Source: Candidatus Aadella gelida
GTDB lineage: Bacteria; Omnitrophota; Gorgyraeia; Tantalellales; Tantalellaceae
Assembly (NCBI GenBank): GCA_030765205.1
Contig: JAVCDB010000070.1
Span: forward strand, 1-43,242
Direction of reading: 5' to 3'
DNA: 43,242 nucleotides
Part shown: positions 1 to 43,242 of the stretch, piece by piece
Position numbering within the stretch: the stretch's first letter is position 1
How the letters are laid out: every line of letters begins with the position of its first letter
Translations under genes and position numbers: made by a program
The notes under the pieces: generated by a model
Databases searched by the model: none
What the model was told of the DNA's origin: nothing
Seen by the model: the letters and a program-made list of their open reading frames with translations, nothing else

Positions 1-1576
1 ATCTATTCTCGGGAATAAAGGCGCTCCCTTATTTATTCTGGTCCCGGCCGGGAACATTCTCCACGCTCCGCTCCCTCTATCAGCAGGATAAAGAGACGCT
101 TTGTTCTTCTCGAAATCCTGATCCTCAAGACCTAACTGCTCCCACATCTTTTTCGAGGTCTCTGGTATAAAAGGATATATCCCCACAGCAGCGCTTCTTA
201 AAACCTCCAAGAGGTCTATTAGAATAAGTTTTATGGATTCTGTGTCACTTTTTTTGGAATATTCCCATGGAGCGGATTCCTCAATATATTTATTTGCCTT
301 TCCCACTATATCCATTACAGCGTCCAGCGCCTGTTTTAACTTTAGATCGCGGCTGCACATCTTCTCATGCATTAAGGGTGAAAGTTCCAATAATTTAGCT
401 TTAAGCGCTTCGCTGCGCTTTTTTTGAGCGCTGTCCTCGCCGCCTGAAAGTTCCGGAGACACTCCGCCTGAATACTTCTCTACCATAGTAAGCGTCCTGT
501 TTAAGAGATTTCCTAGATCATTGGCCAGATCACTGTTATACATTGTAATGAAAGCTTTTTCACTAAACGTACCGTCAAAGCCGAGGTTTACAGACTTCAT
601 CAGGAAATATCTAACAGAATCTATCCCGTATTTGTCAGCCAGTTCTACCGGATCCACTATATTACCTTTGGATTTAGACATCTTTTCATCACCCATTTTC
701 CACCATCCGTGCGCAAACACGGTCTTCGGCATCTCATAACCGGCGCTTTTCAGCATTATAGGCCAGTAAACCGCGTGATGACGCAGGATATCTTTAGCCA
801 TCACATGAATATCAGCAGGCCATAACCTGTCCAATTTGCCCGCGATCGTAGGACCAGAAATATAATTGATTAATGCGTCAAACCATACATAAACAACATA
901 TTCTTTGTCGAAAGGAAGTTCTATCCCCCATGGACTCCTTTTCTTGGGACGTGAAATACAAAGATTATTAAGCCCCTCTTTCAAGAACCCCAACACTTCG
1001 TTCTTCCTAAAGCGCGGCATTATAAATTCCGGATTTTTTTCTATATATTCCTTAAGCCATTCTTGATATTTGCTCATCTTAAGAAAATAATTTTTCTCTT
1101 TTATCCTCTCGAGCTTCCTGGAACAATCCGGACAACTGCCGTCTTCTGCCTGCGTATCGGTCCAGAAAGTCTCACAAGGCGTACAGAACCAACCATCATA
1201 TTCTCCGATATATATGTCACCTTTTTCAAACATCCTATTTAAAAGGTCCTGCACTACTTCTTTATGCATCTCATCTGTGGTACGTATGAACCCGTCGTAT
1301 GATATTCCAAGTTTCTCCCATACCTTCTTGAAGTTGTCCACTATACCATCAACAAATTCTTTCTCCATACCTTCCGCAAAACCGGCGGCTTTTGCAGCTT
1401 CCTCTATCTTTTCTCCGTGTTCATCTGTGCCCGTCAGAAAAAAGACCTCTTCCCCGCACATCCTCCGGTATCTAGCTAAAACATCTACTATAACCTGCGT
1501 GTATGCATGTCCTATATGAGGATTAGCGTTAACGTAATAGATAGGTGTTGTTATGTAAAATTTATTTTTTCTCATC
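1..1576 (-). CDS. metG: methionyl-tRNA synthetase (partial, runs off window start; absent from the ORF track)
   Basis: Reverse-strand translation starts MRKNKFYITTPIYYVNANPHIGHAYTQVIVD and contains KMSKSKGN; zinc-site Cys pairs (CTPC, CPDC). Confidence 0.95.
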
Positions 1577-1689
1577 TTTTTGATCCCCGATTGTTTCTGG
1601 TTCTCGTTTAGTCACATCAAACATTTTGTCTCTGTCGCTTGCAAAGTTATGCTTTTAATGCCGTTTTGTAAAAAACTGTTTAGTTAGTT

Positions 1690-1763
1690 GTTCTTCTACT
1701 TAAAATGTTTGCAGCACGAGTAACAGCTTCGCACATTTGCTTGTTCTTTTTTACGTGGTGCTA
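1690..1763. repeat. dispersed 74-bp intergenic repeat, copy A
   Basis: Same length as 23911-23984; shared blocks GTTCTTCT, AAAAyGTTTGCAG, CATTTG, TGTTCTTTTTTACGTGGTGyTA. Confidence 0.6.
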
Positions 1764-1857
1764 ACTACCGTGCATTTTTCACTATAGAACCATTGTTCAT
1801 ATGTTGTCTTCTTTTTGCTTCATGTTTAGATTTGGTTATTTTTTCACTTTAGTTCCT

Positions 1858-1913
1858 GGCCCTCTGACTTCTAACCTCTATTTTCTATCCTCTCTTGTCT
1901 TTCGTCCCTCATC
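1858..1913. repeat. 7-nt-periodic degenerate array (TC at fixed phase), overlapping the ricT 3' end
   Basis: TC at 1863, 1870, 1877, 1884, 1891, 1898, 1905, 1912: eight consecutive 7-nt steps. Confidence 0.8.
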
Positions 1914-2768
1914 TTGACCCTTTTTTCCTCTTTTCACTGATCTTTTAGCGTCTTGCCCTTTTTCCTTTCCGCATCCTTCTATATCACATACTTTTAGATC
2001 TCTTATTTTTCCTTCGCCAAAATCTACGGTAACCGTACGGTTCAGCGGATTAACGCCGATTATTTTGCCTTCCCCTTGACCGGTCTTAACATCCCTTCCG
2101 ACTTTAGGCATGTTTTTTGAGCATTCTTTATAATGATCGTACTCATATCCCAAACAACACATGAGCCGTCCGCAGAGACCGGATATTTTAGTTGGATTAA
2201 GCGGGAGATTCTGAGTTTTTGCCATCTTGATAGTTACCGGGTTAAAATCTTTCAGAAACGACATGCAGCAAAGACTCCTTCCGCAAGGACCGTGTCCGCC
2301 TAGCATCCTGGCCTCGTCCCTGACTCCTATCTGCCTAAGTTCTATGCGCACACGAAAAATGCTCGCAAGATTCTTTACCAGATCTCTAAAATCTACACGG
2401 TTTTCCGAAGTAAAATAAAAAATTATCTTTGACCTGTCAAAAGAATACTCGGCATCCACAAGTTTCATGGGGAGTTTGTGCTCTTCTATCTTTTTCATGC
2501 ACACTCTTATAAGATCCTTGGTCTTGTTCTTATTTTTCTCTATCTGCTTTTCGTCCCAAGGGTTGGCCTTACGTATTACTTTTCTGACGGGTTTTGGCAG
2601 GGAATTAACATCCTTTATCTCTTCATTAGAAGACACCACTTCCCCGTATTCTAATCCCCTGTCAGCCTCTACAATAACTTTATCTCCGGTGGTAAGCTTC
2701 ATGCCACTGGTTATAAAATGTTTTATTTCTCCTGCAGCCCTAAGCTGCACCTGCACTATTTCATGCAT
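1878..2768 (-). CDS. ricT: PSP1-domain protein RicT/YaaT family
   Basis: PSP1-type Cys cluster GHGPCGRSLCCMSFLKDFNPVTIKMAKTQNLPLNPTKISGLCGRLMCCLGYE. Confidence 0.9.
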   Translation of the reverse strand: MHEIVQVQLRAAGEIKHFITSGMKLTTGDKVIVEADRGLEYGEVVSSNEEIKDVNSLPKPVRKVIRKANPWDEKQIEKNKNKTKDLIRVCMKKIEEHKLPMKLVDAEYSFDRSKIIFYFTSENRVDFRDLVKNLASIFRVRIELRQIGVRDEARMLGGHGPCGRSLCCMSFLKDFNPVTIKMAKTQNLPLNPTKISGLCGRLMCCLGYEYDHYKECSKNMPKVGRDVKTGQGEGKIIGVNPLNRTVTVDFGEGKIRDLKVCDIEGCGKEKGQDAKRSVKRGKKGQDEGRKTREDRK

Positions 2769-2781
2769 TATTTCAGCTCCA

Positions 2782-2872
2782 ATCGTTAATTCGTGACTCG
2801 TGGCTCGTGATTCGTAAACAGTGAATAGTAAACTGTTGACTATTGACTATGGACAATTGACTATTGTCAAAT
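2782..2872. repeat. 7-nt-periodic degenerate array, 13 units
   Basis: ATCGTTA ATTCGTG ACTCGTG GCTCGTG ATTCGTA AACAGTG AATAGTA AACTGTT GACTATT GACTATG GACAATT GACTATT GTCAAAT; position 6 is T in 12 of 13 units. Confidence 0.85.
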
Positions 2873-2905
2873 TCCTGTCCCATTTGCACATCAGGCATTA
2901 TTTGT

Positions 2906-3889
2906 CTATAGTCTATCAAAAACTCCCGGCAAAACCTGTGCTACTATTTTGGGATTAATATTTGACATTAATGCCTTACGCATTTCTATTAGCTCCCCGA
3001 CCATGTCATATATCCCGTCCGCTCCATATTTCTTCAGCCGTCCGCAAAGCTCACTTCCCATAAAATCTTTATCTATCATAAGATTTTCCAAGTGTTCCCC
3101 GCTTAAAACCGTGTCCCTTAAAAGCATAATAAGAATATCTATGTCCTCTAGAATATTATCCTTATCATCATTCATCCAATCCCTCTTTCCGGGACTGTTT
3201 TCTTCTAAAATACTTTCCAAGAGAGCAATAATATTCTCTTTTTTCTCTTCAATACCTTCTTCTATTATTTCAAGAGCTTTTCCAGGAGATCCTTGAGAAA
3301 AATATGCCAAAAATTGCGCCTCTTCTTCTCTTAGATGTCCCATCTCCCGCATTATTATATCTTTAGCCAGTTCTACGGAAAGAGAGTTAAACCTTACCTC
3401 CGAACATCTTGATATTATCGTATTTAATAGAAGTTCCCTCTTGCTCGTGATCAGTATTAATACGGAACTTTCTTGAGGCTCTTCTAAAACTTTAAGTAAA
3501 GCATTCCCGGCGGGTATTGTCATGCAATGTGCGTCTTCTATAACGCATATACCCAGTGGAGATTCAAACGGCTTGAGACCGAGCGCTTCCCTCGCGGTAC
3601 GTATCTGTTCGATCTTGATGCTTTTATTCTTCTCAGGTTTGATCCATGTGATATCCGAATGCGCGTTATTCTCGATCTTGACACATGCCGGACAAAGAGA
3701 ACATCCCTCTCCGGACGAAAGGGTATTTTTGCATACAAGAGCCTTAATAAACGTTTTTGCGCAAAGAGCCCTGCCTACCCCTTCAGGCCCTGAAAAAAGA
3801 TAACTTTTAGATAATCTCCCTGAAGAAAGACTGTTCGAAAGATATCGGACAGCATTATCCTGTCCCTTTATGTTCCCTAATAGCGACAT
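2906..3889 (-). CDS. holB: DNA polymerase III delta' subunit
   Basis: YLFSGPEGVGRALCAKTFIKAL Walker A-like, Cys cluster CKNTLSSGEGCSLCPAC, LLKVLEEPQESSVLILIT; located next to tmk. Confidence 0.88.
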   Translation of the reverse strand: MSLLGNIKGQDNAVRYLSNSLSSGRLSKSYLFSGPEGVGRALCAKTFIKALVCKNTLSSGEGCSLCPACVKIENNAHSDITWIKPEKNKSIKIEQIRTAREALGLKPFESPLGICVIEDAHCMTIPAGNALLKVLEEPQESSVLILITSKRELLLNTIISRCSEVRFNSLSVELAKDIIMREMGHLREEEAQFLAYFSQGSPGKALEIIEEGIEEKKENIIALLESILEENSPGKRDWMNDDKDNILEDIDILIMLLRDTVLSGEHLENLMIDKDFMGSELCGRLKKYGADGIYDMVGELIEMRKALMSNINPKIVAQVLPGVFDRL

Positions 3890-4508
3890 CCACTACATCC
3901 TTTACGATCGTGTACGTTTCATCTATCCCTTTATCAACTTTTATGACCTTTATACGATTAGAATCCGCTTCAGCCATATCAAGGTATCCTTTTCTAACCT
4001 TTTCATGAAACTCAAGATCACGTTTTTCCATCCTATCCGCGAGTCCTCTGTTTCCGGCTCGCTCAAGACCTGCCTTAACATCCAAATCCATCAAAATAAC
4101 CAGGTCGGGAACCAATCCTCCGGTCGCGACCTCATCTATCCTTTTTATCTGATCCATGTCTATCCCCAGCCCATATCCCTGATAGGCAAAGGTAGCGGTA
4201 TTATACCTATCGCATATTACTATTTGTTTCTTCTGGAGCGCCGGCCTTATAACCTCGGCTACATGCTGCGCCCTGTCGGCTTCAAAAAGCAGAAGTTCAG
4301 CCTTCTCATCCAGCCATTCTTCATCTTTTCCGAGGATAATGTCTCTTATACTTTCCCCCAAAACAGTATCTCCGGGCTCTCTCGTATACCTGACCTCATA
4401 TCCGGAGGAGGCAAGCTCGTCCGCTAAACGCCTTGACTGTGTGCTTTTCCCGCATCCTTCCGGACCTTCGAAAGTTATAAAAATGCCTTTATTTATTTTT
4501 TGCGCCAT
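3855..4508 (-). CDS. tmk: thymidylate kinase
   Basis: FITFEGPEGCGKSTQ P-loop, TREPG, DRYNTATFAYQGYG. Confidence 0.95.
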   Translation of the reverse strand: MAQKINKGIFITFEGPEGCGKSTQSRRLADELASSGYEVRYTREPGDTVLGESIRDIILGKDEEWLDEKAELLLFEADRAQHVAEVIRPALQKKQIVICDRYNTATFAYQGYGLGIDMDQIKRIDEVATGGLVPDLVILMDLDVKAGLERAGNRGLADRMEKRDLEFHEKVRKGYLDMAEADSNRIKVIKVDKGIDETYTIVKDVVDVAIREHKGTG

Positions 4509-5929
4509 TGCGGTCCTTCCGGAGTATCTTCTAGGGTTATTCCTTTATCTAAAAGTTCGTCCCTTATCTCGTCAGCCCTGGCATAATCTCTTTTAAGTCT
4601 GGCTTCTTCTCTTTCGGCAACCAAATTATCTATTTCTTCTGAGACGTTTGCGTCTATTTCATCACTGCCGAAAGATAACCCGAAGACATCTGCCGCTTCC
4701 AGAACGAAATCTTTTATCTGGGAGACTACCGCAATGTCTGTTCCCTTTATTTCAGGAAGAGCTAGAACCTCATTCCCCTTCTTTACCGCTTCGAATATAA
4801 CAGCTAGAGCCAACGGCGAATTGAAGTCATCATCCATAGCAGAGGTAAACTTCTCGCGAAGCTCGGAAACTAGCCTTTGCGTGCTATCAATATCACCTTG
4901 CTTTATCTCACTTTGCACTGCAATTTTATCAGCTTTGTCTATAAAGATCTTTATTCTTTCTTTAGAACTCCGGCTTGCCGCCATCTTATCGGCACCGTAA
5001 TCCATCGGACTTCTGTACTGGCTATTAAGAAAAGATATTTTAAGGATATCCGGATCCTTATACTCATCGAGGAAATCCATTATTGTTATGTAGTTCCCGA
5101 GTGATTTCGACATCTTCTCACCCTTTACCGTCAGAAGACCATTATGCACCCAATATTTAGCAAAACTCTTTCCGGTAACAGCTTCGGTCTGGGCTATTTC
5201 ATTCTCGTGATGAGGGAAAATAAGGTCCAATCCGCCTCCGTGTATATCAAACCCTTCTCCCAGTATTTTGGTGCTCATAACAGAACATTCTATATGCCAT
5301 CCCGGACGCCCTTTTCCCCAAGGACTTTCCCAAGAAGGTTCATTTTCTTTAGCGGATTTCCATAAGGCAAAATCAAGTGGATACTTTTTTTTGTCGTTTC
5401 TATCTGCTGCGGCCTGGCCTACCATTTCTTCTTTATTCCTATTCGATAGTTTGCCGTATCCTTCAAACTTATCTACACTGAAATATACATCTCCTCCGGA
5501 CACATACCCATACCCTTTCCCTATTATTTTCTCTATAAAGCCTATCATCTGAGAAATATTTTCCGTAGCCTTGGGTTCACAAGTAGGCTGCATTATCCCG
5601 AATATCTGAAGCTGCTTGTGATATACTTCAAGATACTTTACTGCAATCTCTTTAACTTTTTCTTTAAGCTCTTCCGTTCCCGATAGTTCACTAACAGCTT
5701 TATTGATTATTTTGTCATCTATATCTGTCACGTTCCTGACAAAGGTTACCTCAAACCCTTTATATTCCAGATATCTTCTTATGACATCAAAGACATACGC
5801 GCTCCGCGCATGCCCTATATGCGGCACATCGTATACCGTAGGTCCGCAAACATACATATTTATTTTGCCTTTTTCAGAAGGTATAAATTCTTCTTTTTTT
5901 CGAGTTAAGGTGTTATATATTGTAAGCAT
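4493..5929 (-). CDS. cysS: cysteinyl-tRNA synthetase
   Basis: MYVCGPTVYDVPHIGHARSAYVFDVIRRYL, GWHIECSVMS, HGGGLDLIFPHHENE, KMSKSLGN. Confidence 0.97.
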   Translation of the reverse strand: MLTIYNTLTRKKEEFIPSEKGKINMYVCGPTVYDVPHIGHARSAYVFDVIRRYLEYKGFEVTFVRNVTDIDDKIINKAVSELSGTEELKEKVKEIAVKYLEVYHKQLQIFGIMQPTCEPKATENISQMIGFIEKIIGKGYGYVSGGDVYFSVDKFEGYGKLSNRNKEEMVGQAAADRNDKKKYPLDFALWKSAKENEPSWESPWGKGRPGWHIECSVMSTKILGEGFDIHGGGLDLIFPHHENEIAQTEAVTGKSFAKYWVHNGLLTVKGEKMSKSLGNYITIMDFLDEYKDPDILKISFLNSQYRSPMDYGADKMAASRSSKERIKIFIDKADKIAVQSEIKQGDIDSTQRLVSELREKFTSAMDDDFNSPLALAVIFEAVKKGNEVLALPEIKGTDIAVVSQIKDFVLEAADVFGLSFGSDEIDANVSEEIDNLVAEREEARLKRDYARADEIRDELLDKGITLEDTPEGPQWRKK

Positions 5930-5941
5930 AATTTTCGTGTA

Positions 5942-6643
5942 TTAGGGTTTATGTTTTTCCAGCCCTTCTTCAATATGATCTATCTCATGTTGTAATTTTT
6001 CGAGAGCCTGCTGCATCGGGTCAGGGAGAGATGAATGATCCAAGTTAACCCCGCCGGGTATACGCTGCCCGCGTTTTTTTGCTACCCTGCCCGGAACACC
6101 TACAACCGTTGAATCGTCCGGAACATCACGTAAAACCACGGCATTTGCGCCTACCAGAACATTATTGCCGACTTTAATATTTCCCAGAACTTTAGCTCCT
6201 GCTCCTATAACAACATTATTCCCGAGAGTAGGATGGCGCTTCCCTTTTTCTTTCCCGGTTCCGCCCAGAGTAACTCCTTGAAATAATGTAACGTTATCCC
6301 CTACAACAGCTGTTTCACCTATTACCACACCCATCCCATGATCGATAAAAAATCCTTTTCCTATTACCGCCGCGGGATGTATTTCGATTCCGGTTACAAA
6401 CCTCCCAACCTGAGACAACAGTCTCGGCAAAAACGGAATGGACATTTTATTAAGAAAATTAGAGATCTTATGCAGCGCAAGCGCATGAAATCCCGCGTAT
6501 GTAAAGATTATCTCGGCATAATTCTTAGCTGCCGGGTCTCTTTCCAGAGTAGCTTTTAGGATGTCTCCGCAAAATGATCTAGCCGATAGATAATAGATCA
6601 AACCTATTCCGACTACTATAACAAATCCATGTATCCCGCACAT
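5942..6643 (-). CDS. cysE: serine O-acetyltransferase (start moved to MCGIHGF)
   Basis: Hexapeptide repeats [69 protein letters not shown] gives a strong SD at 6643; the longer ORF start lies in a repeat. Confidence 0.9.
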
Positions 6644-6710
6644 GATATCTCCTTTTCTCTTGTGGGGTGGCACCAAATGGGACGTCCCCGCCTGTACAAA
6701 ATAAAAATAT

Positions 6711-6770
6711 ATTCTGGGGACATCCTGAGGCCTAGGATTACACCCCACTTTGAAAGGGTGTCCACAGAAC
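6711..6770. repeat. MITE-like short element copy 1 with near-perfect terminal inverted repeats
   Basis: TTCTGGGGACA...TGTCCACAGAA (10/11 complementary). The 29-mer AAAATAAAAATATATTCTGGGGACATCCT (6698-6726) is identical to 17447-17475. Confidence 0.75.
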
Positions 6771-6834
6771 GCGCGTCATTCAACCATTACCTGTGCCTCT
6801 CACACCATACGTCCTCAACACCCAAAAACTTCTA

Positions 6835-7308
6835 TTATTTCTTCTGCAAAAGTACTGCGGCATGCGCTTCAATAGCCTTTCCCGCGCCGATCTTACCCAA
6901 GCGTTCCGCCGTTTTTCCTTTTACATTGATCTGTTCTCTATCGCAGGCTAATATTTTGCCTATAATATGTTTCATCTGCTCGCTATATAAAGCTATTTTG
7001 GGACTTTCGGTAATAATTATGCAATCCAGATTACCCAGACAAAACCCTTCTTCATCCATAATGCGCGATACTTTACCAAGAAACTCTACGCTCGACCTTC
7101 CTTTATTCGCTTGATCCGTATCGGGAAACATCATACCTATATCCCCTTTTCCCAAAGCTCCCAATATAGCGTCCGAGATAGCGTGAAGAAGAACGTCCCC
7201 GTCAGAATGAGCTAGGGGTCCGGTATTAGAAGGAATAGTTACTCCTCCCAATACAAGAGTTCTACCCTCCTTGAGTTCATGTATATCGTACCCGATACCT
7301 ATTCGCAT
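6835..7308 (-). CDS. ispF: 2-C-methyl-D-erythritol 2,4-cyclodiphosphate synthase
   Basis: MRIGIGYDIHELKEGRTLVLGGVTIP, HSDGDVLLHAISDAILGA, INVKGKTAERLGKIGAGKAIEAHA. Confidence 0.97.
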   Translation of the reverse strand: MRIGIGYDIHELKEGRTLVLGGVTIPSNTGPLAHSDGDVLLHAISDAILGALGKGDIGMMFPDTDQANKGRSSVEFLGKVSRIMDEEGFCLGNLDCIIITESPKIALYSEQMKHIIGKILACDREQINVKGKTAERLGKIGAGKAIEAHAAVLLQKK

Positions 7309-7317
7309 ATTTTTATC

Positions 7318-8358
7318 CTATTTTTGCTGCTGCGAATCCTGGGGCTTCTTTCCATTATTATTATCCTCCACCAGATTCGCAAATATCATCTTACCGGCAG
7401 ATGTCTGAAGAACACTTGTCACTGAAACCTTAGCATTTTTCCCTATTAATTTTCTGCCGTTATCAACTACTAGCATGGTCCCGTCTTCCATGAACGCTAC
7501 GCCTTGATTTCTTTCTTTCCCCTCTCTTTTAATATGAACGTTCATCTGCTCCCCTGGAAAAACTACGGGACGCAGCGCATTTGCCAAGTCGTTTATATTA
7601 TGTATTTTAACGCCTTCAACCGTGGCTACTTTATTAAGATTAAAATCATTGGTAACGACACTGCAATTCAGCATTTTAGCTAGCCTTACTAATTTAGCGT
7701 CTACTTCCTTGATATCGCTCAAGCCCTCATCATGGATAATGACCTCCATACCTTTTATGCTCTTTATTTTTTCCAGCATATCCAGTCCCCTGCGGCCCCT
7801 GTTCCTTTTGGCGTCATCAGCGCTATCGGCAATTTGATGCAGTTCCTGCAAAATAAACCGCGGGATTACTATCTTTCCTTCAATAAATCCTGTTTCACAT
7901 ATCCCGGCTATTCTTCCGTCTATGATAACGCTTGTATCCAATATAAAAAGCTGGTCCCTCAAATCCTGACGCGAAAACCGCACATAAGGTATAACAAGAT
8001 TGAATTCGTCCTTACCTTTAACGGCTATGACCATACCTAAATAACAAAAGACCAGTGTGAACACTATTTGTAAGGAAGAATACAATATTTCATTGAGCGG
8101 CAATAGTCTCAGTATCAGTGTAACCATCCATGCCATAAAGAATCCGAACAGAAGACCGAAAGCAGACGCTGAAAGGTTGCTGAGAGATACCCTCTCCAAG
8201 CGGCTCTCGATCAGTATAAGAACGGTTGCTCCAACAAGTCCTATTATCGCCCCTATAATCGCCCCTTCCTGTGATAAATTCGTAAATAATTGGCCCAAAT
8301 AATAACCGCAAACAGCGCTAAGAACCAGAAAAAAAACTCTGATCAACCTTATAGTCAT
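7318..8358 (-). CDS. PIN/TRAM-domain membrane protein (YacL-like)
   Basis: N-terminal TM helices; PIN domain LFILDTSVIIDGRIAGICETGFIEGKIVIPRFILQELHQIADSADDAKRNRGRRGLDML; TRAM-like C-terminus. Confidence 0.9.
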   Translation of the reverse strand: MTIRLIRVFFLVLSAVCGYYLGQLFTNLSQEGAIIGAIIGLVGATVLILIESRLERVSLSNLSASAFGLLFGFFMAWMVTLILRLLPLNEILYSSLQIVFTLVFCYLGMVIAVKGKDEFNLVIPYVRFSRQDLRDQLFILDTSVIIDGRIAGICETGFIEGKIVIPRFILQELHQIADSADDAKRNRGRRGLDMLEKIKSIKGMEVIIHDEGLSDIKEVDAKLVRLAKMLNCSVVTNDFNLNKVATVEGVKIHNINDLANALRPVVFPGEQMNVHIKREGKERNQGVAFMEDGTMLVVDNGRKLIGKNAKVSVTSVLQTSAGKMIFANLVEDNNNGKKPQDSQQQK

Positions 8359-8434
8359 GTCTTCTCCTCTTTTTTATTAAAAAAATAAAAATCAGTATCT
8401 CCGCATACGCGAAGATATAATAAAAAACCTGTAC

Positions 8435-8454
8435 GGGCACGGCATGCCGTGCCC
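8435..8454. repeat. 20-bp perfect palindrome (REP-like)
   Basis: GGGCACGGCATGCCGTGCCC between the PIN-TRAM and mlaD genes. Confidence 0.7.
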
Positions 8455-8462
8455 CTCCCTTA

Positions 8463-9173
8463 CTATTTGTCGTCCGTTCTTTTATCTTTTGTTCTTCTGG
8501 GCTTACTAAGCAGTTTCCACGGATGAGCTTTTATATCGCTCACAAATGTTTCCAAATCGTTATATATTTTATCGTCTGACAATAGTTTTCCTACTGTCCC
8601 TTCTCCGCTGTTTATCTTTTTAAAGATACTCGAAAGTTCGTTATACAACGTATCGTCTGAAAGCAGTTTTCCTAAAGTTCCTTCCCCGTCTTCAACATTT
8701 TTCATAACGCTATTAAACGAGTCAATAAGATCATTCATGCCTTCCATCTGTTCTCCGACATTAACCGGATTTCTCCCCACTATAACAGATCCATCTTCAA
8801 GAAACGTTTTCTCTTTTCCCGGGGTTATTTCAAGATACTGTTCCCCTAAAAGACCTAAGGTATTTATTCTTGCTACAGCATCGGTCTCCACTTGTACCCC
8901 ATCATTTATCCAAACGGTGAGACCAACACGCGTTCTTTGTTTCTCTTCGTCATAGAATATATCTGTTTTTTTTATCTCTCCCACATTGACTCCTGCAAGT
9001 CTGACCGGAGCGTTTTCGGTTATACCGTTAACAAAATCAAACTCCGTAATTATGTTATATCCCCCTTTCAGGAGATACAGATCGCTTATTGAAAACACTA
9101 AAAGGAACATCAAAAATATTCCCACACCGATGAAAAGACCTACTTTTACTTCAAGTTTCTCGCTTCTCAGCAT
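8463..9173 (-). CDS. mlaD: MlaD-family MCE-domain lipid transport protein
   Basis: Single TM then MCE domain (VNGITENAPVRLAGVNVGEIKK, LLGEQYLEITPG); C-terminal GEGTxGKLLSDDxxYN repeats. Confidence 0.9.
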   Translation of the reverse strand: MLRSEKLEVKVGLFIGVGIFLMFLLVFSISDLYLLKGGYNIITEFDFVNGITENAPVRLAGVNVGEIKKTDIFYDEEKQRTRVGLTVWINDGVQVETDAVARINTLGLLGEQYLEITPGKEKTFLEDGSVIVGRNPVNVGEQMEGMNDLIDSFNSVMKNVEDGEGTLGKLLSDDTLYNELSSIFKKINSGEGTVGKLLSDDKIYNDLETFVSDIKAHPWKLLSKPRRTKDKRTDDK

Positions 9174-9199
9174 TTAGTACCCCCCCTAATTTTATCTCA

Positions 9200-10018
9200 T
9201 TATAATTCAATCTTAAGGTTTTTTATATGTGAATGACTGCTATTGTCTTTTGACCTTAATTCGCCGTTTTCATCATTATCGGTTATTGGTCCTTCGGCGC
9301 TGCCGGTTACAAACTGTTTTACAATGGGATTATCCGAATTCTTTATCTCATCCGGAGTCCCTATCGCGACTATCTTCTTATCATAAAGCATAGCAATACG
9401 ATCGGCTATTTTATATGCGCTTTTCATGTCATGCGTAACCGTTACAGATGTTATCTTAAGAGTTTCATGTAGATGTCTTATAAGTTCATCTATTACGTCA
9501 CCCATAATAGGATCGACCCCGGTAGTCGGCTCATCAAAAAGTATTACTTTAGGGAACATACAGATCGCCCTGGCAAGCCCCACCCTTTTTTTCATCCCGC
9601 CTGAAAGCTGAGCCGGTTTTTTGTTCTCCACGCCTTTTAGCCCGACCCTGCCCAGACATTCAGCTACCCGTTTTTTTATATCCTCAAGACTCATGTCCGT
9701 ATACTCAAAAAGCTGAAACCCAACATTCTCAAGCACGCTTAAAGAATCGAATAAGGCCGCTCCCTGAAAAAGCATCCCAAAATTCATTCTCATCTTATTG
9801 AGATCTTTCTCGTTCAGGCTAGTAATATCTCTCCCGTCTATCAGGACCTTTCCCTTGTCAGGATGGAGAAGTCCCATGATATGTTTAAGAGTGACACTCT
9901 TGCCGCATCCGGAACGCCCTATAATAACCATAGATTCACCCGTGTTTATGGTGAGATCCAGATTTTCTAATATAGCCTGCCCCTGGAATGCTCTGCTTAT
10001 ATTTTTGAGTTCTATCAT
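9200..10018 (-). CDS. mlaF: Mla-type ABC transporter ATPase
   Basis: Walker A GRSGCGKS, signature LSGGMKKRVGLARAI, Walker B VILFDEPTTGVDP. Confidence 0.93.
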   Translation of the reverse strand: MIELKNISRAFQGQAILENLDLTINTGESMVIIGRSGCGKSVTLKHIMGLLHPDKGKVLIDGRDITSLNEKDLNKMRMNFGMLFQGAALFDSLSVLENVGFQLFEYTDMSLEDIKKRVAECLGRVGLKGVENKKPAQLSGGMKKRVGLARAICMFPKVILFDEPTTGVDPIMGDVIDELIRHLHETLKITSVTVTHDMKSAYKIADRIAMLYDKKIVAIGTPDEIKNSDNPIVKQFVTGSAEGPITDNDENGELRSKDNSSHSHIKNLKIEL

Positions 10019-10042
10019 ACCTGACCTTTCGTAAGATTAATA

Positions 10043-10867
10043 TCACTTCGCAAAAATAAAATAGAATAATGCCGTAAAAAAACAATCCGCTATAATGATC
10101 AGTATGAAGCTTCTCACAACGCTTGAAGTAGTTGCCCTACCCACTCCTTCGGCGCCACCCGCCGAATTTAATCCTTCAAAACAAGATATTGTACATATAA
10201 TGATCGCGAATGAAATGCTCTTAATAATGCCTGTAAGTATGTCTTTAAGGGCTAACGGGTCGAATGACATTTTTAGGTACATACCATGCGCAATATTCAG
10301 CTTGCTCACACCTATTATATATCCGCCTACTATACCAAAAAAATCCGCGCATATCGTGAGAAGCGGAAGCATTATTAGTAGGGCTATAAACCTTGGAACG
10401 ACCAGATATTGTACGGGATTTGCGGAGAGTGTCTCCAAGGCCTCTACCTGTTCGGTAACTTTCATGGTCCCAAGCTCCGCAGTCATCGCGGCTCCGCATC
10501 TCCCGGCTACTATAAGAGCTGTAAGTACAGGTCCCAGTTCCCGGGTTATTGAAAGAGATACGAGTGACGCTATATACATTTCCGCAGAGACTTTTTGCAT
10601 CTGATAAGCGCTTTGCAAGGCAAGTACTATACCCGTAAATATACTTATGAGAAATACTATCGGAAAACTCGATACCCCAACTTTACTCATCTGATCCAGA
10701 AGTTGTATTTTCCTCATTCTTGGTACAAAGATCCAGAATATGGTTTGAACAAGAAGCACGGCTAATCCGCCTATGTACATAAAAAATTCACGTACACTTT
10801 TTTTAGCGTAATTAAAGGGGCCTAGGATAGATCTGGTTAATATTTTTTTATACATAAGCACATCCAA
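10043..10867 (-). CDS. mlaE: MlaE-family permease
   Basis: LALQSAYQMQKVSAEMYIASLVSLSITRELGPVLTALIVAGRCGAAMTAELGTMKVTEQVEALE. Confidence 0.93.
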   Translation of the reverse strand: MDVLMYKKILTRSILGPFNYAKKSVREFFMYIGGLAVLLVQTIFWIFVPRMRKIQLLDQMSKVGVSSFPIVFLISIFTGIVLALQSAYQMQKVSAEMYIASLVSLSITRELGPVLTALIVAGRCGAAMTAELGTMKVTEQVEALETLSANPVQYLVVPRFIALLIMLPLLTICADFFGIVGGYIIGVSKLNIAHGMYLKMSFDPLALKDILTGIIKSISFAIIICTISCFEGLNSAGGAEGVGRATTSSVVRSFILIIIADCFFTALFYFIFAK

Positions 10868-10890
10868 TTCCTTTTCAGTAATTTATCCTC

Positions 10891-12414
10891 TTAAAACTGT
10901 ATCTTATGTTCAACTCCGAAAAAATCCGTTTCCTCGTCAATTTCTAGTTTCAAACTATTCTTTCCGTCTATCTTATATTTAAACCCTACTTCTTTCTGCG
11001 TTTGATCTGTAGAATATTCTTCTAATTGATCTCTTTCGCTTTCTATGGCAGTTGTAAGAGTGAACCTGTCTTTACTTGCTTCGACAACGTTATAATCTTC
11101 TTCTTTAGCTATCTGCCACGTCTCCCATACGGCAACTTTGTTATCCGTTTCGAAGACTAATTTATCAAATGCTGTTCCCTCCGGCATCTTGCTAAAATCC
11201 ATTTCACCGCTTACTATTATGTGTCCCCAATCTTTAACGACTCTTGAATCGGCTATTTCGACTATCGGAAGCTTCCCTTTTAATGTAGCAAAAAGTGACC
11301 GAAACTTCATTTCTCCCAATTGTCCTTCTCCGATATACACTCTTCCGTTCACGTCTGCCGTCTGCAAAGGCCCTTTTACTTTTACCTCACCGTCAACTAT
11401 CCCGGCAAGCGCATCCCCCGAATTCGCGAACATTTTCTGAATTCCGGCCAGATCAAATCTATCCGCTTCAAATTGTACTTCCGTGTAATGCGGCGGGTTA
11501 ATCCCCATTTTAGCGCTTAAACTTAGATTATCCCCCCATTTTAATCTTTCAAGAAGAAAGATTTTTTCCTTGTAAAGTATCTTTCCCTTAGCATTTATAT
11601 CCCAGAACGGATGCTTGTTGATAACTATATTTTCACCTCTTATAGAAAACCCCGCAACATCCTGCTTCCCGTACGAAAACCATACATCGCCTATAACTTC
11701 TGATCCTCCTATATTCACCTGATCAAGCCTGTAATATATATCACTCTGACCTTTTTCGTTTATACTGGCCTCTATCCTCATTGTACCTTTTTTCTCCTTT
11801 ATAGGCACAAGATCCAGGGTAATACAGTGTGTTGTAGGATCTAATATCCCCTTTACCCTTAACTGTCCGCCCCAAACCATATCACAATCGTACCTGGCGT
11901 CTTCCCTTCTCGTTAATCCTCCCATTATGCTCTTTTTTTCTTCTCCAAAGAGCATAGGCGCTATATGTCCGAAAATCTCCATTTTTCCGGGATATTTACG
12001 TAATTTCAAGAACCCTCTAATAAACGGATTATCATCGCTGAAATACACAGCGATCTTTTTGATGGGATTCTTTTTTCTTTCAAAGAACTTTATTTTGTCA
12101 AGCACGACATCCCATAATTTATAGGAGATCTCCACTCTTTCTACAACAAAAGTTTTCTTATTATTCCCCACAGAAAACTTTACGTCCCGGAGGATCATGT
12201 CTCTAAAAATACCTCCAGTTATATTCCCTATCTTTACTGTGAGCTTTTTCCCTAAAAACTCTGATACTTTTATTTCCGCAAAATTCTTTATAAAATGCGT
12301 CTGGTTATAGCTAAACGACCACATCGCCGATAAACTCAAAAGCAGTATAAATAGTCGCACTTTTCTACTGTGGTATATTGCTCCTCTCATAAAATCGTTA
12401 TCTTTTCTTGGCAA
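10891..12414 (-). CDS. AsmA/TamB-like translocation/assembly or bridge-like lipid transfer protein (real start possibly 12390)
   Basis: N-terminal TM; long beta-rich repeats (GDVWFSYGKQDVAGFSIRG, VDGEVKVKGPLQTADVNGRVYIGEGQL); C-terminus ends VEHKIQF, outer-membrane beta-signal-like. Confidence 0.6.
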   Translation of the reverse strand: MPRKDNDFMRGAIYHSRKVRLFILLLSLSAMWSFSYNQTHFIKNFAEIKVSEFLGKKLTVKIGNITGGIFRDMILRDVKFSVGNNKKTFVVERVEISYKLWDVVLDKIKFFERKKNPIKKIAVYFSDDNPFIRGFLKLRKYPGKMEIFGHIAPMLFGEEKKSIMGGLTRREDARYDCDMVWGGQLRVKGILDPTTHCITLDLVPIKEKKGTMRIEASINEKGQSDIYYRLDQVNIGGSEVIGDVWFSYGKQDVAGFSIRGENIVINKHPFWDINAKGKILYKEKIFLLERLKWGDNLSLSAKMGINPPHYTEVQFEADRFDLAGIQKMFANSGDALAGIVDGEVKVKGPLQTADVNGRVYIGEGQLGEMKFRSLFATLKGKLPIVEIADSRVVKDWGHIIVSGEMDFSKMPEGTAFDKLVFETDNKVAVWETWQIAKEEDYNVVEASKDRFTLTTAIESERDQLEEYSTDQTQKEVGFKYKIDGKNSLKLEIDEETDFFGVEHKIQF

Positions 12415-14869
12415 CCGATCTTTTTGATTTTTTCTTGAATACTAATGCTTCTGCCTTATCCTTAACGTCTACGGTTATCTCGTCCCCTTCTTTAAATGCC
12501 CCCGAGAGCATCTCTTCTGCCAAAGGATTTTCCAGATACCTTTGTATTGTACGTTTCAGTGGACGCGCCCCGAAAACTTTGTCAAACCCCTTATCTATGA
12601 GAAACGATTTAGCTCCATCACTCATTTTAATAGCTATCTTCTTCTCCTTAAGTCTCTTCTCCACAGAAGAAACTTCTATTTCAACGATATGTTTAAGATC
12701 CTCTCTAGTCAAACTTCTAAAAACTATTACGTCATCCACCCTGTTAAGAAATTCGGGTTTAAAGGTTTTCTTTACATCTTCCAGAAGACGCTCTTTCATC
12801 CCCTTGTAAGTCTCTTCACCTTTATCCGAATGAAATCCTATAGATCCCGTCTTCTTTAAAAGGTCTGCGCCGATATTTGACGTCATTATCAGTATCGTAT
12901 TCTTAAAGTCCACCTTGCGCCCATAAGAATCCGTAAGTCTTCCCTCATCCAGGAGCTGAAGTAATATATTAAAAACATCAGGATGCGCCTTTTCGATCTC
13001 ATCCAAAAGGACTACAGAATAGGGCCTTCTTCTCACTTTTTCCGTAAGCTGCCCGCCCTCTTCATATCCCACATATCCCGGAGGCGCTCCCACTAACTTC
13101 GAAACATTGAATTTTTCCATATATTCCGACATATCTATCTGTATAACAGCATCTTCATTACCGAAGATCACTTCTGCCAGTTTCTTACCGAGCAAGGTCT
13201 TTCCTACACCTGTAGGACCCATAAAAATAAATGTCCCTATAGGCCTGTTCGGATCCTTTATCCCGGCTCTCGACCTGCGTACAGCATGAGATATAGCTTC
13301 TATAGCCTCGTCCTGCCCTACAACTTCTTTTTTAAGGGTATCGCCCAATTTAAGATACTTTGAAGACTCTTCTTCTTCCACTCTCACTAAAGGTATCCCT
13401 GTCCAATCCGAAACTATTGTCGCTATGTCTTCGTCTGTAACAATGATTTTTTGCAAGCTCTGTGAAGTTTTCCATTCGGATACTTTATCTTTAGCTTCCT
13501 GACGAGCCTTCCTTTCCGAATCCCGAAACCTCGCGGCTTTCTCAAAATCCTGGTTCTTAACAGCCTCTTCTTTTTCACGTTTAGACTCTTCTATCTTCTT
13601 CTCCTCTTCCTTTAACTCCTCCGGCATTACCATAGTAGATAATTTTGCCTTAGATCCGGCCTCATCAATAAGATCTATTGCCTTATCAGGAAGAAACCTT
13701 GCGCTTATATATCTATCCGCTAATTTAGCTGCTGCTTCCAGCGCCTTATCCGTGTACTTGACTTTATGATGCGCCTCGTATTTGTCTCTTAGCCCTTTGA
13801 GTATCTCAATAGTCTCATCCACACTGGGAGGCTCGACCGTAACCGGCTGAAACCGTCTCTCAAGCGCCGGATCTTTTTCAATATTTTTTCTATACTCATC
13901 TAGTGTGGTAGCACCGATGCATTGTATATCACCCCGCTGAAGTGAAGGTTTAAGTATATTTGAAGCATCTATTGCGCCTTCTGCGCCTCCCGCGCCAACA
14001 AGTGTATGTATCTCATCTATGAACACAATAACTTCAGGTGTGTTCCTGATCTCTTTCATAACAGCTTTGATGCGTTCCTCAAACTGTCCCCTGTACTTCG
14101 TACCGGCTATCATCCCCGCAAGATCAAGAATGATCAGTCTTTTTCCTTTCAGCATCTCAGGAATGTCTCCGACAATTATCTTAAGAGCCAGCCCTTCAAC
14201 TATAGCCGTCTTTCCCACACCCGCTTCTCCGATAAGTACGGGATTGTTCTTCTTCCTGCGGCTCAATATCTGCACAACTCTCTGTATCTCCTTGCTTCTT
14301 CCGATAACCGGATCAAGTTCATCATTTTTTGCCATCTCGGTAAGATCTCTTCCGAAAGAATCCAACGCGGGAGTTTTACTTTTCTTTTTTCTCTTCCCGT
14401 CATCTTCCACAGCAAATCCAGGAACACTTGATCCCAGAAGATTAAGCACTTCTTCTCTTACGCTTTTAAGATCAAGCCCCAGATTAATAAGCACCTGACT
14501 GGCCACTCCGTCACCTTCGCGTATCAGCCCTAAAAGAAGATGTTCTGTCCCGATATAGTTGTGTCCCAAGTTCCTGGCCTCATCCATAGCAAGTTCGATA
14601 ACCTTTTTAGCTCTGGGAGTAAAAGGTATATCTCCTTCGGTTATTTTATCCGGTCCGGGCTGAACAAGTTTTTCCACTTCCGCCCGAATATTATCAGAAT
14701 CTAGTCCTAAACTGTTAAGTACCGCAGCAGCTACGCCTTCCCCCTCTTTGACAAGTCCCAAGAGCAGATGCTCGGTCCCGATATAATCATGATTAAATCT
14801 TTTCGCTTCTTCCTTTGCTAAAAGAACCACTTTTCTGGCTCTTTCGGTAAATCTGTTAAATGCAGGCAT
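12398..14869 (-). CDS. clpC: ATP-dependent Clp protease ATPase ClpC
   Basis: Duplicated Clp_N, two AAA+ modules (GEAGVGKTAIVEG, GPTGVGKTLLGKKLAE), UVR linker. Confidence 0.97.
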   Translation of the reverse strand: MPAFNRFTERARKVVLLAKEEAKRFNHDYIGTEHLLLGLVKEGEGVAAAVLNSLGLDSDNIRAEVEKLVQPGPDKITEGDIPFTPRAKKVIELAMDEARNLGHNYIGTEHLLLGLIREGDGVASQVLINLGLDLKSVREEVLNLLGSSVPGFAVEDDGKRKKKSKTPALDSFGRDLTEMAKNDELDPVIGRSKEIQRVVQILSRRKKNNPVLIGEAGVGKTAIVEGLALKIIVGDIPEMLKGKRLIILDLAGMIAGTKYRGQFEERIKAVMKEIRNTPEVIVFIDEIHTLVGAGGAEGAIDASNILKPSLQRGDIQCIGATTLDEYRKNIEKDPALERRFQPVTVEPPSVDETIEILKGLRDKYEAHHKVKYTDKALEAAAKLADRYISARFLPDKAIDLIDEAGSKAKLSTMVMPEELKEEEKKIEESKREKEEAVKNQDFEKAARFRDSERKARQEAKDKVSEWKTSQSLQKIIVTDEDIATIVSDWTGIPLVRVEEEESSKYLKLGDTLKKEVVGQDEAIEAISHAVRRSRAGIKDPNRPIGTFIFMGPTGVGKTLLGKKLAEVIFGNEDAVIQIDMSEYMEKFNVSKLVGAPPGYVGYEEGGQLTEKVRRRPYSVVLLDEIEKAHPDVFNILLQLLDEGRLTDSYGRKVDFKNTILIMTSNIGADLLKKTGSIGFHSDKGEETYKGMKERLLEDVKKTFKPEFLNRVDDVIVFRSLTREDLKHIVEIEVSSVEKRLKEKKIAIKMSDGAKSFLIDKGFDKVFGARPLKRTIQRYLENPLAEEMLSGAFKEGDEITVDVKDKAEALVFKKKSKRSVAKKR

Positions 14870-14900
14870 TTATTTCCTCCTTTAAAAAGTACGCTACCAA

Positions 14901-15965
14901 TTATTTGTTATTCTCGTCCACTCCTAAGATCTTTCTTATGAGATCAGCTCTTTTAATATCTCGTTCATACGGGGGAATGCTTTTCCCGTTACTTTTCTGA
15001 AGATGTGCAGGTTGAGAAAGCAAAAGCACTTCGTTTATGCGATCAGTATCTATTTTATCTATCAGTCCGAGATCTGCCCCTAACCTTATGGCTGACAAAA
15101 GTTTTATTGTCTCGCTCGAGGTGATGATCCGCGCGCTTTTTAGCGTCCCATAAGACCTGAATATCCTATCGGAAATCTCTTTCTTACTTTTCTGCATAAG
15201 GTTTTTTCTGGTCTCTTTCTCCCTGGTGATTATCTTTTTTATTATCCTTTCCAAATTATCAAGTATATCCATCTCAGAATGTCCTAAAGCTACCTGATTA
15301 GATATTTGAAAGAAATCTCCTAAAGCTTCTGTCCCTTCACCATAAAAGCCGCGCATTGTAAGCCCCAATTTAGATATGGCATCGAAAACAGTATCTATTT
15401 GATCAGTCATAACCAGCGCAGACAAATGAAGCATCACTGAAGCCCGAAGTCCCGTTCCCGTATTCGTAGGACAGCTTGTCAGGTATCCGAAAATATCAGA
15501 ATAGTCAAATGGTATTAGTTTCCCGACTTCATCATCAACCTCATCAATGATCCGCCATGCTTCCATCAAATTGAATCCGGACTGCATAACCTGAAACCTG
15601 ATATGATCCTCTTCGTTTATCATAGCGCTCAAGATCTCTTTATCCTCGATTATAAGACCTTTACTCTCTACCTGATGAGCGTGCTCCTTACTCATTAGAT
15701 GGCGTTCTATTAAAAAATCTCTATCAAGTTCCGTAGTATCTTTTATCTTAAGAAAAAGTGCGTTCTTAAAAAAATTACTTTTCTCGATGGCACTGCAGAC
15801 CGCGTCAAGAGTTTCCTTTCGTTCATTACCATCGGCTCTATTAAAATACAGATGTCCCTTAATATTCCTTGCAAGCCTCACCCTTGTTGATATAGCAATA
15901 TTAGACCCGGGACCCTCTCCTTTAAGCCATTCACTTCTGCTGTTTAATAAGTCATCAATTTTCAC
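14901..15965 (-). CDS. mcsB: protein-arginine kinase McsB
   Basis: ISTRVRLARNIKGHLYF, LTSCPTNTGTGLRASVMLHL, and RDIKRA, which matches the RDxxRA pArg-binding motif. Confidence 0.95.
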   Translation of the reverse strand: MKIDDLLNSRSEWLKGEGPGSNIAISTRVRLARNIKGHLYFNRADGNERKETLDAVCSAIEKSNFFKNALFLKIKDTTELDRDFLIERHLMSKEHAHQVESKGLIIEDKEILSAMINEEDHIRFQVMQSGFNLMEAWRIIDEVDDEVGKLIPFDYSDIFGYLTSCPTNTGTGLRASVMLHLSALVMTDQIDTVFDAISKLGLTMRGFYGEGTEALGDFFQISNQVALGHSEMDILDNLERIIKKIITREKETRKNLMQKSKKEISDRIFRSYGTLKSARIITSSETIKLLSAIRLGADLGLIDKIDTDRINEVLLLSQPAHLQKSNGKSIPPYERDIKRADLIRKILGVDENNK

Positions 15966-16476
15966 TATCCCTCCGATCTAGATCCTTTATTCTGTCTCTG
16001 ACGATAACCGCTTTTTCGAATTCTTCATTTTTGACAAGTTCGTTAAGCTCGTCCCTCAACCTTTGAAGGTCCGGTTTTTCTTTAGGCCGTGTTTCTTTTT
16101 GAAAAGGTCTTTTCCCGACATGCCTGTCTGACCCGTGTATTTTTCTCAATAGTTCACTAAGCTGCTTTCCAAACGTATCGTAACACTTCCCGCATCCAAA
16201 TCTTCCGGTTTTACGAAAATCATAAAACGTCATAGAACACGCGGGACATTTAACCGTTAGGCTTTCTTCCAGAGCGCCTCCCTCTATGGGCGAGCCTAGA
16301 TCCATGAGCCCCGACAAAAGATCAGTTAAACCAAAATGCGACTGCATTTCATTACTTTTTTCTTTCGCACATTTCTCGCAAAGATGCAGTTTGGTAACTT
16401 TATCATTAACAACTTCTGTCAGGTGGACTGAAGCCTCTTCGCTACTACACATATCACATTTCATTCTTACTCCCAA
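15955..16476 (-). CDS. mcsA: McsA, UVR-motif zinc protein
   Basis: CxxC zinc motifs CDMCSSEEA, CEKCA, CPAC, CGKC plus C-terminal UVR motif LRDELNELVKNEEFEKAVIVRDRIKDL. Confidence 0.92.
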   Translation of the reverse strand: MGVRMKCDMCSSEEASVHLTEVVNDKVTKLHLCEKCAKEKSNEMQSHFGLTDLLSGLMDLGSPIEGGALEESLTVKCPACSMTFYDFRKTGRFGCGKCYDTFGKQLSELLRKIHGSDRHVGKRPFQKETRPKEKPDLQRLRDELNELVKNEEFEKAVIVRDRIKDLDRRDSEN

Positions 16477-16494
16477 TTTATGTTATAATCCATA

Positions 16495-16529
16495 AACAGT
16501 AAATAGTGACCAGTAAATGGTCAATAGTC
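16495..16529. repeat. 7-nt-periodic array (5 units) between ilvE and mcsA
   Basis: AACAGTA AATAGTG ACCAGTA AATGGTC AATAGTC. Confidence 0.75.
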
Positions 16530-16538
16530 TCTTTTGAT

Positions 16539-17423
16539 CTAATACTTAATCCCATCAATCTTAGTTATCTTTCTAAACTCTTCCAGAAGCCTTTTTGTTA
16601 CCTCACCCGGCTTCCCGTTACCTATTGTCTTATCCTCTATCTTTATCACCGGGATTATTTCAGCCGCTGTCCCTGTAAGAAAACATTCATCAGCCTCGTA
16701 CACTTCTTCCGGTAACATCTTCTTAAACGAGACTTCTATGCCGTCTTTTCTAGCAATATCCATTACAGCGTCTTGAGTTATCCCTTCCAAAGATCCCATT
16801 TCACACGGCGGAGTATATATTTTACCCCCGGTGACAATAAATATATTGTCCCCCGTACATTCAACCGCATACCCATCCACTGATAGCATCAAAGCTTCCT
16901 GCGTACCCGCGTCTATAGCAGTTATTTTGGCAAGTATGTTGTTCAGATAATTCAAAGATTTTATCTTTGGATCCAAACATAAAGGATGATTACGTCTAAC
17001 CTTTGAAACGATTATCGGAAGCCCTTTCTCATAGAAATCGTTTGGATATAGTTTTATTTTATCCGTTATGATAAAAACTGTAGCACGTTCGCATTTTCTC
17101 GGGTCAAGACCAAGGTCCCCGGGTCCACGTGTAACAACTACCCTGATATACGCGTCATCCAGACCATTCACTTTCAGGGTCTCAATTATGCTACTCAGCA
17201 TCTCTTCCTTCTTCATAGGTATATCAAGTCTTAAAGCTTCGGCGCTAGCATAAAGACGATCTATGTGTTCGGTGCCTTTAAATATACATCTAGAATACGC
17301 TCTTATTCCCTCAAAGACCCCGTCACCATAAAGAAGTCCGTGATCAAAGATAGATATTTTAGCATCCTCTTTTTCAACGAATTCACCGTTTAAAAATATT
17401 TTAAGCCCCATGTGTTTCTCCAT
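16539..17423 (-). CDS. ilvE: branched-chain amino acid aminotransferase, class IV PLP (start possibly 17411)
   Basis: FDHGLLYGDGVFEGIRAY, KSLNYLNNILAKITA, EALMLSVDGYAVECTGDNIFIV. Confidence 0.9.
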   Translation of the reverse strand: MEKHMGLKIFLNGEFVEKEDAKISIFDHGLLYGDGVFEGIRAYSRCIFKGTEHIDRLYASAEALRLDIPMKKEEMLSSIIETLKVNGLDDAYIRVVVTRGPGDLGLDPRKCERATVFIITDKIKLYPNDFYEKGLPIIVSKVRRNHPLCLDPKIKSLNYLNNILAKITAIDAGTQEALMLSVDGYAVECTGDNIFIVTGGKIYTPPCEMGSLEGITQDAVMDIARKDGIEVSFKKMLPEEVYEADECFLTGTAAEIIPVIKIEDKTIGNGKPGEVTKRLLEEFRKITKIDGIKY

Positions 17424-17459
17424 ATAATCGTATCTCGTGACCCGTAAAAATAAAAATAT

Positions 17460-17518
17460 ATTCTGGGGACATCCTTCGCCGTGGAATTACACCCCCACGG
17501 GAAGGGTGTCATCAGAAC
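17460..17518. repeat. MITE-like short element copy 2, supplies the 3' end of lolD
   Basis: Shares the 29-mer and ATTACACCCC...AAGGGTGTC core with 6711-6770; TTCTG...CAGAA ends. Confidence 0.75.
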
Positions 17519-18239
17519 CTGGCGCATTAAGCCCTAAACCTTCAACCTTATCCTCTCTATGTCTCCCCGACCTTCTCTCCAAGACCCCGTCTTTCATGAT
17601 ATATTCAACATGAAAAAAATCTTCTTTAACTTCCTGATGCGAGACCACAACCACACTCATACTTCTATCTTCGCTTATATTATGAAGCAGCTTATATATC
17701 TCCCCGCTTCTTTCAGAATCAAGATTCCCGGTAGGCTCGTCACAAAATAGTACTTCGGGATTATTTACAAGCGCTCTAGCTATAGCTGTCCTCTGCGCCT
17801 CTCCTCCCGATATTTCCGCGGGACGATGCAAAACACGTTTTTCCATGCCTACTTTATTTAAGATCTTATACGCATTTTCCCTTATTTCGGAAACTTTCTT
17901 CCCTCCTTTTATCCTGGCTGGAAGCATAACATTTTCCAGAACGTTCAGTTCCGGCAAAAGGTGATAAAACTGAAAAACAAACCCGAAATTCCTATTCCTT
18001 ATGCTGCTCCTTCTTTTATCTTTGAGTTTGTATATATCACTGCCTCTAAAAATAACTTCACCGGATGTAGGCTGCGTTAGCCCTCCAAGAAGATGAAGCA
18101 AAGTCGATTTTCCTGCCCCCGAGGGACCGTGAATATATATGCGCTCTCCAGCACTAATAAGAATGTCCGTCCCCTTGACCGCTTGAACAGTATTCCTGCC
18201 CCGCTTAAAAGTTTTATTTATGTTTTTAGCTTCCAGCAT
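17487..18239 (-). CDS. lolD: lipoprotein-releasing ABC transporter ATPase
   Basis: GPSGAGKSTLLHLLGGL, ISGGEAQRTAIARAL, LFCDEPTGNLD. Confidence 0.93.
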   Translation of the reverse strand: MLEAKNINKTFKRGRNTVQAVKGTDILISAGERIYIHGPSGAGKSTLLHLLGGLTQPTSGEVIFRGSDIYKLKDKRRSSIRNRNFGFVFQFYHLLPELNVLENVMLPARIKGGKKVSEIRENAYKILNKVGMEKRVLHRPAEISGGEAQRTAIARALVNNPEVLFCDEPTGNLDSERSGEIYKLLHNISEDRSMSVVVVSHQEVKEDFFHVEYIMKDGVLERRSGRHREDKVEGLGLNAPGSDDTLPVGV

Positions 18240-18251
18240 AATCTTCCCGTA

Positions 18252-18286
18252 ATTCGTGAATCGTGACTTGTAATTCGTGACTCGTA
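18252..18286. repeat. 7-nt-periodic array (5 units)
   Basis: ATTCGTG AATCGTG ACTTGTA ATTCGTG ACTCGTA, 3 bp from a REP palindrome. Confidence 0.75.
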
Positions 18287-18289
18287 ATG

Positions 18290-18315
18290 GTAGCCGGGGT
18301 TTAAACCCCGGCTAC
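18290..18315. repeat. solo copy of 26-bp REP palindrome
   Basis: GTAGCCGGGGTTTAAACCCCGGCTAC, identical core to 33378-33403 and 33930-33955. Confidence 0.85.
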
Positions 18316-18428
18316 TTCTATCTAAAAGTCGAAATGTCTGTTTCCCGTTACTCTACTATTCCCATATCAGTTCAACTTGACTCTAAAGAGCGAAGCGACT
18401 GATGACTTTCGTTGCACATCAGTCCTTC

Positions 18429-18505
18429 TATAGTCAATTGTCAAATAACGTCCCTCATCCTTCGTCTTTCTTCTTTCTGACCTCTAGCCTCTAGCTTCTC
18501 TCTAC
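18429..18505. repeat. 7-nt-periodic array (11 units) reaching the lolC/E stop codon
   Basis: TATAGTC AATTGTC AAATAAC GTCCCTC ATCCTTC GTCTTTC TTCTTTC TGACCTC TAGCCTC TAGCTTC TCTCTAC; C at position 7 in all units. Confidence 0.85.
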
Positions 18506-19713
18506 TCATACCTTATTGCTTTAACCGGATCTTGTCTTGACGCCTTCCATGCGGGATATAGCGCAGAAAGGATAGTTAGTATCCCTGCAACCGTAAGTAC
18601 CGAAACAATGTCAGGCATATCGACCTTAACCGGTATCTCTGTAAAGTAATACACATCGCTAGGAAATATCGGCGTACCTGTTACTTTCTCTATGAACCCA
18701 GCTATAACATTTATTTTTTTCGCAACTAAAATGCCCGCAAAAAAACCTGTCGCAACACCCGTAATACCTATAATCAAGCCTTCTATAAGAAACACTAAGT
18801 TTATCCCGGACGCGCTTGCTCCTATCGCTTTAAGTATCCCGATATCTTTAGTCTTCTCCATTACCATCATTATCAGCATCCCTGAGATATTAAAACAGGC
18901 AACCATCACTATAAGAGCGAGAATGATGAACATCATCTTTTTTTCCAAAGCAAGTGCGGACACCAAGTTCTTATCAAGATCCATCCAGCTTTTTACAATG
19001 TACGGATATCTGAAAGACTTTTGCAGATTACTTTTAACATCATTGACTTTCATCTCGTCCTGCACCTTAAGTCCTATCCCGCTAACGGACCTCCCCATAC
19101 GAAGAAGTTTCTGTGCAGTACCAAGATCCACCACTACGATATTGGAATCATAATCGTATCTTCCTGAAGTAAAGCTTCCCACAACTTTTAGTTTCGCGTG
19201 TTCCATATTAAGTGCAGAATACGGAACCACTATCTCAACCATATCTCCGAAAGCAATATTCTCAGTTTTCATTAGTTCATTCCCGACAACAATAGTTCCG
19301 GAATTAAGTTCATCTGACCCCGTTCCCATATAGTCTATAACATTCGTAACCCCACCTTCCGTACGGGAGTCTATCCCTTTAAGCAGGACTCCCGTAACAG
19401 ACCCTTTACTCTTAAGTATAGCTTGCCCTGTAATAAAAGGGGATGCGCTCACTATCCCTTCTTCCTGCAGCAAACTTGATGCCATTCTATCGGAATTATC
19501 TATCCCATCCTCGTTCAAAATGATCATATGAGAATAAGTCCCTATGATCTTGTTTTTTATCTCACTATCAAATCCGTTCATTATGGATAAGACCACAATA
19601 AGAGAAGCTACTCCAAGCGCTACTCCAAGCACAGAGATTACCCCAACGAAAGAGATCATTCTCTCTTTGCGCTTTGACAGAAAATATTTTATACTAATAA
19701 ATAATGGCCACAT
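18502..19713 (-). CDS. lipoprotein-releasing system permease LolC/LolE (start moved to MWPLF)
   Basis: FISIKYFLSKRKERMISFVGVISVLGVALGVASLIVVLSIMNGF...DIGILKAIGAS; the ORF-track N-terminal extension is repeat DNA. Confidence 0.9.
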   Translation of the reverse strand: MWPLFISIKYFLSKRKERMISFVGVISVLGVALGVASLIVVLSIMNGFDSEIKNKIIGTYSHMIILNEDGIDNSDRMASSLLQEEGIVSASPFITGQAILKSKGSVTGVLLKGIDSRTEGGVTNVIDYMGTGSDELNSGTIVVGNELMKTENIAFGDMVEIVVPYSALNMEHAKLKVVGSFTSGRYDYDSNIVVVDLGTAQKLLRMGRSVSGIGLKVQDEMKVNDVKSNLQKSFRYPYIVKSWMDLDKNLVSALALEKKMMFIILALIVMVACFNISGMLIMMVMEKTKDIGILKAIGASASGINLVFLIEGLIIGITGVATGFFAGILVAKKINVIAGFIEKVTGTPIFPSDVYYFTEIPVKVDMPDIVSVLTVAGILTILSALYPAWKASRQDPVKAIRYE

Positions 19714-19714
19714 A

Positions 19715-19896
19715 ATTCGGGACTCGTGGCTCGGGACTTGGGATTCGATCCCCAAGTCATGAACCACAGTCTACTCCATTCGTTATTCGTGATTCGTGGC
19801 TCGGGACTCGGGATTCGATCCCCGGGTCATGAACCACAGTCTACTCCATTCGTTATTCGTGACTCGGATCACGTGCCCCGAGTCACTAGCCACGAT
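19715..19896. repeat. 7-nt-periodic region with 70-bp tandem duplication and three consecutive hairpins
   Basis: 19731-19800 vs 19801-19870 differ at only 3 of the first 60 nt, all in the hairpin stem; third hairpin GTGACTCGG/CCGAGTCAC at 19859-19886. Confidence 0.85.
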
Positions 19897-21330
19897 CTAT
19901 TCCGGTCTCATATGCGGGAAGAATATAACTTCCCGGATATTGGCTGAATCCGTAAAAAGCATAGCTAACCGGTCTATACCTATTCCTAATCCCCCAGCCG
20001 GCGGCATTCCGTACTCCAGAGCGCGGACAAAATCTTCATCCATCATAGCGTCGGGGTCCGCTTTAACTTGTTCCTCGAACCTTTCTTTCTGGTCTATTGG
20101 ATCATTAAGTTCAGAATATGCATTCGCGATCTCCATTCCGCCCATATAAAGCTCGAACCTGTCGACCAATCCTGGCTTGTCTTTTTGTGACTTAGCCAAT
20201 GGGCTCAGTTCCTTGAACATATCAATTACAAAAACCGGATTATTTTCAGCTTGAGGTTCAACCATCTCTCCCACTATATTTATGATCTGGGTCTTACTAA
20301 CTTTGTCTCCTTCAAGTTCTATCCCTTTTGCTTTAAGTTTTCCTGCCCAATCTTTAGCCGAATCCTCGGTTCTTATGCCAAAATTGTCTTCCATAAGCTT
20401 GGCAAAAGATACACGTTTCCATTTTGTAAGGTCTATCTCTTTCCCCTGATAAGTCAACTTTTCAGTTCCAAGTATTTCCCGAGCCGCAGTGCGTATAAGG
20501 TCTTCTGTGAGCTTCATCATGCCTTCACAGTCAGAATAAGATTCATATGCTTCAAGCATGGTAAACTCAGGATTATGCCTGACTGAGATACCTTCATTCC
20601 TGAAAGACCTGTTTATTTCAAATACTTTCTCAAATCCGCCAACAAGAAGTTTTTTAAGATATAGTTCAGGTGCCACCCTCAAATAAAGCGGCATATCCAA
20701 AGCTTCATGATGAGTCTTAAAAGGCTTTCCAGCCGCTCCCCCGGCTATAGGATGCATCATAGGAGTTTCCACTTCAAGAAAATCCTTACCGTTTAGGTTA
20801 TTTCTTATGCTGCGTATAAGTTCTATACGCTTTTTGAATTTATCTTTTGCTTCATCATTGACTATAAGATCTACATATCTCTGACGGTACCTCGTCTCAA
20901 CATCTTTAAGTCCATGCCACTTTTCGGGAAGAGGCAGTAAAGATTTGGCTACCACCTTAAACTCGCTAACTTTGACCGTATCCTCGCCCGTCCTGGTCTT
21001 GAAGAGTTCTCCGTCAACCCCTACGATATCCCCGATATCTAAAGCTTTTAATACCTCAAAGGCTTCTTCGCCTATAACATCTTTCTTCAGATAGGCTTGC
21101 ATTCTTCCGGAAAAATCCTTTATATCCAAAAAGACGCTTTTTCCGTGCTCCCTCTTGGCCATGATCCTACCCGCAATCCTTACCTTCAGCCCTTCCTCAT
21201 AGTTTTCCTTCAAAGAAGCTATGCTGTCAGCTCCCGGGAATTCTTCGGCAAAAGGATTTATTCCTAACTCCTTGAGCCTTTTTAGATTTGTATACCTTTG
21301 TTCTATTATCTCATTTCTCTCTTCCATCAT
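19897..21330 (-). CDS. lysS: lysyl-tRNA synthetase, class II
   Basis: RYRQRYVDLIVN, FLEVETPMMHPIAGGAAGKPFKTHHEALDMPLYLRVAPELYLKKLLVGGFEKVFEI, MPPAGGLGIGIDRLAML. Confidence 0.97.
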   Translation of the reverse strand: MMEERNEIIEQRYTNLKRLKELGINPFAEEFPGADSIASLKENYEEGLKVRIAGRIMAKREHGKSVFLDIKDFSGRMQAYLKKDVIGEEAFEVLKALDIGDIVGVDGELFKTRTGEDTVKVSEFKVVAKSLLPLPEKWHGLKDVETRYRQRYVDLIVNDEAKDKFKKRIELIRSIRNNLNGKDFLEVETPMMHPIAGGAAGKPFKTHHEALDMPLYLRVAPELYLKKLLVGGFEKVFEINRSFRNEGISVRHNPEFTMLEAYESYSDCEGMMKLTEDLIRTAAREILGTEKLTYQGKEIDLTKWKRVSFAKLMEDNFGIRTEDSAKDWAGKLKAKGIELEGDKVSKTQIINIVGEMVEPQAENNPVFVIDMFKELSPLAKSQKDKPGLVDRFELYMGGMEIANAYSELNDPIDQKERFEEQVKADPDAMMDEDFVRALEYGMPPAGGLGIGIDRLAMLFTDSANIREVIFFPHMRPE

Positions 21331-21445
21331 AATCCTTTCTTATGTGCATCTGACTAGTTCCCACCTCTAAAGAGATTATGCAAAGAAAACCCTTTCCCCT
21401 GCTTGTACAAGGGAACATCTTCAGATAACCCTCACAGTACTCGTT
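21331..21445 (-). promoter_or_regulatory. structured 5' leader of lysS (candidate)
   Basis: UUCCC can pair locally with GGGGAA or distally as GUUCCC/GGGAAC, closed by CUGA/UCAG. Confidence 0.4.
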
Positions 21446-21451
21446 GTAAGG

Positions 21452-21480
21452 ATTATATATGCTATATATAGTAATGTCAA
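21452..21480 (-). promoter_or_regulatory. consensus sigma70-type promoter for the lysS operon
   Basis: Reverse strand TTGACA-17 nt-TATAAT: exact match to both hexamers. Confidence 0.85.
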
Positions 21481-21576
21481 TGTGATTTAAGAATATTATG
21501 GGCGAGAGTAAAAGAGCCGAATTTTTTGTATATGTTTATATATGTTTAGTGGTGTTTATTCTGGTTTGTATATGTT

Positions 21577-23577
21577 TTAGCTCTTTAGCATTTTGATGAA
21601 GCTTTCTTCATCAATTATCTTTATTCCGTGTTTTTTTGCCTCATCAAGTTTTGATCCTGCTTTTTCCCCGGCTACAACAATGTCTACTGAAGGACCAACT
21701 CCGGATGAAACCATGCCTCCTGCTTCCTCAACCCGCCTCTCGGCTTCTGACCTAGTAACCTGTATTAAGCTTCCGGTAAAAACAAATTTTTTTCCTTCAA
21801 GTTTTCCTTCAGGCACTTTCTTAAGTTTCGTGATCTTGACGCCATTTTCACCCAATTTATGAATTACTGACATATTATGTTTTTCTTTAAAAAATGCAAG
21901 TATGCCTCGCGCTATCTCCGGACCAATTTCATCTATTTCTGTAAAGTCTTCTTCTTTTGCGCTAGCAACCTTTTCTAACGTACCAAACTTTTTCGCTAAA
22001 ACTTTAGCAATGTGTTTTCCTACATTTCTTATCCCGAGAGCAAAAATAAATCTATCCAAAGCAATGGTCCTGGATTCTTCTATGGCTTTCAATAAATTTT
22101 CGGTTTTCTTTTCTTTCCATCCGGGGAGACTTAAAAGTTCTCCTTTTTTGAGGCAGTAAATATCCGCAGCACTTTTTATTAATCCATTATCAAAAAGCTG
22201 CGAGACTGTCTTATCCGAAAACCCCTCAATATCAACCGCATCCTTCGAAACATAATGGGTGATGGATTCCTTTATTTGTGCCGGACAGGTAAGACCAGCC
22301 GGGCATCTGTAAAAAACATCGGATTTTTCAACAGAAGCGCCGCAACTGGGACACTCGCCAGGCATCTTGAAAGATTTTTCTTTTCCCGTACGTTTTCCTT
22401 TTAAAACCTCCGAGATATACGGTATAACGTCTCCGGCCCTTTCAACTTTTACATAATCTCCTATCTTTATGCCTAGCCGCTTTACTTGATCCATATTGTG
22501 AAGAGTTGCGCGCGATACCGTTACCCCGCTTATATCAACACTTTGGAGGAATGCAAGCGGAGTAAGAACGCCTGTTCTTCCTACTTGCACTACTATGTCT
22601 TCGACCCTCGTGACTTCTTTGCACGCTTTAAATTTATACGCAACTGCCCATTTTGGATTTGTTGTCCTCATCCCAAGTTTTTTTTGGACCTCAAGTTTGT
22701 TAGCTTTTATAACTACGCCGTCTATTTCGTAATCAAGCGCGTCCCTTTCTTCCTCCAGGCGATGATGATATAAAATAGCGTCTTCCATACCGGCGCAATA
22801 AGTTGCTTTAGGAGACACGGTAAACCCCATTTTTTCCATAAGACTCAGCGCCTCTTTTTGAGTGGGCGGCATTTCCTCTGAATACGTCAATATTCTATAA
22901 CAATAAACGTGAAGTTTTCTGCCCGCGGTTATACGATAATCCAGCTGTCTCATAGACCCCGCTACTACATTACGCGGGTTTGCGAAAGGATCTTTCCCGT
23001 CTTTCACTTGCTGTTTATTTAGATTATTAAAATCTTTCAAATGCATCATGATCTCTCCGCGCACGGCAATAAGCCCGGGGGGATCTTTTATTTTTAGGCG
23101 TTCGGGTATATTCTTAATGGTCTTTAAATTAAGTGTTACGTCTTCACCTACCAATCCGTTACCTCTGGTAGATCCGCGCAGAAACCGGCCGTTTTCATAG
23201 ACGAGTTCTATGCTTATCCCGTCAAGCTTCATCTCGCATATATAATCAACCGGTCCTCCCGTTTCTTTCCTGCAGCTTTCATCAAACCGATATGCACCAT
23301 CCTCATCATTAACGCTTTCCAGGCTAAGCATAGGAGAGGTGTGTTCCACTTTAGAAAATTTATCCGGAATAGGAGCTCCAACTAATTGAGTAGGCGAATC
23401 CTTAAATTCATATTCAGGATATTCTTTCTCCAGGCCTTTAAGTTCTCGAATCAATGAGTCATACGCGGCATCTGATATTTCGGGCACACCCTTAGTGTAA
23501 TAAAGCTCATTATGCCGCTTTACCTCGTTCGACAGTTCTTTTATCTTTTTCTTTATATTGACCATACTGTTATCCAT
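21577..23577 (-). CDS. ligA: NAD-dependent DNA ligase (start at MDNSMVNIKK or 4 codons later)
   Basis: CEMKLDGISIELVYENGRFLRGSTRGNGLVGEDVT, Cys4 zinc finger CPSCGA..CPAGLTCPAQ, HhH, BRCT C-terminus. Confidence 0.95.
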   Translation of the reverse strand: MDNSMVNIKKKIKELSNEVKRHNELYYTKGVPEISDAAYDSLIRELKGLEKEYPEYEFKDSPTQLVGAPIPDKFSKVEHTSPMLSLESVNDEDGAYRFDESCRKETGGPVDYICEMKLDGISIELVYENGRFLRGSTRGNGLVGEDVTLNLKTIKNIPERLKIKDPPGLIAVRGEIMMHLKDFNNLNKQQVKDGKDPFANPRNVVAGSMRQLDYRITAGRKLHVYCYRILTYSEEMPPTQKEALSLMEKMGFTVSPKATYCAGMEDAILYHHRLEEERDALDYEIDGVVIKANKLEVQKKLGMRTTNPKWAVAYKFKACKEVTRVEDIVVQVGRTGVLTPLAFLQSVDISGVTVSRATLHNMDQVKRLGIKIGDYVKVERAGDVIPYISEVLKGKRTGKEKSFKMPGECPSCGASVEKSDVFYRCPAGLTCPAQIKESITHYVSKDAVDIEGFSDKTVSQLFDNGLIKSAADIYCLKKGELLSLPGWKEKKTENLLKAIEESRTIALDRFIFALGIRNVGKHIAKVLAKKFGTLEKVASAKEEDFTEIDEIGPEIARGILAFFKEKHNMSVIHKLGENGVKITKLKKVPEGKLEGKKFVFTGSLIQVTRSEAERRVEEAGGMVSSGVGPSVDIVVAGEKAGSKLDEAKKHGIKIIDEESFIKMLKS

Positions 23578-23592
23578 CTTTCTGTCCACACC

Positions 23593-23776
23593 TTGTACCG
23601 TTTGCAAATTCGTGAGGACAAGTGTCCCCTTTTTTGTGTTTAAAAGTGTCCCTCTAGTCAAAAAAGAAGACGGTACCTCTCCCGATACTTATGATAAAAC
23701 AGATCCTTATCCCCTGGGGACACTTTTAATCTTGGAAAAGGGGACACTTGCAAAGCTAAATTAGCAAACGGTACAA
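23593..23776. repeat. 184-bp element of three nested perfect inverted repeats
   Basis: TTGTACCGTTTGC/GCAAACGGTACAA (23593/23764), CAAGTGTCCCCTTTT/AAAAGGGGACACTTG (23619/23736), TTAAAAGTGTCCC/GGGACACTTTTAA (23640/23717). Confidence 0.85.
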
Positions 23777-23910
23777 ACTCGCGCACGCTCCCACGTCTGG
23801 TGTGCGATTGTACCTGTATCTTGTTAAAGCACGATCAAGCGCTTTGGGTTGTCTTTCTTGTAAAGTAAATATTTTTCGCCTTTTTTCAAGCAAGTGTTGT
23901 TGAATCAGAA

Positions 23911-23984
23911 GTTCTTCTTATCAAAACGTTTGCAGTAAAATATCTCTCTTTTGCATTTGTTGTGTTCTTTTTTACGTGGTGTTA
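23911..23984. repeat. dispersed 74-bp intergenic repeat, copy B
   Basis: See 1690-1763; same length and conserved blocks. Confidence 0.6.
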
Positions 23985-24028
23985 TGTAACCTGACGGAGA
24001 AAATTCCTTAATTTCCATATCGGTCATT

Positions 24029-24137
24029 CTCTGTCCATAGTCAATGGTCAATGGTCTCAGCCGAAGGCTGACCAGCCTATGGCTGGTATAGTCTTTTGTC
24101 TATTCTTCACCAAACACCATTCACTATTCACCGTCTC
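24029..24137. repeat. 7-nt-periodic array with two adjacent hairpins, overlapping the polX 3' end
   Basis: CCATAGTCAATGGTCAATGGTC; hairpins CAGCC-GAA-GGCTG (24058-24070) and CCAGCC-TAT-GGCTGG (24072-24086). Confidence 0.7.
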
Positions 24138-25861
24138 AATGCTTTCAACATCTTACCTAAGCTATATGTATTAAGAGCATCGTCTTTGACCAGCCATCCG
24201 CGTCTTGCGGTTATTACGCCGTACTTTATTTCATCAAGCTGATCTGTTTCATGCGCATCGGTATTAATAACGAACTTTGCCCCTAGTTCCTTCGCGCGAA
24301 TACAATGAAGGTCATTAAGGTCTGTGCGTTCTCCGTGTGTGTTGATCTCTAAAAAGATGTTATTCTCAGCAGCCTCTTTGAACACTTTATCAAAATCAAG
24401 TTCTATGGGCCTGCGTTTAGTTATAAGCCTTCCCGAAGGATGCGCTAACACATTTACATATTTGTTATCCATTGCTTTAAGCATGCGGCGCGTCTGACTT
24501 TTTTCGTCTAAAGAAAATTTGGAATGAACGGCAGCTATAACGATATCGGCTTCCTTTAGAGCATAGTCTTCCAGGTCAAGCTTCCCTTTTTCCAGTATAT
24601 CTACTTCAACGCCCGCTAAGACTTTAATACCTTTTATTGATCGATCTATTTTGCGTATTTTCTCCATTCTTTTCAAGAGCTGCTTCTCATCCATCCCTCT
24701 TGCTATTTTTACATACTGCGAATGATCCGTTACCGCTATGTATTTATACCCTTTCTTTTTAGCGCGCTCTATCATCTCCATAATATCGGCTCTTCCGTCA
24801 CTGGCCGTAGTGTGCAGATGAAGGTCGCCTTTTATATCCCCGATCTTTAAAAGTCCATCGGGCAAAGTCCCTTCCAGAGCGGCCTCTATCTCGCCTCTAT
24901 TTTCACGAAGTTCAGGCGGTATCCACTGCATTTTAAGAGCCTTATAAAGATCTTCTTCAGTTAGACCGGCGATATACTTTTCCTTCCCGGCTTTAGTAAC
25001 TTTAAAAACACCATATTCATTAACTTTGTATCCATACTTTTTGGCTATACTTCTTATCCTTACATTATGTTCCTTTGATCCCGTAAAATATACGAGTGAT
25101 GCTCCGAAACTCTTTGTATCCACTACGCGGATATCTACTTGAGTACCATTTTTTAAAGATATGCTGGATTTTGTGTCGCCGCGGGCTATGAGACTTTCTG
25201 TTTCCGGGTATCCGGTAAAGTGATCCATAACCTTATCTTTATCATCAGATTCGACCAATATGTCCAAGTCTCCGACCGTTTCCATGCCTCTTCGAAGACT
25301 ACCGGCTATTTCTATTTTTTTGATATATTTTGATTTTTTTAAATGCGCTACGATATCATTCGCGCATTCGTATGCTTCAGGAAGAAGCATACGCCCTTCT
25401 CTCTTCTTAAAATGCTTTATAGAATCTATTAGTTTTTCCTGCGTTTTTATGCCCATGCCTTCTATCGACTTCAGCCGGCCCTCCACGCAGGCAACTTCAA
25501 GGTCATGCGCGTTATTTATCCCGAGTTCGTCTTTGAGCTTCTTTATTTTTTTCGGGCCTAGCCCCGCCAGGTCGAGCATATCAAGGAACCCTTCGGGGAA
25601 TTCTTTCATAAGATCTTCATAATATGTCAGCTTCCCGGAAGATATAAGTTCAATTATCTTTTCCTTAAGATCCTTTCCTACACCGGGAATATCACCAAGA
25701 GAGGACTCGTCTTCAGAGTATATTTCTGACAATTCTCTGGAAAGACCGGATATATTATGCGCGGCTGTTCTATATGCACGCACTTTGAAAATATTCTCAT
25801 CCTTTATCTCAAGTGCATCAGCTATACGAAGAAATATATCCTCTATCTGCTTATTTTTCAT
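24128..25861 (-). CDS. polX: DNA polymerase/3'-5' exonuclease PolX (Pol beta + PHP domains)
   Basis: HhH motifs, EIAGSLRRGMETVGDLDILVES, PHP motifs DLHLHTTASDG, VTDHSQY, EINTHGER. Confidence 0.95.
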   Translation of the reverse strand: MKNKQIEDIFLRIADALEIKDENIFKVRAYRTAAHNISGLSRELSEIYSEDESSLGDIPGVGKDLKEKIIELISSGKLTYYEDLMKEFPEGFLDMLDLAGLGPKKIKKLKDELGINNAHDLEVACVEGRLKSIEGMGIKTQEKLIDSIKHFKKREGRMLLPEAYECANDIVAHLKKSKYIKKIEIAGSLRRGMETVGDLDILVESDDKDKVMDHFTGYPETESLIARGDTKSSISLKNGTQVDIRVVDTKSFGASLVYFTGSKEHNVRIRSIAKKYGYKVNEYGVFKVTKAGKEKYIAGLTEEDLYKALKMQWIPPELRENRGEIEAALEGTLPDGLLKIGDIKGDLHLHTTASDGRADIMEMIERAKKKGYKYIAVTDHSQYVKIARGMDEKQLLKRMEKIRKIDRSIKGIKVLAGVEVDILEKGKLDLEDYALKEADIVIAAVHSKFSLDEKSQTRRMLKAMDNKYVNVLAHPSGRLITKRRPIELDFDKVFKEAAENNIFLEINTHGERTDLNDLHCIRAKELGAKFVINTDAHETDQLDEIKYGVITARRGWLVKDDALNTYSLGKMLKALRR

Positions 25862-25946
25862 ATTCCAATCCTCGGGATACTATTAGCCCGACAATCTTAG
25901 ATTAATAACGTTTTCTAAAAATGGACGTATAGGCGGTGGATACCGC

Positions 25947-26354
25947 TTATTTGATATTCCCTTTCACAAACGAAGCAATGGCATTTTTATGTCTGTTCGG
26001 CATATCTAAAAATTTAATGCCGACCGCATATTCACCTTCAGAGTGTTCCTTATTATGAGTAACTTCACCCTTAAGATTCATTAGGTTTATCTGCCTTTTC
26101 CCGTCGTGATCGCGTCCCATAAGAGTGAACTGTATCTGCAGGTTGGTTTTCAGATCAAGTTTCCTTCCGGTAGTAAAAGATGTCCCTCCTTCACTCAAAT
26201 CAACCATTATCCCGGATTCCGTTTTTCTTGACACAAAAATGCCTTCTGGATTATATATCGAATAATCCACCATAAACCCTGCAGATACCCGGTCAAATTC
26301 ACGCCTGTTGATGTCTCCTATATTCTCCATCATAGCTATACCTCCCGGTTTCAA
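25947..26354 (-). CDS. PilZ-domain protein
   Basis: RREFDRV (RxxxR) and DLSEGG (DxSxxG) c-di-GMP-binding motifs. Confidence 0.88.
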   Translation of the reverse strand: MKPGGIAMMENIGDINRREFDRVSAGFMVDYSIYNPEGIFVSRKTESGIMVDLSEGGTSFTTGRKLDLKTNLQIQFTLMGRDHDGKRQINLMNLKGEVTHNKEHSEGEYAVGIKFLDMPNRHKNAIASFVKGNIK

Positions 26355-26737
26355 TCCTTATTTTTCACGAAAGAATCTAAAATATTTTTCTTTTCCGCAT
26401 CGACATTTATAAATTCTATCCCGACACGATATCCGTCCTTACCCATAGGCGTACTGTTCTTCACTTCACTCCTGATAATTATCTTTTGATGTTTTGACCC
26501 GCCCGTATAGTCGCGAGTTATGACAGTAAACTTTATTTCAAGTACTGTGCCTACAGGTAACTTATACTCTGTCAAGAACGCCGCTCCGCTTTCACTAAGA
26601 TCAGTCATAACAGAAGTATTATTATCCCCGCCGACCATTGTAACTACTTCAAAAGGAGAACACACTTTATATTCCAAAAAGAATTTAGCTCCCCCTCTTT
26701 TATGTCTTCTTTTTTCTATGCCGCCTTCTTCACTCAT
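26351..26737 (-). CDS. PilZ-domain protein
   Basis: KRRHKRGG (RxxxR) and DLSESG; overlaps the downstream PilZ gene by 4 nt. Confidence 0.87.
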   Translation of the reverse strand: MSEEGGIEKRRHKRGGAKFFLEYKVCSPFEVVTMVGGDNNTSVMTDLSESGAAFLTEYKLPVGTVLEIKFTVITRDYTGGSKHQKIIIRSEVKNSTPMGKDGYRVGIEFINVDAEKKNILDSFVKNKD

Positions 26738-26747
26738 CTTTATCCTC

Positions 26748-27389
26748 CTATGATCTGATCCCTAACTGCCCCGTAAAATCGCTGTAATCTGATATTTTTC
26801 GGTTCTTGTCAAAAATGATTATATCTTTTCCGTAGAACCATACTCTTCCTATAATGTCATCGGGATTTCCTTTAATGCTTCTTACGTCATCCTCTCCCAA
26901 ACCCAGAACAAGATCTGTTTTTTCTTCATGTTCCCGCTTTTCGATAACTTTTATGCCTAAAAATCCTTCTTCAGCGCATAGCCGGGCAATCTTTTCCGCG
27001 AACGCACTCATAGATTCTTTAGGAACCGATAAAAAATCTATCACCATTTTGTTCCCCGATCCATCCCTAAGTGTTACGTACGGTTCTTCGGACGGCACGC
27101 TGCTGAACACTCCTTCAAGCGCAGCTTCATATTCCTCGCCGGAAACACATTCGGTACTTGCAAGATCTCCCCCAAGCAAGCTACCTTCTTTTGTTCCGGC
27201 CAATTCATAGCAAGCATCCTCATTGCGTGAGGCGGTAACTATCCTTATTCGGAAAGTTTTACTGTCATCTGTAGTTATATCATATTCATTGATTAGATAC
27301 CAGCTTTCCGAAAAAGCTTCTTCGGAAAAACCGGATAATAGGATGGAAAGGGTGGCACCTGTGATCAAAAAAAACTTACATTTATCCAT
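26748..27389 (-). CDS. secreted protein of unknown function
   Basis: N-terminal signal-like helix MDKCKFFLITGATLSILLSGFSEEAFS; no domain recognised. Confidence 0.7.
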   Translation of the reverse strand: MDKCKFFLITGATLSILLSGFSEEAFSESWYLINEYDITTDDSKTFRIRIVTASRNEDACYELAGTKEGSLLGGDLASTECVSGEEYEAALEGVFSSVPSEEPYVTLRDGSGNKMVIDFLSVPKESMSAFAEKIARLCAEEGFLGIKVIEKREHEEKTDLVLGLGEDDVRSIKGNPDDIIGRVWFYGKDIIIFDKNRKISDYSDFTGQLGIRS

Positions 27390-28600
27390 TACGCTATTGT
27401 TTCGGCCTGATTAGAAGATCCCTTTTCAAGGGACTCTTCCTGATAGAGAAGCGCTTCGGTCAACTTATCATCCGTAATCGCTCCCAGTTCTTTAAGAGCC
27501 TCTCCAAGAAGAACGCCTCTTCTCCAATGTACCTTAAGAGCTTTATCAAGCTGCTCCGTGGTCACCACATTCTTCTCAATAAGGATTTGTCCTAACGGTT
27601 TATAGTTCTTTACTAAAGATTCATCGTTATTAAACACCTGAACCTGTAAATGATCGTTTTGCTTCACTACTCGTCTGTCTGCTAAGTACTTGCTTCCGGG
27701 TATTTTTTTCAAATACTGTTTAACTTCCGCTATCCTGTCGTTCAGTTCTATAAGACTGTTTATCTGCTGATCACAGTTCTTCATCACCAGTGCCACCGTA
27801 ACGCTCATAAGTGGTAATTTTCTTATTTTGTCAGACCTGTCCTTTGCTATTATGTACCCTTTTTTTCTGTCTTCGTCATTATAAAGGAACGGGGTTATTG
27901 TGTCGAACATACAAATAAAATTCTGACATATAGCGTTGTATTTATCCGGTGTCGTTATTATCATAAAGTCATCCCCGCCGATATGACCAACAAAATCGTT
28001 CTTGTTACCCAGACTTCTTATCGAAGTTGTAAGCATATAGGCCGTCTGCATTATTACTCTGTCGCCCTTAAGATATCCGTATTTGTCATTAAAAGATTTG
28101 AAGTTGTCTATATCCACCTGACCGGCAATAAAAGAAATATCGCTTTCCATACGTTTTTTCAGCATGTCTTCTATAACTATCCCTCCGGGAAGCCCGGTAA
28201 GAGGACTGGCATAAAAACTCTGCTGCGACCTTTTCACGGCCATTTCAATCCGTATCCTAAGCTCCAACGGATCCGGTGGTTTTATAAGATAGTCATCCAC
28301 TCCATGCCTTAGGTCGAGCAGCTGCTGCCTGAGGTGGCGCTTATTTACAAGTATAATAACCGGTACATATGAGGTCACAAAATCCTCTTTTAATTTACTG
28401 CAAAACTCTAATCTTGATTCGTCTCCGGAACATGCATCCACAACTATAACATCGGGCGCTATTTTCATGATCCGGGCCATGTCAGGTTCTGCGGCATCAT
28501 CAAAAAAAACTTCATATCCCCATCCATCGAAACAAAAATCAAGCACACTCTCGAGGCTTTTATCATCCGTTATTATTAATATTCTTAATGCATTTTTCAT
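27389..28600 (-). CDS. Receiver-GGDEF(GGDDF) protein with C-terminal MshEN/T2SSE-N-like domain
   Basis: Receiver with VVDACSG and YLIKPP; GHIGGDDFMIIT; C-terminal KPLGQILIEKNVVTTEQLDKALKVHWRRGVLLGEALKELGAITDDKLTEALLYQ. Start taken at MKNALRILII because the ORF-track ATG overlaps the -10. Confidence 0.82.
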   Translation of the reverse strand: MKNALRILIITDDKSLESVLDFCFDGWGYEVFFDDAAEPDMARIMKIAPDVIVVDACSGDESRLEFCSKLKEDFVTSYVPVIILVNKRHLRQQLLDLRHGVDDYLIKPPDPLELRIRIEMAVKRSQQSFYASPLTGLPGGIVIEDMLKKRMESDISFIAGQVDIDNFKSFNDKYGYLKGDRVIMQTAYMLTTSIRSLGNKNDFVGHIGGDDFMIITTPDKYNAICQNFICMFDTITPFLYNDEDRKKGYIIAKDRSDKIRKLPLMSVTVALVMKNCDQQINSLIELNDRIAEVKQYLKKIPGSKYLADRRVVKQNDHLQVQVFNNDESLVKNYKPLGQILIEKNVVTTEQLDKALKVHWRRGVLLGEALKELGAITDDKLTEALLYQEESLEKGSSNQAETIA

Positions 28601-28606
28601 GTTTAT

Positions 28607-28635
28607 ATTATACATCTTAAGAAAACAAATACCAA
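28607..28635 (-). promoter_or_regulatory. sigma70-type promoter for the Rec-GGDEF gene
   Basis: Reverse strand TTGGTA-17-TATAAT, 6 nt before ATG. Confidence 0.7.
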
Positions 28636-28647
28636 GAAAAAATGTTC

Positions 28648-28674
28648 AGTTCAGAGAACTAAGTTCTCTGAACT
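28648..28674. repeat. 27-bp palindrome (13-bp arms)
   Basis: AGTTCAGAGAACT-A-AGTTCTCTGAACT, followed by a 7-nt-periodic TATGGAC CATTGAC TATTGAC tract to 28694. Confidence 0.85.
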
Positions 28675-28796
28675 ATGGACCATTGACTATTGACCGATGC
28701 CATTTGGCTGCTGTTTAATCTCCATCCTTTACCGAATACTATTAATCCTATACGAACATGCCAAAACCCCATATTTGATGAAAAACAAATAAAATG

Positions 28797-28825
28797 TTGA
28801 TTTTTATTAAAATCTGTCGTATAAT
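28797..28825 (+). promoter_or_regulatory. sigma70-type promoter for the sigma-factor gene
   Basis: TTGATT-17-TATAAT, 6 nt before ATG at 28832. Confidence 0.75.
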
Positions 28826-28831
28826 GGACTT

Positions 28832-29446
28832 ATGGATAACGAATCCCTTATACAGAAATGCGTCTTGAGAGATCTCTCCGCATGGAAAGAGTTTACCGAG
28901 ATGCATACAGGTCTGATCAGAAGAAGCATAACCTACAAAATACGCAATTTGGGCATTCCCTTGCCCGAGATCGACATAAACGATATCGCACAAGAGATCT
29001 TCCTTTCTATTTGGGAGAACAATAGACTTTCCGAGATAAAGAAAGCAGGTTCTGTTAGAGGATGGTTAGCCATAATATCGATCAATACGACTACAAACTA
29101 CTGCCGGAGATTCGTTTTTAGAAAAAATAAAAGAATATCTTCTTTAGACTCCCCCATCAAGGATACAGCCATGACTTTAAGCGACATTTTGCCGGACACG
29201 AATAATCCGGCAGAGAAAGCTATAGCCTTTAACGAACTTAAAGCTTTAGTTGATAAAGAAATATCAAAAATGCCTAAACGTGAACAATTAGCCGTGAAAT
29301 TTAGTTTATACGACGGGCATAAACAAAAAGATATAGCAAAGATACTGAACGTGCCGGAAAGCACTATAGCTAATCATATAAGTCAGGCAAAATCAAAATT
29401 AAAAGATGTAGTAAAAAAATATTGGATAGATGATCCTGTTTCATAA
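28832..29446 (+). CDS. RNA polymerase sigma-70 family (ECF-like) sigma factor
   Basis: NDIAQEIFLSIWENN region 2, SLYDGHKQKDIAKILNVPESTIANHISQAKSKLKDVVKKYW region 4 HTH. Confidence 0.9.
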   Translation: MDNESLIQKCVLRDLSAWKEFTEMHTGLIRRSITYKIRNLGIPLPEIDINDIAQEIFLSIWENNRLSEIKKAGSVRGWLAIISINTTTNYCRRFVFRKNKRISSLDSPIKDTAMTLSDILPDTNNPAEKAIAFNELKALVDKEISKMPKREQLAVKFSLYDGHKQKDIAKILNVPESTIANHISQAKSKLKDVVKKYWIDDPVS

Positions 29447-29460
29447 AAACAAAGAAAAAA

Positions 29461-29487
29461 CGGAGAAAATCACGACAAATATTGTCT
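29461..29487 (+). promoter_or_regulatory. ECF-like promoter box copy 1 (anti-sigma gene)
   Basis: CGGAGAAAATC-N11-TGTCT, identical spacing to 29977-30003. Confidence 0.55.
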
Positions 29488-29509
29488 ATAGTAGTAGGAG
29501 GTCCTTAAA

Positions 29510-29923
29510 ATGAATAGAATGTGTCCAAGCGAAAAAGCTTTAAGCGAGTATCTTGCTGATTTTCTTCCCGCGAAAGAAAAAGACAAAATCGAGGAACATC
29601 TGGTAAAATGCTCCGCATGCAGAGACCTTCTGTTCGAAGCTCACATAGTAACAAACAAATTCGACATTAAATATTTTTCAAGAAAAGTTTTCTCATCATT
29701 CAAAAAAAACTTTTTCCTTATACTCTTTTTTCTTTCCCTTACTCTGTCTTTTCTCCTGCCAAACCATTTCCTTCAGCTGCTTATCGTAACCGTGATAACA
29801 GGAATAAAATGGGCCACCGATTCAAGAACAGATAAGATACTGATCATGGTCCATAAAGCCATGAAATCAGGCGATAGCGACGAGCTGTCAGACTCCATGC
29901 AAGATCATTTCAATAAAGAATAA
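29510..29923 (+). CDS. zf-HC2-type membrane anti-sigma factor
   Basis: EHLVKCSACRDLL (HxxxCxxC) then a TM segment; directly downstream of the sigma gene; GGAGG SD. Confidence 0.8.
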   Translation: MNRMCPSEKALSEYLADFLPAKEKDKIEEHLVKCSACRDLLFEAHIVTNKFDIKYFSRKVFSSFKKNFFLILFFLSLTLSFLLPNHFLQLLIVTVITGIKWATDSRTDKILIMVHKAMKSGDSDELSDSMQDHFNKE

Positions 29924-29976
29924 TCCATCCTTTTTTCTGTCTAGTTTCTTAAATATAAACTTTTTTTAATTATTTT

Positions 29977-30003
29977 CGGAGAAAATCCCCGAAAAATGTG
30001 TCT
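29977..30003 (+). promoter_or_regulatory. ECF-like promoter box copy 2 (spoVG gene)
   Basis: CGGAGAAAATC-N11-TGTCT. Confidence 0.55.
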
Positions 30004-30008
30004 CTATT

Positions 30009-30098
30009 GTAGGGGCTGATCAAGTTTTCAAAACCATATCAGTCCCCTACCGGAAATAAACAGATTATCTGCTATGGATAGTCCATGTTAGATAATCT
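30009..30098 (+). promoter_or_regulatory. spoVG leader with two hairpins
   Basis: GTAGGGGCTGAT...ATCAGtCCCCTAC and AGATTATCtgctATGGAtagTCCATgttaGATAATCT just before the SD. Confidence 0.55.
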
Positions 30099-30117
30099 AA
30101 AAAAAAAGGAGGCAAAA

Positions 30118-30402
30118 ATGTTAAAAAAGTCGGATATCAAAATAGAGCGTCTGCACCCTCTCAAGGAATCAGGGCCCTTAAAGGCTTTCTGTGACCTTTT
30201 GATCCTGAATTCTTTTGTGATCAAGGGACTGCGTATCGTTCAGGGTAAAGAAGGCCTGTTTCTAGGCATGCCTCAGGAACAGTCCCGTGACGGAAAATGG
30301 TATGACACATTTTTCCCAGTATCTCCCGATACACGTAAGATGCTTCAGGAATATGTTATATCAGAATACGATACTTTTAAAAATAACATACAGATATCGT
30401 GA
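30118..30402 (+). CDS. spoVG: SpoVG family protein
   Basis: KAFCDLLILNSFVIKGLRIVQGKEGLFLGMPQEQSRDGKWYDTFFPVSPDTRKMLQEYVISEY; AAGGAGGCAAAA-ATG. Confidence 0.88.
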   Translation: MLKKSDIKIERLHPLKESGPLKAFCDLLILNSFVIKGLRIVQGKEGLFLGMPQEQSRDGKWYDTFFPVSPDTRKMLQEYVISEYDTFKNNIQIS

Positions 30403-30408
30403 TGTCTC

Positions 30409-30777
30409 ATGGGTACGCGTAAAGATACCGGAATAACCGGGGAGCGCATGGCCGAGAAGTTTCTTCTTTCAAAAAAGTTTAAGGTTCTCGAGAAGAATTT
30501 CATCACTCCTTTCGGAGAGATAGACTTGGTTGCTCATGACGGAAACTTGTTGGTATTCGTGGAAGTAAGGACACGTATATCAGAGACTTTCGGCCATGCG
30601 CTGGAATCTATAGACACACACAAACAGCGTCATATAGTCAATAACTGCCGTTACTACATGGCGAGACGTAGTTTGCGAGAGAAATATTGGAGAATAGATG
30701 TTATAGGAATAAAGCTCAACAGATCTTTAGAGTTGGAGGTCTTGACACATATTAAGAACGCGATAGTGAAATATTAG
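30409..30777 (+). CDS. yraN: YraN family (UPF0102) endonuclease-like protein
   Basis: GERMAEKFLLSKKFKVLEKNF..GEIDLVAHDGNLLVFVEVRTR. Confidence 0.92.
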   Translation: MGTRKDTGITGERMAEKFLLSKKFKVLEKNFITPFGEIDLVAHDGNLLVFVEVRTRISETFGHALESIDTHKQRHIVNNCRYYMARRSLREKYWRIDVIGIKLNRSLELEVLTHIKNAIVKY

Positions 30778-30783
30778 ATTAGA

Positions 30784-30930
30784 GACCATTGACTATTGAC
30801 AGAGAAGGACTGCTGTGAGAAGAGAGTCAGAGAGTCAGGATTTACTGATGCCCTCTTTCTACCATTGCGAGAAACGAAGCGACGAAGCAATTTCAAAAAG
30901 TCAATTGTCAATCGTCAAGTGTCAATAGTC
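30784..30930. repeat. yraN-comM intergenic composite: 7-nt arrays in inverted orientation around an ATTGC..GCAAT element
   Basis: GACTATTGAC (30791-30800) inverted as GTCAATAGTC (30921-30930); ATTGCGAGAAACGAAGCGACGAAGCAAT between them. Confidence 0.75.
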
Positions 30931-30964
30931 CACAGATCACTTTTAACCCCTAAAAGGAGAAAAC

Positions 30965-32497
30965 ATGTTAGCCAAGGTATTATCAGGATGTGTGGTAGGC
31001 ATAAACGCCCACCCCATAGAAGTTGAGATCGATGTAAGCAGCGGACTTCCTTCGTTTTCTGTTGTTGGACTTCCCGACACTTCCATAAAAGAAAGCAGAG
31101 ATCGGATACGCTCGGCCATAAAAAATTCAGGTTTCGCTTTTCCTCATGGAAAAATAACCGTTAACCTCTCTCCCGCCGACCTTAAAAAAGAAGGGGCAAG
31201 CTTTGATATGCCTATAGCCTTGGGTATATTGAGTGCAGCTGGCGCAGTCGACCCAGAATCCCTCTTTGAAACAATATTCTGCGGTGAGCTATCACTTAAC
31301 GGTAAAATAAAACCATTCAGGGGAGCTTTTCCTATAGCTTTATCCTTAAAGACCCGTTGCAATTCTTTTATACTTCCCGAACGTAACGCCGTCGAAGTAT
31401 CAAGCTTAAACGACATTTCAGCCTATGGCGCAAAAACACTCACTGATATCGTATCACATCTAAAGGGAATCAAACCTCTCGAAAAAGCATCTCCAAAAGT
31501 ACCGGATCCAAAGTCCAAAATATCCCGTAACATACTTGATTTTAAGGACGTAAAAGGTCAGGAATACGTTAAACGGGGCCTGGAAGTTTCTGCCAGCGGA
31601 GGCCATAATATTATTTTATTAGGTCCTCCGGGGTCAGGAAAAAGCATGTTAGCAAAACGTCTTCCCGGAATAATGCCGCCCCTCACCTTAAAAGAATCCC
31701 TTGAAGTAACCAATGTTTACAGTATAGCCGGAGAAGCCTCCTGTACCTCTCTTATAAAAGATCGCCCGCTCAGATCTCCACATCATACCATATCCTATGC
31801 CGCAATGGCCGGAGGCGGCTCAAACCCTCTCCCCGGAGAGATAACTCTGGCACATAATGGTATCCTCTTTTTAGACGAATTCCCGGAATTTCGGCGTGAT
31901 GTCCTTGAAACATTGCGCCAACCTTTGGAATCCGGAGAAATTACAGTAACCAGGGTATCCCGTTCACTAAAGTTCCCGTCCCGTTTTATGCTAGTAGCAG
32001 CAATGAATCCGTGCCCATGCGGAAACTTTACCGATCCCAATAAAAATTGTAACTGCACCGCTTATCAAATACAACGTTACCTCTCAAAAGTATCAGGTCC
32101 TCTTCTCGATAGGATCGACATACATTTAGAAGTCCCTCGTCTAAATTATAACGATCTTTCAAGACAAAGAACCGGTGAACATTCGTCCGTTATTAAAGAT
32201 CGTGTTTTAAAGACGCGAGAAATACAAAAGATCCGTTTTGATAAAAAAAACTATATCACTTCATGTAATGCCTGTATGTCTTCCAAAGATGTCGAGGAGT
32301 ACTGCACACTTTCTTCCGAAGCGGAAGAACTGTTAAAAACAGCAGTACTTGAACTCGGAATAAGTGCAAGAGCCTATGATAAAATACTAAAAATATCACG
32401 CACTATAGCTGATATGGATGGATCTGATACTATACAGTCTCATCATCTATCCGAAGCGGTAGGATACAGATCCTTGGATAGGAATTTGTGGGTATAG
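30965..32497 (+). CDS. comM: YifB/ComM family Mg chelatase-like AAA+ ATPase
   Basis: FSVVGLPDTSIKESRDRIRSAIKNSGF, LGPPGSGKSMLAKRLPGIMPPL, RSPHHTISYAAMAGGG, AAMNPCPCG. Confidence 0.97.
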   Translation: MLAKVLSGCVVGINAHPIEVEIDVSSGLPSFSVVGLPDTSIKESRDRIRSAIKNSGFAFPHGKITVNLSPADLKKEGASFDMPIALGILSAAGAVDPESLFETIFCGELSLNGKIKPFRGAFPIALSLKTRCNSFILPERNAVEVSSLNDISAYGAKTLTDIVSHLKGIKPLEKASPKVPDPKSKISRNILDFKDVKGQEYVKRGLEVSASGGHNIILLGPPGSGKSMLAKRLPGIMPPLTLKESLEVTNVYSIAGEASCTSLIKDRPLRSPHHTISYAAMAGGGSNPLPGEITLAHNGILFLDEFPEFRRDVLETLRQPLESGEITVTRVSRSLKFPSRFMLVAAMNPCPCGNFTDPNKNCNCTAYQIQRYLSKVSGPLLDRIDIHLEVPRLNYNDLSRQRTGEHSSVIKDRVLKTREIQKIRFDKKNYITSCNACMSSKDVEEYCTLSSEAEELLKTAVLELGISARAYDKILKISRTIADMDGSDTIQSHHLSEAVGYRSLDRNLWV

Positions 32498-32538
32498 AGT
32501 AGAAAGTAGAAGACAGAAATTAGAGGATAGAAGGAAGT
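32497..32538. repeat. 7-nt-periodic purine-rich array at the comM stop codon
   Basis: GAGTAGA AAGTAGA AGACAGA AATTAGA GGATAGA AGGAAGT. Confidence 0.75.
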
Positions 32539-32593
32539 AATGTCTGAGGAAGTGCTGAGACTTCCGGGGGTGGATTAAGAAAGGAATAATACT

Positions 32594-33112
32594 ATGAAAA
32601 GACAAATTAAAGATCTAATACCGCAAGAAACTATAGAGAACAAAATACTTAGAATTAGAAACAAAAAAGTGCTTTTAGACAGAGATCTGGCAAATCTTTA
32701 TAATGTATCCACTAAAGCTTTAAACCAAGCAGTAAAGCGCAATTTAAGCCGTTTCCCTGACATGTTCATGTTTCAGCTAACAAGATCCGGACGAAACAAA
32801 CCGGTCACAAATTGTGACCGGTTCAAATTGCTTAAACACTCATCGAGCTTACCCTTCGCATTCACAGAACAAGGGGTAGCAATGCTATCCAGCGTTCTAA
32901 AAAGTGAACGTGCAATACAGGTAAATATCCAGATCATGATTCTTTTCACAAAACTTAGAGAGATCATTCTAACGAATAGAGATTTGCAAAGAAAGATTGA
33001 AGATATGGAAAAGAAATACGACCAACAGTTTCAAGTAGTCTTTGATGCCATAAAACAACTGTTAATTAAACCAGAAAAGCCCAAAAAACGTATCGGATTC
33101 CATCAGCACTAG
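32594..33112 (+). CDS. ORF6N-domain DNA-binding protein
   Basis: NKILRIRNKKVLLDRDLANLYNVSTKALNQAVKRNLSRFPDMFMFQLT...AFTEQGVAMLSSVLKSERAIQVNIQIMILFTKLRE. Confidence 0.88.
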   Translation: MKRQIKDLIPQETIENKILRIRNKKVLLDRDLANLYNVSTKALNQAVKRNLSRFPDMFMFQLTRSGRNKPVTNCDRFKLLKHSSSLPFAFTEQGVAMLSSVLKSERAIQVNIQIMILFTKLREIILTNRDLQRKIEDMEKKYDQQFQVVFDAIKQLLIKPEKPKKRIGFHQH

Positions 33113-33129
33113 AAAAGGAGGAGAGAAAA

Positions 33130-33357
33130 ATGAACGATATTGACAGGCTGATAAGAACATATGGTAAAGACCTGATACTTTCGAAGGTAAAAAACTATAA
33201 TATAGTACATCTAGACGACCCCACAGATCAGCAGATAAAAGATCGCATAAAAGAAGTTGAAAAGGACTTTATTGATGATGAATTAGACGATGATTGTCCG
33301 CTTTGTAAAATGATGAAGAACAAACCTTGTGACATTGTATATTACAAGCAGATGTAG
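33130..33357 (+). CDS. small acidic protein with CPLC-x6-C motif, unknown function
   Basis: AAAGGAGGAG SD before ATG; FIDDELDDDCPLCKMMKNKPCDIVYY. Confidence 0.7.
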   Translation: MNDIDRLIRTYGKDLILSKVKNYNIVHLDDPTDQQIKDRIKEVEKDFIDDELDDDCPLCKMMKNKPCDIVYYKQM

Positions 33358-33359
33358 CG

Positions 33360-33405
33360 GAATAGTTATCCACAATAGTAGCCGGGGTTTAAACCCCGGC
33401 TACTA
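33360..33405. repeat. left REP flank of RAYT (46-bp direct repeat including palindrome)
   Basis: GAATAGTTATCCACAATAGTAGCCGGGGTTTAAACCCCGGCTACTA; 1 mismatch to 33912-33957. Confidence 0.9.
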
Positions 33406-33409
33406 AAAG

Positions 33410-33917
33410 ATGAAAATAAGGAAGGTAAAAATTATGAGTAAAGTAAAAAGATATTTTGAGGAAGGCTATCCTTACTTTATCACTACTAATACTGATAAAA
33501 AATTACCGATTTTTACTGATGAAAAAAACTGTAAAATCCTTCTTGTAGCCTTGGAATTCTTTACAATTAGTTCTGAACTACAAGATATTTGCGTATTGCC
33601 TAATGCCCACTCATCTTCATTTTATACTTCAAACTACAGGCGAATATGACCACTCACATATAATGAAAATGATAAAAGGTAATTTTGCAAGAAAATATAA
33701 TATGATACATTCAAGAGAAGGTAAAGTCTGGCAGGCTGGGTTTTATGACGAAGGGCTTAGAGATATGAATATGCTTCTACAAAAAATAGAGTATATTCAC
33801 AATAACCCGGTAAAATCAAAGATTGTATTATCGTCAGATCAATATCGTTTTTCAAGCTATGCTTTCTATCACAGTAAGGATTACAAGGGTATCCCGGAAA
33901 TCGACATATTTGAATAG
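33410..33917 (+). pseudogene. REP-associated tyrosine transposase (Y1/HUH), frameshifted
   Basis: Frame 1 YFEEGYPYFITTNTDKKLPIF..ALEFF, frame 2 LNYKIFAYCLMPTHLHFILQTTGEYDHSHIMKMIKGNFARKYN..VWQAGFYDEGLRD..YIHNNPVKSKIV; the HxH motif is in the second frame. Confidence 0.88.
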
Positions 33918-33962
33918 TTACCCACAATAGTAGCCGGGGTTTAAACCCCGGCTACTATTGTG
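33912..33962. repeat. right REP flank of RAYT, 40-bp perfect palindrome at 33923-33962
   Basis: CACAATAGTAGCCGGGGTTT/AAACCCCGGCTACTATTGTG. Confidence 0.9.
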
Positions 33963-33967
33963 TGCCT

Positions 33968-34504
33968 TTATTTGATATTTTCGAGTTTGGTTTTGATCTC
34001 GTTTAAGGAACCTTGTTCTATTCCTCCGCGCTCAAGGGCGGTTGTCACTTCGTCTATGATCTGCGCTCTTTTCTCTTGATCTTCTCTTAACCCGGCGCAT
34101 AGTTTATCCATTTTAGAGGCAAGTTCTTTGAGTTCATCTTTCTTTCTCAGCTTAATCCCTTTAGAATAATCTTTACGCAGCAATGTATCCATATACATTC
34201 TCAATCTATAAACGGGACCGGCTATCCTGTGAGATAAACGTATCCCTATAAAAACGAATACAGGGGTTATTAGAAGTAATCTTCCTAAAAGCACGAGATT
34301 GGCATGTTTAAAGATGTAAACGAGTCTTCCTCTCGGATAAACACTAGCAAGCTTCTCTCCCAAAGTAACCCAAGTAGTCCAATATACCGTGTACCCCGCA
34401 ACCAAAGCCCCGAGGTAAAGGAAGAGAAGTATATACAAAATATACTTCAGCTGGAACTTTAACATAATGAGATATTTTTTTCTCTTATATTTTTGTTGTC
34501 CCAT
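33968..34504 (-). CDS. two-TM HAMP-domain membrane protein without recognised output domain
   Basis: LSHRIAGPVYRLRMYMDTLLRKDYSKGIKLRKKDELKELASKMDKL HAMP-like. Confidence 0.7.
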   Translation of the reverse strand: MGQQKYKRKKYLIMLKFQLKYILYILLFLYLGALVAGYTVYWTTWVTLGEKLASVYPRGRLVYIFKHANLVLLGRLLLITPVFVFIGIRLSHRIAGPVYRLRMYMDTLLRKDYSKGIKLRKKDELKELASKMDKLCAGLREDQEKRAQIIDEVTTALERGGIEQGSLNEIKTKLENIK

Positions 34505-34519
34505 TCTTCCTCCTACGTA

Positions 34520-35533
34520 CTACTTTTTTTTGAAATTTTTCCACATAACAATATTTCTTTTGATCTTCAACAAAAGAGATTCATCGTTGCTATTCATTAT
34601 TATATCTGCCGCCTCTTCTAAAGACATATATCTTGTCGGATTTCCTTCTAAACTGGCTACAACATCCCCCTTTTCCACCCCGGCTCGGTCTGCCGGTCCT
34701 TCAGGATATACCTCTTCAAATATAAGTCCTTCCATTTCAGAGAACCCTAGTTTACCCCCAAGGAGAATATTATATTTCCCTTTTTTTTGATCGAGTTTTA
34801 ACCGATATGCCCGCTCTACGGTTATCTGAAGATCCATTATCCCCGGTATCAAGAGTTTATCCATCACCTCTTCGGGCTGCATATAACTGACTGATCTTCC
34901 CCATGCCTCTAAAAGAACGTCGCCTTTCTTAAGACCGGACTTAGCAGCCGAAGAGCCAAGCTTAATGCTACGCACCTCAAATTTACCTTTACTCTCTTTG
35001 ATGCTGAACCCAAAATACCGTTCGAGTTTCTCTTCCTTACTGAGCTCGACTACTCCTGTCCTTCTTTTCTGCCACTGGCTCTCTTCATTAGCTCTTTCCA
35101 GTTGATCAAGTTTAAGCCGGCGGCTTGTCTGCTGCAAATATGTACCCACATAACTTAATCCGTCTTTGGCTCTTTTATAATCAGGGTTTACTTCAAGTGC
35201 CTTACTGTAATAATAGTATGCCTTGTTATAGGATCCTTTATCCTGATAAAGATCACCCAGATTTGTAAGGTTCTGCTCCTCCATATCATAGGTCATCTTT
35301 TTGATATCCTGCCTCATTATCTCTCTTTCGCCATCTATAGTAGAGACTATGATCCTATCCTTATAATCCTCAACTACCACACCTTTGATCTGTTCCTTGC
35401 TCTTCAATATAATAATATCGGCATGAACAGGCAATATAACGCCTTTAATGACAACAGTCACTATGACGCCGGCTAATACCGCTCTCTTAAATATTTTTAT
35501 ATTTCTATTTATTCTCTTCAGCAAGTTCATCAC
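34520..35533 (-). CDS. TPR and PDZ-domain membrane/periplasmic protein
   Basis: YNKAYYYYSKALEVNPDYKRAKDGL TPR; two PDZ-like segments GSSAAKSGLKKGDVLLEAWG and VYPEGPADRAGVEKGDVVASLEG. Confidence 0.8.
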   Translation of the reverse strand: MMNLLKRINRNIKIFKRAVLAGVIVTVVIKGVILPVHADIIILKSKEQIKGVVVEDYKDRIIVSTIDGEREIMRQDIKKMTYDMEEQNLTNLGDLYQDKGSYNKAYYYYSKALEVNPDYKRAKDGLSYVGTYLQQTSRRLKLDQLERANEESQWQKRRTGVVELSKEEKLERYFGFSIKESKGKFEVRSIKLGSSAAKSGLKKGDVLLEAWGRSVSYMQPEEVMDKLLIPGIMDLQITVERAYRLKLDQKKGKYNILLGGKLGFSEMEGLIFEEVYPEGPADRAGVEKGDVVASLEGNPTRYMSLEEAADIIMNSNDESLLLKIKRNIVMWKNFKKK

Positions 35534-37181
35534 CTTTTTGAAAAAAACTTATTTTGTCTCGTCCAGTCTCTTTTGATTTATAAAGAGCCGAATCCGCAGC
35601 CCTAAGTATATCCAGATGTTCTTCGGAGATATACTCTTCTGTATTAACCACTCCTCCGCTAATAGTGATCTTCACCTGTTCACCTTTTTTCGTGGTGAAT
35701 TCCATTTCTTTCACTTTAGTGCGTACACGTTCTGCATGCATATTAACAATATCTTTTTTTGTTTCCGGGATAAGAACGCAGAATTCTTCTCCTCCGAACC
35801 GTGCCACAGTATCATTCTTTCTTGAATTAGACGACAGCACTTTGGCCACCGCTTTCAATACTACATTACCGAATTCGTGACCGTATGTATCATTAACGTT
35901 TTTAAAATGGTCTATATCATACATCTCTAGTGCGAACATTTTGCCTTCTTGCAGCGCTTTTTTAAGCGATGATTTGAGCTTTAGTTCAAAGTATTTATAC
36001 CCATATAACCTTGTAAGGCCGTCTGTTATGGATTCTTTTTTCAGCATCATATTTTCTAAAGCCAAACTCACATATCTATTTCCATACAGAATGACCGAAG
36101 GTGTGATCATTAGAAAAATAACACCAAAATAATCCAAGACCATGCTCTTAACAAGAAGCGCTAGTCCGGCGCTGAGAAAAACCGTTATCGCGACTAGGTT
36201 GATTACTATCCCGTGTATCACAGATAATCTCAAACCTGTTATAACCGCAAGAAGAACGAAAAAGAACAAGATAGCAAAATTCAGTTTAAATCCCGCTGAA
36301 TGTAAAAAATCTTTGGTAATATAAGTCAGAGTTTCATTAGCGGCTATTAAGACCCCCGGCATATGCCCTACAGTTGTCTGATAAGAGTCATGAAACACTT
36401 CCGCTTCAACGCCAATAAAAACCATTTTATCTCTTACTTGGCGGAGATCCACTTCATCCTTGAGCACTTTCCATATAGGAATAACTGGAAAACTTTCTGC
36501 TCCTCCGAAATAATGTATATAAGCTGTATCGTCATCCATCAAAGGAATATCAGCGACCATTTGTTCCGAAGAAACATCCTTAACCTCCGCCGCAGTCTTC
36601 ACGCTTAACGAATAATCTATTATATTGCCGTTCGTTGACATGACAAATGGACGCATTCTCCTCACTGCGTTATCGATATCCCTGGGTTTATTTACGAATC
36701 CGAATGCATTAACATTATCCGCTATACTTTCATCAGGCATAACATATCTACCGTCGCCTCCAAAATAAGCCGCAGCTATTGCATTATCCGTACCCTTGAG
36801 TGCATTAGCTAGCTGTATATCCTGGTTAGGATCATCGCTTTTTCCCGTGAAAATAAGATCTATAGAGATTGATACAGGATCGAACTCGGATATCTTCCTG
36901 ATTGCTTCGGCAACATAACTTCGCGGCCACGGCCATCTGATCTCCATATTCCTAATAGACTCATCATCAATGGCAATCAAGACGACATTATCCACCCTTC
37001 TATCGGGGCCCTTTAACTTCTCCGCAAACGCATACAGAGTATCAAATATCCTAAGATCCGCTTCTTTCACAGATTTTATCTTGGATATACCGGCTGAATA
37101 TACGAGGCAAAGCGCCAAAGTTATCCCAACCGACTTAACTCCAAGCGTCCTTACTATCTTTAAAACCTTATCTTTCTCCAT
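35505..37181 (-). CDS. CHASE2-domain diguanylate cyclase
   Basis: CHASE2 VVLIAIDDESIRNMEIRWPWPRSYVAEAIRKI; ARFGGEEFCVLIP GGEEF with upstream RKND I-site-like motif. Confidence 0.92.
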   Translation of the reverse strand: MEKDKVLKIVRTLGVKSVGITLALCLVYSAGISKIKSVKEADLRIFDTLYAFAEKLKGPDRRVDNVVLIAIDDESIRNMEIRWPWPRSYVAEAIRKISEFDPVSISIDLIFTGKSDDPNQDIQLANALKGTDNAIAAAYFGGDGRYVMPDESIADNVNAFGFVNKPRDIDNAVRRMRPFVMSTNGNIIDYSLSVKTAAEVKDVSSEQMVADIPLMDDDTAYIHYFGGAESFPVIPIWKVLKDEVDLRQVRDKMVFIGVEAEVFHDSYQTTVGHMPGVLIAANETLTYITKDFLHSAGFKLNFAILFFFVLLAVITGLRLSVIHGIVINLVAITVFLSAGLALLVKSMVLDYFGVIFLMITPSVILYGNRYVSLALENMMLKKESITDGLTRLYGYKYFELKLKSSLKKALQEGKMFALEMYDIDHFKNVNDTYGHEFGNVVLKAVAKVLSSNSRKNDTVARFGGEEFCVLIPETKKDIVNMHAERVRTKVKEMEFTTKKGEQVKITISGGVVNTEEYISEEHLDILRAADSALYKSKETGRDKISFFQKGDELAEENK

Positions 37182-37270
37182 TATTCCCCTGAATCCAATA
37201 GCGCTATTATTACAAGATTTTTAGTTAATATAATTATTATAGCGCAAGTATAACATATAATTTTGACTCT

Positions 37271-38818
37271 TCAAAATTTTATGTTTTTCTTCCACCTTAT
37301 AAAAAAAGGACTATTTACAAGAAAGACCATAAGAAGCACTAAAAAATTCAGAAAAACAAAAGCATCGCCATAAGTCGTATAAAAGGATCTGTCTGAATAT
37401 ATTTCTACCTTATTTGTTTTTTGCCCGTCGACAAAAATCTCTTTCCCGCCTTCTTCTATTACAGATGAGACCTTCCCCTTTGCCGAGATAAAACATGATA
37501 TCCCTGTATTGGCAGATCTTATCACGGGACATCTGTTCTCAATTGCTCTAAATACCGATGCCTGAAGATGCTGCCGCGAAGCCGCAGTCCTGCCAAACCA
37601 AGCATCATTTGTCATGTTTACTACAAAATCCGCTCCCTCTCTTCTGTATTCCCTGGTTATATACGGAAATATATCCTCAAAACATATTAGCGCTCCGAAT
37701 TTAAGGAATCGCGTGCGGCGCATACGCGTCCCGTCTTTGCTTATATCAGAATTAGTAACTGTTACCGGGAAAAGCACGCGTTCTTTTCCTTTTGTAAAGT
37801 CCCCTATGGGTTTATCGATATATTCGCGCAGAAAATACAATTTTTCTTTGAAAGGGATATATTCTCCGAACGGGACAAGATGCGTTTTCTTGTATGTTAT
37901 AATTTCGTCTGCTTTTTTATCAAGAAAAACGGCACTGTTAAAATATCTATCATCTTCCAGATAAACTCCCCCCAGAAGTATAGGCACATCTGTCACGTCT
38001 AAAAGTTTATTCAGGTCGGCATAAAGACGCGGATCGCCTTCGATAAGGTAAGGATAAGATGTTTCCGGCCAGACAATAACGTCAGGAGAATCTTTTGCAG
38101 CTTCAACACTTAAATCGGTATATTTATCTACTATCTCTTCGGCAAACCCTGCATCCCACTTTTCTTTTTGAGGCACATTTCCCTGTATAACGCTTATAGC
38201 AATACTTCCATCTGCGCTAAGAGTATTCATCCTGTTTATACCATACACAGTCACAGCTACAAGGAGCAAAAGCACCTTAACCATGTATCTTGTCCTTTTT
38301 GGCATTCTTTTAATGAAAGCAAATACCGCTACACTAAAAGCCACCATCAGAAAAGATATTCCGTACGTCCCCGTTATATCGGCGATCTGCATAATGCTTG
38401 TATTTTCATATTGGCTATAGCCAAGACCGGCCCAAGGGAATCCCGTAAAAATATTACTCCGCGTATACTCGAGTATGACCCAGAAAAAAGGAAGAACTAA
38501 AAGATTAACGGATTTTGCAAATGCATATCGAACACATATTCCAAAAAGTCCGTAAAATAAGGAAAGTGCACCTATAAGTACTACCATACCGGGAACTGTA
38601 ATGTTCGTCATCCAATAAAGCGTACATCCAAAAAACACTATTCCGGATATATATCCCCATAAAAACCCGGATTTCTTCTTATCCTCACTGATAACGTATA
38701 TTAGAGGCACAAGACCGACCCATCCCAGAAAAGCTATCTCAAAAGGCGGGAAAGATAGCGCTAATAGTACTCCCGAGAGAACGGATAACGCTGCATGTTT
38801 TATAACTTTTTTTTTCAT
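37271..38818 (-). CDS. lnt: apolipoprotein N-acyltransferase
   Basis: LSFPPFEIAFLGWVGLVPLIY, VWPETSYPY, ICFEDIFPYITREYRREGADFVVNMTNDAWFG. Confidence 0.95.
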   Translation of the reverse strand: MKKKVIKHAALSVLSGVLLALSFPPFEIAFLGWVGLVPLIYVISEDKKKSGFLWGYISGIVFFGCTLYWMTNITVPGMVVLIGALSLFYGLFGICVRYAFAKSVNLLVLPFFWVILEYTRSNIFTGFPWAGLGYSQYENTSIMQIADITGTYGISFLMVAFSVAVFAFIKRMPKRTRYMVKVLLLLVAVTVYGINRMNTLSADGSIAISVIQGNVPQKEKWDAGFAEEIVDKYTDLSVEAAKDSPDVIVWPETSYPYLIEGDPRLYADLNKLLDVTDVPILLGGVYLEDDRYFNSAVFLDKKADEIITYKKTHLVPFGEYIPFKEKLYFLREYIDKPIGDFTKGKERVLFPVTVTNSDISKDGTRMRRTRFLKFGALICFEDIFPYITREYRREGADFVVNMTNDAWFGRTAASRQHLQASVFRAIENRCPVIRSANTGISCFISAKGKVSSVIEEGGKEIFVDGQKTNKVEIYSDRSFYTTYGDAFVFLNFLVLLMVFLVNSPFFIRWKKNIKF

Positions 38819-38852
38819 TGTTTTTCTTTAAAGAAATGCCTGAAAATAGATA

Positions 38853-41800
38853 TTAGTTGCCACAGCATTTTTTGAACTTTTTCCCGCTGCCGCAGGGACA
38901 CATATCGTTACGTCCAACTTTCGGATTGTCTCTTTTATAGGTGCTGTCTTCCTGGCTGGCGCCGTCTGTCGTCATCGTCTCCGGAATATTACCGGAGGGC
39001 TTCTCGTTAGAACCGTTCTGAGGTTTCGGCAGACTCCCTAATGCGGAATATTCTTTATGTTCAAAAGTCTCTTGCTCCGGACGAAAAACCTTTTTCTTAT
39101 ATTCTTCTTCTATTGCGGATATTTTGATAACACGTTCCGCTACCTGTTCATCTATCTTGATAACAAGTTCGGTAAACATGCGGAATGCTTCATGCTGGAA
39201 TTCTATTAAAGGATCCTTTTGAGCATAAGCCCGCCACGAGATCCCTTCTCTAAGTTCATCTATTTCCCTTAAATATTCTTTCCAATTCGTATCAATGCTG
39301 GAAAGCATGATCATCTTCTCGAGTTCCCGTAATTTCTTCTCACCCAAAAACTTTTCCCTAACGGAATATATCCTTTCCGCTTCCTCTGAAACATGTTCTA
39401 TAATGTCGGCTACACTTCTTTCGACTAATTCGTCAGGCTTAATATTTATGGCATATTTATACATTATCTGTTTAGATAATTTGTTTTCGTCCCTGAGCTG
39501 TTCCCAATCCATCAGCACTGATTCCAGTCCAACCTCCAGACATTCCAGAAACTCTTTTTTAAGATCCTCTCCCGCAAGTATCATGCGCCGTCTTTTGTAT
39601 ATGACTTCTCTTTGCTGGTTCATCACATTATCATATTTAAGCAAGTGTTTCCTTATTTCAAAATTCTGACTCTCTACCCTGTGTTGAGCTGTTCTTATTG
39701 CCCGTGTCACAAGTGGATTCTCTATAACTTCGCCTTCTTCCATCCCCATTCTATCCATTATATTTCGGATCCGATCCGATCCGAATATCCTCATAAGGTC
39801 GTCCTCTAAAGACAAATAGAACCTGCTTGCCCCGGGATCGCCCTGCCGGCCCGATCTTCCTCTAAGCTGGTCATCTATCCTTCTGGAGTCATGTCTTTCG
39901 GTTCCTATTACCTGGAGTCCTCCTGACTGCACAACTTTTTCTTTATTTGCGTCTATTTTACTTTTGAACTCTTCATGAAACCTATCAAATACTTTTTCCT
40001 TTTCTTCATGATCTTCTATGTTCAGTTTCTCAACCTCTCCCACAGCAAGTTCTTCGGGATTACCACCAAGAATAATATCCGTTCCGCGACCTGCCATGTT
40101 AGTGGCTATAGTTACCGCCCCATACTGTCCCGCTTGGGCGATAATATGAGCCTCACTTTCGTGATACTTAGCATTGAGAACATTGTGTCTTATTCCTCGT
40201 GAATTCAGAAGTTTACTCAATCTTTCGGATTTTTCTATCGAAATAGTTCCCACCAGCATAGGACGTCCTTCGCTGTTCCAACTCTGGATATCATCTGCTA
40301 CGGCACTAAATTTTTCTTCTTCTGTCTTATATATCCTATCCGGCATACTTTGTCTTTGCAGGGGACGGTTGGTCGGCATCTGAACAACGGATAATAAATA
40401 TATGTTTTCAAACTCCACTTCTTCGGTTTTTGCCGTTCCCGTCATCCCGGCCAGTTTGTCATACATACGAAAGTAATTCTGAAGAGTTATGGTAGCAAGT
40501 GTCTGGCTTTCCCTCTGCACTTCTACTCGTTCCTTTGCTTCAATAGACTCATGTATCCCATCAGAGAACCTCCGGCCCGGCATCATCCTTCCGGTAAAGC
40601 TATCTACAATAACGATCTTATTATCCTGAACCACATAATCTACATCTTTATCAAACAATTTATACGCCTTTAGGAGCTGATTCGCTCCTTCAACTTTTTT
40701 CTGCTTTCGTGAATAATCCGCTATTAATACGGATTCTTCAGCCATTTTTTTATCATCGCTCATATCTTCATCGGCAAGTTCCGCAATCTTAGCTTCTATG
40801 TCTTCTAAAACAAAATCAAGATCAAATCTTTCTTTCATCAGGCTGAGCCCTTTAGAGCTAAAGGTTACTTCTCTACTTTTCTCATCAAAAACATAGAACA
40901 AATTCTCCAGAAGATCGGCCCGTTCTTTCTCCATGATCTTCCCGTCCATAAGCGACTGCGTCTTATCAAATAGTTCTTTTATCGCTCTATCCTTCAAAAC
41001 CATATCTAGGAATTCTCTATTTTTAGGATCACCTTTGTGTACGAGATATAAACACTGCCCTGCTTCCTCATCGTTATTCGCGGCAATATATTCTTTTATT
41101 TTTGCAAGATACTCTCTCACGTGGTTATCCTGCGCCTTTACTATTTCCTGAACGATCGGTCTCATCTCTTCATAAGCCTTATTGGGCTCATCTACCGGTC
41201 CGGAAATTATAAGAGGTGTCCTCGCCTCATCTATAAGGATACTGTCAACTTCGTCGACTATAGCGAAGGACGGATGCTCCTGCACTATATTTTCCGCATC
41301 CACTACCATGTTATCCCTCAAATAATCGAATCCAAATTCATTATTAGTTCCGTAGACTACGTCACATGCATAAACTTTCTGGCGTTCCCCGGGATCCATA
41401 TCGTTTTGAATAACCCCAACAGATAATCCCATAAATTTGTAGATCGGACCCATCCATTCGGAGTCCCTTTTTGCTAAATAATCGTTAACAGTAACTACAT
41501 GTACACTTTCTCCGCCCAACGCGTTTAGACACGTCGCTAATGTCGCGACCAAGGTCTTTCCTTCACCTGTTGTCATTTCGGCTATTTTCCCTTGATGCAG
41601 GACTATTCCTCCCATCAGCTGCACATCAAAATGTCTGAGCCCAATGGTTCTTTTAGACGCTTCGCGCACAAGCGCAAATACTCTGACTAATTTTTCATCT
41701 AAAATGGAATTTTTAAGTTCTTTTAAACGTTTCTTATGTTTATCTTTTTCGGTGTCTGACGCGGAAACGGATACCGTCGCCCTTGCTTGTTCAATTTCGG

Positions 41801-41984
41801 GCTCTAGCTGCTTTTTCGCATCACGTATTGCCCTGCTAATATTTCCCGCTTCTTCCTTGATCTCGTCATCGGATAGCAAAGCTATTTCTTTTTCCATATC
41901 GTTTATTTCTTCAACAACAGGCTGCATCTTTGTTATTACGCGTTCGTTTTGTGTCCCAAATATATTCCTAATGAATCCAAACAT
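38853..41984 (-). CDS. secA: preprotein translocase ATPase SecA (start moved to MFGFIRNIFG)
   Basis: TGEGKTLVATLATCLNAL, VHVVTVNDYLAKRDSEWM, ATNMAGRGTDIILGG, C-terminal CPCGSGKKFKKCCG; GAGG SD before 41984. Confidence 0.97.
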   Translation of the reverse strand: MFGFIRNIFGTQNERVITKMQPVVEEINDMEKEIALLSDDEIKEEAGNISRAIRDAKKQLEPEIEQARATVSVSASDTEKDKHKKRLKELKNSILDEKLVRVFALVREASKRTIGLRHFDVQLMGGIVLHQGKIAEMTTGEGKTLVATLATCLNALGGESVHVVTVNDYLAKRDSEWMGPIYKFMGLSVGVIQNDMDPGERQKVYACDVVYGTNNEFGFDYLRDNMVVDAENIVQEHPSFAIVDEVDSILIDEARTPLIISGPVDEPNKAYEEMRPIVQEIVKAQDNHVREYLAKIKEYIAANNDEEAGQCLYLVHKGDPKNREFLDMVLKDRAIKELFDKTQSLMDGKIMEKERADLLENLFYVFDEKSREVTFSSKGLSLMKERFDLDFVLEDIEAKIAELADEDMSDDKKMAEESVLIADYSRKQKKVEGANQLLKAYKLFDKDVDYVVQDNKIVIVDSFTGRMMPGRRFSDGIHESIEAKERVEVQRESQTLATITLQNYFRMYDKLAGMTGTAKTEEVEFENIYLLSVVQMPTNRPLQRQSMPDRIYKTEEEKFSAVADDIQSWNSEGRPMLVGTISIEKSERLSKLLNSRGIRHNVLNAKYHESEAHIIAQAGQYGAVTIATNMAGRGTDIILGGNPEELAVGEVEKLNIEDHEEKEKVFDRFHEEFKSKIDANKEKVVQSGGLQVIGTERHDSRRIDDQLRGRSGRQGDPGASRFYLSLEDDLMRIFGSDRIRNIMDRMGMEEGEVIENPLVTRAIRTAQHRVESQNFEIRKHLLKYDNVMNQQREVIYKRRRMILAGEDLKKEFLECLEVGLESVLMDWEQLRDENKLSKQIMYKYAINIKPDELVERSVADIIEHVSEEAERIYSVREKFLGEKKLRELEKMIMLSSIDTNWKEYLREIDELREGISWRAYAQKDPLIEFQHEAFRMFTELVIKIDEQVAERVIKISAIEEEYKKKVFRPEQETFEHKEYSALGSLPKPQNGSNEKPSGNIPETMTTDGASQEDSTYKRDNPKVGRNDMCPCGSGKKFKKCCGN

Positions 41985-42032
41985 TTTTCCTCTTTTTGTT
42001 AATAAAAGTGTATTCTCTAATTCCACTACGAA

Positions 42033-43134
42033 CTAATTCTCTCTCGCTGTCATTTTAAGAAAAGATTCAATAAAGTTATCTAATGCTCCGTCAAGAACCT
42101 TGTCCGCATTAGAAGTCTGTTCACCGGTTCTATGATCCTTTACCATCTTGTAAGGATGCAATACATATGACCTTATCTGGCTTCCCCATTCTATTTTTTT
42201 CTTATCGCTATTTCCTTTCGTTGCGGCTTCTTCCTGCTCCGTCTTTTCTTTCTCGTATAACCTAGCCCTTAAAACTTTCATTGCTGTAGACTTATTCTTA
42301 TGCTGCGACCTTTCATTCTGACATTGGGTCACTATTCCCGTGGGAATATGTGTTATGCGTACAGCAGAATCTGTAACATTAACATGTTGTCCTCCCGCGC
42401 CTGAAGAACGATATGTATCTATTCGAAGATCTGCTTCGTTTATATCGATATTTATTTCTTTATCTATCTCTGGGATAACATCTACAGACGCAAATGACGT
42501 ATGTCTGCGTTTATTTGAATCAAATGGAGATATCCTCACAAGGCGATGCACTCCTCGTTCAGCTTTTAAATACCCATAAGCCAGATAACCCCTGATTATT
42601 AAAGTAGCGCTCTTAATGCCGGCTTCATCACCGGGAAGCTGATCTATCATATTGATCTTTGAGTCATGCTCTTCCGCCCAACGCGTATACATCCGGAGCA
42701 GCATCGATGCCCAATCACAAGATTCTGTTCCCCCCGCGCCTGAATTTATGCTTACAATAGCGTTACTTCTGTCTGTTTTGTTCCCAAGTAAGCATTTAAA
42801 CTCGAGTTTTTCGACATCCTCGCTGATCTCAATGGCTTCTTCTCTTAAACTTTCAAGTGAATCAGTATCGTCATCCTCAACTATCTCCGAAAGTTCTTTA
42901 ATAGCATCAAATCTACCCTTAACATCGTTATAAGGTCCGACTATGGCCCTTAATCCTTTAAGTTCTTTAGACAAGCTATCTGCTCTATTTTGATCCTTCC
43001 ATACATCCGGTTTAGATAACTCCCCTTCAACCTCTTTTATCCTAATAGCAGTTTTCTCAAGGTCAAAGATACCCCCTGAGTTCATCAAACTTTTCTTCTA
43101 TCCCGCCGATCATCTGTTTAAGTTCGTCTATCAT
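42033..43134 (-). CDS. prfB: peptide chain release factor 2, programmed +1 frameshift
   Basis: GGQ motif SSGAGGQHVNVTDSAVRITHIPTG; frame-0 start MIDELKQMIGGIEEKFDELRGYL-stop with CTCAGGGGGTATCTTTGACC, then DLEKTAIR in +1. Confidence 0.96.
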
Positions 43135-43155
43135 TAAACCCTCCTCTTTAGCCGC

Positions 43156-43184
43156 ATTATAACAGCTTACATCTGTATCGTAAA
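43156..43184 (-). promoter_or_regulatory. sigma70-type promoter for prfB
   Basis: Reverse strand TTTACG-17-TATAAT upstream of GAGGAGGG SD and ATG. Confidence 0.65.
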
Positions 43185-43242
43185 GTTTTACATATACCCC
43201 TTAAGGGGCAATTATTTAACTGAAGCTGCTCCGTCACCCAAT

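Follow-up and report, generated by a model that had tools for sequence, protein, structure and literature searches.

ERIC and BOX elements as well as MITEs are intergenic sequences of about 100–200 bp with a palindromic or modular structure, and their arms are not known to be built as heptad arrays. The dominance of 7 nt among bacterial intergenic repeats is an old question, for which slippage is the usual answer; that 7 nt favours slippage is a proposal of Mrazek, as reported in two studies (PMC4679880; PMC4692102), one of which describes an excess of heptamers along with it (PMC4692102). TAACTGA heptamers are repeated near start codons in Beggiatoaceae, Cyanobacteria and Bacteroidetes, and close strains differ there by indels in 7-nt steps (PMC4679880). 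Heptameric simple sequence repeats of the types GGGAATC and GGGGA(C/T)T occur in Xanthomonas and Nostoc (PMC4692102). For the spacers of Omnitrophota, no published work was found in the open-access literature.

The window analysed here, a stretch of 43,242 nt, is contig C37 of an Omnitrophota genome (Candidatus Aadella gelida, hereafter G000; 1.59 Mb in 113 contigs). It contains an array of 13 heptads between holB and ricT. With a probability of roughly 0.7, this array forms one arm and the tail of an intergenic element of the REPIN/MITE type that is dispersed and non-autonomous, and whose arms would be degenerate recognition arrays.

The heptad array between holB and ricT

The 13 contiguous heptads were confirmed in the window sequence as listed in the original prediction, according to which nearly every unit carries a purine at position 1, a pyrimidine at position 3 and T at position 6. 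This register holds at 38 of 39 positions, compared to at most 31 in the best 13-unit stretch of 60 Markov-simulated 43-kb windows. The lag-7 identity of the array amounts to 0.679 over 84 nt, versus a window mean of 0.265 and a maximum of 0.512 in 60 simulated windows, and identity decays with lag (0.68 at 7, 0.62 at 14 and 0.51 at 21). As had been proposed, the array keeps its phase and its flavours form one entity, in that the CGTG, ACTGTT and TATTGAC blocks are copied together as an ordered composite. The blocks are not, as had also been suggested, a single heptad family drifting from CGTG to TATTGAC, but distinct modules that follow the same order in other spacers. Nor does the sequence change smoothly along the array, since neighbouring units at the flavour boundaries differ at 3–4 of 7 letters and the joints are therefore not gradual. 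The feature extends beyond 2872 to a second, inverted arm at 2904–2913; neither this arm nor the conserved core motif had been noticed, nor that the element is dispersed. The parts at this locus are as follows.

2782–2872: heptad array in the gap between two minus-strand genes, holB and ricT
2784..2816, minus: ACGARTY heptad module, 3' tail of the element, adjoining the ricT ribosome-binding site; the plus strand reads TTCGTGACTCGTGGCTCGTGATTCGT
2817..2837, minus: ACTGTTY heptad module; the plus strand reads AACAGTGAATAGTAAACTGTT
2838..2868, minus: right (second) arm in sense, (yATxGTC)n; the plus strand reads GACTATTGACTATGGACAATTGACTATTGTC; model match 2836–2870
2869..2903, minus: middle of the element including the core motif; model match 2886–2916, minus
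2889–2901, minus: core motif, in sense ATAATGCCTGATG, with three mismatches to AGAATGACCGATG
2904..2913, minus: left (first) arm in sense, GACTATAGAC; one unit only, in inverted orientation to 2838–2868
2906..2908, minus: holB stop codon TAG, within the left arm

This is a short copy of the element, in which the 13-heptad array comprises the right arm and both tail modules. The closest relatives of the RicT encoded in the window are from Candidatus Omnitrophota, the nearest with 79–80% identity. At the loci examined in RicT-bearing Omnitrophota relatives, no array of this kind is present upstream of ricT, and HolB of relatives (e.g. at L021) ends differently, with no arm at the holB end. A palindrome located at 8435–8454 of the window, GGGCACGGCATGCCGTGCCC, was seen upstream of ricT in one relative as well (L024).

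An ordered element with inverted arms in the spacers of G000

Many intergenic gaps of the Omnitrophota host carry copies of an element of about 100–280 letters. Read in its sense, which is the minus strand of the window at holB–ricT, it consists of AG-rich heptads, (GACxATy)1-5, AGAATGACCGATG, a variable middle, (yATxGTC)n, ACTGTTY heptads and ACGARTY heptads; in most copies the middle starts with AGAATGACCGATG. Several of the statistics given here come from stretches that were selected for containing matches. In sampled stretches of G000, a search for GACxATy arrays on both strands yielded 33 arm pairs facing inward and none facing outward, in addition to 35 unpaired clusters; in 31 copies the modules lay on the expected versus the wrong side in 19 versus 2 cases for ACTGTT, 13 versus 0 for ACGA and 18 versus 3 for the AG-rich heptads. 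ACTGTT precedes ACGA in 11 of 11 copies having both, always standing between the GTC arm and ACGA, and lag-7 arrays elsewhere in G000 show the same succession of CGTG, ACAGTG, TTATCTGTTGAC and TATTGAC. Since the CGTG, ACTGTT and TATTGAC modules recur in one order across spacers, we read the holB–ricT array as arm and tail of a dispersed element. In agreement with this, pairs of copies in different gene contexts reach 91–92% identity over 150–230 nt, arms and part of the flanks included. A sequence-only model of the left arm and core gave 109 matches in G000, some of them covering arms only. Further features of the window are listed below.

18414..18521, minus: arm and core (18414–18446) of another copy, running into an AG-rich heptad module
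19715..19899, no strand: heptads of the CGTG type, including an in-phase tandem duplication of 70 bp (10 x 7)
24016..24057, minus: arm and core of another copy; model match of 47.9 bits
28669..28696, plus: short arm with core of another copy
30772..30932, plus: second complete copy with both arms, between co-directional plus-strand genes
33486–33803, plus: broken REP-associated tyrosine transposase (RAYT), Y1_Tnp with an internal TAG; the ORF 33603–33917 matches NF047646

A 26-bp REP-like palindrome, GTAGCCGGGGTTTAAACCCCGGCTAC, is present in three copies (18290, 33378 and 33930), two of which bracket the broken RAYT; similar palindromes lie within some heptad elements (L006, L110).

Arm length changes in steps of seven letters. 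The number of units varies between copies, while 99 of 110 GAC starts, measured from the core, fall in the same phase, so that the length change in multiples of 7 predicted for orthologous spacers holds for the paralogous copies on which it was checked. A few arms are off phase (e.g. L101_1137). Period 7 is also the dominant period of G000 spacers: in a 288-kb sample, lag-7 identity is 0.300 in intergenic DNA versus 0.257 in CDS, and 23 lag-7 arrays compare with 0–5 arrays at each of lags 4–6 and 8–13. Other Omnitrophota loci show the same weakly (22 lag-7 arrays in 349 kb, one being a run of N, versus 1–6 at each other lag tested), and a lag-7 excess is absent from the Bacillota loci examined.

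With gene calls taken as the longest ORFs and the sense assigned from core and flanks, about 23 of 26 co-directional spacers have the element in the sense of transcription, and L104, among the three exceptions, is probably mis-oriented; for core-bearing copies on longer stretches, both flanking genes are in sense in 22 of 26. Replication direction could underlie this bias, since almost all genes occupy one strand of each contig. The window and the sampled contigs of G000 have a GC skew of about 0.13–0.23 in size and nearly all CDS on one strand per contig; a block of plus-strand genes at about 28.8–33.1 kb of the window has a weaker GC skew.

Outside G000, the exact pattern (GACNATN)3GAC extends to other members of the phylum, being present in 42 of 286 Omnitrophota genomes with the reversed pattern rare; the counts are 111 in G000, 76 in G002, 65 in G230, 39 in G138 and 32 in G013. 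The reversed control CAGNTAN has matches of its own in some of the genomes (e.g. G079, G005) and would match a TAACTGA-like CAGTTAT flavour. The model matches listed outside G000 stop short of the core. In G230, a member of another family, 12 inward and no outward hairpins were seen, all of them between co-directional genes, and in clear forward cases the left arm begins 4–10 nt past the stop and the right arm ends 7–14 nt before the start. Outward arm pairs occur in G013 and G138. A plasmid search returned short weak matches only, of which two came from the cyanobacteria Fischerella and Nostoc. At one further locus (L184; G258:C1:85500–92000), GTC-type heptad arrays lie beside repeated similar sequence, apparently near the start codons of paralogous genes.

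Fixed and free letters and competing explanations

The letters of the arm unit are either fixed or free. In 86 core-aligned units from 25 copies, conservation is.97 for G,.99 for A,.93 for C,.48 for x,.93 for A,.95 for T and.50 for y, with the GAC values flattered, since copies were found by the GAC pattern and units counted only while at least two GAC letters held; no such demand was made on the AT letters of each unit. The count of sites in G230 rises just from 65 to 84 when a single mismatch is tolerated at any of the 18 fixed positions. In G000, 36 of 92 arrays, versus about 5 expected, have mismatches distributed unevenly across the seven phases, a number partly inflated by higher-order duplications. 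No covariation or compensatory changes between arms were found: arms of the same copy are no better matched than arms taken from different copies, and at the free positions even slightly worse. Perfect pairing is slightly depleted, with P 0.03 in G000 and 0.15 in G230, which is suggestive at most. With GAC and AT fixed, x and y at about 50% and no covariation between arms, slippage by itself does not explain the arms, and nor does base-pairing. The fixed letters therefore suggest recognition by some factor, as the explanation left over.

Polymerase slippage as a full account, in which a length of 7 nt favours slippage, repeats of this unit expand in spacers as a result and the flavours reflect neutral drift, would fit the dominance of period 7, the fall of identity along the array, the length differences of 7n and the 70-bp in-phase duplication. 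Slippage very probably does alter the unit number, but it accounts neither for the constant module order and the arms inverted across unlinked spacers nor for the strong position-specific conservation with its uneven mismatch phases, and as the whole explanation it is quite improbable and already disfavoured. A neutral heptanucleotide simple sequence repeat was likewise rejected, as variation is uneven over the unit and the order of variants is reproducible between loci. The chief competing explanation is that the element acts in cis as RNA at the stop–start junction. It would account for the sense orientation in co-directional spacers and for the G230 hairpins bridging stop and start, and TAACTGA repeats likewise adjoin start codons (PMC4679880). 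However, compensatory changes between arms are absent, the holB–ricT copy folds weakly (z −0.69), the window has 0 Rfam matches at gathering score, and the element is not conserved at the orthologous holB–ricT gap; insertion combined with selection against gene damage would yield a similar placement. We consider an RNA role unlikely.

Least probable is a true REPIN family mobilised by resident RAYTs, for which there would be candidates in the four Y1_Tnp matches of G000, one of them the broken RAYT of the window, and which would agree with the resemblance of the inverted doublets to REPINs (PMC3116915). The remnant in the window sits between copies of a different palindrome, G013 has array matches but no Y1_Tnp match in its incomplete assembly, Y1_Tnp occurs in 231 of 286 Omnitrophota genomes with or without arrays, and the compensatory changes reported for REPINs were not seen in the arm comparison. 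All of this argues against a RAYT-driven family. A broader reading is also conceivable, though doubtful: a phylum-wide class of intercistronic elements whose tandem sites of 7 nt, five letters of each fixed and two free, would be read by a dedicated hypothetical factor, either a transposase of a new kind or a regulator that binds RNA, while the stop-to-start hairpins may also couple translation.

The dispersed non-autonomous element is the preferred reading. Its copies would spread via transposition or hairpin copying, as in REPINs and MITEs, and insertions would survive mainly in stop-to-start gaps, with selection filtering the others. GAC and AT may be retained because they are read as tandem 7-nt sites by a hypothetical factor, for instance a transposase or a protein that binds DNA or RNA. 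Mobility is what we infer, since the analysis revealed neither a transposase between or linked to the arms nor a clean empty site. Among the G000 model matches, read by eye, no arm pairs 0.5–3 kb apart that could represent an autonomous long version were noticed.

Comparison with known repeat systems

The element shares with ERIC, BOX and MITEs the intergenic size class and the palindromic or modular build, by description rather than by sequence; with regard to MITEs, inverted arms were seen, and no parental element was noticed among the G000 model matches. REPINs likewise are short inverted doublets around a spacer, capable of hairpin formation and present in many extragenic copies (PMC3116915). 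As in REPINs, inverted repeats around a spacer are dispersed as a unit in G000, with units common to several loci. The ends of REPINs are REP palindromes tied to RAYTs and show compensatory changes (PMC3116915), while the element has heptad arms, no compensation and no demonstrated transposase.

Heptad repeats of Xanthomonas and Nostoc resemble the element in being intergenic arrays with lengths that vary extensively between relatives and for which slippage was proposed, but they are G-rich, discussed as quadruplex formers and not reported as ordered arms of a dispersed element (PMC4692102). The combination of paired inverted heptad arms, core and ordered modules was not found in the open-access literature. 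Since the heptads described here belong to a defined dispersed element with position-specific conservation, the question of 7-nt dominance turns testable, and it may be asked whether heptad repeats elsewhere are what is left of similar elements. TAACTGA repeats are tandem heptamers in spacers, often adjoining start codons, in one orientation and with related heptamers mixed in (PMC4679880). Period, placement and orientation agree with the element, whereas unit sequence and inverted pairing differ: TAACTGA repeats are mostly 2–6 near-identical direct repeats of one unit, with one inverted case only (PMC4679880), while in the element the arms are paired and inverted, each unit leaves two letters free, and there are a core motif and flanking modules in fixed order.

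Follow-up and report, generated by a model that had tools for sequence, protein, structure and literature searches.

What makes short tandem arrays of 7-nt units (heptads) follow the direction of the gene whose stop codon they adjoin? The question is raised by three arrays in the window, by which we mean the whole stretch of DNA analysed here, 43,242 nucleotides long. It makes up a single 43-kb contig in the 1.59-Mb metagenome-assembled genome of an uncultured Omnitrophota bacterium, and the best matches of its ricT come from Candidatus Omnitrophota (79–80% identity). A sequence-only reading of the window had described the arrays as purine-rich in gene sense on both strands and had proposed either a function at the mRNA 3′ end or a strand-asymmetric generation.

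Data and definitions

About 1.58 Mb of the genome was scanned in stretches, with 12 small contigs masked. Genes were called by a purpose-written, simple codon-score caller, in which stop positions are exact and start positions approximate. Hypotheses were formed on a discovery set of 1.08 Mb and replicated on 0.50 Mb that had been held out. Motif counts are numbers of spacers with the motif within 30 nt of a stop codon or near a start codon, sense:antisense relative to the gene. Families are designated by letters: A, TAGARNNTAGA; B, TAGGTNNTAGGT; C, AACAGTG; D, GACYATWGAC; E, ACGARTYACGA; F, TAGTTNNTAGTT.

Heptad arrays in the window

All three arrays were found at the positions previously given for them, and the names of their host genes are backed by Pfam:

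18429..18505, minus strand: heptad array adjoining the stop codon of the lolC/E-type permease gene (lolE), with a TAGAGGC block, ACGAAGGATGAGGG, then TTGACAATTGACTATAG; lag-7 match 0.63
1858..1913, minus strand: purine-rich heptad array across the ricT stop codon (1878-1880), its 5′ part coding for the RicT C-terminal tail; lag-7 match 0.63
32497..32538, plus strand: purine-rich heptad array directly 3′ of the comM stop codon; lag-7 match 0.60

At other lags from 3 to 13 the match fraction is 0.17-0.44. Read in gene sense, the purine content is 0.73 in the lolE array, 0.80 in the ricT array and 0.83 in the comM array. The stop codons lie at 18502-18504 (lolE, minus strand), 1878-1880 (ricT, minus strand) and 32495-32497 (comM, plus strand). 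The description of the arrays as post-stop heptads holds for lolE and comM, where they are outside the gene, and fails for about 33 nt of the ricT array: positions 1881-1913 are coding and yield a basic C-terminal tail (...GRKTREDRK*). Nor does a single unit make up the lolE array, whose heptads drift from TAGAGGC via ACGAAGGATGAGGG to TTGACTA. Six period-7 runs in the window score at least 10; 30 local shuffles give 0.13 on average and never more than 1, and periods other than 7 give 0-3 runs.

The window holds further elements of related kinds:

18416..18425, minus strand: asymmetric core GGACTGATGT after TTGACTA heptads, consensus AGAGAATGACCGATGYG; 35 sense to 3 antisense in co-oriented spacers
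18290..18315, unstranded: REP-like palindrome GTAGCCGGGGTTTAAACCCCGGCTAC in the lolE-lolD spacer; its GGGGTTTAAACCCC core occurs in 31 spacers of the first sample
18248..18285, minus strand: start-proximal heptad array ACGAGTCACGAATTACAAGTCACGATTCACGAATTACG just 5′ of the lolD-type ATPase gene (17487-18239); ACGARTY family, 22 sense to 0 antisense near starts
2791..2866, minus strand: heptad chain CAATAGT > CACTGTT > CACGAGT upstream of the ricT start, the strongest of the window (score 21.5)
19715..19866, minus strand: 70-bp tandem unit in 2.2 copies, of CACGAAT-type heptads (TRF score 269; period-7 run 19778-19817)
30776..30948, plus strand: near-complete D-core-D′ heptad element upstream of comM (nhmmer E=3.8e-17, model positions 9-175)
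24033..24056, minus strand: GACCATT heptads, then core TGACCGATAT
28666..28700, plus strand: GACCATTGACTATTGAC heptads and core in a divergent spacer

The chain at 2791..2866 is a right-hand element end in reverse-complement families, and the tandem unit at 19715..19866 sits between a lysyl/asparaginyl-type tRNA synthetase gene and lolE. At 33378-33955, two GTAGCCGGGGTTTAAACCCCGGCTAC palindromes flank the gene of a Y1 (IS200-like) transposase (33486-33803), which has a TAG inside. A gene between palindrome copies is the usual layout of REP-associated transposases.

Period 7 and array orientation across the genome

Spacers of the genome hold 236 period-7 runs, as compared to 2-32 for periods 5, 6 and 8-11. 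Strong enrichment is limited to period 7 and its multiples, and 89 of 99 runs are intergenic. Co-oriented spacers contain 70 arrays whose start lies no more than 10 nt from a stop codon; read with the gene, 63 of these are rich in purines and 4 in pyrimidines (24:2 on the held-out part). Eight motif families within 30 nt of stops occur in sense only, without a single antisense case, and this was repeated on held-out contigs. Specifically, the counts are 36:0 for A, 17:0 for B, 10:0 for C, 30:0 for D and 12:0 for F. The genome-wide tabulation thus clearly excludes random orientation, and it supports a link of orientation to transcription rather than to chance. The earlier observation that arrays follow the gene is correct, and stronger than first stated. 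In several spacers of the TAGGTTN type (L027, L067, L083) a GAGC string is found repeatedly after the stop codon, ahead of the first AGGT heptad.

Mirror arms and remaining polarity

Near start codons the stop-side families are found mainly as their reverse complements, with antisense:sense counts of 9:2 for B, 8:1 for C and 9:2 for D. Since reverse complements of the heptads precede the next start codon, most spacers are inverted repeats, and in a mirror-symmetric spacer the left arm necessarily reads in gene sense. Simpler symmetric versions are present in other spacers (TAGGTTN...NAACCTA, AACAGTG...CACTGTT, GTATAGN...NCTATAC). Arrays stand at either end of 32 spacers. There the pairing energy is −19.0 kcal/mol for cognate arms and −11.3 kcal/mol for swapped ones (0 of 5000 permutations); spacers lacking arrays show no such effect. 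When only arms of one family are compared, the cognate partner has no advantage over a swapped one (B, n=13; D, n=23). An RNA hairpin with heptad-by-heptad compensation is rejected on this ground. The two arms share family, not exact sequence, and the lack of a cognate gain within one family is expected for arms that turn over independently.

Symmetry does not account for everything. Family E occurs near starts in sense (22:0). The purine-rich TAGARNN block, read inward, lies at 36 gene 3′ ends vs 2 gene 5′ ends, and the core AGAGAATGACCGATGYG after GACYATW heptads is oriented 35:3 with the genes in co-oriented spacers. TAGARNN near stops and ACGARTY near starts are the blocks that are still polar, and only the purine-rich block and the core carry a polarity that symmetry does not explain. 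The inverted-repeat layout accounts for most of the orientation, and the suggested strand-asymmetric generation is at most a conjecture.

A dispersed modular element

By BLAST, 185 of 840 spacers fall in one cluster. Six long copies align across about 180 nt with 82-93% identity. An nhmmer profile finds 79 copies, oriented 58 sense to 10 antisense in co-oriented spacers, a sense bias that the palindromic D arms blur for partial matches. Read in gene sense, a complete copy runs from the stop codon through a TAGARNN block, a ACGAAGGATGAGGG block and GACYATW heptads (D) to the core AGAGAATGACCGATGYG. A variable middle follows, then reverse-complement D heptads, CACTGTT and CACGARTYACGA up to the start codon.

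We judge it more probable than not that the arrays are the ends of a family of dispersed intergenic elements made of degenerate 7-bp tandem units, which are copied, slip and are filtered by orientation. Such elements would spread by DNA copying into the tight spacers of co-directional genes. Slippage by 7 bp at a time may make their arms grow, shrink and drift, as the variation among arrays suggests. Selection, or the insertion process, would retain only insertions with the purine-rich, stop-triplet-rich end toward the 3′ end of the upstream gene. The gene-sense look after stops would then be mainly the left arm of an inverted element, to which the real extra polarity of the purine block and the core is added.

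A search for the agent with two protein families gave three Y1 transposase matches, one of them broken and none tied to heptads. The only reverse transcriptase match is likewise not tied to heptads: at locus L185 (genome G000, contig C106, 429-1086) the RVT_1 gene is interrupted by stop codons. Reverse transcriptase as the spreading agent is rejected, the sole match being a broken gene.

The same loci in relatives

Relatives were sampled through the loci that the searches returned. In most Omnitrophota relatives checked, the ricT-metG spacer is array-free and about 0-20 nt long, compared with about 300 nt here, where metG is likewise the gene 3′ of ricT. The lolE-lolD spacer is short and array-free in most relatives checked and 262 nt long here. 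In lolE and comM the C-terminus does not differ from that in relatives. Erosion of the proteins by the arrays is rejected for these two genes; the ricT array does encode a tail. In one relative (G005, locus L233) a degenerate 10-nt array, GTAATTGATN, occupies the post-stop position of lolE at which 7-nt arrays sit here.

The GACYATW family (D) is patchy, being present in 21 of 193 Omnitrophota genomes and mostly at low counts; backward control patterns of the motif are absent from nearly all of the 21. The same inward layout with other 7-mers is seen in other Omnitrophota genera. Locus L105 has TTCGTGA...TCACGAA after ricT and GTGCTGA...TCAGCAC elsewhere, and locus L246 has an AAATCAA...TTTGATT array. 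In a different phylum, an Oscillospiraceae metagenome-assembled genome (locus L169, positions 14-82) has AGAGTGA heptads and then TCTCCAC heptads, an inverted pair. It is doubtful, though conceivable, that several phyla share a process which builds inverted repeats from 7-bp steps between genes, with heptad classes of their own for 3′ ends (TAGARNN) and 5′ ends (ACGARTY), the unit varying by lineage while the step and the inward layout stay fixed. If this is true, a polymerase, recombinase or binding protein dedicated to 7-bp tracking would be implied.

Weighing the explanations

The sequence-only reading had suggested that the arrays act in the mRNA at gene 3′ ends, and they could do so as terminators, processing sites or stabilisers. 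The gene sense near stops without antisense cases, the concentration of TAGARNN at 3′ ends and the polarity of the core are as such a role would have them, but mirror arms also stand upstream of start codons. Array spacers fold stably on either strand without favouring the sense one (z −2.55 sense, −2.87 antisense, p 0.15), T-runs are rarer in them than in other spacers (0.86 vs 1.86 per kb), and Rfam gives no match in the window at gathering score, which together argues against terminators or sense-only RNA. An intrinsic terminator is rejected, with T-runs depleted and no folding bias to the sense strand. Moreover, arrays are missing after the same genes (lolE, ricT) in most relatives, and in Xanthomonas assembled transcripts span most such repeats (PMC4692102). 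We therefore find a function of the arrays in mRNA unlikely. Selection for stops in all three frames after the gene would have a simple basis: 7 is not a multiple of 3, so a heptad with TAG or TGA closes every frame. Of 83 near-stop arrays, 76 do hold a stop triplet in the inward strand, the two shifted frames meet a stop after a median of 9 nt (27-42 nt in other genes), and TAG stop codons are overrepresented in array genes (55 of 100 vs 296 of 1304, p 3e-11). However, 64 of the 83 arrays hold a stop triplet on the other strand too, start-side arrays, where no stop is required, have one read inward in 39 of 39 cases, and the GGGAATC heptads described earlier follow this orientation rule too, without any stop triplet (PMC4692102). 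As the explanation of the arrays, such selection is very improbable.

We give slightly less credence still to arrays that grow from the stop codon itself, by slippage that duplicates the 7-mer around TAG and makes gene sense automatic. For 88 arrays defined with the stop codon left out, that codon is the single best match in phase in 25, where chance predicts 1/7 (p 6e-4), but it agrees fully with the array consensus in only 12 of the 88, and most arrays, including those of lolE and comM, are out of phase with it. Such seeding does not account for mirror arms on the start side or for the long copies that spacers share. The stop codon as seed of all arrays is rejected in favour of a partial effect; all-frame stop triplets and in-phase stop codons are both real but partial. 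The replication fork, leading or lagging, could also set the orientation and make the link to transcription apparent, as nearly all genes are co-oriented. In the present genome (G000), genes on the 35 contigs of at least 15 kb are nearly always on one strand per contig, and gene direction tracks GC skew (r 0.99), so that the two are nearly fully confounded; the minority genes have an inverted third-position skew, which means that co-orientation with replication is extreme. The cases that separate the two explanations are small in number. In convergent spacers the motif is on the plus strand at the left stop and on the minus strand at the right stop, near-stop motifs of minority-strand genes are 6:0 in sense, and the core, scored by contig direction, is 3:4 where spacers are convergent or divergent. 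These small numbers indicate that arrays follow gene ends rather than replication, and replication strand as the cause is unlikely, the least probable of the explanations weighed here.

The 3′-end reading is thus mostly replaced by an inward-facing inverted element with added polarity. The orientation rule stems for the most part from the mirror symmetry of spacers and not from a signal in mRNA. Some caution follows: such arrays are not to be read as terminators or regulatory sites. Our counts supply a genome-wide tabulation for a little-studied orientation rule of bacterial 7-mer repeats, and why the step is 7 and why the arms face inward become testable questions.

Comparison with known heptanucleotide repeats

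In the open-access literature we found no report of such repeats in Omnitrophota. Cyanobacterial STRR heptanucleotide repeats are degenerate tandem heptads in intergenic DNA and resemble the present arrays in this respect; to our knowledge, no ordered multi-family element or orientation rule is known for them. Like REP and MITE-type elements, the heptad elements are short, palindromic, present in many copies between genes and without coding capacity. They have inverted arms (32 two-ended spacers), made of 7-bp tandem arrays instead of fixed terminal repeats, and no linked transposase, target duplication or precise insertion boundary was found.

TAACTGA direct repeats have been described in Beggiatoaceae, cyanobacteria and Bacteroidetes (Front Microbiol 2015, PMC4679880). 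In Maribeggiatoa they lie mostly immediately 5′ of start codons, forward, nearly invariant and almost never inverted (PMC4679880). Both kinds of repeat are intergenic, 7 nt long, patchy over distant lineages and gene-oriented, with stop triplets in all frames. The units of the present arrays are others and they drift, arrays stand on the stop side, and arms are inverted, which sets them apart from TAACTGA repeats.

The closest description concerns GGGAATC heptamers in Xanthomonas and GGGGA(T/C)T in Nostoc (PLoS One 2015, PMC4692102). These are on the sense strand within 50 bp of stop codons and on the antisense strand up to 50 bp 5′ of ORFs; most lie between aligned ORFs, some overlap stop codons, and each Xanthomonas genome has 70-75 inverted pairs (PMC4692102). 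The arrays studied here are likewise 7-nt tandem units, mostly intergenic (89 of 99) and between aligned ORFs, in sense after stops and antisense before starts (B, C and D; the exception is E, in sense near starts). Xanthomonas and Nostoc have one G-rich, quadruplex-forming unit per genome, whereas the present genome has many A/T-rich families. The units TAGARNN, TAGGTTN, GACYATW and ACGARTY have as a rule at most two successive G, and G-quadruplexes cannot explain the present arrays. Unlike in those two genera, the elements here are ordered composites with a conserved core and blocks specific to the type of end. The orientation rule is already published for one heptamer family (PMC4692102), and the present case is richer: new are the many A/T-rich families, the ordered composite element with its core, and blocks specific to the 3′ or the 5′ ends of genes.
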